NCBI GenBank assembly: GCA_030066295.1
Contig: JASJBX010000056.1
Coordinates: 32,001-96,000 of the forward strand
From: Crocosphaera sp.
Lineage (GTDB): Bacteria > Cyanobacteriota > Cyanobacteriia > Cyanobacteriales > Microcystaceae
Reading direction: 5' to 3'
DNA length: 64,000 nucleotides
Position numbers and translations under genes: made by a program. A model generated the notes under the pieces. It did not search any database. It was not told where the DNA came from and saw nothing but the letters and a program-made list of their open reading frames with translations. This document shows positions 1 to 64,000 of this stretch, in pieces. Each line of letters opens with the position of its first letter. The first letter of the stretch is position 1.

Positions 1-28
1 CTTCCCTGGTTGGCTCAGCTTGAGTCAT
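1..28 (-). CDS. possible start of the next operon gene (partial, runs off window)
   Basis: Minus-strand ATG at 26-28, 7 nt after the TGA of the 36-2441 gene; reads MTQAEPTRE to the window edge. Very short. Confidence 0.3.
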
Positions 29-35
29 CGCAAAT

Positions 36-2441
36 TCAGTTATTACATTCTGAAGTAGTTAACTTTTTATCAGTATAGACATTTAAACGAACCTTGGTTT
101 GATCGCCTCCACTGAGGATATGAATCTTTTGGTTAATGACTTTAATATCAACGGAATTGATGGGTTTTGGTGATTGGTGAATTTTGGTATATTCAGCTTT
201 CGACCGGGTTCCGTTTCCACTCATTTCCCACAGTAAAACCTGTCCATCTTGTCCCCCACTAACGAGATAACATCCATTCCTACTCAACGCCACTGAATAC
301 ACAGGATAAACCTGAGAAGGATTTTCTTTCTCTTTCCATTGATCTCTCGGTGCAAGTCCGTCCCATTGGTCTGTCGGTGCAAGGTTTTGACAATTTTCTC
401 GTTTATTCAGACACTCACTCAAATCCCACACTTGAATTGTACCTCGATTATCAGCCGTGACAATTTGATTAGGTTTATCTTGGGCGGTGGTAATACTTTG
501 AATATAGTGTTTGTCGTTGCCCAAGGTTTGACCAATATCATCACACTTTTTTTCTTCGTTAGTAAAATTACTATCTATTAAACATAATCGATTATATTGC
601 CCACCTAGCACCATAAAATCACGATTTGCTCCAACAAAGACCACACTATAAATAGCAAAATCAAACATTTTTTCTTGATTTGGGGTTGTGGTTATGGGGT
701 TACAATTTGGCGAATTATTGAGGTTAGGATTCAGTTTCCATTGTTTTATTTGTCCATTACCATAACTACCATAAAGAAACTGAGAATCTTGAGAAAAAGC
801 GATATCTAAAACTCGATTATTAGCATCTTGTTTAAAACTGTATTGAAGACAATTACGATCATCTAATAAGTCCCATACTTGAACTTCTCCATTTTCTAAT
901 CCGACAGCAACAACATTATTTTCAAGGGGTTTATATCGAACTACTCTGACTGATTTGGGTAAGTTGTTATCTTTTTTCTTTTCTTGGTCGTTAAATAAAG
1001 ATCGAACTCGTCTGACTAATATGAGTAAGTCGTTATCTTTTTTACCTGTTTTTCTTTTAGATAAAATAGGATTAGTAAAAAGTTTTTTCAAACCAAAACC
1101 CTTTAAATCCCATTCAATTATTGTTTGATCATCAGAACCACTAATGGCGTTTAATCCCCGTCCATTAAACTGAACGGAATTAACAGCTTGTTGATGACCA
1201 CAGATAGGACTGTAGGGATTCAAACAGGACAACCCATACCACACCCATAATAATAATAAACCCGTTAGACCTCCTAACCATAAAGGAATCTTAGGATAAA
1301 TCTTTAATTGTAATAATTCTGTGCTATTTTCTACATCAAGTCTAGTATCACTAGCGATAGCTGAAACAGCAAAAAATAAGGTTTTAACTCTACCAACCCA
1401 AGGACGTACACTATGAATTTTTAAGTCTAATTCTCTCGTTTCATTAGGATTAACTTTAACAAACTGATTTTCTTTCAGAAATAAACTAGCAGCTATCGGT
1501 TCTTTTTCCCATAATTTAACAAAAAGTTTGAAGACTAAAAGTGAGATGATTGGCATTTGTTTATTGATCATTTCCCACTGTTGAGGAAAACTATCAGATT
1601 GAACTAAACTAGCAGACATTAATTGTTTTAAATTGCTTTGATTTTCAAACTGTAAATTATAATTAACTGTAGAAGTTTTCCAATGGGGAAACCAAGGAAA
1701 TTTTTCGGGTAGTTGCTGGGAGTTGGGAGTAGCTTTAAAAATCACTTTTCCCAGAGGAAAAACCTCTAAGGAACCCGCGACTTCCACCGCTTGAACGTTT
1801 TCTTGTTCAACTTTAATAATAAAGGGATAAGTTTGACTAATAACAGTGTTATTTGAAGGTAGTTGACAACTAAAAATAAGTTCTTTCTTTGTTTTTCTTG
1901 GCAAGGACAATCTCTGAATTTTTTCTTCTATTAACCAAGGAGAATTTAAACCTGTTAATGTGGCAGTGATATTAACTGAATTAATCCCAATTTGTTCTAT
2001 TTCACAAGGAATATCAATGGTTTTTCCTGGATAAATATGGAATTTTTTAACAGGTAATCTTACCCGTAAAGAACTTTCATCTTCCCCAGGTTCAATGGTC
2101 AAACGGAGGAATTCTTTTTCTTCAATGTTTTGTAATTCAGTTGATAGTATTGTAACTAAAATATCTAAAGAACCAGCAAAATTTGGAATAGGGTTTTTTT
2201 GCAGTGTAACAGAAAATTTTGCTGTGCCACTTGGAGGTATTTTTTGACCAATATCAGGAGTCAGTTGATACCAATCATTGATATTAATTTCATCGGTTCC
2301 TGCTGCTTGTAAAATAACTTGAAAGCTGGCAAATTGATCACTAAGATTAACCACAGATACTTGAAAAGTTTCGGGGTTTTTTCCAGGTTTAAAATCGATA
2401 TAATTAGTTGAAATTGTTACTTCTATTGATTTATTGTTCAT
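36..2441 (-). CDS. membrane-anchored WD40-repeat protein with N-terminal Ig-like beta-sandwich regions; eCIS-associated
   Basis: 801 aa; hydrophobic segment IPLWLGGLTGLLLLWVWYGL; WD-type motifs (VNSVQFNGRGLNAISGSDDQTIIEWDL, VYSVALSRNGCYLVSGGQDGQVLLWEM). Confidence 0.75.
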   Translation of the reverse strand: MNNKSIEVTISTNYIDFKPGKNPETFQVSVVNLSDQFASFQVILQAAGTDEININDWYQLTPDIGQKIPPSGTAKFSVTLQKNPIPNFAGSLDILVTILSTELQNIEEKEFLRLTIEPGEDESSLRVRLPVKKFHIYPGKTIDIPCEIEQIGINSVNITATLTGLNSPWLIEEKIQRLSLPRKTKKELIFSCQLPSNNTVISQTYPFIIKVEQENVQAVEVAGSLEVFPLGKVIFKATPNSQQLPEKFPWFPHWKTSTVNYNLQFENQSNLKQLMSASLVQSDSFPQQWEMINKQMPIISLLVFKLFVKLWEKEPIAASLFLKENQFVKVNPNETRELDLKIHSVRPWVGRVKTLFFAVSAIASDTRLDVENSTELLQLKIYPKIPLWLGGLTGLLLLWVWYGLSCLNPYSPICGHQQAVNSVQFNGRGLNAISGSDDQTIIEWDLKGFGLKKLFTNPILSKRKTGKKDNDLLILVRRVRSLFNDQEKKKDNNLPKSVRVVRYKPLENNVVAVGLENGEVQVWDLLDDRNCLQYSFKQDANNRVLDIAFSQDSQFLYGSYGNGQIKQWKLNPNLNNSPNCNPITTTPNQEKMFDFAIYSVVFVGANRDFMVLGGQYNRLCLIDSNFTNEEKKCDDIGQTLGNDKHYIQSITTAQDKPNQIVTADNRGTIQVWDLSECLNKRENCQNLAPTDQWDGLAPRDQWKEKENPSQVYPVYSVALSRNGCYLVSGGQDGQVLLWEMSGNGTRSKAEYTKIHQSPKPINSVDIKVINQKIHILSGGDQTKVRLNVYTDKKLTTSECNN
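935..1043. repeat. imperfect direct repeat (~43 bp, 66 bp period) in the WD40 gene
   Basis: ATCGAACTACTCTGACTGATTTGGGTAAGTTGTTATCTTTTTT (935-977) vs ATCGAACTCGTCTGACTAATATGAGTAAGTCGTTATCTTTTTT (1001-1043). Confidence 0.7.
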
Positions 2442-2552
2442 GTTCTAAGTATTTTTAATCTAGTTGGTTAAGTAAACATTCAAGAGTTATTGATTAGATT
2501 CAACTATCTATTTTGAATGTTCATTCATGGATAAGTTTATTTTTTAAAGGTA

Positions 2553-3983
2553 CTAATTGTGATGATCTCCATTGCGGATAGATTGAGACGTTTTAATTAA
2601 TTGTTCAATATATTCTTGTTCAGTTGACCAAGAAGATTGTCCTGGTAATGCGGTCAATTCTTCAAGTTGTTCAATTTTTTTCCTGAGAGATTCTTCTCGT
2701 TTATAAATAACACTGATCATTTTAAGAAACACTTTTGCTAAAACTCCTATTTCATCATTTTTTTTACTTATTTTTTCTAATTTATTGAAATCTAAATTTT
2801 CCAAATCTTTTGATTGTATTGCCTCTGCAGCATCAGTTATGGTAGTAATGGGTTCACTTAATTTACGGGAAAGGAATAAGGCTAAAATTGCTGCAAGTAC
2901 ACTTAAAATAACACCGCCTGAAAAAATCAATAAGCTTAACTGCATTAATGGTTTCATAAACAATTGATTGGGAAATGTCATCACTAATAACCAAGAGATT
3001 TCTTGAAAAGGTGAAAGATAAATCTCATTGTTATTAAATGTAAATTGATCTGACTCTGGGTATTTTGTTTGACAATAATTTCGTTCTGTGATTTGTTCTT
3101 CAATCTCAACTGCTGAAGGATCGTTAAAGTTAGGTTGATTGGAGTCGGGGAAAGCAATTATTAGAGATAAATCAGTGATTTCAGATTGAGCAGATTGAGA
3201 TAAACAATCCATGATAAATATCTTTTCTTGCGCTTCAAACGTACGAATTTGACTTAAGTCTTGAATAAGATAAGATAAATTTAAGTCAATACCGATTACT
3301 CCTTCAAATTTGTTACTATCGACATTATTAAAAGGTTGATAAAGAGTCAGTCCGACATTGGAGTTTTGACCATTTTTATCAGAATTTTCAAATGAATAAG
3401 CCTTAGTCCAACCAATTTTTTTAGACTTTTTTGCTGATTTATACCAAGGTCTTTCTTGAGGATTTGTTTTTTGTATGACCTTATATTCATCTTCTCTTTC
3501 ACCTCCCTGCTTCAGAGAATACTCCCGAAACTCTCCATTGGTTTCTGGACCTTTATATTGAGTCACTAATTGATCATTTTGTTTTCTTTTAATTCCTAAC
3601 CATTCTCCTTTCTCACTAGCATAATAAACCTGATAGAGTTGAGGATTATATTTCATTTGGTACCAAAAATATGTTTCAAGGCTGGACTGAGATTGATTAT
3701 TGATATTTTTCTGCATCTCTTTTCCAGATAACCTAAATTGATTTATTTTACTAAGATTTTCTATATTTATTTTTTGATTCATTAAATAATCGATGATTTT
3801 TTCTGCATTATCCTTAACAAATGTAGCTTGTCGCTCTTCATATCTTTGTTTAAAAAATATCCATAACATTACTTGTGTAGAAATAATCGCTAATAACAGT
3901 GGGGTCAAAATTAATAAGAGAACTTTCCAGCGAAAAGAGATAAATTTTGTTTTTACTTCGGGACGTTCAGACAAGTTACTCAT
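2553..3983 (-). CDS. Cache-HAMP membrane sensor with no recognisable output domain
   Basis: N-terminal TM, ~300 aa periplasmic-type region with Cache-like WYKSAKK...GWTKAYSFENS motif, second TM, HAMP-like region, ends after a short coiled coil. Confidence 0.65.
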   Translation of the reverse strand: MSNLSERPEVKTKFISFRWKVLLLILTPLLLAIISTQVMLWIFFKQRYEERQATFVKDNAEKIIDYLMNQKINIENLSKINQFRLSGKEMQKNINNQSQSSLETYFWYQMKYNPQLYQVYYASEKGEWLGIKRKQNDQLVTQYKGPETNGEFREYSLKQGGEREDEYKVIQKTNPQERPWYKSAKKSKKIGWTKAYSFENSDKNGQNSNVGLTLYQPFNNVDSNKFEGVIGIDLNLSYLIQDLSQIRTFEAQEKIFIMDCLSQSAQSEITDLSLIIAFPDSNQPNFNDPSAVEIEEQITERNYCQTKYPESDQFTFNNNEIYLSPFQEISWLLVMTFPNQLFMKPLMQLSLLIFSGGVILSVLAAILALFLSRKLSEPITTITDAAEAIQSKDLENLDFNKLEKISKKNDEIGVLAKVFLKMISVIYKREESLRKKIEQLEELTALPGQSSWSTEQEYIEQLIKTSQSIRNGDHHN

Positions 3984-3998
3984 AGCAATATCCTCAAT

Positions 3999-5381
3999 TT
4001 ATTGATTTTCTAAAGGTTTCTGTAATGCTTGCTGCATTTGCTTACGATCATAGCCGAATTTTAAAATATTAAGCATTAATTCTTGATTGTTTCTGATAAT
4101 TTCTCTAGACAAATTTTGCTGATTATCACTAAAAATAGAAACCATATCACCAATAATAATAATTAATCCTTGTCCCACTAAAAGTTGCAGAGATTGATTA
4201 TTAATGGTTGGGAGTTTTTGAAATAAAAAAGGTTCATTTTTCAGTGGGTGGGAACCGGATAATTCTTCCCAGGTTTCTAGAGAAATATTGAGTTTTTCAG
4301 CTAACTTTTCGATCTTAAAGGAAAGTTGATCAACTTCAATTATAATTGATTTTTTTATTTCTGTGAGTTCATCTTTTAAAATAGGATACATTCGAGTTAA
4401 ATAGTCTGAATTTTCTTGACTCTCATTTTTTCGCTTATTAGCTGTCAAGATGGTATTCTCAATGCGCTCAATTTCTATTAATAGTTGATGTTCAATAATT
4501 TTTAGTTCTTCAAGTTTTGTATTTTTGGTAGAAATTTGAGTCAAAATAATTCCACCTTTGTTTAAATAACTTTGAAGAAACGAAAAATGTTCCGAAGATA
4601 ATTGTTGCGATCGCTGTTGACTTAAAAATAACACATCATCATAATTGTGATTATTTTCTTGATAATCGGTTGTTGATATCTGTCTAATTTTCTGATATCC
4701 TTCATAGGTTGAATCAAGTCCTTTAATTGATTTTAATAACCGATTTAATCCCTGTTGTTCTTCTTCTGCATCTCCTGGTAATACGGCGATTGAAATTAAG
4801 GATAAAGGTTTAGTTTGCGCTTGTTGACGGTAACGGACATCAAGACAATTCGCAGTCGGTTCAAATACATTTTTGGGAGATTTTAAAACAATTTCTTCTC
4901 CTTCTAATTGAATACGACATAATTCAATTTCTCCTGCTTGGGGAGGATTATTTTGCTCTTCAATCCGAAAAGTTTCTTCTATTTCTATCTTATTATGTAA
5001 TTTCAACTCATCCGGATCTACGTAGCGAATAACTAAATAAATTAAGCGAGAAATACCATTTTTTATCTGGGAATAAATATAATAATTTTCTGCTTTGGGA
5101 ACAACAATAAGATCACCAAAACTATCAATAGCAAAACCAGGTTGAATTTGAACCCATCGATGATTACGGTGTTGGGGAGAAACATCTTTATCTTTAGGGG
5201 GAGGAATAACACAAACCCCTAAACCATGAACAATTCCTGGTTGATGAAGAGATTGATAATAAATATTTTGTCTTTGTCTATGATATTGATGGGCAATTTT
5301 CCAGCGTTCAGCTGTTATCTCTAATCCATCAATGACATTAAGACGTTTTAAGGATTTAATCATGGGAAATGAATGGGACAT
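3999..5381 (-). CDS. eCIS-associated conserved protein (RLxxxxGxxxxxxxW...HGLGV family)
   Basis: N-terminus KRLNVIDGLEITAERWKIAHQYHRQRQNIYYQSLHQPGIVHGLGV resembles a family common in phage-tail-like gene clusters; lies inside the tail gene run. Confidence 0.5.
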   Translation of the reverse strand: MSHSFPMIKSLKRLNVIDGLEITAERWKIAHQYHRQRQNIYYQSLHQPGIVHGLGVCVIPPPKDKDVSPQHRNHRWVQIQPGFAIDSFGDLIVVPKAENYYIYSQIKNGISRLIYLVIRYVDPDELKLHNKIEIEETFRIEEQNNPPQAGEIELCRIQLEGEEIVLKSPKNVFEPTANCLDVRYRQQAQTKPLSLISIAVLPGDAEEEQQGLNRLLKSIKGLDSTYEGYQKIRQISTTDYQENNHNYDDVLFLSQQRSQQLSSEHFSFLQSYLNKGGIILTQISTKNTKLEELKIIEHQLLIEIERIENTILTANKRKNESQENSDYLTRMYPILKDELTEIKKSIIIEVDQLSFKIEKLAEKLNISLETWEELSGSHPLKNEPFLFQKLPTINNQSLQLLVGQGLIIIIGDMVSIFSDNQQNLSREIIRNNQELMLNILKFGYDRKQMQQALQKPLENQ

Positions 5382-5505
5382 AATCTTTAAATAAGCCTTT
5401 TTTTTTACTTGTTAACTTCATCAATTAGTTTTTTTCTACAATAATTATCATAGAAAAATATTTTTTTGTTCTTCACTCATTATGATGTCTAAATTGAGTT
5501 ATTCC

Positions 5506-6909
5506 TCACTCCTTAATGATTAGTTCATAAGTTGAAAAGGCTGGTTTTTCTTGTTCGATAATTTGACGAACTAGGCGTTGATCAATTGATTGACCGGCAA
5601 GAGATTGTAATGTTACTGTAAAATGATGGGCTTGTCCTCCTCCGATTAATGCTTGCAAGATAGCATTTGATTTTTCTACAATCATCACCCAAAGTAATGA
5701 TAACCCAAATCTTTCAGCACCTTTTAAGAAAGCTAATATACAAAATTGGTACACTCCTACTTGTTGTCTTAGTCTGGTTTGACCAAGGGTGAATCTTTCT
5801 CCAAATGTTTCTTCAATACTAATATGTTTTTTTCTTTCTGGTAACGTTTCATCTAAGGGTAAATCAGTACAAAGATGTAGGTATAGTCGTAAACCATAAC
5901 GGGTCCCTTTCCATTTATACAATTCGATGGCTTTACTAACCAAATAACGCTGTTGAGAAAGACTTAATGCGGGATTTAATTTCCATCCTACCCAATGGGA
6001 AAGAAAGGGTAAAAATGTGTCACTGGTAAGCATGGGGTTAAAGTACCCCCAAAGCGTATCTAAAATGTTAACATCCGGTTCAAAGGTTTGTTCAAAAATA
6101 GCGAGAAAACGTTCTATAAAATCCGTTTTCTGAGAACTTAATTGCTTTTTTTGAGTTAGAAAGTCCGTTTGTTTGTAAACTTCTGGTAGAAAATTTAAGT
6201 AAAGACTATCAGGACGAACATAAAGCTGAAAGGGCATTATTGCATGCCTAGAACTAATAAAATTTTTCATAAAAACCCATCCTAGAGACTCCATGTTATT
6301 ATTGATCAGCAACAAAAAAATAGCCAATGCAAGAGGACATCTAAACAAAGACCATTGATAATTATAGCTAATAAAACTCCCTTGATAATCTAGGTTTAAA
6401 GAATAACTATCTTGTCGAAGTTCTTGAAATTCAAAAAAATCGGCAGGGATTTTCCATTGAATAATAATATCAATATTTTCATTAGGATAGACTAATATAC
6501 TCTGATTATTAACTGAGCAAAATAATAATAAAAAATGATATAATCCTAAATCAATTAATCCCAAAACAATAAAAGGTAATAACTTATCATCCATTCTAAT
6601 TATTTTGTACCAGGATTTCGGGAAATTGCCTTCTAAGCTAAAACTAAAATCAAGAAATTCAGCAGTTAGGTTTTCCAACTGAAACACCAATTCCCCAACG
6701 TCCCCCGGATAGACAACTATTGTCGGAGATGAACGTTCATTTTCTGTTTCGTAAAAATTTTCAGCTTGTCTGAGTTTTTCTTGTCTTTTAATCGGTTGTG
6801 GTAGAACTTTTGGTAAGGTTAATGGGGTTAGTTGAATGTGAATGGGAGGGGTCATAAAATTAAAGTTTAAACTAATTAATTGAGCTATCTTTCTAGTTAA
6901 ATCAAACAA
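5506..6909 (-). CDS. phage tail protein, gpI-like/TIGR02242-type baseplate component with N-terminal beta-sandwich
   Basis: C-terminal half YLNFLPEVYKQ...FLERFLAIFEQTFEPDVNILDTLWGYFNPMLTSDTFLPFLSHWVGWKL...LVSKAIELYKWKGTRYGLRLYL is typical of tail protein domain TIGR02242. Likely real start at MTPPIHIQ. Confidence 0.85.
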   Translation of the reverse strand: MFDLTRKIAQLISLNFNFMTPPIHIQLTPLTLPKVLPQPIKRQEKLRQAENFYETENERSSPTIVVYPGDVGELVFQLENLTAEFLDFSFSLEGNFPKSWYKIIRMDDKLLPFIVLGLIDLGLYHFLLLFCSVNNQSILVYPNENIDIIIQWKIPADFFEFQELRQDSYSLNLDYQGSFISYNYQWSLFRCPLALAIFLLLINNNMESLGWVFMKNFISSRHAIMPFQLYVRPDSLYLNFLPEVYKQTDFLTQKKQLSSQKTDFIERFLAIFEQTFEPDVNILDTLWGYFNPMLTSDTFLPFLSHWVGWKLNPALSLSQQRYLVSKAIELYKWKGTRYGLRLYLHLCTDLPLDETLPERKKHISIEETFGERFTLGQTRLRQQVGVYQFCILAFLKGAERFGLSLLWVMIVEKSNAILQALIGGGQAHHFTVTLQSLAGQSIDQRLVRQIIEQEKPAFSTYELIIKE

Positions 6910-6921
6910 ACAATTAACGAA

Positions 6922-7431
6922 TTACCATCGAGTGTTTTGATTGCGATCAATAGCGGAACTTGTTCCTCCTGGATTATCTGCATTGTCAACTTTGACGAGG
7001 GTTAAATTAGCCATCGCTTGAATGGGGGTTCCATTTTCTAAAAAGCGAGTGAGACGATAGGTTAACCGTTGAACAAAACAAGTAAAATACCGTTGATTTC
7101 CCCAAGCAAAAATATACACAGGAGGACGTTTATTCTTAGCATCTCCACTCTCTGCAAAATAAACTGCTTGAGTTAAATTCTTAATATATCCCCCAATACT
7201 ATCCCCCATTTCATAACCATCAAATAACACATTATTAATCGTTAAAATACAAGGTTTACGATAACCATAACTCATTTTAGGATACCCATTATCCCCTCTA
7301 GCAGTCTTCCCTTCGTTTAAGATTAACTCATGGTCAAATTCTAGTTCCCTCGGATTAAACATAAATTCAATATTTTTATCATTATCGCGGGGTTGATGAA
7401 TTAGGATCGCTTTTTCTAATTTATCGGTCAC
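6922..7431 (-). CDS. CIS tube-associated protein (Afp7 / T4 gp53-like, LysM-type family)
   Basis: KAILIHQPRDNDKNIEFMFNPRELEFDHEL...YFTCFVQRLTYRLTRFLENGTPIQAMANLTL; directly follows the tube gene. Confidence 0.8.
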   Translation of the reverse strand: MTDKLEKAILIHQPRDNDKNIEFMFNPRELEFDHELILNEGKTARGDNGYPKMSYGYRKPCILTINNVLFDGYEMGDSIGGYIKNLTQAVYFAESGDAKNKRPPVYIFAWGNQRYFTCFVQRLTYRLTRFLENGTPIQAMANLTLVKVDNADNPGGTSSAIDRNQNTRW

Positions 7432-7460
7432 AATTTACGCTCCAACTAATCAAAAAACAG

Positions 7461-8057
7461 TTAATTACTAGCAAAGAATCCTTTATTTTTGGACTCTCTT
7501 CCTTGATCATGAATTGTCGCCCCACCCCCTTGAGGATTGCTAGTGGTTTGTTGCGGATTTAAGGTAACATCGACTTTCAAACCTTCATAAGCAAGGGTTA
7601 ATTCTTCAATAACCACTGCATTTGATTCTGCTTGTAAGGGAGAAATTTGCCAACTCACCGGAATGGCACCAATTAATGTCCAACATTGTAAAATTTCTCC
7701 CCCTTGATTGAACAGTAAAATATTAACGTTGCGACGACAATTATCAATTTGTCGAGAGTTTTGGGGTTTGATTTGGGTAAACATTCGATTAGTCCATCCC
7801 AAAAAAGCGAGATCGTTAATCATTCCCCGTTTTAACGTCACTTCTGAAAATTCAACATTTCCAGGAATGATCCGTTGTTGATAATTGACACCCCCTTCAA
7901 AATAAGTCTCGTAGTTCATCTTCGCTTTTAACCCCGAACATTCGCTAAAACTAGCACTAATTTGACCCTGTCCCTCCATTTCAACATAAAAACGATTAGC
8001 AGTAATATAATTAGTCCCTTCATTGCTGTTAGTTGAATCAATCATATTTCCTCCCAC
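7461..8057 (-). CDS. phage tail tube protein (T4 gp19-like / TIGR02241)
   Basis: NRFYVEMEGQGQISASFSECSGLKAKMNYETYFEGGVNYQQRIIPGNVEFSEVTLKRGM is a canonical gp19-family signature. Confidence 0.92.
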   Translation of the reverse strand: MGGNMIDSTNSNEGTNYITANRFYVEMEGQGQISASFSECSGLKAKMNYETYFEGGVNYQQRIIPGNVEFSEVTLKRGMINDLAFLGWTNRMFTQIKPQNSRQIDNCRRNVNILLFNQGGEILQCWTLIGAIPVSWQISPLQAESNAVVIEELTLAYEGLKVDVTLNPQQTTSNPQGGGATIHDQGRESKNKGFFASN

Positions 8058-8060
8058 AAT

Positions 8061-8456
8061 TTAGTTAACTTGAACGGTAAATTGTCCAGGACTCGTCACT
8101 TTAATAACTCCACCCCAGAGACAATTACAAACTGAAGAATTAGTTAAGGCATTAAAATTATTAATTCTAGTTTTTAAAGCACCAGGAGTCCAAGGAGTAA
8201 CGGTTGCTGGAATACAAGGCATGGGGGTTAACACACCGAGAGCCGCAGCCGTCGCAGCAGCAACGGTGGGATTAGCAAGGGATGTACACATCCCAAAAGT
8301 CGGTATGTTGACAATCGGAGCAAAATCCATAATGGTCGCTGCGAATCGACCACTAGCATTTACTGGCAGCCCTTTGGGAATTACAATCAAAGAACTGGGA
8401 ACACTGCCAAAGGGAAGGCATTGCAAGGTTGCTCCCATCACCACTAATACAGCCAT
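8061..8456 (-). CDS. DUF4280/PAAR-like protein (spike tip or effector-associated)
   Basis: MAVLVVMGATLQCLPFGSVPSSLIVIPKGLPV...MCTSLANPTV...PMPCIPATVTPWTPGA matches the PAAR-like/DUF4280 pattern. Confidence 0.75.
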   Translation of the reverse strand: MAVLVVMGATLQCLPFGSVPSSLIVIPKGLPVNASGRFAATIMDFAPIVNIPTFGMCTSLANPTVAAATAAALGVLTPMPCIPATVTPWTPGALKTRINNFNALTNSSVCNCLWGGVIKVTSPGQFTVQVN

Positions 8457-8470
8457 ATTGTCCCCATCAA

Positions 8471-8680
8471 CTATAGACCGGGGATTTCTGATAGCTCACA
8501 TTCATATTCTTCCACTTTAAACGCGGTTAGTTCCTGCCATTCTTCGAGGGTAAAATGATAGCCTAACTCGCCGGCAACTGCTACAAATTTTAAGGGGGTG
8601 TCCACCTGTTCAAACTGGTTTCTTAAATTAGAATTTTTTTGGAGATCACGGAAAAGTTTAATCACGTTTTGTTGAGCCAT
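8471..8680 (-). CDS. Nif11-like small protein
   Basis: 69 aa; AQQNVIKLFRDLQKNSNLRNQFEQVDTPLKFVAVAGELGYHFTLEEWQEL matches the Nif11 pattern; no Gly-Gly leader motif. Confidence 0.75.
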   Translation of the reverse strand: MAQQNVIKLFRDLQKNSNLRNQFEQVDTPLKFVAVAGELGYHFTLEEWQELTAFKVEEYECELSEIPGL

Positions 8681-8825
8681 TATTTTTTTATCTTTAAGAT
8701 TACAAGATTAACGATGCCCTAATTTTAAGAACATAATGGAAAATTCTGACAGAAATAACAGAAAATTTTAGGATTTCAAGGTTAACCGTTAGTCGCAACA
8801 TATCTTATCATTTGAATATCGGCAG

Positions 8826-11144
8826 ATGAGAAAAAATCAACCATCAATGCAGCGTGTCAACTTTAACTCTACCTTATTCAGTAAATTTCCTTGTTCTCGG
8901 GGAAATCCTCTTAATTGTCCTCTTAATTTTCCTCAATTAAAATCGCAAAGTAAGGAGGAATCTCCAGAAGATTCCTGTAAAATCTGCCATTTTCCTGCTC
9001 TTGTCCCAGAAAAAACCAAAATTAAAGGCAAAGAAGGCAATTATTTACTTGATCGGACCATTGGCTATCGAGGGTTAGGAAGACTTTACCAAGGAACCTG
9101 TTTAATCGATCAACAAGCAGTTATTATTAAAGAATATCTTTTTCCTGATAAGTGCTTTGAAAAATCAGACATTAAACGTCGTCCAGATAATTTACAAAAA
9201 TTTAGTAATTTACAATTAATTGATGGTCGAAAACCAGATTTTCGTCTTCTTCTTCCTAAAGAAACTATTATCGAGCGTCAGGCTCAACGTTCGTACCAAC
9301 GCTGTTATAGCATTTTCAATGTAGCGGTTTCGGCCTTGTCTTTGCGAGGGTATCTAGAGAAGAATGATTCAATAGAGGAAGAAATAGTCTGGCAAATATT
9401 AGACCAAGTTTTACAAAGTTTATCCTTACTTCACCGTCAAAAATTTCGCTTATCTTTCGGTGTTGTTAAATCTGGAATAGCTCATGGAAATCTCTCTTTA
9501 GATACTCTCTTGATATCTTTTGATCATCAAAGTTTTTTGATTTATTTAGCTGATTTAGCTCTGTGGGAGAGGTTTGCTGATCCTTTATCAACTAAAAATT
9601 TGAATGAAATTTGTACTGATACAGCAAGATTAGAAGATTTAAAGAATTTAGGCTATATCGGTTTTTATTTATTAGCAGGAACTACGGTAGATGATGAGGG
9701 AAAACCGCTTGATCCCTATCAAGATAAGAATTGGAAAGATTGCAGTCAAGTTTTAAAGACTTACTTATTTAATTTAATGGGTAAGGGAATATTATCTCTA
9801 AAAACAGCCGAAATTGCCAGACAAGAACTCTTAAAAGTTAGACCCAAAATCAGTCCATCTAAGGTAAGTCATAGCTTATTACCTCTATCTTCATCTACAA
9901 CTAGTAATCATCGTCGTTGGTGGTGGATAGGAGGTGGAATACTCGGTTTAATTCTTTTGGTTTTATTGCTTTATTGGTTAAGTATAAAAATTAGAGTCTC
10001 TCAATTCAATTTGATGGGGTTTGCTAGAGGAAAAATTGCTAATATTGCTGATACTTCATCGGGTACTTTTTATTATGGTGCTATTCAAGGAAGTAGTTGG
10101 GATTATGTCTATACTCAAAAAAATTTAACTAAGTTTAGGGAAAATCTGGAGGAAACAATTGAGAACTCTTTTCCTAATCTCAAACAATGGACATACATTT
10201 CTTTAGGAGGAAATCAAAGTGATTTCAAGTTTTTAGTAACAACACCAATCAGGATTACAAAAAAGAGGGAAATAGATAGAATTAATTTTATGATTGGTAG
10301 TCCCGATTCTCCTCTCTCAACCCAGTATAAAACCTCACCCTTTGCTTATGATGCGATCGCGGTTTTTGTTGCTTTTAATTATGCAAAACGACAGAATGGA
10401 CTCCCTTATGCACTGAAGGGACAAATCACCCTTAAACAACTGCAAAAAATTTATACGGGACAAGTTAAACATTGGGACGAATTAAATCGTCATTTCCCAC
10501 CCTTACCTATTCAATTATATGTTCCAACCGATCCAGAAATTGAAGCAATCTTTAAAGCTAGAGTTTTACAAACTGAAGATATGAAGAAGAAATATGAGTT
10601 CTTGGTAGCAAAAGCGAAGGAAGATAATCCAGAAACAACCGATACAATGCTTAAAAATCAAGCTTGTTCTCAAAAATCGGAGGATATTCGTCCTATTTAT
10701 CGCCGTTCAACCTACGGAGAAGAAGGAATATTACAATGTATAATTAAAGATTTTGAAGATAATGATGATCCCATTGGTAGTATTGGTTTTGATAGTTTAA
10801 GTAAAATTGTTAGTCAATGTTCTGTGTATCCTTTGGCCATTTCTACAGAAGGAAAAGATGCTATTTCTCCCTTAATTTTAGATAGAGAACAAGGAATTAC
10901 TCCTGAAACCAATCTTTGTAATCATAAAGGGAGTTATGGGGTTAATACTAAAGCAGTCAGAAGTCAAAAATATCCCTTGACTTACCCCTTATCTGTGATT
11001 TATTACCGAGATAATCGTCGTAATTTAGTTGGCGATCAATTTGCGGACGTTTTAAAAACAAGAAAGGGACAATGCTTATTAAAAATAGTTCAATTAACCC
11101 CTATTTTTGAAATTACTTCTTGCAAAGATTCTGATACTTTTTGA
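8826..11144 (+). CDS. degenerate protein kinase - TM - PstS-like periplasmic binding domain fusion
   Basis: Kinase-like N-lobe (GYRGLGRLYQGT...VIIKEY), HGNLSLDTLLIS replacing HRDLKPxN, ADLAL replacing DFG; TM WWWIGGGILGLILLVLLLYWL; C-terminal PBP-like region (GQITLKQLQKIYTGQVKHWDELN). Confidence 0.75.
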   Translation: MRKNQPSMQRVNFNSTLFSKFPCSRGNPLNCPLNFPQLKSQSKEESPEDSCKICHFPALVPEKTKIKGKEGNYLLDRTIGYRGLGRLYQGTCLIDQQAVIIKEYLFPDKCFEKSDIKRRPDNLQKFSNLQLIDGRKPDFRLLLPKETIIERQAQRSYQRCYSIFNVAVSALSLRGYLEKNDSIEEEIVWQILDQVLQSLSLLHRQKFRLSFGVVKSGIAHGNLSLDTLLISFDHQSFLIYLADLALWERFADPLSTKNLNEICTDTARLEDLKNLGYIGFYLLAGTTVDDEGKPLDPYQDKNWKDCSQVLKTYLFNLMGKGILSLKTAEIARQELLKVRPKISPSKVSHSLLPLSSSTTSNHRRWWWIGGGILGLILLVLLLYWLSIKIRVSQFNLMGFARGKIANIADTSSGTFYYGAIQGSSWDYVYTQKNLTKFRENLEETIENSFPNLKQWTYISLGGNQSDFKFLVTTPIRITKKREIDRINFMIGSPDSPLSTQYKTSPFAYDAIAVFVAFNYAKRQNGLPYALKGQITLKQLQKIYTGQVKHWDELNRHFPPLPIQLYVPTDPEIEAIFKARVLQTEDMKKKYEFLVAKAKEDNPETTDTMLKNQACSQKSEDIRPIYRRSTYGEEGILQCIIKDFEDNDDPIGSIGFDSLSKIVSQCSVYPLAISTEGKDAISPLILDREQGITPETNLCNHKGSYGVNTKAVRSQKYPLTYPLSVIYYRDNRRNLVGDQFADVLKTRKGQCLLKIVQLTPIFEITSCKDSDTF

Positions 11145-11166
11145 ATTTAATCTATCTCGTAAAATC

Positions 11167-12399
11167 ATGAGTAATCATTTAGCAATTGCAGCTATTACAA
11201 CCACATTACAAAATCTTATTAATCAAAGAATTAATCAAGGAATTGGGGCAAAAAATGTCACAACTCTCCCCTTAGATAAAGCACGAGACAATAATGAAAC
11301 GAATCAAATAAATCTTTTTTTATATCATCTTTTTCCTAATTTAGCTTGGCAAAATCGTCATCCCATCGCTCAAAGAAATCGCGGTGAAAGTAAAAAAAGT
11401 CCTCTCGGTTTGGATTTATTTTATTTAATTTCTGTTTATGGAGAGAAAGATGATGAAGTGATAAGTCATGAATTATTAGGAAAGGTTATTAGTCTTTTTC
11501 ATGATCTTAATAAAATCACTCCCAATATGATTGAAACAGCAACCAGTAATGAATTAAGAGAAAGTAATTTACATGAACAAATTGAGCAAATTAATATTAT
11601 TCCCTTATCCCTTTCTTTAGAAGAAACTTTGTCAATTTGGCAAGGTTTTAATGTTCCTTATCGTCCTTGTGTTTGCTATCAAGTATCTGTTATTTTGATT
11701 GATAGTCAACAATCTTTAATGATTCCTCTACCCGTGCTATCTCAACATAATAAACAGGGGAAAATTGCACAATTAGGTTTTTTACCAACCTTAACAAATA
11801 TTGAATTACCTAACCGTAAACCTAGCGCACAATTAGGGGATATTATCACCCTTAGAGGGAATAATTTGGACAAACCTGGGATTAAAATTAGATTGACCCA
11901 TACTCAATTTAAACATAGTTTAGACCTTGAGCCGTTAGAGGATATCAAATCTGATAAAATACAAATAAAAGTCCCTAACCCAGAAGAAGTAGCAGTTAAT
12001 GAGTGGCGAATTGGTTTATATTTAGTTAGTATTGTTTGTATAGAAGGGGAAAATCAAACCCAACAATCTAATGAATTCCCTTTAAGTTTAGCTGCTCAAG
12101 TCATTGCTTTAACCCCACAAGAAACAAGAGAAGGTCCTCTTAAAATTAGGGTACATTGTACCCCTGCGTTACAGTCGAAACAAAAAGCATTTGTTTTATG
12201 GGGGGATCAGGTTTTTCCGACTCGTAAACGTTCCCATCCTCAGCAACCTACCATCACTACCCTTACTTGTAACATTCCCTCAGTTACTCAAGGGGAATAT
12301 GTTGTACGTTTAAGGGTTGATGGAATAGATAGTATTCCTGTCGATTTTAATACCTTTCCTTGGGAGTTTGATGGGAATCAAAAGATCATTGTCAGATAA
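11167..12399 (+). CDS. DUF4255 (Pvc16/Afp16-like tail terminator) with IPT/TIG-like domain
   Basis: MSNHLAIAAITTTLQNLINQRI...NQINLFLYHLFPNLAWQNR is the DUF4255 signature. Track start 11107 is probably too early; ATG at 11167 avoids overlap with the upstream CDS. Confidence 0.85.
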   Translation: MSNHLAIAAITTTLQNLINQRINQGIGAKNVTTLPLDKARDNNETNQINLFLYHLFPNLAWQNRHPIAQRNRGESKKSPLGLDLFYLISVYGEKDDEVISHELLGKVISLFHDLNKITPNMIETATSNELRESNLHEQIEQINIIPLSLSLEETLSIWQGFNVPYRPCVCYQVSVILIDSQQSLMIPLPVLSQHNKQGKIAQLGFLPTLTNIELPNRKPSAQLGDIITLRGNNLDKPGIKIRLTHTQFKHSLDLEPLEDIKSDKIQIKVPNPEEVAVNEWRIGLYLVSIVCIEGENQTQQSNEFPLSLAAQVIALTPQETREGPLKIRVHCTPALQSKQKAFVLWGDQVFPTRKRSHPQQPTITTLTCNIPSVTQGEYVVRLRVDGIDSIPVDFNTFPWEFDGNQKIIVR

Positions 12400-12402
12400 T
12401 GT

Positions 12403-13857
12403 TTATTGACAAATATATTTGCTCCCATCAGGAAGAATTGCACCGCAGAGAATAGCATTTTCAAGATTGATTCCTTTTGCTTTATTAAGGTTAGCATACC
12501 TCAAGTTAGCTCCCGTAAAATCTGCTCCATTTCCCTCTCCATAAGCTAAAATTGCATTTTCTAAGTTAGCATTTTTGAAATTAGTTTCGTTAAAGTTAGC
12601 TTTGAATAAATTAGCTTGTTTTAAGTTAGCCTCTTCTAAATTAGAACCCGATAAATTTGTTTCTTGAAGTCCTTTCCTATATAAATTTACGCCTTTTAAA
12701 TAGGCTTTGCTTAAGTTTAAATTAGCTAATATATCATCATCTTCCAGTTTGTTATTAAGAATTTTCCAAACCATTCTCCATTTATAATTAAGGGTATTGT
12801 TGGGTATTTTTGTCTCAGTAAATTTAGCTAGACTAAAATCGGTTTCTGTTAGATTAGTTTGCGTTAAATCTGTTTGTGTTAAATCACAGTTGCTTAAGTT
12901 AGCATTGGTTAAATCTGTGTCAATTAAGATAGCTTGTGTTAGGTTAGATTCTGATAAATTCGCTTCGGTTAAATCTGTTTGTTTGATGATAGCTTGACTT
13001 AGATTAGTTTCGGTTAAATTAGCTTGACTTAAATCCACATAATTGAGACTAGCTTGTGTAAAATTACTCTGGGAAAAATTGGCATTTTTTAGGTTGACAA
13101 TAAATAAATTACTTTGTGTTAAATTCGTTCCTTCTAAATTGCGATCGCTAAAATCTGAACTTTCTAAAGACACTTGACTAAGATTCAAGTTAATAGTCTC
13201 AGTTTCTAATTGATAGTTCACAAATTGCTGAACTTTTCGCCATTTATCGTTAATTTTTGTCTCACCTGTTATTGTTGTTTCTCGAAAATCAACATAGTTT
13301 AATATGGTATTTTCTAAATTTGCTTGACTTAGATTAGCTCCTCTTAACTTTGCTGAAGTTAAATTAGTATTTTGTAAATTCGTATTAGTTAAATTAGCTT
13401 TTTCTAAATTAGCTTTTTCTAAATTTGAGCTTTGTACACTTGCATCAGATAGATTGGTATTCTTTAAAATAGCTGCTTGTAATTTTGCTTCATTTAACTG
13501 AGCAAAAGATAAATTAGCTTCTGTTAAATTGGCTTCTAAAAGTAGGGTTTCATTTAATCTCGCTTTGGTTAAATTAGCACGAAATAAATTAGCTTTATTG
13601 AGGCGAGATAACGATAAATCCGCTTCCGTTAAATTGGCTCCATTCAGGTTAGCTTCCGTTAATTCCCATTCAACTAAATCAGCTTGAAATAGATTACAAG
13701 CCGGACATTCTCCTGTATTTTTTAATTGTTGAAATGCTTCTTCTTTGATAGCGACTGTTTGGGGTGAAATAATAATCAACACCAAACTCGTAATAAGCAT
13801 CCTTAGTAACAATCTCAGAAAATACTGCATATCAGTTTTTCTACTATAATAATACAA
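12403..13857 (-). CDS. secreted/membrane pentapeptide-repeat protein
   Basis: Extensive A(N/D)Lxx repeats in three blocks separated by (K/N)WR...(L)E spacers; N-terminal hydrophobic signal. Confidence 0.9.
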   Translation of the reverse strand: MYYYSRKTDMQYFLRLLLRMLITSLVLIIISPQTVAIKEEAFQQLKNTGECPACNLFQADLVEWELTEANLNGANLTEADLSLSRLNKANLFRANLTKARLNETLLLEANLTEANLSFAQLNEAKLQAAILKNTNLSDASVQSSNLEKANLEKANLTNTNLQNTNLTSAKLRGANLSQANLENTILNYVDFRETTITGETKINDKWRKVQQFVNYQLETETINLNLSQVSLESSDFSDRNLEGTNLTQSNLFIVNLKNANFSQSNFTQASLNYVDLSQANLTETNLSQAIIKQTDLTEANLSESNLTQAILIDTDLTNANLSNCDLTQTDLTQTNLTETDFSLAKFTETKIPNNTLNYKWRMVWKILNNKLEDDDILANLNLSKAYLKGVNLYRKGLQETNLSGSNLEEANLKQANLFKANFNETNFKNANLENAILAYGEGNGADFTGANLRYANLNKAKGINLENAILCGAILPDGSKYICQ

Positions 13858-13948
13858 ATAAAGGTAAACGTAGGGTATAAAGAAAGAAATCTTTATTTGA
13901 TCTGTTTTACCTAATGCTTGTCATTCTTTTAACTCCAAACCCCTAATT

Positions 13949-14671
13949 CTAACTCAAATTTAACGCTTTCTTTTGTAAAAAAACTAACTCTTTGATGCCA
14001 ATTTCTGCCAAATCTAAGATGTCATTAAGTTGGGAACGAGTAAAGCTATTTTCTTCTGCTGTTCCTTGGACTTCAATCAGGTCTAATTTTTCAGTCATAA
14101 CCACATTACAATCAACATCTGCTTTGAAATCTTCAGGATAATTTAAGTCTAAAAATGCCTCTCCTTCAATAAGTCCCACGGATATCGCTGCAACGGGAAA
14201 CTGTAAAGGAGAGGCGGTTAACTCTCCTTTTTTTATCAATTTATTCACCGCTAACCCTAACGCAACATATCCCCCTGTAATAGAAGTAGTACGGGTTCCT
14301 CCATCAGCTTGTAAGACATCACAATCAATAGTTATGGTTCTTTCTCCTAACTGTTTTAAATCGATACATGAGCGCAAACTTCGACCGATTAATCGCTGTA
14401 TTTCTTGGGTTCTTCCTGATAGCTTTAATAATTCTCGGCGTTGACGTTCTTGGGTTGAACCGGGTAACATTCTGTATTCTGCGGTTAACCATCCTTGACC
14501 ACTTCCAAAAAGAAACCGAGGTACATTTTCTTCAATACTTGCAGTACAAAGCACTTTTGTATCTCCAAACTGTGCTAAAACAGAACCCGCAGAAAACCGA
14601 GTGAAATTGAGTTCAAAATTAACAGGACGAAGTTGGTTCGGTTGACGGCCATCTGGACGTTTCCAAGACAT
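13949..14671 (-). CDS. rph: ribonuclease PH
   Basis: [13 protein letters not shown]...[20 protein letters not shown]...[15 protein letters not shown]...[12 protein letters not shown]. Confidence 0.95.
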
Positions 14672-14873
14672 AAGTTATGCTTAAATTTTATTTTTTGCTT
14701 CTGTATATTATCATAGATGATGACAAAATTAAAGACTTAAGATTGTCACGATGTTCCAAATAAAGAGACATTATTAAATCAATTAAACTTGTCGGGTGGG
14801 CAATGTCTGAAATAGTTTACATATTAAATTTATATTTTATCGGTTGTTAATCCCTACGAAGAAATTATAAGAT

Positions 14874-16016
14874 TCAAGAATGTAAAATCAAGAAAGCTAA
14901 GCTTGCCAGTCCTGATGCTGAAAACAAAACAGTTTTATAGGTAATTTTCGTTAAATTTAAGCTCAGTAATAATAAGAAATAAACATCCATAAACACCCGT
15001 GAATAGTCGAGATAGTATCCCAAAATGGTAATACTACTAAAAGTAAACATTAGACTATAAAATCCATTACTTATCTGCATTAATAAATTGAGTTTACGAT
15101 GTTTAAGATAAAGGATAAAAATAGCTATAAAACTCAACAATAAAATGAGGAACATATAGGCTTCAAAGAGATTTGATCCAGAGATTTCTCCGGTTAAAAT
15201 ATTGATAAATTTCTGAATAATACCCATAAAAGGAAAACCGAAATTATCTTTAACTCTTACTTTTCCAGGTAAATCTAAAAAGCTAATATAAACCGTCCAT
15301 AAAATGGGTGGAATTAATCCGTACAATAAACATTGAATCTGTTTAAATCTTCGTTGTATTAAACTGGTTAAAAATAAAGCGAACCAAACAATTAATAAGG
15401 TTTCTCTCGTCAAACAACCTAAACTAATAAATAAGGCTGTTAACTTATATTTCTCATAACGATAACAATAAAAAGAAGCTATTAAAAATACACTGCTAAA
15501 TAAATCAGCCGTTCCTAAAGATAATACCATCCAAACCCCAGGAATACATAGAGTAAATAAAGACTGAAATTTTGAAACATTATCATACTTAAAATAAAAA
15601 TGAGTAAGGGCAACAATTACAATAATAGATATAGCATTGATACCCACCATAATATAAGGAATGAGATGGTGATTTCCTAACCCTAAAATATAACTCAATA
15701 AAGGATATAAAATACGACGATATCGATAAATCGGATGGTCTAAACTATTAATTGTTTCAGGATTTTGTAAAAAAGGATCGAGAGCCAAACTCAAAAATTG
15801 TTGCCCATCGTAACCAATTTCTCCTCCATATATTAAAGTATTTTCAGGATTTAGAAAAGGAGATAAAGGTAAAATTGAACCAATACGAAAAAACCCAGTT
15901 ATATTGCTATCGAATTTAATAAAATAAAAATATAAAACAACTAACAAAACAAGAAGAGAAGCAATAAAGATATTAACAAGACCAGGAGTCAATTTATTTT
16001 GATTTGAATTAGACAT
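14874..16016 (-). CDS. polytopic membrane protein, glycosyltransferase C-like
   Basis: Many TM segments, GYDGQQFLSLALDP and YRYRRILYPLL motifs; ATG at 16016 likely rather than 16040. Confidence 0.6.
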   Translation of the reverse strand: MSNSNQNKLTPGLVNIFIASLLVLLVVLYFYFIKFDSNITGFFRIGSILPLSPFLNPENTLIYGGEIGYDGQQFLSLALDPFLQNPETINSLDHPIYRYRRILYPLLSYILGLGNHHLIPYIMVGINAISIIVIVALTHFYFKYDNVSKFQSLFTLCIPGVWMVLSLGTADLFSSVFLIASFYCYRYEKYKLTALFISLGCLTRETLLIVWFALFLTSLIQRRFKQIQCLLYGLIPPILWTVYISFLDLPGKVRVKDNFGFPFMGIIQKFINILTGEISGSNLFEAYMFLILLLSFIAIFILYLKHRKLNLLMQISNGFYSLMFTFSSITILGYYLDYSRVFMDVYFLLLLSLNLTKITYKTVLFSASGLASLAFLILHS

Positions 16017-16205
16017 TAAAAATAAAATAGTGAAAAACAATAGTTAAGCTTGAATAGCCACAACGAATCACTGAGTAACGACTCTATTTAAGCTTAATTG
16101 TTCCCTGATCTGAGTTGACCCTGATATTATTTAAAAATAAAACACTGATTGTTGCCAAGATAGTTTAAAATGGCAAACGATATCCTTTAGAAAGGAGAGA
16201 GAACC

Positions 16206-16433
16206 TTGCCACATACCATTGTTACCGAAACTTGTGAAGGCGTTGCTGACTGCGTAGATGCTTGTCCCGTTGCTTGTATTCATGAAGGTCCCGGAAAAAA
16301 TATGAAAGGAACCGACTGGTATTGGATTGATTTTGCGACTTGTATTGATTGTGGAATTTGCTTACAAGTATGTCCCGTAGAAGGGGCAATTGTACCAGAA
16401 GAAAGACCCGACTTACAAAAAACACCCTCCTAG
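16206..16433 (+). CDS. 2x[4Fe-4S]-type bacterial ferredoxin
   Basis: 75 aa, CVDACPVACI and CIDCGICLQVCPVEGAI motifs; TTG start preceded by AAGGAGAG. Confidence 0.9.
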   Translation: MPHTIVTETCEGVADCVDACPVACIHEGPGKNMKGTDWYWIDFATCIDCGICLQVCPVEGAIVPEERPDLQKTPS

Positions 16434-16550
16434 AAATTTGAGTTCAGTGTTAGGTGTTCGGAGTTCGGGGTTAAATCTTTATTTTTAGAAAAAATCAAAA
16501 AATAACAGTAATTCTAAAATGAGTACATCGGGGTAATCACGATTGAAACA

Positions 16551-17288
16551 ATGGAAAATATCTTAGAAGTTAAGGACGTTTATGCTGGATATGTCAAAGA
16601 TTTAAACATATTACAAGGCATTAACTTTCGGATTTCTTTAGGAGAATTAGTCGCCATTATCGGTCCCAATGGTGCCGGAAAATCCACCTTGGTTAAAGCC
16701 ATTTTTGGCCTACTAAAAGTTAATCAAGGTCAAATTATGTTTAAAGACAAAAATATCACCGGTTTAAAATCCGATCAAATTGTCAAACTAGGGATGTGTT
16801 ATGTTCCGCAAATTCAAAACGTATTTGCCACCCTCACCATAGAAGAAAACCTAGAAATGGGGGCCTTTATTACCCATGGCTCATTAAAACAGCAAAAAGA
16901 GAAAATATACACCATGTTTCCCCGATTAGCTGAACGTCGCCGCCAAAAAGCAGGAACCCTGTCCGGCGGAGAAAGACAAATGTTAGCCATGGGACGAGCA
17001 TTAATGTTAGACCCGGATGTACTCTTGTTAGACGAACCCTCAGCCGCCTTGTCTCCCATTTTAGTCAATAGTGTTTTTGAACAGATCAAAGCCATCAATG
17101 GTACTGGGAAAGCCATCGTTTTAGTGGAACAAAACGCCAAAAAAGCCCTGATGATGGCTGATCGCGCCTATGTCCTCGAAAGTGGCCGCGATCGCTTTGA
17201 AGGCACAGGAGAACAATTACTCAACGATCCCAAGGTCGCACAACTTTATCTAGGGGCCGCCCATCAAAGTTCCGACGGAGAATCTTAG
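16551..17288 (+). CDS. ABC transporter ATP-binding protein, LivF-type
   Basis: Walker A GPNGAGKST, signature LSGGERQMLAMGRALM, Walker B VLLLDEPSAAL. Confidence 0.85.
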   Translation: MENILEVKDVYAGYVKDLNILQGINFRISLGELVAIIGPNGAGKSTLVKAIFGLLKVNQGQIMFKDKNITGLKSDQIVKLGMCYVPQIQNVFATLTIEENLEMGAFITHGSLKQQKEKIYTMFPRLAERRRQKAGTLSGGERQMLAMGRALMLDPDVLLLDEPSAALSPILVNSVFEQIKAINGTGKAIVLVEQNAKKALMMADRAYVLESGRDRFEGTGEQLLNDPKVAQLYLGAAHQSSDGES

Positions 17289-17456
17289 TAGAAAGTTCTG
17301 GATGAGACTACAATTTCAAAAATACAAGGTAAGCTAGATTAAGGAAAGGATTGACAACAGTCCCACCCCAGGTTAGAAGCAAGTTTCTTTCTTAACTTCA
17401 AGAAGAGAAAGACGGGACATTCTGACTTAGCGATTCTAGCAAAGTGATATAACTCC

Positions 17457-18752
17457 ATGTTGCGAATCATCACCCACTCAGCTGAGATAAACGCAGAATT
17501 GCAAAGAATCCGCGATCGCCCTTATCGAGACGAGATTCAAGCAAAAGAAGTCGCTGTGGGAGAAATTCTCGACAGAATCAAACACCAAGGAGATCAAGGA
17601 CTGTTTGAACCCTTCCATACCCTCACCACCCCCACTAACCTCAAGGTAAGCGGTTCCGACTTAGACGCAGCCTATCAAAAGGTTTCCAAAGACTTACTCG
17701 ATGCCATCCAAACCGTCAGTCAAAAACTAGAAAGCTTTTATCAACAACAACTGCCCAAACCTTGGGTAAAATTTGAAGCCGACGACGTGGTGGTGGGCAA
17801 ACGCTACACCCCGGTCAAACGGGCCGGCATTTATGTGACTTGGGATCAAGGGTCCCCTATCAGTCGCATCCTGATGCAAACCTTACCCGCCAAAATTGCC
17901 AAAGTCCCCGAGATTATTCTTGTCAGTCCCCCCGATGAAACTGGCAAAGTTCCCCCCGATATTTTAGTGGCAGCACAAATGACAGGGGTTAACCAAATTT
18001 ACCGCTTAGGGGGGGCAAAAGCCATTGCTGCTTTGGCCTACGGAACCGAAACCATTCCCAAAGTAGACGTGATCACCGGAACCGGCGGATTAGACGTGAT
18101 TCTAGCGAAACGAATGGTATATGGAACCGTCACCACCGATACCCCCGTCGATGCCTCAGAATTGTTTATTCTTGCCGATGAAACAGCCAACGAAAGCTAC
18201 ATCGCGGCTGACTTATTAGCCCAAGTCGAACAAGATCCCAGTAGTGCAGTAGTGGTGCTAACAACGGATCTAAGTTTAGCCCAAAAAATTCAGACCAAGG
18301 TACAACAAAAGTTACAAGATAATGCTCATGGTATTCTATCGGAAAAAGCGATCGCCCATTATGGATTGATTGCAGTGGTGGAGTCCCTCGAACAAGGGGT
18401 GAAGATCACCAATCAATTCGCCCCCCATACCGTTATCTTAACTCTGGCTGAACCTTGGGAGGTGGTAGAAAAACTTCGTGCCGTCGACAGCCTTTTAATT
18501 GGCAGCAAGACCCCCAAAGCTATCGAAAGCTATTTAGGCCATGGAGGTGTTATTCTCCCCCCCTCTGGCTTAATTCGTTATGCTTCTTCGGTGGGAGTGG
18601 AAACCTTCTTAAAACCCTCTCATCTCATCGAATATTCCTCGACGGCCTTGCAACAATTAGCCAATGCTTTAGAAATTTTAGCCTTAGCAGAAGGGTTACC
18701 CGCAAGTGCCGATGCCATTAATTTACGATTGCTTGAGGGAGAAGATTATTAG
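17457..18752 (+). CDS. hisD: histidinol dehydrogenase
   Basis: PVKRAGIYV...SPPDETGKVPPDILVAAQMTGVNQIYRLGGAKAIAALAYGTETIPKVDVITGTGG; GHGGVILP. Confidence 0.93.
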   Translation: MLRIITHSAEINAELQRIRDRPYRDEIQAKEVAVGEILDRIKHQGDQGLFEPFHTLTTPTNLKVSGSDLDAAYQKVSKDLLDAIQTVSQKLESFYQQQLPKPWVKFEADDVVVGKRYTPVKRAGIYVTWDQGSPISRILMQTLPAKIAKVPEIILVSPPDETGKVPPDILVAAQMTGVNQIYRLGGAKAIAALAYGTETIPKVDVITGTGGLDVILAKRMVYGTVTTDTPVDASELFILADETANESYIAADLLAQVEQDPSSAVVVLTTDLSLAQKIQTKVQQKLQDNAHGILSEKAIAHYGLIAVVESLEQGVKITNQFAPHTVILTLAEPWEVVEKLRAVDSLLIGSKTPKAIESYLGHGGVILPPSGLIRYASSVGVETFLKPSHLIEYSSTALQQLANALEILALAEGLPASADAINLRLLEGEDY

Positions 18753-18826
18753 GGCAAAGATTCGATACAATTGAAAAACCTTGTTATCCTTGATACTAAT
18801 TAAGCCCCCTTCAGGGCTGAAAAAAA

Positions 18827-20491
18827 GTGTCTATGAGTCAAAATCCGCCTAAAGCTGAGCATCGTCCAACTCGTTTCGCTTGTTTGCCCTATGGGGTGGG
18901 TCATGAGCAAGAAGGAGTCTGTCTAGAGGTACAACTCGGGCCTCATCATATTTTGCTTGACTGTGGTTTAAAGGATCTGACCCCTTTAATTAATCAAACC
19001 CAAGTTCCTGTAGATGCCGTCGTCTGTAGTCATGCCCATAGTGACCATGCCAGAGGACTCAAAGCCCTTCATGAGACTTTTCCCAACTTACCCATATACG
19101 CCAGTCAAGTCACAAAACAACTCCTACCCCTTAATTGGCCAGAAAAAAATTCCCCGAAAACCGCTAACTTTTGTCAGGGGTTGTCTTGGGAACAACCGTT
19201 TGAATTATTTGACGATTTAACGGTGCAATTATTTCGGGCTGGCCATTTACCGGGGGCCGCGTCTATTCTCTTGACTTATCGGACGGTGGAACGGACGTAT
19301 AAGTTACTGTACACGGGGGATTTTTCTTTATCTAACCTCCAATTAGTTGAAGGGCTTTCTATCGAAGCGTTACGGGGTTTATCCCCTGATATTTTGATTA
19401 TTGAAGGCAGTTATGGGACCATTCGTCATCCCCATCGTCGTCAACAAGAAAAACAATTGATGCAGCGCATTCATGAGTGTTTGACCCACGGATATAGTGT
19501 GGTGTTACCGGTGCCAACGTTGGGATTGGGCCAAGAAATTTTAAAATTATTGCGATCGCATCATCAGTTTACGGGACGAGATTTAGATATTTGGGTCGAT
19601 GGAGAGGTGGCCAACGCTTGCGATCGCTATTTAGACTTACTCCCGGAATTTCCCCTATCGGTACAAAATTTTGCTAAACATCAGTCCTTATTTTGGGATG
19701 ACCGTATTTGTCCCCGTTTAAGTCGTTTGACCCCTCAACAACGGGGAAAAATTGGACAAACCCCCTGCATTGTTTTAACGGATGATCTGACCACGCTTTA
19801 CGATGAAGGGTATTTGTTGTCCGGGTTATGGGTGATGTTATTCCCTGCTTCTCCCCACGAAGGCCAAACCCTAGAATCTCCTGAAATTGTTAATCTGATG
19901 GAACGGATATCGGTTCATAGCGAGTCCTACGTCTTGGCCGAACATAGCGATGGTCGTAACACCACTCAGTTGATCCATAATTTACGACCCCAACATATTC
20001 TTTTTGTGCATGGGTCTCCCATTAATTTAACGGATTTAACCAATTTAGAAGAGTTACAAAATCGTTATCAACTTCATCTTCCCTCCCCCGGACAGTTGGT
20101 CGAACTTCCCATCGGGGATAAATTTATTCAACCAGCAGCCCCCTCTCCTGGGGTTTATGAGGGAGAGTTAAATGATGTTGAGACAAATATTACTGTGACG
20201 TTTCCCCATGCCATTGTGAATGATCCTCACTGGCGTTATTTCGCCGGTACGGGACTGATCGAAGCCCGTTGGCAAGGGGATGAATTAGTGTTACGGGGCA
20301 TTTCTCAACGGGAACTCCTCAACCAAAGTAATACGGATAAGGTATTTAGTGATTTAGATTGTTGTTTAACCTGTTGTCATTATCGGGGTCAACGCTGTTG
20401 GAACTCTCAGTCTCCTCTCTATGGGTTTAAAGTGACTCCAGAGGGCTATTGTCCCGTGTTTGAACCTTTACCCAAACAAGAGGATGAGTAA
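18827..20491 (+). CDS. metallo-beta-lactamase/beta-CASP RNase-like protein
   Basis: SHAHSDHARGL, beta-CASP/RMMBL-like motifs, C-terminal CCxxC motif CCLTCCHYRGQRCW. ATG at 18833 is an alternative start. Confidence 0.8.
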   Translation: MSMSQNPPKAEHRPTRFACLPYGVGHEQEGVCLEVQLGPHHILLDCGLKDLTPLINQTQVPVDAVVCSHAHSDHARGLKALHETFPNLPIYASQVTKQLLPLNWPEKNSPKTANFCQGLSWEQPFELFDDLTVQLFRAGHLPGAASILLTYRTVERTYKLLYTGDFSLSNLQLVEGLSIEALRGLSPDILIIEGSYGTIRHPHRRQQEKQLMQRIHECLTHGYSVVLPVPTLGLGQEILKLLRSHHQFTGRDLDIWVDGEVANACDRYLDLLPEFPLSVQNFAKHQSLFWDDRICPRLSRLTPQQRGKIGQTPCIVLTDDLTTLYDEGYLLSGLWVMLFPASPHEGQTLESPEIVNLMERISVHSESYVLAEHSDGRNTTQLIHNLRPQHILFVHGSPINLTDLTNLEELQNRYQLHLPSPGQLVELPIGDKFIQPAAPSPGVYEGELNDVETNITVTFPHAIVNDPHWRYFAGTGLIEARWQGDELVLRGISQRELLNQSNTDKVFSDLDCCLTCCHYRGQRCWNSQSPLYGFKVTPEGYCPVFEPLPKQEDE

Positions 20492-20558
20492 TTTCCCTGT
20501 TTATGATAGGATGTTGTGTGATCCATAATATAAAAGAGTTGGGAAGGTAGATAACCAT

Positions 20559-20696
20559 ATGGAAACAGTATTCCTTTTAGCAAAATTACCCGAAGCTTAT
20601 CAAATTTTCGATCCTCTGGTAGACGTATTACCAGTTATCCCTTTATTTTTCTTGGCTTTAGCCTTCGTTTGGCAAGCTGCTGTCGGCTTTAAGTAA
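20559..20696 (+). CDS. psbK: photosystem II protein PsbK (not in supplied ORF track)
   Basis: 45 aa [45 protein letters not shown]; canonical PsbK. Confidence 0.96.
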
Positions 20697-20755
20697 ACTA
20701 ACACTGACAAAACCTGAAAAATGGTTTAAAACAGTCAAGTTTACTGGCTATTTTG

Positions 20756-20783
20756 AAAGGCATCTGTAACAGATGCCTTTTTT
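20756..20783 (+). terminator. rho-independent terminator of psbK
   Basis: AAAGGCATCT-GTAAC-AGATGCCTTT followed by TTT. Confidence 0.85.
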
Positions 20784-20810
20784 GATCTCTCCTCAAAAAT
20801 GAAGAAAGTT

Positions 20811-21626
20811 CTACCTCTGTAAAGTTTTCGCCCCTAAACTCATTAAATAAGCAGTCCCAGATACTAAAATAATGGTCGCACCGGATGTGACATTAAAAAA
20901 ATAAGATACCATTAATCCTGCTGTCGTAAACAGCATTCCTAAGAGCATAGAAACTAACATAATATATTTAATATCTTTGAGAAATTGACTGGCGATCGCT
21001 GCCGGAATAGTTAACAAGGCAATCACTAAAATTAACCCCACAACCTGCATGACCATCACCACGGTTAAAGCGATCGCTCCTATTAATAATAAATATAAAC
21101 CATCCACAGGGACATTACGGGTCATTGCAAAAGTGGGATCAAAAGAAATGGCTAAAAATTCTTTATAAAATAAACTAACAACTAACACAATAATAATATC
21201 CAAAACCAACATTATCATTATATTTTCTCGAGAAACCGTTAAAATACTGCCAAATAAATAACTCATTAAATCCGCTTTATACCCTGGGGTTAAATCAATT
21301 AAAATAATTCCTATTGCCATCCCCACCGCCCACATAACCCCGATTAAACTATCGGCCCTTTGCTCAGTTTTTCTCACTACTAAACCCATACCTAAAGCAG
21401 ATAATAAAGCAAAAAAAATCGCCCCCAAAATAGGATTAATTTGTAAATAATATCCTAATCCAATCCCTCCATAAGCAGCGTGGGCAATACCACCACTAAT
21501 AAAAACAATGCGATTAATAACGACAAAAGTGCCAATAATTCCACAAGCAATACTAACTAATATCCCTGCAAAAAGGGCATTTCTCATGAAATCAAATTGT
21601 AATAATTCCCAAACTGTTTCTAACAT
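20811..21626 (-). CDS. znuB: zinc/manganese ABC transporter permease
   Basis: ABC-3 family permease, operonic with ATPase and His-rich binding protein. Confidence 0.85.
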   Translation of the reverse strand: MLETVWELLQFDFMRNALFAGILVSIACGIIGTFVVINRIVFISGGIAHAAYGGIGLGYYLQINPILGAIFFALLSALGMGLVVRKTEQRADSLIGVMWAVGMAIGIILIDLTPGYKADLMSYLFGSILTVSRENIMIMLVLDIIIVLVVSLFYKEFLAISFDPTFAMTRNVPVDGLYLLLIGAIALTVVMVMQVVGLILVIALLTIPAAIASQFLKDIKYIMLVSMLLGMLFTTAGLMVSYFFNVTSGATIILVSGTAYLMSLGAKTLQR

Positions 21627-21629
21627 TAA

Positions 21630-22406
21630 TTATTCATGATAATATAACGGACAATCATGACTAGAAAGAACCCGATGCGGAACCCCATGGGCGATTAAAT
21701 CCACAGGACATTGATAAGTTTGTTCTATAGTTTCCCTACTCAAAGGAGGATCGCCATGAAAAAAGAGACGATGGTTAAGACAGCCTACAGTTTTAACATA
21801 AGTTGAAATTGCCCCAATATCGTGAGAAATCATGATAACAGTGATAAATTGATTTAATTCTTTCAATAACTCATAAATATTGCTTTGTCTTTGCGGATCA
21901 ACACTGGCTGTCGGTTCGTCTAATAATAGTATACGGGGTTCAGATGCCAAAGCCCGCGCAATATAGACCCGTTGACGTTGGCCTCCCGAAAGTTCAGCAA
22001 TAGGGCGATCGCGCAATTCTAGCATTTCTACCTGTTCTAAGGTACGATTGAGAATCATTTCGTCTTTTGCTGTATAAGGCTGCAATAAACGTCGTTTTCC
22101 CAGTCTTCCCATCCGTACCACCTCGGCAACACTAACAGGAAACTCTCGATCTAATTCTAATAATTGAGGAACATAACCAATATAACGCCTCCCTTTACTA
22201 ACCGTATTACCTAAAATCCTTACGGTTCCCTGATAGGGTTTTATTAGCCCTAATAAGAGCTTAAATAAAGTAGTTTTTCCGCCTCCATTGGGTCCAATTA
22301 ATCCTACGAAATCCCCTTCATAAATGGTCAAATTAATGTCTTCTAGAATGGGATCTTTATTATATTTTGCCCAAACATGATTCAGATTAATAATTTCAGT
22401 TTTCAT
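21630..22406 (-). CDS. znuC: zinc/manganese ABC transporter ATP-binding protein
   Basis: GPNGGGKTT, LSGGQRQRVYIARAL, LLLDEPTASVD. Confidence 0.87.
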   Translation of the reverse strand: MKTEIINLNHVWAKYNKDPILEDINLTIYEGDFVGLIGPNGGGKTTLFKLLLGLIKPYQGTVRILGNTVSKGRRYIGYVPQLLELDREFPVSVAEVVRMGRLGKRRLLQPYTAKDEMILNRTLEQVEMLELRDRPIAELSGGQRQRVYIARALASEPRILLLDEPTASVDPQRQSNIYELLKELNQFITVIMISHDIGAISTYVKTVGCLNHRLFFHGDPPLSRETIEQTYQCPVDLIAHGVPHRVLSSHDCPLYYHE

Positions 22407-22418
22407 CAGTTTATACTA

Positions 22419-23390
22419 TTAATTATTGTCTTCTTTTAAAACTTTGGCAAAGGTTTGAGAAACTTCTAATAAGTTCTCAGTCCAATTTTCAGCAAGAGGA
22501 CTAATTAATAAAACCTCTCCATCAATTTCTTTCGCGATAGTTTCTGCCGATTGACTACTCAATTCTGGTTGAGCAAAAATTACTTTTACATTCTCTTTTT
22601 TTGCTTCTTTAATTAAGTTACCTAACTCAGCTGCACTGGGTTCTTGTCCCCCTACTTCCACAGGCACTTGAGTTAAGTTATATTCTTCGGCAAAATAACC
22701 CCAGGCAGGATGAAAAACAATAAATTTACGTTGTTTAAGATCCGCTAAATTCCCCCTAATTTTATCATCTAATTCTTCTATTTCTTGTAAAAAATTATTG
22801 AGATTAGCTTGATAAATTTCTTGATGTGTAGGGTCAAGATTAACTAGGGTTTCATAAATATTTTGTGCTTGAATTTTTACTAATCTAGGAGATAACCAAA
22901 CATGGGGATCAAGGTTAGATTTTTCCTCATCATGACCATGATCATGATCGTGACTGTGATCGTGATCGTGGTCGATCATGGTTAATTTTTCAATTCCTTC
23001 TGTGGAGTCTACGGTTAGCATTTTGGGGTTAGCTTGGCTAATGCGATCCATCCAAACCTTTTCAAATGGGACTCCAATACTAATATAAGCCTCTGCTTCA
23101 CTTAATGCCTGTAGTTGCTGCGGTTTGGGTTCGTAGGTATGGGGAGTTGCCCCTGGTTCTACCATCACATTAACCCTAACACGATCGCCCCCAATTTTCT
23201 TAACAAAGTATTCCTGGGGAGTGATACTCACGGTGATGTCTAATTGATCTTGCTGGTCAGTTTGTTCTTGGTTATCCGTGTTATTCGTCTCGACGTTAAC
23301 AGTATCACTTGAACTACATCCGACAAGACTGTTAACGCCTAAGATTAGGGATAATAGGATTATTGATAACCGTGTTTGGGAAGGCTTCAT
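22419..23390 (-). CDS. znuA: zinc ABC transporter substrate-binding lipoprotein with His-rich loop
   Basis: Lipobox LVGCSS; DHDHDHSHDHDHGHDEE loop; LDPHVWLSP; cluster A-I family. Confidence 0.9.
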   Translation of the reverse strand: MKPSQTRLSIILLSLILGVNSLVGCSSSDTVNVETNNTDNQEQTDQQDQLDITVSITPQEYFVKKIGGDRVRVNVMVEPGATPHTYEPKPQQLQALSEAEAYISIGVPFEKVWMDRISQANPKMLTVDSTEGIEKLTMIDHDHDHSHDHDHGHDEEKSNLDPHVWLSPRLVKIQAQNIYETLVNLDPTHQEIYQANLNNFLQEIEELDDKIRGNLADLKQRKFIVFHPAWGYFAEEYNLTQVPVEVGGQEPSAAELGNLIKEAKKENVKVIFAQPELSSQSAETIAKEIDGEVLLISPLAENWTENLLEVSQTFAKVLKEDNN

Positions 23391-23405
23391 CGATTAAGCT
23401 TAAAC

Positions 23406-23429
23406 TGAGAATAAGAATCATTATCAATA
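23406..23429 (-). promoter_or_regulatory. putative Fur/Zur-type operator upstream of znuA
   Basis: TGAGAATAAGAATCATTATCAATA, partially palindromic AT-rich Fur-family box 16-39 nt upstream of znuA start. Confidence 0.6.
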
Positions 23430-23616
23430 TTAAACCATAAAAAGAACAGACAGGTTTAACGAAGTCAGAAGTCAGAGGTCAGAAGTTGTTGTTCTGTCCG
23501 GGATTTCTAGCCCGATGGAGAAACATTTTGCCTTGAAAGGCAAGACTTCAGACCCCATTTTCCTTAGTTAACCTGTCTGTTGAGAATAGAAGCGTCTAGC
23601 AGTGGTTTAAACCTGC

Positions 23617-24591
23617 TTAGAAGTTCATTTCAGCCGCTTGGACTCGTTCCACTTGTTTCTTCTTAATCACTAGGAGAATTTGGGCTAACATGATACCAGC
23701 CAAGAAGATGATTAAGCCTGTAATGCGGCCAGGACTTTGCAGAACAACTTCGACATCTTTTTGTCCGAAACCCCCCACATTGGGGTTATTGGTTAAAGCT
23801 TGGCCAGCTTCAACTTCCATGCCTTCAGAAACCATTAACTGAGGGCCGGCGGGGATAGTTTCGTCCACATCTCCTTCTGCTGTAGCGATGGTGACAATGT
23901 AACTACCATCTTCTTGATCGGTAATTTTGCTAATGTTTCCAGCTTTAGAGGCTTTAAAGACGTTATTATTGCTCGGTTGTCCGGTGGGATAGATTTGACC
24001 CCGACCTCGGTTAGCCCCCAAGTGTACCTGATACTTACCAAAGTTAACACTTTTATCATTAGCAGGATCAGGAGAGAGGACAGGGAAAACGATTTCTTGA
24101 TATTGTTCCCCAGGTAGAGGTCCAACGATGACCACATTTTCTTGATCTTCGCGGTAGGGTTGGAAATAGAGACTTCCCACCTCTTCCTTCATTTCTTCAG
24201 GAATACGATCTGCGGGCGCAATTTTGAACCCTTCCGGTAACATTAAAACAGCCCCGACGTTGAGGCCGCCCTTAGAACCGTCTCCGAGAACTTGTTGGGA
24301 GTCGAGATCGTAAGGAATTTTCACCACAGCTTTAAACACTGTGTCAGGTAAAACAGATTGAGGAATTTCTACTTCAGCAGGTTTTTCCGCTAAGTGACAG
24401 TTAGCACAAACAATGCGTCCTGTCGCTTCTCTGGGGGTTTCTGGGGCGGTTTCTTGGGCCCAGAAAGGATAAGCTGAAGCCGTTTGGGTATTACCCATAA
24501 ATAAGACAAGGGTGGCTACAACGATCAAGAAACATCGCAGTAATGTTTGCTTACCCTTAGACCAAATTGCCGAAAAATCGGATATTCTCAT
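23617..24591 (-). CDS. petA: apocytochrome f
   Basis: [29 protein letters not shown]...; C-terminal anchor [23 protein letters not shown]. Confidence 0.97.
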
Positions 24592-24664
24592 TGCTCAGTC
24601 AAAATTATGTAATTCTTAAACAGTAGATGGGGTTATCAGTTGTCAGTTACCAGTTCACTGAAAG

Positions 24665-25207
24665 TTAAGCCCACCAGGGATTTTCATCCGTACGGAAATC
24701 CGTTTCAGTCCATTCGCTGAATACGACTTTATCACCCTCAGTCACATTAACATGAGCTAGGGCTAAAGACAGAGGCGCAGGACCACGAACGACTTTACCC
24801 TGGGCATTGTATTGAGAACCATGACAGGGACACATAAACTTGTCTTCACTGGCATTCCAGGGAACCACACAGCCTAGGTGAGTACAAACGGCATTGATAC
24901 CATAGTCAGCGATGGTGTTATCCCCTTCCACCACGAGGTAAGTGGGATCACCCTTTAACCCTTGGGCTAAAACGCGATCGCCCGCGTTGTGAGTAGCGGT
25001 AAATTCGCTGGCAATGACATCATTACCGAGGGCATCTTTAGCAGTGACACCACCACCGGCGCCACCACTCGAAGGAGGAATAAAATATTTCACCACAGGA
25101 TACAACGCACCAGCAGCAACGCCAGTGATGGTTCCAAAGGTCAGTAAGTTCATGAATTGGCGACGCCCCATATCGGGGACATCGGATGAACCGGATACTT
25201 GTGTCAT
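24665..25207 (-). CDS. petC: cytochrome b6f Rieske iron-sulfur protein
   Basis: [10 protein letters not shown] and CPCHGSQY; petC-petA operon order. Confidence 0.97.
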
Positions 25208-25441
25208 AACGATTTAGGGATGGATCTAGGTTAGTTGGCAGGTTGAGAATTCAATCTCAGCGATAATTACAGGTTGTACGTTGTTTAAAAGAATATGATG
25301 GCAACCATGTTTTAGACAAGCAGATGACCAAAATTTTTGTCTCGTTCCATAGACAGAGTTGAGCGGTCTACACAGTCCACATTAAATTATTACAGAAATT
25401 CGTTAATAATCGATAACAACTTTCGGCCAAAAATTATCAGC

Positions 25442-26104
25442 TTACGAAACACGCTGGTCCATCATTTTTTTCATTGTTTCTTGGAATTCGGCAATTTGTT
25501 CGGGTTGGGGTTCCGTTTCTTGCCAGCTTGGGCGTTGACTGAGTTGTTCTATCCAGGCGGTTAATTGGGGGTAAGCAGACAAAGATAGACCTATCTGAGG
25601 CAGAAGTTCCACTAAGGTTCCGGCGACAATATCCGCTAGGGTTAGAGTCTGGCCAACCAAATAGGAGCGATCGCCTATGGTTTTCTCAAACAAGTTAAGC
25701 ACTGTGGCCGTTTTTTCTTGAGCTTTATTTTTGGCTGATTCATCCAGGGTAATAAATCCCATACTCTGACGCAGGAAAGGGGTTATGGCCGGTAATAATT
25801 CATTGAGGGTGACTAGATTGATCATCTTAACCGTGCCTAGCTTTTGAGGATCACTCGGAACTAGGGAAGGGTGGGGATATTTCGCTTCAAGATAATCCAA
25901 AATAGCCAGGGACTCAAAGAGGCTAAAGCGATCATCTACCAACACAGGGATATGATGAAAGGGGTTCAGGGCTAAAAATTCGGGGGTGAGTTGATCGCCG
26001 TTGAGTTTCATCGGTACTGATTCAAAGGATAGCCCTTTTTCTAGTAAAGTAATCCAAACACGACGGGAATTGAAGGAAATGGGTAAATGATAGAGTTTTA
26101 GCAT
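25442..26104 (-). CDS. glutathione S-transferase family protein
   Basis: LYHLPISFNSRRVWITLLEKGL... thioredoxin-like GST N-domain plus helical C-domain. Confidence 0.85.
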   Translation of the reverse strand: MLKLYHLPISFNSRRVWITLLEKGLSFESVPMKLNGDQLTPEFLALNPFHHIPVLVDDRFSLFESLAILDYLEAKYPHPSLVPSDPQKLGTVKMINLVTLNELLPAITPFLRQSMGFITLDESAKNKAQEKTATVLNLFEKTIGDRSYLVGQTLTLADIVAGTLVELLPQIGLSLSAYPQLTAWIEQLSQRPSWQETEPQPEQIAEFQETMKKMMDQRVS

Positions 26105-26348
26105 GGCTGTGTCTTCTGGCCTTTCTCAACCATTAATGACATACAGTGGAACCATTGAGGAGAAATCTATTTTATTTTAAGAATTATGAAGTTCTCTTAA
26201 TCGAAAGAATCAATTTTTGCCCCTGAAGAAATGCCCGATTATCCACCATTGGCAAAAGGTTAAGGCTCAGGAATTGTGGTATCGTTGATAATGCTGTAAT
26301 GCGTGCAAAGATTAATATACCCACAAAATCATAATTTGCAGGAGAACA

Positions 26349-26834
26349 ATGGTGAAACGATTCATTCTGATGGCCATCGCTGCTATCTTCTTCTTTTTAC
26401 AATTCCCCATCCATAACGCCAGTGCCTTAGAATTAACCGAGGAAACTCGTACGATCCCTTTGAACGAAGAGGGGGAAATGACCACCCTGAGTAGTCAACA
26501 GATTACCAATGGTAACAGACTCTTTATTCGTGAATGTACCCAATGTCACTTACAAGGGAAAACCAAGACCAATAATAACGTTAGTTTAGGGTTAGAAGAT
26601 TTGTCCCTAGCTGAACCTCCCCGTGATAATGTTTTAGCGATCGTCGATTACTTGAAATATCCCACCAGTTACGATGGAGAAGACGATTACACCGAATTGC
26701 ACGTTAACGTCACTCGTTCCGATCTTTATCCAGAACTAAGAGACTTCACCGAAGAAGATCTCTACGATGTGGCCGGTTACGTTCTAGTCGCGCCTAAATT
26801 AGATTCTTACTGGGGCGGCTCAATTTACTTCTAA
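26349..26834 (+). CDS. psbV: photosystem II cytochrome c550
   Basis: Signal peptide, CTQCH heme motif, C-terminus APKLDSYWGGSIYF. Confidence 0.96.
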   Translation: MVKRFILMAIAAIFFFLQFPIHNASALELTEETRTIPLNEEGEMTTLSSQQITNGNRLFIRECTQCHLQGKTKTNNNVSLGLEDLSLAEPPRDNVLAIVDYLKYPTSYDGEDDYTELHVNVTRSDLYPELRDFTEEDLYDVAGYVLVAPKLDSYWGGSIYF

Positions 26835-26874
26835 ACTCTGTAATAGAAGCAATTTTGGTTCACTTTCGTCCTCA

Positions 26875-26904
26875 TCTCTCTAGCTTATCTAGGGAGATTT
26901 TTTA
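26875..26904 (+). terminator. rho-independent terminator of psbV
   Basis: TCTCTCTAG-CTTAT-CTAGGGAGA followed by TTTTTTA. Confidence 0.8.
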
Positions 26905-26956
26905 TTTGTTAAACTTGATTTAAGCAATTTTACTTCTAACTTTTGATTACTCAAAA

Positions 26957-27649
26957 ATGGTTCCTTTAAACGACAACAATCCCACAGAAAGAACTGCCTA
27001 TGTCACCTATGGACTCATTATTATTAATGTTTTAGTTTTCTTTCAAGAAATGAGCTTAAGTTCTGAAGAACTAGCTCAATTTTTTCAATACTATGCCATT
27101 GTTCCCAAACAATTAACTGCAGGATTTAGTGGAGTGGATTTTTATCATCCAATTCCTGAATGGATGACCTTAATCACTTCCCAATTTCTCCATGCTGGCT
27201 TTTTACACATTGCCGGCAATATGTTGTTTTTGTGGATCTTTGGTAATAATGTCGAAGACAAATTAGGTCATGTTAAATACTTAGTGTTCTATCTGACTTG
27301 TGGGGTGTTAGCCGGTTTAAGTCAATGGTATTTTTCCCCCTATTCAGAAATCCCATCCTTGGGGGCCAGTGGAGCGATCGCAGGGGTGATGGGGGCCTAT
27401 ATTTTACGCTTTCCTCAAGCTCAAGTTTTGACGTTAATTCCTTTAGGAATTTTTATAACAACGGTGAGAATTCCTGCTGTTTTCTTTTTGGGGTTTTGGT
27501 TTGTCCAACAAGCTATTTATGGCTTCGCCAGTTTAAATGTTCAAACCAATGTAGGAATGGAAAGTGGCGGGGTGGCCTATTGGGCCCATGCAGGAGGATT
27601 TGTCTTTGGATTTATTTTGGGACCGTTATTAGGATTGTTTAAAAAATAA
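26957..27649 (+). CDS. rhomboid family intramembrane serine protease
   Basis: GASGAIAGVMGAY catalytic motif; HAGGFVFGFILG. Confidence 0.92.
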   Translation: MVPLNDNNPTERTAYVTYGLIIINVLVFFQEMSLSSEELAQFFQYYAIVPKQLTAGFSGVDFYHPIPEWMTLITSQFLHAGFLHIAGNMLFLWIFGNNVEDKLGHVKYLVFYLTCGVLAGLSQWYFSPYSEIPSLGASGAIAGVMGAYILRFPQAQVLTLIPLGIFITTVRIPAVFFLGFWFVQQAIYGFASLNVQTNVGMESGGVAYWAHAGGFVFGFILGPLLGLFKK

Positions 27650-27655
27650 GGGATA

Positions 27656-28153
27656 ATGGAGAGCGTGACCCTTGCTTCATCGGACTGCTCAATGCTTTTA
27701 TTATTGTTTCATCTGGGGGACGAAAGATATGCCATCGACAGCACGAAAGTGGTGGAAATTATTCCCCAAGTGCTACTGAGAAAACTCTACCAAGCCCCAA
27801 AATATGTAGCTGGGGTATTTAATTATCGCAGTAAAATCGTACCAGCTATCGATTTATGTTACTTAATTGGCGATTATCCCTGTCGTCATTGTCTCAGTAC
27901 ACGGATTATCATAGTAAATTATCCTCTGCCTGACGGAACAACCCGCTACCTTGGCCTAATGGCAGAACGAGTAACCGATACCCTCTATAAACCAGAAAGC
28001 GAATGGATTCCCACAGAAGTTACGGCTGAATTGGCAGCTTATTTTGGAGAAATGATTCCCGAACAAGACGGTATGATTCAACGATTACGGATTGATAAGT
28101 TACTCTCGGATTCCCAACGAACCTGGTTGTTAGCTGAAAATCGCTCGCAGTAA
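27656..28153 (+). CDS. CheW-like chemotaxis coupling protein
   Basis: LLLFHLGDERYAIDSTKVVEIIPQV...YVAGVFNYRSKIVPAIDL. Confidence 0.88.
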   Translation: MESVTLASSDCSMLLLLFHLGDERYAIDSTKVVEIIPQVLLRKLYQAPKYVAGVFNYRSKIVPAIDLCYLIGDYPCRHCLSTRIIIVNYPLPDGTTRYLGLMAERVTDTLYKPESEWIPTEVTAELAAYFGEMIPEQDGMIQRLRIDKLLSDSQRTWLLAENRSQ

Positions 28154-28161
28154 CAAAAACC

Positions 28162-29382
28162 ATGAACCAAGACTATCAACGGATCGAACAGTTGCTTGCC
28201 CGCAGGATTGGCTTGGGCCCAGATAAACTGAGTCCACGTCAGTTAATCAAGGCGGTAACCATCCGCCAAAAAGCTTGTGGTTTCAACAACGTATCGGATT
28301 ACCTCAAACGGTTAGACTCTTCAGCCCACGAATTTCAGGAACTGGTCGAGCAGATTGTCATTCGAGAAACTTGGTTTTTTCGCCATCGACAGGCATTTTC
28401 CCTACTCCGTCACCACGTTCAAACCCAATGGCTTCCTTCTCGTTCCCGAGACACTTTAAGGATACTCAGTGTTCCCTGTTCGACAGGAGAAGAACCCTAC
28501 TCCATTGCCATGACGTTACTGAATACCCCCCTGAGTTCCCAACAGTTTACAGTGGAAGGGATGGATATTAGTCAAACCGCCTTAACTCTGGCCAAAAAAG
28601 GCATTTATGGCAAAAATTCCTTTCGTTCTCACGATCAAGTCGATTATAAGCAATTTTTTGAAGTTGAAGACAATCGCTATCAAATCTGCCCCTCCATTCG
28701 CAATCAAGTTAAGTTTTCCTCTAAAAATTTACTCTCTGCTTGGCCACCGAATCATCCCCCCTATCATGTGATTTTTTGTCGTCATTTATTAATCTATTTA
28801 GATGACGTTTCCCGCGATCGCGTCCTCAAAGTCTTAGACCGTCTCCTGGCGAATGGGGGCTTACTATTCGTTGGTGCCGTCGAAACCACCTTAATTAAAA
28901 GGGATAACTTTCGCTTCATGTCCTACCCCTCCGCGTTTGCCTATCAAAAAGTCTCCACAACTTCGACTAAGTTTCCCTCCCCCCCTGTGCGTCCTCCTAA
29001 ACCTCAACCGCGATCGCCACTGAAACCCAGACCCTCAGCCCCTTTGTCTAAACAACCAGAAAAAGAAATACAACGTTCTTCTTTAGAAATGGCGCAACAA
29101 CTCGCTAATCAGGGAAAATTAAAAGAAGCAGCCCAGTCTTGTCAAAGTTATCTCCAACGGAATCCCATTGATGCTCAGGGTTATTTCTTGTTAGGGGAAA
29201 TTTCTCAAGCTCAAGGGAATCTAGAAGCGGCTCAACGGTGTTTCCAAAAAGCCGTCTATCTTCGACCTAATTACCGAGAAGCCCTGGCTCATCTGGTATT
29301 GCTACGAGAAAGTCAAGGGGATAGACAAGGGGCCGCTATCCTCAAAAATCGCATTCAACGATTAGATAATCTTCAAGGTTGA
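28162..29382 (+). CDS. CheR methyltransferase with C-terminal TPR repeats (WspC-like)
   Basis: [44 protein letters not shown] region [32 protein letters not shown]. Confidence 0.9.
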
Positions 29383-29386
29383 TATT

Positions 29387-31084
29387 ATGAATTTTTACAA
29401 ATCCATGACCATTGAATCCAAACTGTTGGGACTATTGGTATTTTCTGCTTTGATTATGGGAGTAGGGGCGGTTGTGACTTGGTTGGGAATGTCTAGATTA
29501 TATGCTGAAGTTAAACAAATGGCGGAACAGGATCTTGATTTAATTCAAGATTTGATTCAGATTCAAGAAAACCAACTCGCCCAAGTTCTGGATTTTGAAA
29601 AAGCCTATATTGCTGGCATTAATAAGACCAACAATCCAACTAATCAGGCCAATTTCAATCAGTCTCGTACCAGTTTTCTCGATCATCAGAGTCGGGTTAG
29701 TCTGGGCATCGAAGCCGCACAAAGTTCATTACAGACGCAAATTAGGACAGTTAGTAGCCAATCGGATAAACAAGCGTTTCAAGAAATTGCCACAATCTTA
29801 AACGATTATCAACAAAATTATATTTTCTATAATAATCAAGCTGAACAGGTTTTTAGTTTAATTAATAATAATGAAATTCCGTCCGCTAGCACTGCGGCGG
29901 TTGAGGTTCAACCTCTGCAAGAAAAACTAAAAGATGGTAATACTGAACTGCTACAAAAAGTGGTAGGCTTATCTCAAGCAGCGGCCGATGTGGCTAAACA
30001 ACATCAACAAATTACAGTTAACATTGTTTCGATTACGTTTATTATTAGTATTATTACGATTTTAAGTTTAGGATACTGGATTACTCGTACTATTACTCGC
30101 TCTTTAGGGCAGGCGGTGGAGTTGGCTGAAGAGGTTTCTAATGGGAATCTGACCGGGGAAGTGGACGTGATTTCTGATGATGAAATTGGACAACTTTTAG
30201 AAGCCTTAAAAATCATGATTCATAACCTGAATTCTTTGATTTCTAAAGTGCAACAATCAGGCATTGCCATTACCAGTTCCACCACCCAAATGGCCGCTTC
30301 TCGAAAAGAATTAGAGGCTACGTTAACGGAACAAATTGCTTCGACGAATGAGGTAACCACCACCGCCCAAGAAATTGCTAATACCTCTGAAGAATTAGTT
30401 AACACCATGGAACAAATTACGGAACTTTCTCAAAGTACCGCTATGGCCGCGAATCAAGGTCAAGATGATCTGGGAAGAATGGAAACCACCATGCGTCAAT
30501 TGGCAGAAGCAACCACGTCTATTGCTTCTAAATTAGGGATTATGAGCGAAAAAGCTCACAATATTAATAGTGTGGTTTTGACTATTACCAAGGTCGCTGA
30601 TCAAACGAATTTACTATCCTTAAATGCAGCGATTGAAGCGGAAAAAGCGGGAGAATATGGTGCTGGTTTTGCTGTGGTAGCTAGAGAAATTCGTCGTTTA
30701 GCGGATCAAACTGCGGTGGCAACTTTGGAAATTGAACAGATGGTTAAAGAGATGCAATCTGCTGTTTCTACAGGGGTCATGGAAATGGATAAATTTAATA
30801 AAGAAGTGAGTAGTAGTGTGCAAGATGTGGGCAATATTAGTCATCAAATTGCCCAAGTGATTGAACAGGTACAAAGTATCACCCCTCGCTTTGAATTAGT
30901 GAGTAAAAGTATGGAGGAACAATCCCGTAGCGCACAACATATTCGTGAAGCAATGGAACAGTTAAGTGAGGGATCAGAACAAACGGCTTATTCTTTACAC
31001 GATACTCATCTTGTCCTAGAAAGATTGAATGATGCAGCCCAAAGTTTACAGACAGAGATTTCAGTATTTAAGGTCCAAGATTAG
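29387..31084 (+). CDS. methyl-accepting chemotaxis protein (HAMP + MA domain)
   Basis: Two TM segments, HAMP, signalling hairpin [47 protein letters not shown]. Confidence 0.95.
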
Positions 31085-31092
31085 GTAAAAAA

Positions 31093-31113
31093 TAGGAACT
31101 AAAAAAGTTCCTA
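31093..31113 (+). terminator. hairpin downstream of MCP gene
   Basis: TAGGAACT-AAAAA-AGTTCCTA; no strong T tract. Confidence 0.45.
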
Positions 31114-31188
31114 ATAATTTATTTTTCTGATTATTTTCTGATTGCTGAAGGTAGGCTAACTAGGTTAATCAATTAATATAATTAAGAG

Positions 31189-31527
31189 TTAATTGGATGT
31201 AATTAAATATTTAATACCTATTCTGGTTAAACATTTTTCTAATCTTTTTACCCAAACAATTTGACACAGAATTGAGTCAACTCCTTTCATTTTTAAACTA
31301 CATAATTGACCAATCGCCAGTTTCTCTTCACCGATGATGACTAAACCACAACCACCAAAAGAATTATCAATAATCATTCCTTTTAAAGATTGTTTTATCT
31401 CTTGAACATCAATAATTAATTCAACCGAAGACCCTTGACTATTATAATAACGTTGATGCTTTCTGGGATTACATAAAGAAAATAAGGTTTGATTAGACTT
31501 TTCTTCAGTGGATAATGAATAGGACAT
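31189..31527 (-). CDS. PilZ-domain protein
   Basis: RKHQRYY and DNSFGGCGL motifs; beta-barrel-like ending. Confidence 0.72.
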   Translation of the reverse strand: MSYSLSTEEKSNQTLFSLCNPRKHQRYYNSQGSSVELIIDVQEIKQSLKGMIIDNSFGGCGLVIIGEEKLAIGQLCSLKMKGVDSILCQIVWVKRLEKCLTRIGIKYLITSN

Positions 31528-31713
31528 TGTTAATACTATTGTTAGGGATAATACAATTATCTACAATCATTTTTAATCTGGCAATTCGGAGAATTACTGA
31601 TGATTGGTTATCTAGATTACAATTTATCCTCAATCGGGAGTTAAGAATTCCCATCTTGACAAGTTAATTCGTTTCCTGAATAATTACCATTGTATATATA
31701 CTTAAGAAAAAAT

Positions 31714-31872
31714 ATGGATTGAGTTCGGATTATTTGTGCCATTATCCTTCCTCCCTTGGGTGTTTTCCTTCAAGTGGGTATCGGACCGCAGTTCTGGATT
31801 AACATTTTATTGACATTGTTTGGTTATATTCCTGGAATTGTCCACGCAGTTTGGGTCATTGCTAAGAAATAG
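31714..31872 (+). pseudogene. YqaE/Pmp3-family hydrophobic peptide gene with in-frame TGA at codon 3
   Basis: ATG GAT TGA GTT CGG ATT ATT... reads MD*VRIICAIILPPLGVFLQVGIGPQFWINILLTLFGYIPGIVHAVWVIAKK*. Confidence 0.85.
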
Positions 31873-32003
31873 TTAAAACGATGATCATATTGTTTGGGGC
31901 AAGTTTTTCTTTGAATTTGTCCCTTCTATTGATAAACTCAAGAACTTAATCAGATTAGCTAGAATAAAGCTTGATTGTCTGAGGAGGGCAATAGGGGGGT
32001 ACC

Positions 32004-33608
32004 ATGTCATTGTTACTAAATCATCGTTATCAAGTCCTTGAAAGCTTAGGCAAAGGGGGGTTTGGAGAGACATTTCTCGCCATTGATACCCATATGCCTT
32101 CAGAAAGAAAATGTGTTATTAAACAACTTAAACCTGCGGTTCAGTCTCCTGTTATTCCTGATTGGTTAAAGGAAAGATTTGCTAAAGAAGCAGCGATTCT
32201 AGAGGAATTAGGGGAAAAACACCCTCAAATCCCCACCCTATACGCCTACTTTTCAGAAGGAGGGGATTTTTACTTAGTACAAGAGTGGATCGAAGGAGAA
32301 ACCTTAACCCAAATTCATCAACGACAAGGGAATTTATCCCCCAACCAAGTTAAAGAGATGTTAAGCGGTATTCTACCGGTTCTTGACTATATCCATAGTC
32401 GTTATATTATTCACCGAGACATTAAACCAGATAACATTATCATTCGTCATTACGACAAGAAACCGGTTTTAATTGATTTTGGCATTGTTAAAGAAACCGT
32501 TGCCACGCTGGTTCACTCCAATGGTAATACTCCCTATTCCGTTGGCCTGGGAACCCCTGGTTATATGGCTTCAGAACAAGCGGCTGGCCGTCCTATCATT
32601 TCCAGTGACTTGTACAGTTTAGGACTAACTGCCGTCTTTTTACTCACAGGAAAAACCCCCCAATATTTAGCCACCGATCCGACTACGGGGGAAGTTTTGT
32701 GGCGAAAAGAAGGCCCCGAAATTAAGTCTAATTTGGGAAATGTGATCGATCGCGCTGTTCGTTTTCATCCCCGCGATCGCTTTTCTACGGCCCAGGAAAT
32801 GTTAGGGTCCCTACAAGTGTCTCACACCGTCCCCACGGCAGCGACTATCGCCGTTGGAGAACACAATTTATCTTTGAATAGGGATTCATCTCAACCCCTG
32901 ACCAACCCAGAAGAAAGGGAAAACAAAACCCCTTGGGCTTTATTGACATTGGGTTCGTTTTTAGCGGCCAGTGCTATCATTGGAGGGTTAATGTTAGGCA
33001 TCGTTTTAGGGACCAAACAGCGATCGCAGCCGACTGTTTCCCCTTCTGTTTCCCCAGAGTCCCCAGAACCTTCACCACCGCCTCAACCAGAGTTTTCTCA
33101 ACCGAAGCCCAAACCCCGTCGACCGATTCGACGTTCTGTGGGTTCTCCCTCTTCTCCCACTCAAGAAGCGAAACCCCCCTCGACTCCAACTTCAGAACCT
33201 TCTCCTACTCCAGAAGCGAAACCATCTACCACCCCTGAAACAGAACTTTCTTCTCCCCCAGCGGCCAAACCGTCTACCACCCCTGAAACAGAACCTTCTT
33301 CTCCCCCAGCGGCCAAACCTGCCCCTGACCCCGAAATAGAACCTTCTCCTAATTTAACGCCTATTCCAGAACCCACGAAGGCCGTTCCTATTCCCGTCGA
33401 ACCCCCTCCCCAAGTCTCTCAACCGAGGGATAACACTGACAATAATCCTTCAGAACCCTCTCTTGTGATTCCCAATATCCCCCTTGAACCTGAAGACAAA
33501 AAACCCCCTGAACAAGAAGAAAATAAATATAACATTCAAAAATACTTTGATTCTGATAGAAAACAAAACCAATCTAACCTTCAACCATACTTTGATTCTG
33601 ATAGTTAG
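32004..33608 (+). CDS. Ser/Thr protein kinase with TM and proline-rich extracytoplasmic tail
   Basis: GKGGFGETFLA, HRDIKPDNIII, DFGIVKE; TM; P/S/T/E-rich repeat tail. Confidence 0.93.
   Translation: MSLLLNHRYQVLESLGKGGFGETFLAIDTHMPSERKCVIKQLKPAVQSPVIPDWLKERFAKEAAILEELGEKHPQIPTLYAYFSEGGDFYLVQEWIEGETLTQIHQRQGNLSPNQVKEMLSGILPVLDYIHSRYIIHRDIKPDNIIIRHYDKKPVLIDFGIVKETVATLVHSNGNTPYSVGLGTPGYMASEQAAGRPIISSDLYSLGLTAVFLLTGKTPQYLATDPTTGEVLWRKEGPEIKSNLGNVIDRAVRFHPRDRFSTAQEMLGSLQVSHTVPTAATIAVGEHNLSLNRDSSQPLTNPEERENKTPWALLTLGSFLAASAIIGGLMLGIVLGTKQRSQPTVSPSVSPESPEPSPPPQPEFSQPKPKPRRPIRRSVGSPSSPTQEAKPPSTPTSEPSPTPEAKPSTTPETELSSPPAAKPSTTPETEPSSPPAAKPAPDPEIEPSPNLTPIPEPTKAVPIPVEPPPQVSQPRDNTDNNPSEPSLVIPNIPLEPEDKKPPEQEENKYNIQKYFDSDRKQNQSNLQPYFDSDS
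33219..33314 (+). repeat. 48-bp tandem direct repeat (2 copies, 16-aa unit KPSTTPETExSSPPAA)
   Basis: 33219-33266 and 33267-33314 differ at two visible positions. Confidence 0.9.
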
Positions 33609-33925
33609 ATTTCTTCAACTTCTAATTTAGCAGAGGTAACAGCCCCAAAAGCAAAAGCAAAAACGATGGGCATTGGATTCTTGAGAAGATAACTCAAAAC
33701 AACGGATATAATTGAGATTAAAATAGCTGAGGTTAACCAGGTTCTTTCCTCGGTACAAAACCCTTTCGTCGCTTTGATTAAATGCAATACTTCTGAGGGA
33801 ATGGGTTCAGGCATAACTGCACCGGGAGGAAAGGCCCAGTAATGATTATAACGCTCTCTAAATAAATCAGTCCACCCATTTTCATCACACCATTCTTGTA
33901 TCCATTCGTCTCTAAAGTGTTTCAT
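33605..33925 (-). CDS. conserved hypothetical protein with TM region
   Basis: 106 aa, MKHFRDEWIQEWCDENGWTDLFRERYNHYWAFPPGAVMPEPIP; convergent with the kinase gene. Confidence 0.6.
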   Translation of the reverse strand: MKHFRDEWIQEWCDENGWTDLFRERYNHYWAFPPGAVMPEPIPSEVLHLIKATKGFCTEERTWLTSAILISIISVVLSYLLKNPMPIVFAFAFGAVTSAKLEVEEI

Positions 33926-34057
33926 AATTCTTTTAGATTACCTCAATTGACGACTAATTTTTCTATGAATTAATCTGTGTTTAGCCATACTTATCATTCA
34001 TATTAGCAAAACCATTTTGTCTTGCTAAGTAACTTCATAAATCTTAATTGACAAATG

Positions 34058-34651
34058 TTAAGTATATATGCTTAGGATTTTATCTTCTGTACAAATTGCC
34101 TTTAATTTCTGGTCCCAAGGGTCACAAGGGAGTTGAGAAAATAGGGCGAATTCAAAGATAATACCAATGGTAGGAATAGAACACCATTGAGGAGAGTTTA
34201 AGAGGCGATCATAAAATCCCCCACCATAGCCTAAACGATATCCTTTGTAATCGCAAGCCACTGCAGGAATCAGGATTAAATCAACAGTTTCAGGGGTTAA
34301 AATAGGGGCATTGGGTGAAGGTTCTAAAATCCCATATTTTCCTGTTATAAGGGGATCGTTGGGTTGCCAAGAATGCCAAATTAATGACTTTCTTACACAG
34401 CGAGAAAATCCCCAGTTATGTTCGGTTAAAAAGAGGGTAGTGATGTCTGGTTCTTGACGAATTGGAAAATAAGCGAGAATTGTTTTAGCTTCTTTAAATA
34501 AGGGATATTGCTGCAAATTTTGACAAATTTTTGTGCTTTTTTCGTGCCAATCTTTTTCTGAAATACTTTGTCTTTGTTGGATTATTTTCTTTCTTAATTC
34601 ATTTTTTAAGTGTCCTTGACTCATGTTTGGTTTAAACCTCAGTTTCCGCAA
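34058..34651 (-). CDS. 5-formyltetrahydrofolate cyclo-ligase
   Basis: LRKKIIQQRQSISEKDW...ILAYFPIRQEPDI...LGYGGGFYDRLL. Confidence 0.92.
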   Translation of the reverse strand: MRKLRFKPNMSQGHLKNELRKKIIQQRQSISEKDWHEKSTKICQNLQQYPLFKEAKTILAYFPIRQEPDITTLFLTEHNWGFSRCVRKSLIWHSWQPNDPLITGKYGILEPSPNAPILTPETVDLILIPAVACDYKGYRLGYGGGFYDRLLNSPQWCSIPTIGIIFEFALFSQLPCDPWDQKLKAICTEDKILSIYT

Positions 34652-34683
34652 AATAAAGGGTAACTCATAGAGTTATTTATAGC

Positions 34684-34713
34684 CTAGCTTACCTTATTAT
34701 TAAAGTAAGCTAG
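34684..34713. terminator. inverted repeat between folate ligase and catalase-like genes
   Basis: CTAGCTTAC-12 nt-GTAAGCTAG. Confidence 0.45.
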
Positions 34714-34720
34714 ATCTAGA

Positions 34721-35761
34721 TCAGGCATTATTTATCTGATTACGAAAATCAGCCATATCTGCATAAATTTTTCGCGCCCGATTCACCCCTCCCAAGGGTC
34801 GATACTCTTCCAAACAATTCCAGGGTGAAAATGACTGTTTTTCATCCATTTCTATCCGTTCTTGACTATTAAAATTCTGTTGAATAATTTTTAAGGTTGC
34901 TACTTTAATAAAAGGGGATTCTTTTTCATCCCATAATAGTGTCGGATCTTCAATTTTCATGTTTTCTGGATCGGTCTGTAGTTGAATACAGAAGTCGAAA
35001 TAAGCATCTTTTTCGGCTAAGTGTTTCGTCATGGCTTCGCGTAAATAATTTGTTTTATCTTCTGCAGCATCAATATTGAATTTTTTTCCTTCAATATGAG
35101 GAAAAACAGCATATTTCATAGCAGTCTCACCAAATTTATAAGGGGTTGCACTCCAATAGTTTGCTTCTAAAGGACTAGACATAACCTGACTTCGGACACC
35201 ATTTAGTAAGGGAAGGGAATAGGCGATCGCTTCGTAAGATGCTTTTAACTCATCCGGAATATGGTTAGGGGTTCCATCAGGGTTCATGGTAATTTTTCCC
35301 TCCTTAATGCCATTAACAATGGGGAAAAAATCCAGATATGCTTTAGCATCTTTGAGAAAAAAAATCGGAGTATTGACTGCAATAAAATCTTGCTCATTGG
35401 GGGCTGAATTTTCAAAGGCTTTACACCCTTTAACGCCTAACAACTTAATCGAAATACCCCGAATATCTCCTAGGGTATCCGGTTGAAAGTTACCATTTTT
35501 GTCAAAGGAACCACTACCATTAGAAAAACGAACCCAGACGGGATAAGTTTGAGGGTTGGCAAAAATTCCGACTTTGAATTGATCGGACATATTTTCCTCA
35601 ATAATAAACTCCCCTTGAACATAACCATGACTTTTGGGATGTTGGGTTCTCGGAGTCGGAGAAAACTGATAATCTCGCATTAAAAATTCAAAGATTTTCA
35701 CTAACTCTTCAATGGTTTGTTGTTCGTCTTCAGGAAAGCATTCTTGACCCAGTTGTAACAT
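34721..35761 (-). CDS. catalase-fold family protein
   Basis: RTQHPKSHGYVQGEFIIEENMSDQFKVGIFANPQTYPVWVRFSNGSG...DIRGISIKLLGV. Confidence 0.75.
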   Translation of the reverse strand: MLQLGQECFPEDEQQTIEELVKIFEFLMRDYQFSPTPRTQHPKSHGYVQGEFIIEENMSDQFKVGIFANPQTYPVWVRFSNGSGSFDKNGNFQPDTLGDIRGISIKLLGVKGCKAFENSAPNEQDFIAVNTPIFFLKDAKAYLDFFPIVNGIKEGKITMNPDGTPNHIPDELKASYEAIAYSLPLLNGVRSQVMSSPLEANYWSATPYKFGETAMKYAVFPHIEGKKFNIDAAEDKTNYLREAMTKHLAEKDAYFDFCIQLQTDPENMKIEDPTLLWDEKESPFIKVATLKIIQQNFNSQERIEMDEKQSFSPWNCLEEYRPLGGVNRARKIYADMADFRNQINNA

Positions 35762-35979
35762 AATTACCTCTTACTTTTAACTAACTTCCCTACTTGATAA
35801 CTGAATTTTGAGGTCTTTTGAGTAAATTTAATAATAAATACCATTTTCTCGTAATAATTATTAAATTCTCAACCCAGAACCCGGAAACCACCTTATGTTA
35901 AGTTTTGCTACGTTTAGCAGTTAAGTGATAATATAACTGTATAGTAATAAACTGAAATAGAAATAACAGCAGTAGTGTG

Positions 35980-36054
35980 ATGGCTGAAGACCGAGAGAGT
36001 GATTTTCGTCTCAAGTCTAACGTCGAACCTCTGACTGTTAATAAGAGGTATTGA
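35980..36054 (+). other. candidate 24-aa leader ORF upstream of heme oxygenase
   Basis: ATG..TGA reading MAEDRESDFRLKSNVEPLTVNKRY*, ending 2 nt before the ATG at 36057. Confidence 0.35.
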
Positions 36055-36056
36055 TC

Positions 36057-36812
36057 ATGAGTAATAACTTAGCCCTCAAGCTTCGGGAAGGAACCAGTCA
36101 TTCTCACACCTTGGCAGAGAATACCGCCTTTACCAAGTGTTTTCTCAAGGGTATTGTCGAACGAGAACCCTTCCGTAAACTTTTAGCTGACTTTTACTTC
36201 TTATATTCTACCCTAGAAGAAGAACTAGAACGCCATCAAGACGATCCCGTTATTAGTAAGATTTATTTTCCCGAATTAAACCGCAAACAAAACTTAGTAA
36301 AAGACCTAGAATACTACTATGGAGAAAATTGGGCAGCCGATATTTTTCCATCCGTAGCCGGTCAAACCTATGTAGCAAGAATTAGGGAAGTTTCCCAGAC
36401 CGAACCGGCTTTATTAGTGGCCCATTCCTATGTTCGTTATATGGGGGATTTATCTGGGGGTCAAAGCTTAAAAAATATTGCCCGTTCAGCCTTAGAATTA
36501 CCTGAAAATCAAGGAACTCAATTCTATGAATTTGAGGAAATTGCTACGGCAGAAGCCAGACGGGAATTCAAAGGAAAATATCGGGATGGTTTAAACGCTT
36601 TACCCATCGATGAAGCCTTAGAACAAAAGATTGTTGATGAAGCTAACCATGCCTTTAAATTAAACCGTGATGTCGTCCATGAATTAGAAGCTGATGTTAA
36701 AGAAGCTATCGGAGATCATGTGTTTGAATTAATCACTCGTCAAGCGATTCCTGGGGCTACCGAACATCCTCATGGTCAGGGTCATCCCCACAATCTAGCA
36801 GTTGCAGAATAA
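36057..36812 (+). CDS. ho2: heme oxygenase, HO2-like
   Basis: SHTLAENTAFTKCFLKGIVEREPFRKLLAD...GDLSGGQSLKNIARSALELPE; more like remembered Synechocystis HO2 than HO1. ATG at 36057 preferred over TTG at 36051. Confidence 0.85.
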   Translation: MSNNLALKLREGTSHSHTLAENTAFTKCFLKGIVEREPFRKLLADFYFLYSTLEEELERHQDDPVISKIYFPELNRKQNLVKDLEYYYGENWAADIFPSVAGQTYVARIREVSQTEPALLVAHSYVRYMGDLSGGQSLKNIARSALELPENQGTQFYEFEEIATAEARREFKGKYRDGLNALPIDEALEQKIVDEANHAFKLNRDVVHELEADVKEAIGDHVFELITRQAIPGATEHPHGQGHPHNLAVAE

Positions 36813-36843
36813 AGCTGTCAATCCTGTTATTAGTAAGGGGCAA

Positions 36844-36901
36844 AAGTCAGACAATAAAAAATTAAGTTGCTATTTTTATTAAACTGACTTCCCCTTTTTT
36901 T
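36844..36901 (+). terminator. probable terminator of heme oxygenase gene
   Basis: AAGTCAG...CTGACTTCCCCTTTTTTT. Confidence 0.55.
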
Positions 36902-36952
36902 ATGCTCTATCCTACCTAAGTTATCTAAACCATTGAGAGGCTAATTAAGACT

Positions 36953-38350
36953 ATGAACTTAACGGCTAAAACCATAGAATTTGACCAAGATTTAATCAAA
37001 AAATACGACAAATCTTTACCCAGATATACCAGTTACCCCCCCGCAACAGAACTTAAGACAAAGGTAGGAGAACCGGAATTTAGAGCAGGAATTGCAGCAG
37101 GAAACCATAAAAAAACCCCTCTTTCTCTCTACTGTCATATTCCCTTTTGTGAAACCGCTTGTTATTTTTGTGGTTGTAATACAATCATTACAGGCAATAA
37201 AAAAGTTGCCCCTCCTTACTTAGAATATTTAATCAAAGATATTGAAAGAACCGCAGAATTAATTTCCCCTAATCGTTCCGTTAATCAAATTCATTGGGGA
37301 GGGGGAACACCAAATTACTTAAATCAATCGCAAATTGATCAGTTATTTAACACCTTAGTTAAAAACTTTAATATTGACAAAGATGCCGAAATATCCATTG
37401 AAGTTAATCCTAGATATCTTGATCGAAATTTAGTCTTTTTCTTGAGAAATTTAGGGTTTAATCGTATTAGTTTTGGCATTCAAGATTTTGACCCCAAAGT
37501 ACAGAAAGTAATTAACCGTATTCAACCCGAAGAGATGTTATTTAACGTTATGGGTTGGATGCGAGAAGCTGAGTTTGAAAGTGTTAATGTTGACCTCATT
37601 TATGGACTGCCTTATCAAAACCGACACACCTTTAAAAAGACAGTTCAAAAGACCATAGAACTAGATCCCGATCGCATTGCTGTGTTTAACTTTGCTTATA
37701 TTCCTTGGATCAAACCAGCACAAAAAAATCTACCAGTTGATGAACTTCCCAATGCGTCAGAAAAGTTAGCCATTTTACAAATGACCATCGAAGAATTCAA
37801 CAATAATGATTATTTATTCATTGGAATGGACCACTTTGCCAAAGCAAATGATGAGTTAGCGATCGCCCAATCACAAGGAGATTTACATCGTAACTTTCAA
37901 GGATACACCACCAAACCAGAATCGGATCTTTTTGCCTTTGGGATGACATCAATTAGTATGTTACACGATGTTTATGTGCAGAATCATAAGAAGATCAAAG
38001 ACTACTATCAAGTCTTAGATGAAGGACATCTACCCATCGAAAAAGGCGTAACCTTGAGCAAAGATGATATCATTCGTCGCGCCGTTATTATGGAATTAAT
38101 GTGTCAATCTCAACTCTACAAAAATCGCATTGAAGAGAAGTATAACCTTCATTTCGATCTTGATTTTGACGAATATTTTGCCCAAGAATTAATCGATCTT
38201 AAGCCTTTAGAAGCCGATGGATTAATCCATTTACACAGCGATCGCCTAGAAGTCACCAATACTGGCCGCTGGTTAATCAGAAATATTGCTGCAGTGTTTG
38301 ATCCTTATCTCAAAGGACGGAAAGAACAGTCTTTTTCTAAGGCTATTTAA
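36953..38350 (+). CDS. hemN: oxygen-independent coproporphyrinogen III oxidase
   Basis: CHIPFCETACYFCGCNTIIT radical-SAM motif, HWGGGTPNYL. Confidence 0.95.
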   Translation: MNLTAKTIEFDQDLIKKYDKSLPRYTSYPPATELKTKVGEPEFRAGIAAGNHKKTPLSLYCHIPFCETACYFCGCNTIITGNKKVAPPYLEYLIKDIERTAELISPNRSVNQIHWGGGTPNYLNQSQIDQLFNTLVKNFNIDKDAEISIEVNPRYLDRNLVFFLRNLGFNRISFGIQDFDPKVQKVINRIQPEEMLFNVMGWMREAEFESVNVDLIYGLPYQNRHTFKKTVQKTIELDPDRIAVFNFAYIPWIKPAQKNLPVDELPNASEKLAILQMTIEEFNNNDYLFIGMDHFAKANDELAIAQSQGDLHRNFQGYTTKPESDLFAFGMTSISMLHDVYVQNHKKIKDYYQVLDEGHLPIEKGVTLSKDDIIRRAVIMELMCQSQLYKNRIEEKYNLHFDLDFDEYFAQELIDLKPLEADGLIHLHSDRLEVTNTGRWLIRNIAAVFDPYLKGRKEQSFSKAI

Positions 38351-38358
38351 TGGAGAGT

Positions 38359-38384
38359 TTGGGGGATGATTTCCCCCAATTTTT
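38359..38384 (+). terminator. rho-independent terminator of hemN
   Basis: TTGGGGGA-TGATT-TCCCCCAA-TTTTT. Confidence 0.8.
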
Positions 38385-38515
38385 AACTGGATATTATTAT
38401 TATTAATTAGTAAAATTTGAGCCAACTTAAGGAAAAATACTACCCGAAACAGCGATTAAACCCAGATGTTTGCTAAGATAAAGTTCTTGGTAATCAATGC
38501 GAATATTATACGACT

Positions 38516-39163
38516 ATGACATATGTAACTTCCTCTGCTAGAGCAGAAATGAGTGAGCTAAGGCGGTTAAAAACCTTACTACCCCCAGAACTACAAAACT
38601 GGGTGATGGTGGAAGGGAGTACAGAAATTAATCCCCCTTTGATACGCTGTGAAGAGTTGGGAAGAGATGAAGTAGAAATTCAAATCGACCTAGCGAAATG
38701 GGAAAATTTAGCCATTGACCAGCGAAACTTGCTCTTTTGGCATGAAGTTGCCCGTATTCAAAACGATACCATTCCCAGAGAAGGATGGGAAATGGCCGCC
38801 CTGGCTATCGGCTTAGGGGGGGCTGTTGGGGAACTTTGGGTACAAGATGGCTTACTATTACTATTAGCCCTAGGTTTATGTGGCATTTCTGGATATCGAC
38901 TCTGGCAGAAGAATAACGGAGAACGTAAATTAAAAGAATCCATCGAAGCCGATGAAAAAGCTATTGCCTTAGCCACCCGTTTTGGTTATACTTTGCCCAA
39001 CGCCTATAAAAGTCTCGGCAGTGCTTTCAAAACACTCATCGAACAAACCCCTAACCGTCGTCAACGGAAACAATATGAATCCCGTTTACAAGCCCTTAGA
39101 CGCAGTGCCAGCAAGGCAAAAGAAAAAATGCAGCAGGAGAAAGGAAAGCGTCCCCTGCGTTGA
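38516..39163 (+). CDS. DUF3318-type conserved cyanobacterial membrane protein
   Basis: MSELRRLKTLLPPELQNWVMVEGS...NLLFWHEVARIQNDTIPREGWE. Confidence 0.7.
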   Translation: MTYVTSSARAEMSELRRLKTLLPPELQNWVMVEGSTEINPPLIRCEELGRDEVEIQIDLAKWENLAIDQRNLLFWHEVARIQNDTIPREGWEMAALAIGLGGAVGELWVQDGLLLLLALGLCGISGYRLWQKNNGERKLKESIEADEKAIALATRFGYTLPNAYKSLGSAFKTLIEQTPNRRQRKQYESRLQALRRSASKAKEKMQQEKGKRPLR

Positions 39164-39190
39164 TACCTATGGACTAATCCCTAATCGGCG

Positions 39191-40180
39191 ATGACTATCC
39201 AAACACCAGAAACCCTCTTCCCCATTACGATCGTTGATAACTACCCTGTGATGGTAATGCCTAAACGTCTAACCGTTCTTGAAGCGGTCCGTTTTAAGCA
39301 GGTGTGTCATCAGTTTTTAGCGTCCGGCCCCCTTCCTAAGCAGCTAATCTTAGACTTCAACGAGACTGAATTTATGGATAGTAGTGGTGTGGGGGCTTTA
39401 GTCCATAACTATAAAGCTGCTCAACGTCAAAATGTTGCCCTCATCCTTTATCAAACCCCGCCTCCGGTGATGGCAGTCTTATCCATGACGGGACTGGATC
39501 AGATTATTCCTATCACCACCACCCTCGAAACAGAACAACCCACGAACCCTTCTCTACAGCCCCCCGAAACCCATCCTTCTGTTCGTTCTGTGATCAAACG
39601 AACCATCGATATTGTCGGCAGTTTGGTGGGCTTATTGCTCACCGCTATTTTATTTATTCCCATCGCCCTGACCATTAAACTAGATAGCCCGGGTCCGATT
39701 TTTTTCCATCAAACCCGTTGTGGTTGGCTGGGAAAACGCTTTCAAATCATTAAATTCCGTTCCATGTGTGCCGATGCTGAAGCCCTAAAACGGAAGGTTC
39801 CCAACCAAGCTAAAGGGGCTATCTTCAAAAACACCAATGACCCCCGTATTACTAAGATAGGACGGTTTTTACGCCGTACTAGCTTAGACGAATTACCCCA
39901 ATTCTGGAATGTGTTAAAAGGAGACATGAGTTTAGTGGGAACTCGCCCCCCAACCCCCGATGAAGTGGAAAGCTACGAAGTTCCCCAGTGGCAACGCCTC
40001 AATGTTAAACCAGGGATGACAGGAGAATGGCAAGTGTACGGGCGATCGCGGATTACTAACTTTGAACAGGTCATCGAACTGGATTTAAGATATCAAAAAA
40101 ATTGGAGTCATTGGTACGATCTGCAACTGATCCTTCGGACTGTGTTAATTTTATTTCATAAGAATAGTGGTGCAGTCTAA
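39191..40180 (+). CDS. STAS domain - bacterial sugar transferase fusion
   Basis: N-terminal STAS with LILDFNETEFMDSSGVGAL; C-terminal priming glycosyltransferase KRTIDIVGSLVGLLLTAILFIPIALTIKLDSPGPIFFHQTRCG...GTRPPTPDEV. Confidence 0.92.
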   Translation: MTIQTPETLFPITIVDNYPVMVMPKRLTVLEAVRFKQVCHQFLASGPLPKQLILDFNETEFMDSSGVGALVHNYKAAQRQNVALILYQTPPPVMAVLSMTGLDQIIPITTTLETEQPTNPSLQPPETHPSVRSVIKRTIDIVGSLVGLLLTAILFIPIALTIKLDSPGPIFFHQTRCGWLGKRFQIIKFRSMCADAEALKRKVPNQAKGAIFKNTNDPRITKIGRFLRRTSLDELPQFWNVLKGDMSLVGTRPPTPDEVESYEVPQWQRLNVKPGMTGEWQVYGRSRITNFEQVIELDLRYQKNWSHWYDLQLILRTVLILFHKNSGAV

Positions 40181-40637
40181 TTATCCGCGTAAGAAACATC
40201 AGTCTTTAGTTAAGCCATTTCAACTCACCGTTAAGACTGAAATCGTGGCCTTGGAAAATATTTTGATTTGGTTTGAAACCATTGCTAAGCCTTATTTAGC
40301 CCCAAAAGTGTTATGGGAATGTAAACTGGCTTTATCGGAAGGGTTTACCAATACCGTCCTCTATGCCCACGAAAATCTGCCGGCAACGGTTCCTATTATT
40401 ATTAATGTTAATTTTTATCCCACTTGGGTTGATATTCTGGTCTGGAACCAAGGTCCTTTTTTTGATTTAAAAGCCAAATTAAGGGAACTGCAACAGCAAA
40501 ATGTTCACCCCCTAGACCTGGAAAGCGATCGCGGCCTCTTTTTTATGGATAAGTTAACGGACGAATTAGACTATATTCGGGTTGACCATCAGAGAAATTG
40601 TTTAAAAATGAAAAAACGCTTAATCAACCAAGGGTGA
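40167..40637 (+). CDS. anti-sigma regulatory factor (RsbW/SpoIIAB-like ATPase)
   Basis: N-box LALSEGFTNTVLYAHEN, VWNQGPFFD, SDRGLFFMDKLTDE; GTG start, 14 bp overlap with upstream CDS. Confidence 0.85.
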   Translation: MVQSNYPRKKHQSLVKPFQLTVKTEIVALENILIWFETIAKPYLAPKVLWECKLALSEGFTNTVLYAHENLPATVPIIINVNFYPTWVDILVWNQGPFFDLKAKLRELQQQNVHPLDLESDRGLFFMDKLTDELDYIRVDHQRNCLKMKKRLINQG

Positions 40638-40650
40638 TGGCACTCCGAAC

Positions 40651-40893
40651 TCAGGTTCTCTGGGGAAAAGTTTGCCACACCTGACGCACTAAATCGCTTA
40701 ACCAACGTCGTTGAACCCCATCTAACAAGGGATCATCTTCTAAAACTTCGGCGGTTAACTCATCCAAAGATCGTCCCTGAGAACGGGCAAGATTAACCAC
40801 TCCAGTGATGGCAACGGCGATCATCTCTTCATCAACTGGCTTACTGCGAAGGGCAAAGATTTCTTCTGGACTCGCTGGAATGGGATAATGCAT
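40651..40893 (-). CDS. conserved hypothetical protein
   Basis: 80 aa intact ORF in a normal gene slot. Confidence 0.55.
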   Translation of the reverse strand: MHYPIPASPEEIFALRSKPVDEEMIAVAITGVVNLARSQGRSLDELTAEVLEDDPLLDGVQRRWLSDLVRQVWQTFPQRT

Positions 40894-41039
40894 AAGGTTA
40901 TCGTCAATTGTCTAAATCGATCACAAATTGTAAACTTCTTTTAAGTGTCTCTCAGAATACAGTAACGGAAAGTCTAGCTTATTTTCAACCAAATGCAATC
41001 TGTACTCTTTCTTATTTTTGCTTTTCTTAACATATCGCA

Positions 41040-43034
41040 ATGAAGGAAATCACTTATCTAGAAATTCCCACCCCCAACACCGACGAAGTCCGTCGCTGGT
41101 TACACCAAGATTGGACTCCCCTAACTGGTATAAAAAAGATTACACCAGATGGGCTTCGTTTACAAGTTATTGCTGACGGTTCTCCCTCCTCAGTAGGGGA
41201 AACAGAACTATCTATCTTTCTTTGGTCCGTACAACGAACCACTTACCTGAAAATTTTTCGTTGGGGAGATGAACCCTTTCCCTCACAAGGGAAAATTTGT
41301 CGTCAGTTAGAAGATGAGATTAGACAAGCATTTCCTGGACAATATCCTCAGTTACCATCATTGAATCCCTCTGCTGCTTCAATTTTTGAGGCTTTAGAAG
41401 CTTATTATCCTAAAACCGTGCATTTTTTTCGGAAAATGCCCCAAGGGGACACAGATTTACAACGGGTCTATTGGTGGGAAAAACGATGGCGAGACGGGGT
41501 GAAAAATCCCCAAGAACCGAAACAGGTTATTTTTCAACAAAATCAGCCCCCTACATCTTCAACTATTAGTTATGACCTAATTTATGTTGGCGGGGCTTTA
41601 GGGGTCATTCACGCTGCGGTGATGGCACAATTAGGCTATCGGGTTCTCTTGATAGAACGGTTGGTGTTTGGCCGGATGAACCGTGAATGGAATATTTCTC
41701 GGTCTGAGTTTCAAAGTTTAATTGACTTGGGGTTATTTACTGTTGATGAATTTGAGTCCATTATTGCTAAGGAGTATGTAGACGGATTTAATAAGTTTTT
41801 TGATGGCAATAATCCGCCTCATTTAAAAGCCGATGTGTTACATACTCCGAAAGTTTTAAATATTGCCATTGATACCACTAAATTTTTGAACTTATGTGGG
41901 AAGAAATTAAAAGCTGCAGGGGGAGAAATTTGGGAGAGAACCGAATTTATTAAAGGGGATATTGATGCGGATGGGGTAACGGTTACTGTCGTTAATCTAG
42001 AAACAACAGAAACCCAAGAAATTCGAGGAAGATTATTAATTGATGCCATGGGAACCGCTTCTCCTATTGCTTGGCAACTGAACGGGAAACGAACATTTAA
42101 TAGTGTTTGTCCTACAGTTGGAGCCATTATTGAAGGGTTTGCTCCTGAAGTTTGGGATCATCAATACGGTGATGTTTTAAATTCTCATGGTGATATTTCT
42201 CGTGGAAGGCAATTAATTTGGGAATTGTTTCCAGGGGAAGGAGATGAGTTAACCTTTTATCTATTTCATTACCACGAAGTTCATCCCGATAACCCCGGTT
42301 CTTTGTTAGAAATGTATGAAGATTTCTTCAATATTTTGTCCGAATATCGTCGTTGTGATCTCGAAGAATTAACTTGGAAAAAGCCCACCTTTGGTTATAT
42401 TCCGGGTCATTTTAGTGTGAGTAAAAGCGATCGCACCGTAGCCTTTGATCGCCTGTTAGCCATCGGAGACGCAGCCTCCCTACAATCTCCCTTAATTTTT
42501 ACGGGTTTTGGCTCTTTAGTGCGGAATTTAGACAAATTAACCTATTTATTGGATTTTTGTTTGAAACACGATCTATTACAAGCCAAGAATTTGAACCAAA
42601 TCCGAGCTTATCAAAGTAATATCGCCGTAACTTGGTTGTTTTCTAAGGGAATGATGGTTCCTACCGGGAAAATATTACCGCCACAGCGTATTAATGCCAT
42701 GTTAAACACCTTTTTTGGTCTATTGGCTGACTCTCCCCCAGAAGTGGCCGATACCTTCATCAAAGATAAGACAACTTGGTTAATGTTTACCCGACTGGCC
42801 TTAAAAGCTGCTACCAAAAATCCTACCTTATTACTGTGGATCTGGGAAATGGCCGGAAATAAAGACTTAATTCGTTGGTTGGGATCTTATTGGGAGTTTA
42901 CCGGCGATAGCTTCAAAAATCTACTCTTTGCGTCTTGGTTTTCCCAACTCATCCAACAACTTCCCGACGGGTTACAACAGCGTTATCCTTCCCTGTGGTT
43001 GCGTTTACTCAGTTTCCAGAGGAGTTTGACGTGA
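41040..43034 (+). CDS. cruA: FAD-dependent lycopene cyclase of the CruA/CruP family
   Basis: FAD-binding YDLIYVGGALGVIHAAVMAQLGYRVLLIER; GDAASLQSPLIFTGFGSL; length fits CruA. Confidence 0.65.
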   Translation: MKEITYLEIPTPNTDEVRRWLHQDWTPLTGIKKITPDGLRLQVIADGSPSSVGETELSIFLWSVQRTTYLKIFRWGDEPFPSQGKICRQLEDEIRQAFPGQYPQLPSLNPSAASIFEALEAYYPKTVHFFRKMPQGDTDLQRVYWWEKRWRDGVKNPQEPKQVIFQQNQPPTSSTISYDLIYVGGALGVIHAAVMAQLGYRVLLIERLVFGRMNREWNISRSEFQSLIDLGLFTVDEFESIIAKEYVDGFNKFFDGNNPPHLKADVLHTPKVLNIAIDTTKFLNLCGKKLKAAGGEIWERTEFIKGDIDADGVTVTVVNLETTETQEIRGRLLIDAMGTASPIAWQLNGKRTFNSVCPTVGAIIEGFAPEVWDHQYGDVLNSHGDISRGRQLIWELFPGEGDELTFYLFHYHEVHPDNPGSLLEMYEDFFNILSEYRRCDLEELTWKKPTFGYIPGHFSVSKSDRTVAFDRLLAIGDAASLQSPLIFTGFGSLVRNLDKLTYLLDFCLKHDLLQAKNLNQIRAYQSNIAVTWLFSKGMMVPTGKILPPQRINAMLNTFFGLLADSPPEVADTFIKDKTTWLMFTRLALKAATKNPTLLLWIWEMAGNKDLIRWLGSYWEFTGDSFKNLLFASWFSQLIQQLPDGLQQRYPSLWLRLLSFQRSLT

Positions 43035-43385
43035 ACTGTTGCCTGGGAAAGCAGTGAACGAAGTCAGAAGTCAGAAGTTAATGCTTCATCTTCTGCTCTT
43101 GACTTCTTCTGAGCCAAAGAATTATCTGATTGAATATCAAGAAATTTTCATTTTTTGTCCCTCTTTATATCAACAGTTAGGGAAGAAACTAAAGTAAAAA
43201 AAAGATGATCACGGTAAGGTTTTGTTGGCAAAAATTGATAGAAACGAAGACGAAACGATGAAGCGATCGCCTGACGAAAACCCCCCGTTTAAATCCCATT
43301 AATTTCTAATTTATCTGTGATATAATCGCAGTGGGTACACGATCAATAGTTTACGCACAGAATAAATAAGCTGGAAAGCATAAAT

Positions 43386-44558
43386 ATGATTCAATTGGCC
43401 AGCAGGGTAACACAAGTCACTCCCTCCCTCACCCTAGCCATTACCGCCAAAGCTAAGGAAATGAAGGCTCAAGGGATTGATGTCTGTAGCTTTAGTTCAG
43501 GAGAACCGGACTTCGATACCCCTCAACACATAAAAGAGGCTGCAGCATCAGCGTTAGCTCAAGGGAAAACGAAATACGGTCCAGTGGCCGGCGAACCGGG
43601 CTTAAGACAAGCGATCGCCAAAAAATTAAATCATGACAATCGGTTAAACTATAACGCAGAAAATATTATCGTCACCAACGGGGGAAAACACTCCCTCTAC
43701 AACCTAATGGTGGCCTTAATTGAAACAGGAGATGAAGTCATTATTCCCGCCCCTTATTGGCTCAGTTATCCCGAAATGGTGAAACTCGCCGAAGGCATTC
43801 CCGTGATCGTCGACACCACCAGCGAAACGGACTACAAAATCACCCCAGAGCAACTACGTCAAGCCATTACCCCCAAAACAAAATTATTCGTTTTAAATTC
43901 CCCTTCTAATCCCACCGGAACCGTTTATAACCCTGACGAAATCAAAGCCTTAGCTCAAGTCATTGTCGACCACGATTTATGGGTGGTTTCCGATGAAATT
44001 TACGAGAAAATTCTCTACGATGGGGTAGAACATATCAGTATCGGGTCCTTAGGAGAGAAAATATTTCAACGCACCCTAATCAGTAACGGTTTTGCCAAAA
44101 GTTACTCCATGACCGGATGGCGTATGGGTTATTTAGCCGGGCCCGAACCCTTAATTAAAGCCATCAGCACCGTTCAAAGTCATAGCACCTCTAACGTTTG
44201 TACCTTTGCCCAATACGGGGCCATTGCTGCCCTAGAAAGTCCCGACTCCCCCCCATGTTTGCAAACCATGCTCGATGCCTTTACCCAACGTCGTCAAGTC
44301 ATTTTAGAAAGAATTCGGGCCATTCCTCAACTCAGTTGTCCTACCCCCATGGGAGCCTTCTACGTCTTCATTGATATTAGCCAAACCGGACTTAACTCCC
44401 TAGAATTTTGTGACGGGTTACTGGAAAAACAACAAGTGGCTGCTATTCCAGGAAAAGCCTTTGGGGCAGACAATTGTATTCGTCTTTCCTATGCCACGGA
44501 TTTAGAATCCATCGAAAAAGGCATGGATAGAATCGAAACATTTGTCAATCAACTCTAA
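43386..44558 (+). CDS. aspC: aspartate aminotransferase (class I/II)
   Basis: [20 protein letters not shown]...SNPTGTVY...[21 protein letters not shown]. Confidence 0.93.
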
Positions 44559-44564
44559 GCCACC

Positions 44565-45041
44565 ATGAACTACCGCAAAATTTTAGTCGCCCTAGATAAT
44601 TCACCCTTGGGGAAGAAGGTGTTTGAGGAAGCCTTATCCATCGCCAAATACAACGACGCAGCCTTAATGCTGTTTCATTGTTTACCCATGGAAACCCCCT
44701 CAACCGCCCCTTATACTAGCCTTTATGAAGGGGAATTTAAGGATTTTTCCTACCTGATGCGAGAACAGCTAGAAAGCCAAGCCACAGAAAGCGAAAAATG
44801 GTTAAGGGAATACGGAGAAATAGCCATCCGACAAGGCATTGCCACAGAATGGGACTGGAAAATAGGAGAACCGGGCGGTTGGATAAGAGACATCGCCAAA
44901 AGTTGGCCAGCCGATTTAATCGTGATCGGTAGACGGGGACTCAGTGGGGTTTCAGAAGTGTTTTTAGGCAGTGTCAGTAACTATATTGTCCATCATGCCA
45001 TTTGTTCGGTGTTAGTGGTGCAAGAAACAAAAGTCAACTAA
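44565..45041 (+). CDS. universal stress protein (UspA family)
   Basis: KILVALDNSPLGKKVFEEAL...DLIVIGRRGLSGVSEVFLGSVSNYIVHHAICSVLVV. Confidence 0.92.
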   Translation: MNYRKILVALDNSPLGKKVFEEALSIAKYNDAALMLFHCLPMETPSTAPYTSLYEGEFKDFSYLMREQLESQATESEKWLREYGEIAIRQGIATEWDWKIGEPGGWIRDIAKSWPADLIVIGRRGLSGVSEVFLGSVSNYIVHHAICSVLVVQETKVN

Positions 45042-45085
45042 AGACAGTCTCAGGATGTGGCGATTGTAAAGCTCCTAATCCATCA

Positions 45086-46483
45086 ATGCAAGTCACTAAA
45101 CTCCCCTTATTTTTGCTCTTTTTTACCAGTTCGTTGATGGTTCCGATCCCTTCTGCTTCCGAAATGTGTGTAGGGGGGGCCATGGCTGCAGAGGTCAGAG
45201 CCTTTGGTCAAACCGGTTCTAACGCAGATAACGGTTCTTCTGGAGGAAATGGAGAAAATAGCGATAATTTGACTATTTTTGCCGATGGTTCTCCCTTAAC
45301 CCTTAATTTGGTGGGAGAAGACGGTGAAGCTGGGGAACAAGGGAAACCAGGAGAAGACGCAGAGTGTCAAACTCAACCCACGGGCGTAAAATATAACTTA
45401 CTGGCTCCAAGTGGGGGCAATGGGGGCAGTGGGGGTAACGGTGGTGATGGTGGCAATGGTGGCTCTTTGACCGTCTATGCAACGGACTTATCCCAGTTAC
45501 AGCAAATTTTTGTCAACGCTTCAGGGGGAAAAGGAGGACAACCCGGCCAAGGAGGGCAAGGAGGTCAAGGCTGTCGCTGTAGCGAACCCTACTGGAGTGT
45601 AGAAACCTGTAACGGCAACCCGGGTGATTCTGACTACCGTTGTACAACCCTAGAATTTCGTTGTCAAGACGGTAAAAACGGGGCGAATGGTGTAAGTGGG
45701 GCCTTTGGTAGAGATGGTTTACCCGGCCAACTGACCTTAATTAATTTGGATCAACCCTTAGAAGCGGATAAACCCGCCGCTACCGTAACCATGTCTGCGT
45801 TGAGAGATAAAGGTTATTTATTATCTAAGAATATTTGGGAAACCCGTGGTGGTGCAGCCTCATTATTTGCCCCGGGTTCGGTCGTTGACGATCAATATTT
45901 AGCTTTGGTTCAACGCCTAGAACGCTCCTTTTTATTGATTTGGAATGCCCCTCAATCTTTTAATCAATTTGCTCAAGAAAAAGTGACGTTGAAATATGAA
46001 AATGATCAGGGAATTATGGTTAATGTTCCTGATAATATTTGGATTGAAGGAACCACGCAACAACGAAATAAGATTACTCAATTTATTGTCTATAATGCAA
46101 TTTATAAACGAGATGCGACCCGTTTAGAAAGTAAAGGGCTTTCTGGGAGAGCAAATGACTTACAATTAACCCTGATTGATGAAGCCGATCAATCTAATTT
46201 AATCGCTACAAAATTTGACATTACTTATAGTATTACCCGTTCTGACCCCCGATTTCGTCCTGTTTCCGATTATACAACCAAATATCAAGGGGAAATTCCA
46301 GAGGATTTAGTTATTTTAGATGGGGATACCTTTACCATTGATATTGGTAAATTACCTATTGAATCTCGATTTCTGCGATCGGGTTTGGGGGTAGAAATTA
46401 AAATAGTGGCCACCCGAACCTTTGCCGGTTACTCCGATCAACAAACCATTACTGTTAAGGATGTTTTAGGTCCGTTTAGATAA
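45086..46483 (+). CDS. secreted collagen-like Gly-rich protein
   Basis: ATG at 45086 gives a signal peptide (LPLFLLFFTSSLMVPIPSASEM); GGNGGSGGNGGDGGNGG and GGKGGQPGQGGQGGQGC tracts; track start 45002 overlaps uspA. Confidence 0.7.
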   Translation: MQVTKLPLFLLFFTSSLMVPIPSASEMCVGGAMAAEVRAFGQTGSNADNGSSGGNGENSDNLTIFADGSPLTLNLVGEDGEAGEQGKPGEDAECQTQPTGVKYNLLAPSGGNGGSGGNGGDGGNGGSLTVYATDLSQLQQIFVNASGGKGGQPGQGGQGGQGCRCSEPYWSVETCNGNPGDSDYRCTTLEFRCQDGKNGANGVSGAFGRDGLPGQLTLINLDQPLEADKPAATVTMSALRDKGYLLSKNIWETRGGAASLFAPGSVVDDQYLALVQRLERSFLLIWNAPQSFNQFAQEKVTLKYENDQGIMVNVPDNIWIEGTTQQRNKITQFIVYNAIYKRDATRLESKGLSGRANDLQLTLIDEADQSNLIATKFDITYSITRSDPRFRPVSDYTTKYQGEIPEDLVILDGDTFTIDIGKLPIESRFLRSGLGVEIKIVATRTFAGYSDQQTITVKDVLGPFR

Positions 46484-46591
46484 TCGAAATTTTACTAGGA
46501 CAAACCCTTCTGCAGAAAAAGCAAATAACATAAGAACAGAATCAGAGAGTAAAGAAACTACTTCTTGAGACAGTTTCTCTGTGAGGAGTTA

Positions 46592-46711
46592 CTAGTTTTT
46601 TGGGAATTTGAACACACCGCATCCATAATCTGTAACTAAGCATGGGGCATACAATTTGGCTGTGTGTGCTACACAATCAATTATTACTACAATGTCTTGT
46701 ATCTTCGACAT
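46592..46711 (-). other. possible small ORF (39 aa)
   Basis: MSKIQDIVVIIDCVAHTAKLYAPCLVTDYGCGVFKFPKN*; reading frame stays open further upstream (LILQNYGFEPGRGLITQITPQNGVLE). Confidence 0.2.
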
Positions 46712-47114
46712 TTCTAATACTCCGTTTTGTGGTGTGATCTGAGTAATTAAACCGCGTCCAGGTTCAAACCCATAGTTTTGAAGAATCAGCTAAAATGCTT
46801 ATCTAACAAAGTTTTTCGTGTCTAGCTACTAGAGAAAAAACTCCAGTTCTCAAGATAGACGCGGTTTCACGAAAGACATTTTTGTCAACAGTTTTTATGA
46901 TCTCACCTTTTGGGAACAATATAATGGTTTTGAAAAAATACGTGCGAAATTCAGCCACATCGTAAAGTTTTTTTAATATAATTAGTGCATAGAATCATCT
47001 CCCCTGCTATGTCTGAGGGGTTGTTAAGAAATGATAAAATAAGAGCTTTTTCCTGATACCTTGGTTAAACTTGGGGTAATTTTCCTTAACCAATTGTTAA
47101 CTCTTTATTAATCT

Positions 47115-48161
47115 TTGATAATAGGCAGGTTTGTCATGGCCAATATAAAACGGGAACTTTCTGGTTTAACCATCAGTGCATTGATGGTAGCAACCTTATC
47201 CGCTTGTAGATCCGTTGATAGCATAGAAACAACCCAAATTAAGATAGATGGTTCAAGTACCGTTTATCCTATTTCTAGGAACGTGGTTGAGGAATTTGAG
47301 GCAACTCAAGGCACAAAATATACGGCTGTAGTCTCTGATATCCAATTATCAGGAACAACAGCAGGATTTGAAAAATTTTGTCAAGGGGAAACCGATATTA
47401 ATAACGCATCTCGTCCCATTCACGATCACGAAATGGAAGCTTGTGATCAAACTGGAGTCAGATATACAGAATTGATCATCGGTTTAGATGCTATTACCAT
47501 TGTGATTAATCCTGAGAATAAGTTTGCCCAAGATATTACTTTAGACGAATTAAAAAAAGTTTGGGAACCGAATGCAGAAGGAAAAATTACCCATTGGAAT
47601 CAAATTCGTGAATCTTGGCCCAATCAACCCATTAACTTATACGGACCGGGAACAGATTCAGGAACCTACGATTACTTTACGGAAGCAGTTCTTAAAAAAG
47701 AAGGGGCAATCAGAAACGATTATACCGCCAATAAAAACCCTAACATTTTAGTGGAAAAAATTGCCAACGATCCCAACGCTTTAGGTTACTTTGGTTACGG
47801 TTATTATAAATTCAATACCAATCAAGTCAAAGCTTTGGCAATAAAAAAAGAGAACGAGTCAGTCAAAGCGACTCGCTATAACATTAAATGGGATCAATAC
47901 CGTCCCTTATCCCGTCCCTTATTTATCTATGTTAATCTCAAAGCCAGTCAGGATAAACCCTTACTGCGGGAATTTGTCCATTTTTACCTAGAAAATGCCC
48001 CCGAGTTTGTTAGTTCTGGTGGTTATGTTCCCTTACCCCAAGAAGGTTATAAATTAGCAAAACAACACTTTGAAACGGGAAAAGTCGGTACAGTTTTTGA
48101 AGGGCAATCTCAGGTGGAATTAAGCCTGGATCAACTATTAAAAAAAGAAGCAGCTTTTTAA
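47115..48161 (+). CDS. PstS-family phosphate-type ABC substrate-binding lipoprotein
   Basis: Lipobox LSAC; IKIDGSSTVYPISRNVVEEFE; GPGTDSGTYDYFTEAV. Confidence 0.9.
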   Translation: MIIGRFVMANIKRELSGLTISALMVATLSACRSVDSIETTQIKIDGSSTVYPISRNVVEEFEATQGTKYTAVVSDIQLSGTTAGFEKFCQGETDINNASRPIHDHEMEACDQTGVRYTELIIGLDAITIVINPENKFAQDITLDELKKVWEPNAEGKITHWNQIRESWPNQPINLYGPGTDSGTYDYFTEAVLKKEGAIRNDYTANKNPNILVEKIANDPNALGYFGYGYYKFNTNQVKALAIKKENESVKATRYNIKWDQYRPLSRPLFIYVNLKASQDKPLLREFVHFYLENAPEFVSSGGYVPLPQEGYKLAKQHFETGKVGTVFEGQSQVELSLDQLLKKEAAF

Positions 48162-48181
48162 GTAATTAATCACTGTATTTT

Positions 48182-48219
48182 GTTGTACCCCCTTGTTGAT
48201 TGCAAGGGGGTTCGACAAC
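48182..48219. terminator. bidirectional terminator between pstS-like gene and purF
   Basis: GTTGT-ACCCCCTTG-TTGATTG-CAAGGGGGT-TCG-ACAAC between convergent genes. Confidence 0.75.
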
Positions 48220-48228
48220 GGTTTTATC

Positions 48229-49722
48229 TTAAGCGTTAACTTGTTCTAAGATCAACTTAGACCGTTTAATATCATCAGGGATCGTGATAGGATAATCTCC
48301 CGTAAAACAGGCCGAGCAAAAACTATTGGGATCTTCTCCTGTCACCTCTAACATTCCTTTCCAACTCAAATAGGCCAAAGAGTCAACCCCGATCTGTTCA
48401 CAAATATCGGCAACAGATTTTGTGGCCGCAATTAATTGATCTTGACTATCCGTATCAATACCATAAAAACAAGGATGAGTCACAGGAGGCGACGAGATCC
48501 TCATGTGGACTTCTTTGGCCCCGGCATCTCGCAACGCTTTGACAATTTTTCGGCTGGTGGTTCCCCGTACAATAGAATCATCCACCATAATCACCCGTTT
48601 GCCGTTTAAAACGTCTTTGAGGGGGTTTAACTTCATTTTGATCCCGGACTCTCTCATGTGTTGGGTGGGTTGAATAAAAGTCCGTCCCACGTAACGATTT
48701 TTAATCAGTCCTTCCCCGTAAGCAATACCAGACACCTGAGAAAAGCCGATGGCTGCAGGAATACCAGAGTCAGGAACCCCCATCACTAAATCTGCTTTGA
48801 CACAAGACTCTCTAGCCAATTGTTGTCCTAAGCGTACTCGATAACTATACAACGTTTCATCGTGCATCAAACTATCAGGACGGGCAAAATAGATCATCTC
48901 AAAAATACATAATTTTCGTTGGGGTTGCTTAGTCCAATGAAAAGACGATAACCCTTCCTCTGTGATCCACACCAGTTCACCGGGTTCTACATCCCGTAAA
49001 TAGTCAGCCCCGATGATGTCTAGGGCGCAAGTTTCTGAAGCCAAAACATAACGCCGGGGGTTCTCGTCTAAAGTCCCAATCACCAAAGGCCGAACCCCAT
49101 TGGGATCTCTCACTCCCATTAATCCTTTGGGGGTTCCAATCACTAAACTATAAGCCCCAGAACACAGTTGAAACGCGCTAATAGCAGCCTCTAACCATTC
49201 TTTCCCTTGATCCACTTCCTGAGCGATGGCCACGGCGATCATTTCTGAGTCGGTGGTGGTATTAAAGTCACAGCCCCGTTGTTCAAGGGTTCGACGCAAT
49301 TCTAAAGTATTGACAAGATTGCCGTTATGTGCTAAGGCCAAATGTCCGAGACGAGTGGATAAAACGGCAGGTTGGGCGTTGGCTTTATGGCTTGAGCCGG
49401 TGGTAGAGTAGCGGGTATGGCCGACGGCTATGCTTCCAGTTAAGGTTTGTAGGGTGGTTTGTTTAAAGACTTGGGAAACCAAACCCATGTCTTTATGAAG
49501 ATGGATGATGTCCTTGTCTAAGGTGGCGATACCGGCTGATTCTTGGCCTCGGTGTTGCAGGGCGTATAAACCAAAATAAGCCAGCTTAGACACTTCTTTT
49601 TCTGGGGCTAATACCCCAAAAACACCACAAGCCTCTTCCGGTTTATCTAAAGAATAATTATCGCTATCAAAAGAGTTATCTAATAACTGATGGTTTGGGG
49701 AAAGTTTTTTTTTGGCAGTCAT
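48229..49722 (-). CDS. purF: amidophosphoribosyltransferase
   Basis: EEACGVFGVLAPE...ALQHRGQESAGIAT; VIMVDDSIVRGTTSRKIV. Confidence 0.96.
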   Translation of the reverse strand: MTAKKKLSPNHQLLDNSFDSDNYSLDKPEEACGVFGVLAPEKEVSKLAYFGLYALQHRGQESAGIATLDKDIIHLHKDMGLVSQVFKQTTLQTLTGSIAVGHTRYSTTGSSHKANAQPAVLSTRLGHLALAHNGNLVNTLELRRTLEQRGCDFNTTTDSEMIAVAIAQEVDQGKEWLEAAISAFQLCSGAYSLVIGTPKGLMGVRDPNGVRPLVIGTLDENPRRYVLASETCALDIIGADYLRDVEPGELVWITEEGLSSFHWTKQPQRKLCIFEMIYFARPDSLMHDETLYSYRVRLGQQLARESCVKADLVMGVPDSGIPAAIGFSQVSGIAYGEGLIKNRYVGRTFIQPTQHMRESGIKMKLNPLKDVLNGKRVIMVDDSIVRGTTSRKIVKALRDAGAKEVHMRISSPPVTHPCFYGIDTDSQDQLIAATKSVADICEQIGVDSLAYLSWKGMLEVTGEDPNSFCSACFTGDYPITIPDDIKRSKLILEQVNA

Positions 49723-50319
49723 GTTAGGGGTAAACTCCTGAAAACGGCGTTAGAGGGAATTTTAGGGTTACTTGTATAAAAATAATAAAGAATTCTTAAC
49801 AAATGTTTAACTTAATCTTAGCAGGGTATTGCCGAGTTGAGACAGGATAAAACATTTAATTTATTTGGCGATCGCCTTAAATTCTAACGAATTAACCTAA
49901 TTTAGACTACCTCGATCCTAACAAATATCTTGATTTTGGCTTTTAGTACAAGAGTATTGCTTAACTCATAGTAATATCTTGCTGGTAAAAACTGAATACA
50001 AATATCTTGGGAACCTTTTCTATTTAAAGTTTAAAATAGTGTCTTAAAGGATGTATAGTGGAAGAAAAATAAAGCAAGAGATGAAAGCTGCGATTACTAA
50101 GTAATTCTAATTTTATCGCGATAATTTTTGGTTTTAGTTAATAAATTAATTATTTTCTTAGATTCCGAGCTTTGTCAATAAAGTTTAGTGTTAAATTAGG
50201 TTTCATTTTGTTGGGTCAATTATCTGTCAAAGAATCAGAAAATTTTCCTCAGCAAAAGGAAAGAAATCAATTAAGCTTAATTCTCTTAATTTAGTTAATC
50301 TAATTTAAGGAGATTTTTC

Positions 50320-50640
50320 GTGACAAAAGCTACATTTATAGAAGATAAGGATTTTGAAAACTTGTTAGCCGAATCAGAGACAATGGTGGTTGATTATACT
50401 GCAACTTGGTGTGGACCTTGTCGTGTAATTAGTCCCTATATTGATCGATTAGCAGAAGAGTATCAAGGCAGAGTTAAGGTCTTTAAAATAGACCTTGATA
50501 AAAACAAAGAAAATGCCAAAAAATATAGTATCAAAAGCATTCCTGCTGTTCTGATTTTTAAGGAAGGAAAAGTGGTTGAACATCTTGTGGGTAAAGCCAC
50601 TTATGAAACCTTTAAAGAAGCTGTTGATAAGCATCTTTAA
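50320..50640 (+). CDS. trxA: thioredoxin
   Basis: VVDYTATWCGPCRVISPYIDRLAEEY; CGPC active site; GTG start. Confidence 0.93.
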   Translation: MTKATFIEDKDFENLLAESETMVVDYTATWCGPCRVISPYIDRLAEEYQGRVKVFKIDLDKNKENAKKYSIKSIPAVLIFKEGKVVEHLVGKATYETFKEAVDKHL

Positions 50641-50660
50641 TTATTCAAAAATCAGATTTC

Positions 50661-50710
50661 AAGAAAGAGGAGATTTCGCTCATTAAACCGAAATCTCTTC
50701 TTTTTCTATT
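50661..50710 (+). terminator. terminator of thioredoxin gene
   Basis: GAGATTTCG-CTCATTAAAC-CGAAATCTC then TTCTTTTTCT. Confidence 0.75.
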
Positions 50711-50757
50711 ATTCTAAGTAGTCGGACAAGTTTACCGTCAGTTTGAGCAGAATAAAA

Positions 50758-53064
50758 TTAACGTTTTAATCTTTTCTCAATAGCATTTGACCAATTATTA
50801 GTCATAGTCTTAATTTCTACACTAATAACTGAATACTTATTAGATAACTTAATATCTAGTTTATTAGATGTTACATGACCCAGTTTTTGCCAATTCATTC
50901 CTAAATTTTCCTGTAAATAACTTTCCCATTTTTGCTGATTTTCAGGACTAATAGAAACAATAATTTGTCCACAAACCTCTCCAAATAGTAAGGTATCTAG
51001 GCGTATTTTATTATAAACATTGAGGGTTATTTCTGCTCCTAAATTGCTACTTATACAACATTCAGCCAAAGCAATAGTTAACCCGCCTTCTGAACAATCA
51101 TGTGCCGATTTTATCCAACCTTGACTAATCCCTTCCCTGCAAGTTTTCTGCACTAAACGTTCTTGATCAAAATTAACTTTCGGAGGCTTTCCTGCTACGA
51201 TATTATGAATAGTTGCTAAATATTCTGATGCCCCTAAACTGGGCTTTTTGTCAACCCCTAATAAATAAATAATGTCCCCTTTATTTTGCCAAGCTTGGCC
51301 ACAAACCTTGGTAATATCCGTTATTAAACCAACCATTCCTATGACGGGAGTGGGATAAATTGGTGTCGGATTTCCATCACTATCAACTGTCTCGTTATAC
51401 AAGGAAACATTACCCCCAGTAACAGGTGTTTTGAGTTCCCGACAAGCTTCGGAAATCCCTTGACAAGCTAAGGCTAATTGCCAATAACCGATAGAATTTT
51501 CAGGACTGCCAAAATTCAAGTTATCAGTAATAGCTAGGGGTTCGGCCCCGACACAACTGAGGTTTCTAGCTGCTTCGGCAACGGCTGCTTTTGCCCCTTC
51601 TAAGGGGTCTAAATACACATAACGAGAGTTACAGTCAGTAGTGGCAGCTACCCCTATTTTACAAGTATGTGGTTTAGCATCGATGGGACGGACACGAATC
51701 ACCGCAGCGTCGGCTCCTCCTGGTAAAATAACGGTGTTATTTTGCACTTGGTGATCGTATTGACGATAAACCCATTTTTTTGAGGCAATGGAAGGGGTAT
51801 CTAAGAGGGTTAATAGGATGTCAGTCCAGGTTTTCAATTCTCCCTTAATTTCAATACCTTCCTCTGTACAACTGGGTAAACTATCTTCTGTCCATTGCCA
51901 TGCGTTTTGGGCATATTCGGGAGGAGTTTCTAATAATTCTCGATGATAAATTGGGGTATTATCGGCCAAAGCATTAGCGGGTATTTCGGCAGCAATTTCT
52001 CCTTTAAATAGGATTCTGACAATGGGTTCTTCGATCACTTCTCCTGCGACTACTGCTTGCAGTTCCCAACGATGAAAAATATCAATTAATTCCTGTTCTC
52101 TTCCTTTTTGTGCGACAAATAACATCCGTTCTTGAGACTCAGATAAGAGGTATTCGTAGGGAACCATTCCAGTTTCTCGTACGGGTATTTTATCCAAGTC
52201 TAATTCAATGCCTACACCTCCATTTGCAGCCATTTCAGAGGTGGAACAGGTAATTCCTGCTGCCCCCATATCCTGTGCAGCAACCACCGCCCCGGTTTTA
52301 AATGCCTCTAAACAGGCTTCAATTAAAGACTTTTCTAAGAAAGGATCACCGACTTGAACTGCCGGGCGATCATCCATCGATTGATCGGTTAATTCTGCAC
52401 TAGCAAAACTTGCCCCACCCATGCCATCTCTGCCAGTAGTTGAGCCTACATATAGTACAGGATTTCCTATTCCTGAAGCCCCAGATTTAACGATGTCGTT
52501 TGTCTCCATTAACCCTAAAGCCATGGCATTAACTAATGGGTTACCGTTGTAAGCAGAATTAAAGTAGATTTCTCCGCCAACTGTTGGCACACCAACACAG
52601 TTACCATAGTGAGATATTCCCTCAACAACCCCCGAAAAAATACGTCTGGTTTTTGCATTTTCTAAGTCTCCAAAACGCAGGGAATTTAAACTAGCAATAG
52701 GTCTTGCACCCATGGTAAAAATATCTCTTAAAATACCCCCAACTCCCGTGGCTGCCCCCTGAAACGGTTCTACCGCAGAAGGATGGTTATGGGACTCAAT
52801 CTTAAAGGCTAATCTTAACCCGTCTCCTAAGTCAACTACACCAGCATTTTCTCCCGGACCCACTAAAATGCGATCGCCTTCTGTGGGGAAATTCTTCAGT
52901 AAGGGACGAGAATTTTTATAACAACAATGTTCGGACCACATCACGCCAAACATCCCTAATTCTGCTTTTTTAGGGTGTCTTCCTAACCGTTTGACAATTT
53001 CTTCATATTCAGAGGGTTTGATGCCTTCTGCTGCTATTTCTTCGGGGGTAAAGGGTGCATTCAT
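50758..53064 (-). CDS. purL: phosphoribosylformylglycinamidine synthase subunit II
   Basis: [20 protein letters not shown]...[24 protein letters not shown]. Confidence 0.96.
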
Positions 53065-53206
53065 GGGTTTATATGTGATGTTGTTATGGCAACCACATTT
53101 TATTGTATCGGTAATTGTTAATTTAAGTCAGTTTTTTACTAACTTTTTTGATTTTTTTCAGAATTCTGGTCTATTAAAACAATAAAAGTTATCACGTTAC
53201 CACAAG

Positions 53207-54364
53207 TTAAAATAATAAAGATGGCATTTGTTCATAATCTTCTGTTGCCCAAACAGCAAACCGTTTTGCTAATGGAGGAGCAAAAACAAAAGTGCTAGTA
53301 AATCCTGAAAATAAATGAAGTCCTTGAAAGTTATCAATTTTACCGACTAAAAAGTTAGAATCAGGACAAAAAGCGACTAAGCAGTGATGTACTTTTCCGT
53401 GTAAATTCTGTAACTGAGGAAGAATTCTACCAACCTCTTCACGAATGATTTTTTCTGCATTTTCTTCATTGGGTTTTGTATGCGGATTAGTAATTATTTG
53501 ACTAATTTGACCTAAACAAAAACTACCATCTAAAAATTGAATAGCACCGGGTTCCATTACATCAGAAATAATTTCATTATTGGGATTATTCCATAAAGAT
53601 TGAATCCCCGATTCTCCTGATTTTTCTTCAATATCAAGACGGTTCAAAATAGCTGGCATCACTAAACTTTTCAATTTGATGTCTAGTTTTGGTGTTAATA
53701 TTAATTGAGAATGGGTAAAGTAAACATTAACATTTAGACCAATATTTCTTAATAAAGAATGACTTAACCCTCCTGCACAAATAACTACATTTTCACTGAA
53801 ATATTTTTCCTTATTTGTTTGTACTCCTGTAATTGTTGTATTTTGAAATAATAATTGAGTAACTTCTTCATAGTTAAAAGTTCCACCTGATCTTAAAAAA
53901 GCTTGCTGATAAGCATCATTGGTTTTTTGCGGGTGAATGTGTCCATGGGGTAATTGAAGACACCCTGAGATAGCATTAGGGTTTAATAAAGGTTCAATTA
54001 TAGCTGCTTCTTGAGGAGTTAATAGTTGAGGCTTGATGAAAAATTTGTTGTAATTTTCTCTAATAGCTTGAGGACTTTTATCTACTGGAATTGTTAACAT
54101 TAAATCCAATTCTCTGAATTCCGTATCTGCTCCTAATTCCTGTGATAAATTATGATAATTTTCTCGACTTTCTTGACATAATTGGATAGAATTATTATCC
54201 GTTCCCGACCAATAAGCAACCCCTCCATAACTGTAACGAGTTGCATTACTATAATTAGGATCTTTTTCTAATAATAATACCTTTAAACCTTTTTTAGTTA
54301 ACTCATAACTTAATGCTGATCCAGTAATACCAGCACCAACAATAATCCAATCAAATTTTTTCAT
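53207..54364 (-). CDS. FAD-dependent oxidoreductase (DAO family)
   Basis: WIIVGAGITGSALSYELTKKGLKVLLLEK; C-terminal FSGFTSTFVFAPPLA. Confidence 0.88.
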   Translation of the reverse strand: MKKFDWIIVGAGITGSALSYELTKKGLKVLLLEKDPNYSNATRYSYGGVAYWSGTDNNSIQLCQESRENYHNLSQELGADTEFRELDLMLTIPVDKSPQAIRENYNKFFIKPQLLTPQEAAIIEPLLNPNAISGCLQLPHGHIHPQKTNDAYQQAFLRSGGTFNYEEVTQLLFQNTTITGVQTNKEKYFSENVVICAGGLSHSLLRNIGLNVNVYFTHSQLILTPKLDIKLKSLVMPAILNRLDIEEKSGESGIQSLWNNPNNEIISDVMEPGAIQFLDGSFCLGQISQIITNPHTKPNEENAEKIIREEVGRILPQLQNLHGKVHHCLVAFCPDSNFLVGKIDNFQGLHLFSGFTSTFVFAPPLAKRFAVWATEDYEQMPSLLF

Positions 54365-54501
54365 ATTTTTATACTTTTATACTACTTATCTATTTTATCA
54401 CCCATAGCCGATTAATTCAGATTTATTTTTTAAGATTATTTTCCAATTAAAAACAAACTACCATGATAAAATAGTGGTTATAACTTCTAACTATTGACTG
54501 A

Positions 54502-55155
54502 ATGAATTTGCTTCCTAGACGTTATCATCGTATCAAACAAGTTCTTGAAAAAAGACAACCAGACTTAACTGTTTTAACCGAAGATGTTCATAAACCGCAT
54601 AACTTATCCGCTATTATTCGCACTTGTGATGCAGTGGGAATATTAGACGTTCATAGTATTAACACAACCGATGAATTTCCTACATTTTCGCAAGTTTCAC
54701 AGGGGAGTGATAAGTGGATATTTTTGCACACCCATCCCGATATTAAAACAGCTATTAACCATCTAAAACGTCAAAAATTTAAGATATACGCAGCCCATTT
54801 TACTGATAAATCTTTAGACTATAGAGACATTGATTATACTCAACCTACAGCCATTTTATTAGGGGCTGAAAAATGGGGAGTCAGTAAACAAGCAGCGAAC
54901 TTAGTGGATGGACATATTATTATTCCCATGTTAGGAATGGTACAATCTTTAAACGTTTCTGTGGCTGCTGCTGTAATTTTATTTGAAGCACAACGTCAAA
55001 GATTAGCAAAAAAAATGTATGATACAAGTCGATTAGACTCGGATAAGTACCAGAAAATTTTATTTGAATGGAGTTATCCAAACTTAGCAATAAGGTATCA
55101 ACAAAAGGGAGAAAAGTATCCATCTTTAGGAGAAAATGGAGAGATTATTGTGTAG
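54502..55155 (+). CDS. trmH: tRNA (guanosine-2'-O-)-methyltransferase TrmH
   Basis: LTVLTEDVHKPHNLSAIIRTCDAVGI...LLGAEKWGVSKQAANLVDGHIIIPMLGMVQSLNVSVAAAVIL. Confidence 0.93.
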   Translation: MNLLPRRYHRIKQVLEKRQPDLTVLTEDVHKPHNLSAIIRTCDAVGILDVHSINTTDEFPTFSQVSQGSDKWIFLHTHPDIKTAINHLKRQKFKIYAAHFTDKSLDYRDIDYTQPTAILLGAEKWGVSKQAANLVDGHIIIPMLGMVQSLNVSVAAAVILFEAQRQRLAKKMYDTSRLDSDKYQKILFEWSYPNLAIRYQQKGEKYPSLGENGEIIV

Positions 55156-55196
55156 ATTATTCATTAATAGTAGGATTTAAGATGATAATATTTTTT

Positions 55197-55833
55197 TTAA
55201 TCCCTTGAATTAAGAAAATCTGGCGAATGGGTGCTGACAAAAACCTGTCCTTCTAAACGAGTATAAGCTTCAAATTCTTCAGCCAATTCTTGTAATAATA
55301 AAGGATATAATTGGTTTTCTGGTTCTTCCACACATAAAAGAGGATGTGGGTTAGGATCATGGAGTAAAACGAGATAAGCAAACATTTTGATTGTTCCATC
55401 AGAAACATAACGTGAAACAAAAGGATCATGAAAAGATTCATCTTGAAACTTTAATATTAAACGTCCGTCTTCTGTTTCTTTTGCTTCTACTTTAGAAACT
55501 CCAGGGACTCTGTGCTTCATTTTTTCAAGAATTTTATCAAAAATATCTTCGTGATTTTCATACTTTATTCAAAATTTTCATTCTAAATTTAATTTCAAAA
55601 TAAATTTCTTCTTCTTCATGTCCTCGTGTAATAACTTCTTTAAATCCTCCTCTTCGTTGTAAACTTTGGCGAATATTATTTTTGAGAGAATCTCTTAAAA
55701 ATCCAAATATATCAAAAAGTGTACTTTTTCCTGTCCCATTTGCTCCCACAAATACACAAAATTTAGGTAGATTATTAATAGTAATGTTTTGAAAAGCTTT
55801 ATAATTTTTAATCGTTAATGAGGTTATTTGCAT
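55197..55833 (-). pseudogene. decayed AAA_15/OLD-like ATPase (two fragments)
   Basis: 55558-55833 has FVGANGTGKSTLFDIFGFL; 55197-55520 has CVEEPENQLYPLLLQELAEEF and VFVSTHSPDFL in another frame; the expected middle and C-terminal regions appear missing. Confidence 0.8.
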
Positions 55834-55875
55834 GATTTTTCATTACTTAATATCTTAGGAAAAAATCTTGATAGA

Positions 55876-55902
55876 AAAAGGTGCGCTATTAACGCACCTT
55901 TT
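55876..55902 (-). terminator. terminator downstream of ileS
   Basis: AAAAGGTGCG-CTATTAA-CGCACCTTTT. Confidence 0.8.
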
Positions 55903-55908
55903 AACTTG

Positions 55909-58803
55909 CTAAAATTCACCAACTAAAGCAGCATTACACCGTTCACAAATGGTAGGATCATCTTTAAATTCTCCTACCTTGGTTGAATAGTTCCAACAGC
56001 GATCGCATTTCTCGCCTTCTGCTTTAACAACCCCCACAGAAACTAAGTCTGATTCGCTTTGATAGTCGGCTTTTTTAATGCTTTCTAAACTATCAACTAA
56101 TTCCACTTGAGAGGTTAAGACAAAATAGCGTAATTCATCCACTTGATTTCCAGTTAAACTATCAGCAACATTAAATTTATCTAGCTGTTGTCTTAAGTCT
56201 TGATCAGAGACATAAAGTAACACTTTGGCATCTAAAGATGAACCGATCGCTTTTTCTTTTCTGGCTAATTCTAAGGCGTTATTGACTTCATTTCTCATTG
56301 CCCTGATTTTCGTCCAGGAAGCCCCTAATTCTGGATTTTCCCACTGTTTTGACGTTTTTACCCATCCTGCCTCAAAAACCGATTTATGAGAGGTTTCGTA
56401 GGGTAAGAATTGCCAAATATCTTCGGCCATGTGGCATAATACAGGAGCGATCGCTTTAGCTAAATTTTCAATGGCTACAGCTAGTACCGTTTGACAACTG
56501 CGACGACGAATGGACTCAGGATGGGAAATATAAAGTCTATCTTTGGCAATATCCAGATAAAAATTGGATAAATCTACCACACAGAAATTTTGTACCGTTT
56601 GGAAGAAACGGAAGAATTGATAGGTTTCAAACGCATCAGTTACTTCTGTAAAGACTTCGGTGATACGATGCAACATATAACGATCTAATTCCGGTAACTC
56701 CTCGTAGTCAATCATATGTTGTTTAGGATCAAAATCGTGTAAATTACCCAATAAAAATCTGGCTGTATTGCGAATCTTGCGATAGATATCGGATAACTGT
56801 TTCAGGATGGTTTTACCCAAAGGTACATCTGAAGAATAATCTACCGATGACACCCACAATCTTAACACATCTGCCCCATAAGGCGGTTCTTGTTTATGAT
56901 TCTTTCCTCCATTAATTACAATGTTAGGATCAACAGTATTTCCCAAGGATTTACTCATCTTGTATCCTTTTTCATCTAAGATGAAACCATGAGTTAATAC
57001 TGTCTTATAAGGTGCAACATTATTGACAGCAACACTGGTTAACAAACTAGACTGAAACCAACCCCGATGTTGATCACTACCTTCTAAATAAATATCAGCA
57101 GGATACTTTAATTCTGACCTTTGTTTTGCTACTGAAGCCCAAGAAGATCCAGAATCAAACCATACATCCATCGTATCAGTTCCTTTACGATATTTATGAG
57201 CATCTGCTTTATATTTATCAGGCAATAATTCTTCTACAGACATCTCCCACCACGCATCTGAACCTTTTTCTGCAAAAATTGCTTGAATATGTTTGATGGT
57301 TTCTTCTGTTAGTAAGGGTTCGTTGTTTTCTTCATTATAAAAAACAGGAATGGGTAAACCCCAACTTCTCTGACGAGAGATACACCAATCTGAGCGATCG
57401 CCTACCATAGAAGTAATGCGATTTTCTCCTTTAGAGGGAATCCAATTAACTGTTTTAATGGCGGTTAAGGCAGCATCTCGAAACCCTTCAACGGAAGCAA
57501 ACCATTGTTCGGTTGCCCGAAAAATAGTAGGTTTTTTGGTTCGCCAATCATAAGGATATTTATGTTGATAGGGTTCTTCTTTTAATAATGCTCCCTTTTC
57601 TTGCAGGGAATTAATAATGACTTCGTTGGCATCTTTAAGAACATTTAAACCCGCAAACTGTCCCGCTTCTTCCGTAAAGTTTCCTTTAGCATCCACAGGA
57701 GACAAAATCTGTAAATTATACCGTTGTCCTACCATATAGTCTTCTTGTCCATGACCCGGCGCAGTATGAACTAAACCAGTACCAGACTCCGTAGTAACAT
57801 AGTCACCACCGATGAGAATTTCACTCTCTCTATCGTATAAAGGATGACGATAAATCGTATGTTCTAAAGCCTTTCCTGGGACAGTTGCTTTTACTGTCAA
57901 CCCGGTTTCAAAAGTAGCTGATAACCGTTCCACTAAATCTGCTGCTACAATTAAATATTGATAATTACAAACATCAGAAGTCTGTTCTACCACAGCATAA
58001 TTGAGATCAGGATTAAGGGCAACCGCTAAGTTTCCCGGAAGCGTCCAAGGGGTGGTCGTCCAGATAGCAACCCCCAAATTATTTAAAAAGGGTTTTAAAG
58101 TTTCTTCTGCATCTTTTGACGCTTTAATGATAGGAAAAGCAGCAAAAACACTTCTTGACGTATGACCTTCAGGATATTCTAATTCTGCCTCAGCTAAGGC
58201 GGTTTGAGAACTGGGACTCCAATGAACCGGTTTGAGTCCCCGATAAATGTACCCTTTGAGGGCCATTTCCCCAAAGACTCCAATTTGCGCCGCTTCGTAT
58301 TCAGGAGTTAGGGTTAAATAGGGGTTTTCCCAGTCTCCCCACACCCCGAACCGTTTGAAACCTTTTGCCTGTTCTTCTTGGGTTTTAAGGGCAAAATCAC
58401 GGGCTTTACGGCGTAATTTGAGAGGGGTTAACCCTTCCCTCTCTTTTGACTTCATACTTTGTAATACTTTGAGTTCGATAGGCAGTCCGTGACAGTCCCA
58501 ACCTGGAACATAGCGAACCTTATAACCCCGCAATAGTTTATATTTATTGATAATATCCTTGAGGGTTTTATTTAAAGCATGGCCCATATGGAGGGAACCG
58601 TTAGCGTAGGGTGGGCCATCGTGAAGGACAAATACATCTTCGGGGTTTTCTTGGGATAATTTCTCATAAATCTGATTATCAGCCCAAAATTTCTGTAATT
58701 CGGGTTCTCGCTTCACCGCATTCGCCCGCATACTAAACTCAGTTTTGGGTAAGTTTACCGTATCTTTGTAGCTTTTAGGTTCTGTCACAATGGTAATTAA
58801 CAA
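55909..58803 (-). CDS. ileS: isoleucyl-tRNA synthetase
   Basis: HDGPPYANGSLHMGHALNKTLKDII; KMSKSLGNTVDP; C-terminal Cys-rich zinc finger CDRCWNYS...CERCNAAL. Confidence 0.97.
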   Translation of the reverse strand: MLITIVTEPKSYKDTVNLPKTEFSMRANAVKREPELQKFWADNQIYEKLSQENPEDVFVLHDGPPYANGSLHMGHALNKTLKDIINKYKLLRGYKVRYVPGWDCHGLPIELKVLQSMKSKEREGLTPLKLRRKARDFALKTQEEQAKGFKRFGVWGDWENPYLTLTPEYEAAQIGVFGEMALKGYIYRGLKPVHWSPSSQTALAEAELEYPEGHTSRSVFAAFPIIKASKDAEETLKPFLNNLGVAIWTTTPWTLPGNLAVALNPDLNYAVVEQTSDVCNYQYLIVAADLVERLSATFETGLTVKATVPGKALEHTIYRHPLYDRESEILIGGDYVTTESGTGLVHTAPGHGQEDYMVGQRYNLQILSPVDAKGNFTEEAGQFAGLNVLKDANEVIINSLQEKGALLKEEPYQHKYPYDWRTKKPTIFRATEQWFASVEGFRDAALTAIKTVNWIPSKGENRITSMVGDRSDWCISRQRSWGLPIPVFYNEENNEPLLTEETIKHIQAIFAEKGSDAWWEMSVEELLPDKYKADAHKYRKGTDTMDVWFDSGSSWASVAKQRSELKYPADIYLEGSDQHRGWFQSSLLTSVAVNNVAPYKTVLTHGFILDEKGYKMSKSLGNTVDPNIVINGGKNHKQEPPYGADVLRLWVSSVDYSSDVPLGKTILKQLSDIYRKIRNTARFLLGNLHDFDPKQHMIDYEELPELDRYMLHRITEVFTEVTDAFETYQFFRFFQTVQNFCVVDLSNFYLDIAKDRLYISHPESIRRRSCQTVLAVAIENLAKAIAPVLCHMAEDIWQFLPYETSHKSVFEAGWVKTSKQWENPELGASWTKIRAMRNEVNNALELARKEKAIGSSLDAKVLLYVSDQDLRQQLDKFNVADSLTGNQVDELRYFVLTSQVELVDSLESIKKADYQSESDLVSVGVVKAEGEKCDRCWNYSTKVGEFKDDPTICERCNAALVGEF

Positions 58804-58922
58804 TTATTGTATCGGTTACTCCTTATTATCATATTACAAGGATTAAGATTTATTGCCTCAAATCAAATCAATGGAGAAAGTATAGATATAATGAATGTCG
58901 GTTTAATTTATGTCCTAAACAA

Positions 58923-59225
58923 ATGAGAATATGGTTACTCAATATGTCTTCAATGCTAGGATTCACCTATATTGTTTTAGGGATTATCTATACCCTTGCT
59001 TTACGTACTGGATGGAAGTCTCTGTTTAGGCAATTTTTAACCCCAACTTTGTACAATGTTCAATCCTTAGCTATACCTAGTTTATTAATAATAATAGGTT
59101 TGATTCTATTTTTTCACGGATGGCGTTTAGATCCTATTTTGCAGTTTGCTTTTTTTCTGCAATTTATTTTATTGTCTTATGTTTTTGGGAAGGATAAAGT
59201 CTTGTTTAAAATAATGACTAAGTAG
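58923..59225 (+). CDS. Ycf66-like membrane protein, copy 1
   Basis: FFHGWRLDPILQFAFFLQFILL matches the Ycf66 GWRLDPILQF motif. Confidence 0.65.
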   Translation: MRIWLLNMSSMLGFTYIVLGIIYTLALRTGWKSLFRQFLTPTLYNVQSLAIPSLLIIIGLILFFHGWRLDPILQFAFFLQFILLSYVFGKDKVLFKIMTK

Positions 59226-59260
59226 ACAAAATTATAGTTAATGTAAATTTTGACTTTGCC

Positions 59261-59560
59261 ATGTTATTAGGATTTATTGATATTTGTCTCTCAGGTGTAC
59301 TATTGTTTATTTACATCTTAATTTCTTCTATTCAAGAAGAAAAAATCGGGTCTAAAGCAGCAAGTCTCTTAATGATTCAGGGGGTTGGGAGTTTTGTATT
59401 GTTGGGATTTACGGGGTTAATTTTCGTTTATCAAGGATGGCGACTTGATCCCGTTTTACAATTCTGTCTGTTACTTCAAGCTTTAGTCTTTGTTTATTTT
59501 GGATTAAGAGATGTACTTATCTTTCAAAGTCTTCCTCAAAAGAAATCATCAAAAGATTAG
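59261..59560 (+). CDS. Ycf66-like membrane protein, copy 2
   Basis: VYQGWRLDPVLQFCLLLQALVFVYFGLRDVLIF; tandem paralogue of copy 1. Confidence 0.7.
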   Translation: MLLGFIDICLSGVLLFIYILISSIQEEKIGSKAASLLMIQGVGSFVLLGFTGLIFVYQGWRLDPVLQFCLLLQALVFVYFGLRDVLIFQSLPQKKSSKD

Positions 59561-59595
59561 AAATCTAGTGATTTAATTAACTATTTTAATAGGAG

Positions 59596-60432
59596 TTAAA
59601 AATCAGCTTCAGGTAAACTATCAATTAGAGTAACAGAACGAAAAGAACGACCGAGATGATATTGAGTATAGTTTCTGAGGAGATGTTCCACTTCTAACCA
59701 AGGAACAGTAAAGTTACTATCCAAAATACTCTCAGGCAAAATTTTACCAGGATGGGGTAGACAAGATTGACTAAGATGTTGTAATAGAGTTAATTCTGGG
59801 GCTTTTAGCTTATAATTAATAACAGGTAAAATAACAGGATTAAGACTATCTTGATCCCTATTTTTAATCCCTAAATCAACCAGTCCTCCTGCATCAAAAC
59901 TGAAGCCAACACACCAGTTAGGATCGTTAAAATCAGGGGTTAACGCCTCTTGTGTTAGACAACAACAATGAACCTGCGGACCAATACCAGCGATCGCCAA
60001 TAAATGAAAAACCGCCTGGGCTAAATATCCATACAAACTCTCAGCCAAAGACATCGTTTCTAACCGCCGTAGATGCTCATTTAAGAGTTCGTACAGTTCC
60101 ACTTGAGGTTGATCATCTAAAGCTAAATGTAACACCAATTCTGCTAAATATTGGGCTGCCGCCAGCTTCCCTAAATCCTTGCTTAACCTCGGATAAGATT
60201 CTAGAGTATTGGCCTGAGTTATTTTATCCAGCGATCGCCCTTTAGCAATCAATAACTCATTGATGACAAATAACTCACACCGTCCCCGTAACCGTGATTT
60301 TTGTTTTCTGGCACCAGGGACAACAGCGCGAATCAAGCCATACTCAGGAGATAAAAGGGTCACCAAGCGATCGGCCTCCTGAAACGGCATTCCTTTCAAA
60401 ACGATCGCCGTGGTTTGATAAGTACGACTCAT
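59596..60432 (-). CDS. recO: DNA repair protein RecO
   Basis: [52 protein letters not shown]. Confidence 0.92.
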
Positions 60433-60438
60433 TAACCC

Positions 60439-60642
60439 CTAAACCGTCGATAATCCTAACATGGCCTTTAACGTAAAATAAAGCAACGAAAAGATTCCGA
60501 TGCCCATACCTCCAACGGCGATCGCACTGACCGGATTTTTAAACAAGGGTTTAATCCACTCAAAAAAGACGAAAAATACCCCTAAGGTGAAGCTAATAAG
60601 ATAACGGGGATAACGCGCGACATTTTGCAAAAATTCTCCCAT
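60439..60642 (-). CDS. DUF751-type small membrane protein
   Basis: FLQNVARYPRYLISFTLGVFFVFFEWIKPLFKNPVSAIAVGG. Confidence 0.75.
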   Translation of the reverse strand: MGEFLQNVARYPRYLISFTLGVFFVFFEWIKPLFKNPVSAIAVGGMGIGIFSLLYFTLKAMLGLSTV

Positions 60643-60761
60643 TGACTAACCTGCCTCTACTACAACTATGTTTTATCATATCAGCACACCTACTTGTGCT
60701 GGTCAACAGCACAATTAACCTAATGTATACGAACTTCCTTGCCCAACAATTATTTACCGAA

Positions 60762-61060
60762 AATAACGCGGGAGCATGAAAGCCATCGTCTTTTTAAGCG
60801 ATGGATGAAATGGGACTCGAATGGTTTTAACCATTCGTATCCTTTTCCTGTGATTTTAAATCGTGAGTTGGGAAGCCCACACCATAATCTGTGATTTGGT
60901 GTGGGAGAATGTCACGTCGAGTGTCTAGGGGCGTCTTGACTCGTCCCCAGAAGTTAAGATTCTGGTCAGCTAAAAAGACGCTCTCGCAACGCGGTTTTAA
61001 CCCGTTGCACAGCATCCGCTTAGAATCCCCGTTGATTGATCACGGGGAGAAGTCAACCAT
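60762..61060 (+). mobile_element. IS200/IS605-like right-end/structured remnant without TnpB
   Basis: Hairpins CCATCG..CGATGG, CGAATGGTT-TT-AACCATTCG, CCCACACCA..TGGTGTGGG, and terminal AATCCCCGTTGATTGATCACGGGGAGAAGTCAAC resembling cyanobacterial IS200/IS605 right ends; no intact transposase or TnpB ORF. Confidence 0.6.
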
Positions 61061-61205
61061 TTTGCTAACTTTGTGATATTTTGTTAAGCAAGACTCAAAA
61101 AGTCCTTGGTCTCAATTTTACTACCATTTAGTAAAACAACTAATTTCACGTAAACGATACCCCCTGTCCGAATCCGACAATTGTTAATAAGGAGATTAAT
61201 ATTAT

Positions 61206-62402
61206 ATGGCTGATGATGTTCTAATTAAAGTTGACCATGTCTCAAAGAAATTTTGTCGTGATCTTAAGCGTTCTCTGTGGTATGGTGTGCAAGATATCAT
61301 GTCAGAAGTGACAGCCCGAAAATATGAGCATCAGCTTAGGAAAGATGAGTTTTGGTCTGTTAATGATATTTCCTTTGAGTTGCGTCGAGGGGAATGTTTA
61401 GGACTTATCGGCCCCAATGGAGCCGGAAAAAGTACCTTATTAAAAATCCTTAATGGACTGATCAAACCCGACAAAGGAAGAATTGAGCTTAGAGGAAGGA
61501 TCTCGTCATTAATTGAGTTGAGCGCAGGATTCAACCCAATTTTAACCGGGAGAGAAAACATCTATAGTCGAGGAGCCGTTTTAGGATTTACCAAAGCAGA
61601 AATTGATAAGAAACTAGATGCGATTATTGATTTTTCTGAACTAGAAGACTTTATTGATACACCAGTTGTGAACTATAGTTCAGGGATGAAAGTGCGTCTC
61701 GGTTTTGCCGTTGCTGCTCAAATGGAGCCAGACGTATTGTTATTAGATGAAGTCTTAGCGGTTGGAGACGTAGGATTCCGAGCCAAGTGTTTTAATAGTA
61801 TCTATAAGATGATGAAAAATGCTGCAGTTGTTTTGGTTTCCCATAATATGCCCCAAATTAACCGAGTGTGTTCTAACATTGTGGTGATGAATCATGGACA
61901 GCCCGTGTTTCAAGGAGAAGATGTTCCTAAAGGAATTGATAAATTTTATTCTTACTTTCAGGGAGAAGAAGAGGGTCTTGTCATGGGAAGTGGCAAAGCA
62001 GTTATTCATGAGGTGGAGCTAGAATCAAACGGCAAAAAAGGCGTTAAAGAGATTAATTATTTGGATGAACTTTTTGTCAATATTGAGCTTACGATTGACC
62101 CCAGCATTAGCTTGTCTTGTATGCAAGTATTCATCTTGGGACAGGAATTACAAAACGTTGCTCAATGTGATTCAAGGGTCACTGATACTGTCATTCAAAA
62201 TACAGGAGAAAGAATGCAGATTGTAGTTGATTTGGGCAAGATTAACCTAAATCCAGGAATTTATGCGTTAACAATAGCGGTAACATCAGACAATTATGGA
62301 GAACATCTTGCTAAACTTTATAATGTTAATAAATTCAATGTAATTGGAAAGTATTATGGTTATGCTCCTGTACAAATAGCAGGAGACTGGACAGTTAAAT
62401 AA
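61206..62402 (+). CDS. polysaccharide ABC exporter ATP-binding protein (Wzt/TagH-like) with C-terminal substrate-binding-type domain
   Basis: GPNGAGKSTLLKILNGLIKPDKGRIELRGRISSLIELSAGFNPILTGRENIY; YSSGMKVRLGFAVAA; VLLLDEVLAVGD; extra ~150 aa C-terminal domain. Confidence 0.9.
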   Translation: MADDVLIKVDHVSKKFCRDLKRSLWYGVQDIMSEVTARKYEHQLRKDEFWSVNDISFELRRGECLGLIGPNGAGKSTLLKILNGLIKPDKGRIELRGRISSLIELSAGFNPILTGRENIYSRGAVLGFTKAEIDKKLDAIIDFSELEDFIDTPVVNYSSGMKVRLGFAVAAQMEPDVLLLDEVLAVGDVGFRAKCFNSIYKMMKNAAVVLVSHNMPQINRVCSNIVVMNHGQPVFQGEDVPKGIDKFYSYFQGEEEGLVMGSGKAVIHEVELESNGKKGVKEINYLDELFVNIELTIDPSISLSCMQVFILGQELQNVAQCDSRVTDTVIQNTGERMQIVVDLGKINLNPGIYALTIAVTSDNYGEHLAKLYNVNKFNVIGKYYGYAPVQIAGDWTVK

Positions 62403-62566
62403 ATCAGAAAATTCAATCACTGTGATGGTTTTGCAAATACTTTTAATAGTAATCATAGACAATAATCTAGATTGCTTTTAAACTAGGAAATTATCAAAAA
62501 TGATGAGAAGCTAAATCAAGATTAGCTTAAGAAGCATCTATTAAAGTTCCGAAGTTTTTACGACTA

Positions 62567-63424
62567 ATGTACAATTATAATAAAGCTCAAGAATCTATTT
62601 TTATCGTTGGTGTGCCTCGTTCTGGTACAACACTCCTGAGAGTTATGCTAGATTCTCATCCTAATCTAGCTGTGGGACCAGAATCTCCCTGGATAGCTGG
62701 CAGTTATGGCAATATAACTTCCTTTAAAGATTTATACTATTCTTTAGTGGAAGATAAGCGTGGTCCTGTTGTTAACTTTAGTGGTTTATCGGAAAAAGAT
62801 GTCGCTTTAATCTTAGGAGAAGCCTTTGCTAAAATTCTCAATTCTTATGCTCAAGCAAAAGGGAAAAAAAGATGGTTAGAAAAAACCCCTGACCATATCA
62901 CAGAAATTCCCTTTCTGATCAAATTATTTCCTAACAGTAAATATATTCATATAGTCAGAGATGGCCGAGATGTTGCTTGCTCATCCCACAAAGAAAAAAA
63001 GACTTGGGGCAAAAACTTAAATTTATCAAACCAACAAGAAAAAGTAAGAAATTCTCGTTTAAATGCGCTACAAAGATGGTGTTTATGGATAACACAATTT
63101 GAAAAGTGGCAACAAGAATATGAATTAAATGTCTGTCAAATTCGTTACGAAGATTTAGTTAAAGAACCTCGTTACATTCTGGAAAAAATTCTCTCCTTTA
63201 TAAATGAAACCTGGTCAGATGATGTTTTGAATTATGGACAAAAAAAACATGATATTCCTAGTTGGGAAGCCGGTTCCCGTGATGTTTCACAACAATCTCA
63301 GATTACAGATAAAGGAGTTGGACAATGGAAGAATAAATTTACCAACACGGATAAATTAATTACTGCTTCTTTTGCCGATCATTTACTGATAAAATATGGA
63401 TACCCAAAAACGTTAATTAAATAA
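62567..63424 (+). CDS. sulfotransferase family protein
   Basis: 5'-PSB motif VGVPRSGTTLLRVMLDSHP; 3'-PB motif YIHIVRDGRDVACS. Confidence 0.92.
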   Translation: MYNYNKAQESIFIVGVPRSGTTLLRVMLDSHPNLAVGPESPWIAGSYGNITSFKDLYYSLVEDKRGPVVNFSGLSEKDVALILGEAFAKILNSYAQAKGKKRWLEKTPDHITEIPFLIKLFPNSKYIHIVRDGRDVACSSHKEKKTWGKNLNLSNQQEKVRNSRLNALQRWCLWITQFEKWQQEYELNVCQIRYEDLVKEPRYILEKILSFINETWSDDVLNYGQKKHDIPSWEAGSRDVSQQSQITDKGVGQWKNKFTNTDKLITASFADHLLIKYGYPKTLIK

Positions 63425-63444
63425 CATAAATCAGGTAAAATAAT

Positions 63445-64000
63445 ATGCGACTCTTCCATAAAAGATTCAGGAGAAAGCAAGGTAGATCAGTCGCCATTGG
63501 TATCTTTTGTCATCATAAAGCAGGTACCGTGCTTCTTCGGAAAGTTTTTCGCGAAATTAGTAACGTAAAAGATTGGAATTTTCAGTGTGTTTTTACTCAG
63601 AAAGAACAATTTAATCAGAATTTTGATGTAATATTGTTTGGAAATTCAGTTCTGGATATAGCAGATATAACAACATCGTTTGTCGGTGTGCATATCATAA
63701 GAGATCCTAGAGACATAATTGTATCAGCCTATCTCTATCATCGTCGAACTTCAGAGAAATGGTGCATCAATAAAAACTTTAGTCTAGAAGTACCCATAAC
63801 ACATCCAAGAGTTCCCTATAGTCAACAGCATAAGTCTGAAGAATGGAAAATAAAATATCTAAAATCTCTCAAAGGTATGTCTTACCAGGAAAATCTGTTA
63901 TCTATGTCTCAGAAAAATGGTTTGTTCTTCGAGATGAATAATTATGGTTCTTGGATAATAGAGGATATGAAAAATTGGAATTACAATTGCCCTAATATAT
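63445..64000 (+). CDS. second sulfotransferase-like protein (3' truncated by window)
   Basis: GIFCHHKAGTVLLRKVFREIS and GVHIIRDPRDIIVSAYLYHRRT; open to window end. Confidence 0.8.
   Translation, partial: MRLFHKRFRRKQGRSVAIGIFCHHKAGTVLLRKVFREISNVKDWNFQCVFTQKEQFNQNFDVILFGNSVLDIADITTSFVGVHIIRDPRDIIVSAYLYHRRTSEKWCINKNFSLEVPITHPRVPYSQQHKSEEWKIKYLKSLKGMSYQENLLSMSQKNGLFFEMNNYGSWIIEDMKNWNYNCPNI

What the first reader, a model, noticed from the sequence alone, without database searches (positions are those of the whole stretch)
8826..11144. Pseudokinase fused through one TM helix to a PstS-like periplasmic binding domain, beside the CIS genes
The N-terminal kinase fold keeps a Gly-loop-like segment and a candidate VIIKEY lysine but has HGN in place of HRD and ADL in place of DFG. 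It is followed by a TM helix and a ~350-aa PBP-like region. This looks like a ligand-sensing receptor whose cytoplasmic part works by binding rather than catalysis. I do not know of this architecture as an established CIS component.
Basis: partly seen in the sequence, partly recalled or inferred. Interest (0 to 1): 0.8.

Follow-up and report, generated by a model that had tools for sequence, protein, structure and literature searches.

The report
Dead kinase–binding-protein receptor beside injection machine
A cyanobacterial membrane protein joins a kinase that has lost its catalytic residue to a phosphate-binding-protein fold that has lost its phosphate loop. It is conserved across cyanobacteria and was found only in genomes with one type of contractile injection system, which suggests that it holds or triggers that machine at a membrane.

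Summary
The 772-aa ORF (8826-11144) consists of an N-terminal four-Cys ribbon, a Hanks-type kinase fold, one TM helix and a PstS-type binding-protein fold; AF2 and Foldseek support both folds. The family is clearly pseudokinase: HRD is HGN in 79/80 homologues and HGH in the other, and the activation segment is about half the normal length. The PBP half is degenerate too: the PstS SGT ligand loop has become P-x-x-x-E-A. Two invariant Cys suggest an oxidising compartment. A genome scan found 196 relatives; the 80 best are all cyanobacterial. In 386 cyanobacterial genomes, 22/22 carriers have a CIS cap gene (Pvc16) and 0/347 cap-less genomes carry the protein. It tracks a CIS subtype with a long cap protein and a short Cis13, distinct from Anabaena's thylakoid CIS. 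I found no paper describing it. Best explanation: a bitopic sensor/adaptor that docks or licenses this CIS at a membrane. It would work like Streptomyces CisA and the pseudokinase EssB/YukC, but homology to neither is shown. The mechanism is inferred; architecture, conservation, selection and CIS linkage are shown.

The parts
8826..11144 (+). Pseudokinase-TM-PBP protein, 772 aa
   Evidence: single open frame; 80-sequence family alignment A2; dN/dS 0.34 vs the nearest homologue L205
8892..8987 (+). Four-Cys ribbon (C23, C31, C51, C54), like the N-terminal motif of cyanobacterial Ser/Thr kinases
   Evidence: each Cys present in 73-74/80 homologues
9006..9845 (+). Kinase-fold domain, residues 61-340
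   Evidence: hhalign E 1.9e-10 to active STPK; AF2; Foldseek kinases E ~1e-9
9129..9131 (+). K102, beta-3 lysine (VIIKEY)
   Evidence: K in 74/80, replaced by Q/R/Y/H in the rest
9483..9491 (+). H220-G221-N222 in place of HRD: catalytic Asp lost
   Evidence: N222 in 79/80, H in one, Asp never present; register
9552..9560 (+). D243-L244-A245 in place of DFG: metal Asp kept
   Evidence: D in 79/80; 28 residues to alpha-F Asp271 against 44-45 in active STPKs
9936..9992 (+). Single TM helix, residues 371-389
   Evidence: Kyte-Doolittle; a TM segment here in 80/80, K/R richer on the kinase side in 67/80
10038..11120 (+). PstS-type binding-protein domain, residues 405-765
   Evidence: Pfam PBP_like_2 over cut-off; AF2 pTM 0.88; Foldseek Sll0540 E 2e-13
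10524..10541 (+). Residues 567-572 (PTDPEI) where PstS has the SGT ligand loop
   Evidence: alignment to the window's own PstS and to CHAT-PBP proteins that keep SGT; counts
10818..10919 (+). Span from C665 (QCSVYPLA) to C698 (NLCNHKG): invariant Cys pair, likely disulfide
   Evidence: both 80/80
11167..12399 (+). Long Pvc16 (DUF4255) cap protein with TIG domain, downstream on the same strand (from the ATG)
   Evidence: Pfam; all 22 carrier genomes have the long form
8471..8680 (-). Nif11-like small protein, divergent
   Evidence: Pfam; the same arrangement in many homologue loci
8061..8456 (-). DUF4280 PAAR-like spike tip
   Evidence: Pfam
7461..8057 (-). gp19 tube protein, Pvc5/Cis5-like
   Evidence: PDB hits Pvc5 and All3323; CIS5_fam E 6e-17
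6922..7431 (-). CIS tube protein (PF19266)
   Evidence: Pfam
5506..6909 (-). Tail_P2_I / Cis12-like baseplate protein
   Evidence: Pfam and NCBIfam
3999..5381 (-). Short Cis13-like protein
   Evidence: CIS13_fam partial match; same family in carrier genomes

Best explanation
It is a bitopic receptor/adaptor belonging to one subtype of cyanobacterial contractile injection system. The catalytically dead kinase domain lies in the cytoplasm and acts as a protein-docking (possibly nucleotide-binding) module for a baseplate component or a phosphoprotein partner. The TM helix fixes it in the cytoplasmic or thylakoid membrane. The PstS-fold domain lies in the periplasm or lumen, where it senses the envelope state or mediates oligomerisation instead of classical phosphate binding. 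A change outside is passed across the membrane so that assembled CIS particles are recruited and fire only when licensed, as proposed for Streptomyces CisA. Shown: domain folds, loss of the catalytic Asp and the PstS ligand loop, purifying selection, co-occurrence and synteny with the CIS. Inferred: topology in vivo, docking partner, signal and effect on firing.
For: Kinase fold without catalytic Asp. Activation segment 23-28 residues against 44-45 in active STPKs. PstS fold without the SGT loop. Invariant Cys pair and positive-inside bias, N-in. Co-occurrence: 22/22 carriers have Pvc16 and 0/347 Pvc16-negative genomes carry the gene, Fisher p 1e-25 without correction for relatedness. CIS core gene within 10 kb in 28/37 loci with full flanks. 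Often directly upstream of the gp19-tube-VgrG-gp25 operon. Conserved synteny in another genus. Precedents: CisA (PMC12237407) and EssB/YukC (PMC12599244).
Against: No physical or genetic data exist for any homologue. In one clade the gene sits with a histidine kinase and LuxR regulator, which also fits a purely regulatory role. 9 of 37 well-flanked loci have no CIS core gene within 10 kb. CisA's cytoplasmic part is disordered, not a pseudokinase. Two long-Pvc16 genomes (G199, G382) appear to lack the protein.
Confidence: 0.55

Rival explanations
1. It is a signalling receptor that controls expression of the CIS genes and does not touch the particle: the PBP domain senses a ligand and the pseudokinase modulates a histidine kinase/LuxR response regulator or an FHA protein.
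For: In one clade (27 of 80 rows) the gene order is histidine kinase > LuxR regulator > this gene > Zn-ribbon-FHA protein, with one origin possible on the tree. LuxR regulators, sometimes with a histidine kinase, are known beside eCIS loci (PMC8213781).
Against: The window and most other clades lack the HK-RR-FHA genes. The gene tracks structural subtype (long cap, short Cis13), which a regulator need not do. The ligand loop is degenerate.
Confidence: 0.22
2. It is a membrane anchor only: the pseudokinase binds the baseplate and the PBP fold is an inert lumenal or periplasmic foot, with no sensing.
For: Both ligand and catalytic sites are degenerate, and the Cis13 of this subtype shows no clear TM anchor in most carriers.
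Against: The PBP surface keeps many invariant residues (W425, D509, W550, Q664, Y668), more than an inert foot would need.
Confidence: 0.12
3. The kinase domain keeps some catalytic activity (unconventional phosphotransfer, or SelO-like AMP transfer).
For: K102 and D243 are kept in 74/80 and 79/80; HGN is strongly conserved, not drifting; SelO shows that pseudokinases can have other chemistry (PMC12599244).
Against: The catalytic Asp is never present, the catalytic-loop Asn is Ser/Thr in A2, the activation segment is short, and the lysine itself is lost in 6/80.
Confidence: 0.06
4. It is an unrelated gene, or a CIS cargo, that happens to lie near the CIS genes.
For: Some loci have no CIS genes within 10 kb.
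Against: Co-occurrence 22/22 against 0/347 and synteny across genera; a TM-anchored bitopic protein is not cargo-like.
Confidence: 0.03

Closest known systems
CisA of Streptomyces coelicolor (PMC12237407)
   Same: Encoded in a CIS cluster; one TM helix; cytoplasmic N-terminus; C-terminal extracytoplasmic domain described as solute-binding-like; needed for CIS firing; predicted contact with Cis11.
   Different: CisA is 468 aa with a largely disordered N-terminus and a ~160-aa C-terminal domain; here a folded pseudokinase and a ~350-aa PstS fold.
EssB/YukC of type VII secretion (reviewed in PMC12599244)
   Same: A membrane pseudokinase with a shortened activation loop that recruits a secretion machine.
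   Different: Different machine and phylum, no PBP domain. A sub-cut-off YukC match (E 0.008, TM region) to one homologue is not evidence of membership.
PstS / PBP_like_2 phosphate-binding proteins (Synechocystis Sll0540, PDB 9l8j)
   Same: Fold and sequence profile of the C-terminal half.
   Different: SGT oxyanion loop lost; membrane-fused; added conserved Cys pair.
CHAT-TM-PBP_like_2 fusions of cyanobacteria (L190, L191)
   Same: The same PBP module behind one TM helix (hhalign E 2.7e-25).
   Different: Cytoplasmic part is a caspase-like CHAT domain and the SGT loop is intact.
Thylakoid CIS of Anabaena PCC 7120 (PMC8894136)
   Same: Cyanobacterial CIS with gp19, tube, Pvc16 and Cis13 genes.
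   Different: tCIS has a short cap (All3327) and anchors through a Cis13 TM helix; no kinase is mentioned in the paper. The window's cap has no PDB match to All3327.

Membership tests
Hanks-type Ser/Thr protein kinase (catalytically active) | Protein-kinase fold | tested here: met
   hhalign E 1.9e-10, AF2, Foldseek
Hanks-type Ser/Thr protein kinase (catalytically active) | Catalytic Asp of HRD | tested here: not met
   Asn in 79/80, His in 1/80
Hanks-type Ser/Thr protein kinase (catalytically active) | Full activation segment | tested here: not met
   23-28 residues from DFG-Asp to alpha-F Asp, 44-45 in active STPKs
Bacterial pseudokinase | Kinase fold lacking at least one of beta-3 Lys, HRD Asp, DFG Asp | tested here: met
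   HRD Asp absent throughout; definition from PMC12599244
PstS-type phosphate-binding protein | PstS fold and Pfam PBP_like_2 over cut-off | tested here: met
   31.5 bits against 27; Foldseek top hits PstS
PstS-type phosphate-binding protein | SGT phosphate-binding loop | tested here: not met
   replaced by P-x-x-x-E-A
PstS-type phosphate-binding protein | Phosphate binding | not testable with these tools
   needs ITC or a structure
CisA (Streptomyces CIS membrane adaptor) | CIS-linked single-TM protein with extracytoplasmic C-terminal domain | tested here: met
   (topology predicted only)
CisA (Streptomyces CIS membrane adaptor) | Sequence homology to CisA | tested here: inconclusive
   CisA itself not held; a Streptomyces plasmid Zn-ribbon-TM-F5/8C protein beside CIS genes, not verified as CisA, shows no similarity beyond the ribbon
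CisA (Streptomyces CIS membrane adaptor) | Required for CIS firing | not testable with these tools
   needs a deletion mutant
EssB/YukC | Linked to type VII secretion genes | tested here: not met
   neighbours are CIS genes
Thylakoid CIS (tCIS) | Cap protein of the short All3327 type | tested here: not met
   window cap has no PDB hit; the second, short cap in the same genome matches All3327 at E 1.6e-18
Thylakoid CIS (tCIS) | Cis13 transmembrane anchor | tested here: inconclusive
   window Cis13 has one hydrophobic stretch (400-418) that may be buried strand; about half of the carriers show none

The most novel reading that the evidence does not exclude
Cyanobacteria hold a second membrane-coupled CIS class, distinct from the thylakoid-anchored one, whose docking and trigger element is a double-pseudo receptor: a dead kinase inside and a PstS fold without its ligand loop outside, convergent with CisA and EssB.
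Probability: 0.45. Interest if true: 0.75.

Novelty: new variant of a known kind. Interest (0 to 1): 0.62.

Why it matters
How cytoplasmic CIS particles are brought to a membrane and told to fire is open; CisA is the one studied case, and close cisA homologues are absent in another lineage with a cytoplasmic CIS (Roseiflexus, PMC12998442). A conserved, CIS-restricted bitopic protein with folded domains on both sides gives cyanobacteria a concrete, knock-out-able candidate for that switch, and would be a second case, after EssB/YukC, of a membrane pseudokinase serving a secretion machine. It also marks a CIS subtype that can be recognised from sequence.

Tried and rejected
Pfam, NCBIfam and single-sequence PDB search gave no kinase match for this protein; the family profile was needed. 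CIS13_fam (NF053767) as a marker of tCIS: no hit over cut-off, not used as a classifier. CisA membership: no CisA sequence could be fetched, and the Streptomyces plasmid candidate is unverified. Phage-defence reading: PADLOC hits are only weak generic kinase-like matches (PD-T4-6). A catalytic kinase was rejected on the HGN motif and short activation segment. Cargo/effector rejected on TM topology. The literature search found no CIS paper naming a pseudokinase and no kinase mentioned in the Anabaena tCIS paper; supplements and subscription papers could not be searched.

Full report
Observation. The ORF 8826-11144 (+) is a single open frame of 772 aa. The window lies in a cyanobacterial genome of 4.4 Mb that carries one copy. 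Pfam sees only the C-terminal PBP_like_2 domain (31.5 bits, cut-off 27) and no kinase. A family profile restores the kinase: hhalign of 23 homologues against the active Ser/Thr kinase encoded elsewhere in the window (32004-33608) gives E 1.9e-10, and hmmsearch of the PDB gives PstS proteins (Sll0540, E 1.2e-10) and protein kinases (WNK3, staphylococcal PknB; 3.5e-5 to 4e-4). AlphaFold2 on 80 homologues gives mean pLDDT 83.4, about 90 or more through most of residues 61-340, a helix at 363-395 and a confident C-terminal domain. Foldseek returns kinases for the full model. For the separately modelled C-terminal domain (pTM 0.88) the best hits are PstS proteins, led by Synechocystis Sll0540.

Anatomy. 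Residues 23-54 form a four-Cys ribbon (each Cys in 73-74 of 80 homologues). In the kinase domain the beta-3 lysine K102 is present in 74/80 and is Q, R, Y or H in the others. HRD is HGN in 79/80 and HGH in one, so the catalytic Asp is never present. The stretch from that Asp to the alpha-F Asp (D271, 80/80) is 23-28 residues, against 44-45 in five active cyanobacterial kinases checked, so the activation segment is cut down. A TM segment lies between the domains in 80/80 and the kinase side is richer in K/R in 67/80, consistent with kinase inside, PBP outside. In the PBP half, C665 and C698 are invariant, as expected of a disulfide in an oxidising compartment. The PstS loop that carries SGT is replaced by P-x-x-x-E-A. 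Related CHAT-TM-PBP fusions in other cyanobacteria keep SGT, so the loss is specific to this family. Both halves thus look like receptor parts whose original chemistry is gone while the folds are under selection: dN/dS against the nearest homologue (58% identity, another genus of the same family) is 0.34 overall and 0.23 in the kinase domain (dS near 1, so rough).

Distribution. 22 of 386 cyanobacterial genomes carry it. A scan of 85,462 species genomes found 196 relatives, and the 80 best are all cyanobacterial. In the same 386 genomes the CIS cap family Pvc16_N occurs in 39: all 22 carriers are among them, and none of the 347 cap-less genomes carries the protein (Fisher p 1e-25, not corrected for phylogeny, but spread over 18 genera). 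All 22 carriers have a long cap protein (416-464 aa); only 3 non-carriers do (G066, G199, G382; p 5e-8). One of these, G066, encodes a very diverged homologue (L192, hhalign E 1e-15 over the PBP half, kinase part hardly recognisable). The Cis13-like protein of carriers is a short form (325-499 aa, E < 1e-59 to the window's); most non-carriers have a different, longer one. The genome's second cap protein (contig C57, short) matches Anabaena All3327 of the thylakoid CIS at E 1.6e-18, while the window's long cap has no PDB match. The protein therefore marks a CIS subtype different from tCIS.

Neighbourhood. In loci with at least 8 kb on both sides, 28/37 have a CIS core gene within 10 kb and 25/37 within 3 kb. 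Two main arrangements recur. In one, the gene precedes gp19 (Pvc5/Cis5-like), a large protein, the tube protein, VgrG, PAAR and gp25, often with a Nif11-like gene divergent upstream, as in the window. In the other (27 of 80 rows, mainly Nostocales), the order is histidine kinase, LuxR regulator, this gene, Zn-ribbon-FHA protein, next to Pvc16 and sheath. In G414, another genus of the window's family, the whole block Cis13-Tail_P2_I-tube-gp19-PAAR-Nif11 | gene-Pvc16 is syntenic at 56-86% identity. 47 of 50 genomes of the window's family lack the gene, so it is sporadic there.

Mechanism. I propose a bitopic adaptor and checkpoint that docks this CIS subtype to a membrane and licenses firing. 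[quoted passage not shown]), and EssB/YukC, a membrane pseudokinase that recruits the type VII machine (PMC12599244). Shown here: folds, lost active-site and ligand-loop residues, selection, co-occurrence, synteny. Inferred: topology in vivo, binding partner, signal, effect on firing. The main rival is a purely transcriptional sensor, suggested by the HK-LuxR-FHA operons; LuxR regulators beside eCIS loci are known (PMC8213781).

Known or new. Databases name members 'serine/threonine protein kinase' or 'substrate-binding domain-containing protein'. I found no paper on CIS and pseudokinases and no kinase mentioned in the Anabaena tCIS paper; supplementary tables could not be read, so a listing there is possible. 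Membership in CisA could not be tested because its sequence was not held; a Streptomyces plasmid candidate with Zn ribbon, TM and an F5/8C domain shows no similarity beyond the ribbon, but it is not verified as CisA. I rate it a new variant of a known kind.

Noticed in passing
window 8471-8680 (-): A Nif11-like small protein sits divergently upstream of the gene here and in about 20 homologue loci. Its link to the CIS is unexplained.
   Followed up: partly
L190:1852-4020 (-), L191:1979-4090 (-): CHAT (caspase-like)-TM-PBP_like_2 fusions beside DUF1822-like proteins in cyanobacteria: the same outer module with intact SGT loop and a different cytoplasmic output.
   Followed up: partly
L202:17117-17818 and the equivalent genes next to the homologue in Nostocales loci: Zn-ribbon-FHA protein encoded directly after the pseudokinase, after a histidine kinase and LuxR regulator. 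A phosphothreonine reader beside a dead kinase.
   Followed up: partly
L188 (G000:C237), L187 (G000:C57), L189 (G000:C11): CIS genes of this genome are scattered: sheath, VgrG and gp19 copies on C237, a second CIS with short All3327-like cap on C57, a sheath fragment at the edge of C11.
   Followed up: partly
window 36-2441 (-) and L186:13588-16029 (-): Two CIS-side membrane proteins of about 800 aa: one TM helix plus WD40 repeats, and a paralogue-like protein with Ig-like repeats. Possible further membrane partners.
   Followed up: no
window 2553-3983 (-): PDC/dCache-HAMP sensor without an output domain inside the CIS gene run, conserved in G414.
   Followed up: no
L037:11190-15197, and loci L056, L060, L067, L080: A TPR-CHAT protein of about 1300 aa lies directly upstream of the gene in one Nostoc clade.
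   Followed up: no
L192:1558-3816 (-): Highly diverged homologue in a long-cap genome: kinase motifs almost gone, PBP half still recognisable.
   Followed up: partly
L200:23454-24254 (+): Streptomyces plasmid CIS locus with a Zn-ribbon-TM-F5/8C (NADase_transloc) protein: possible CisA-like gene, unverified.
   Followed up: partly
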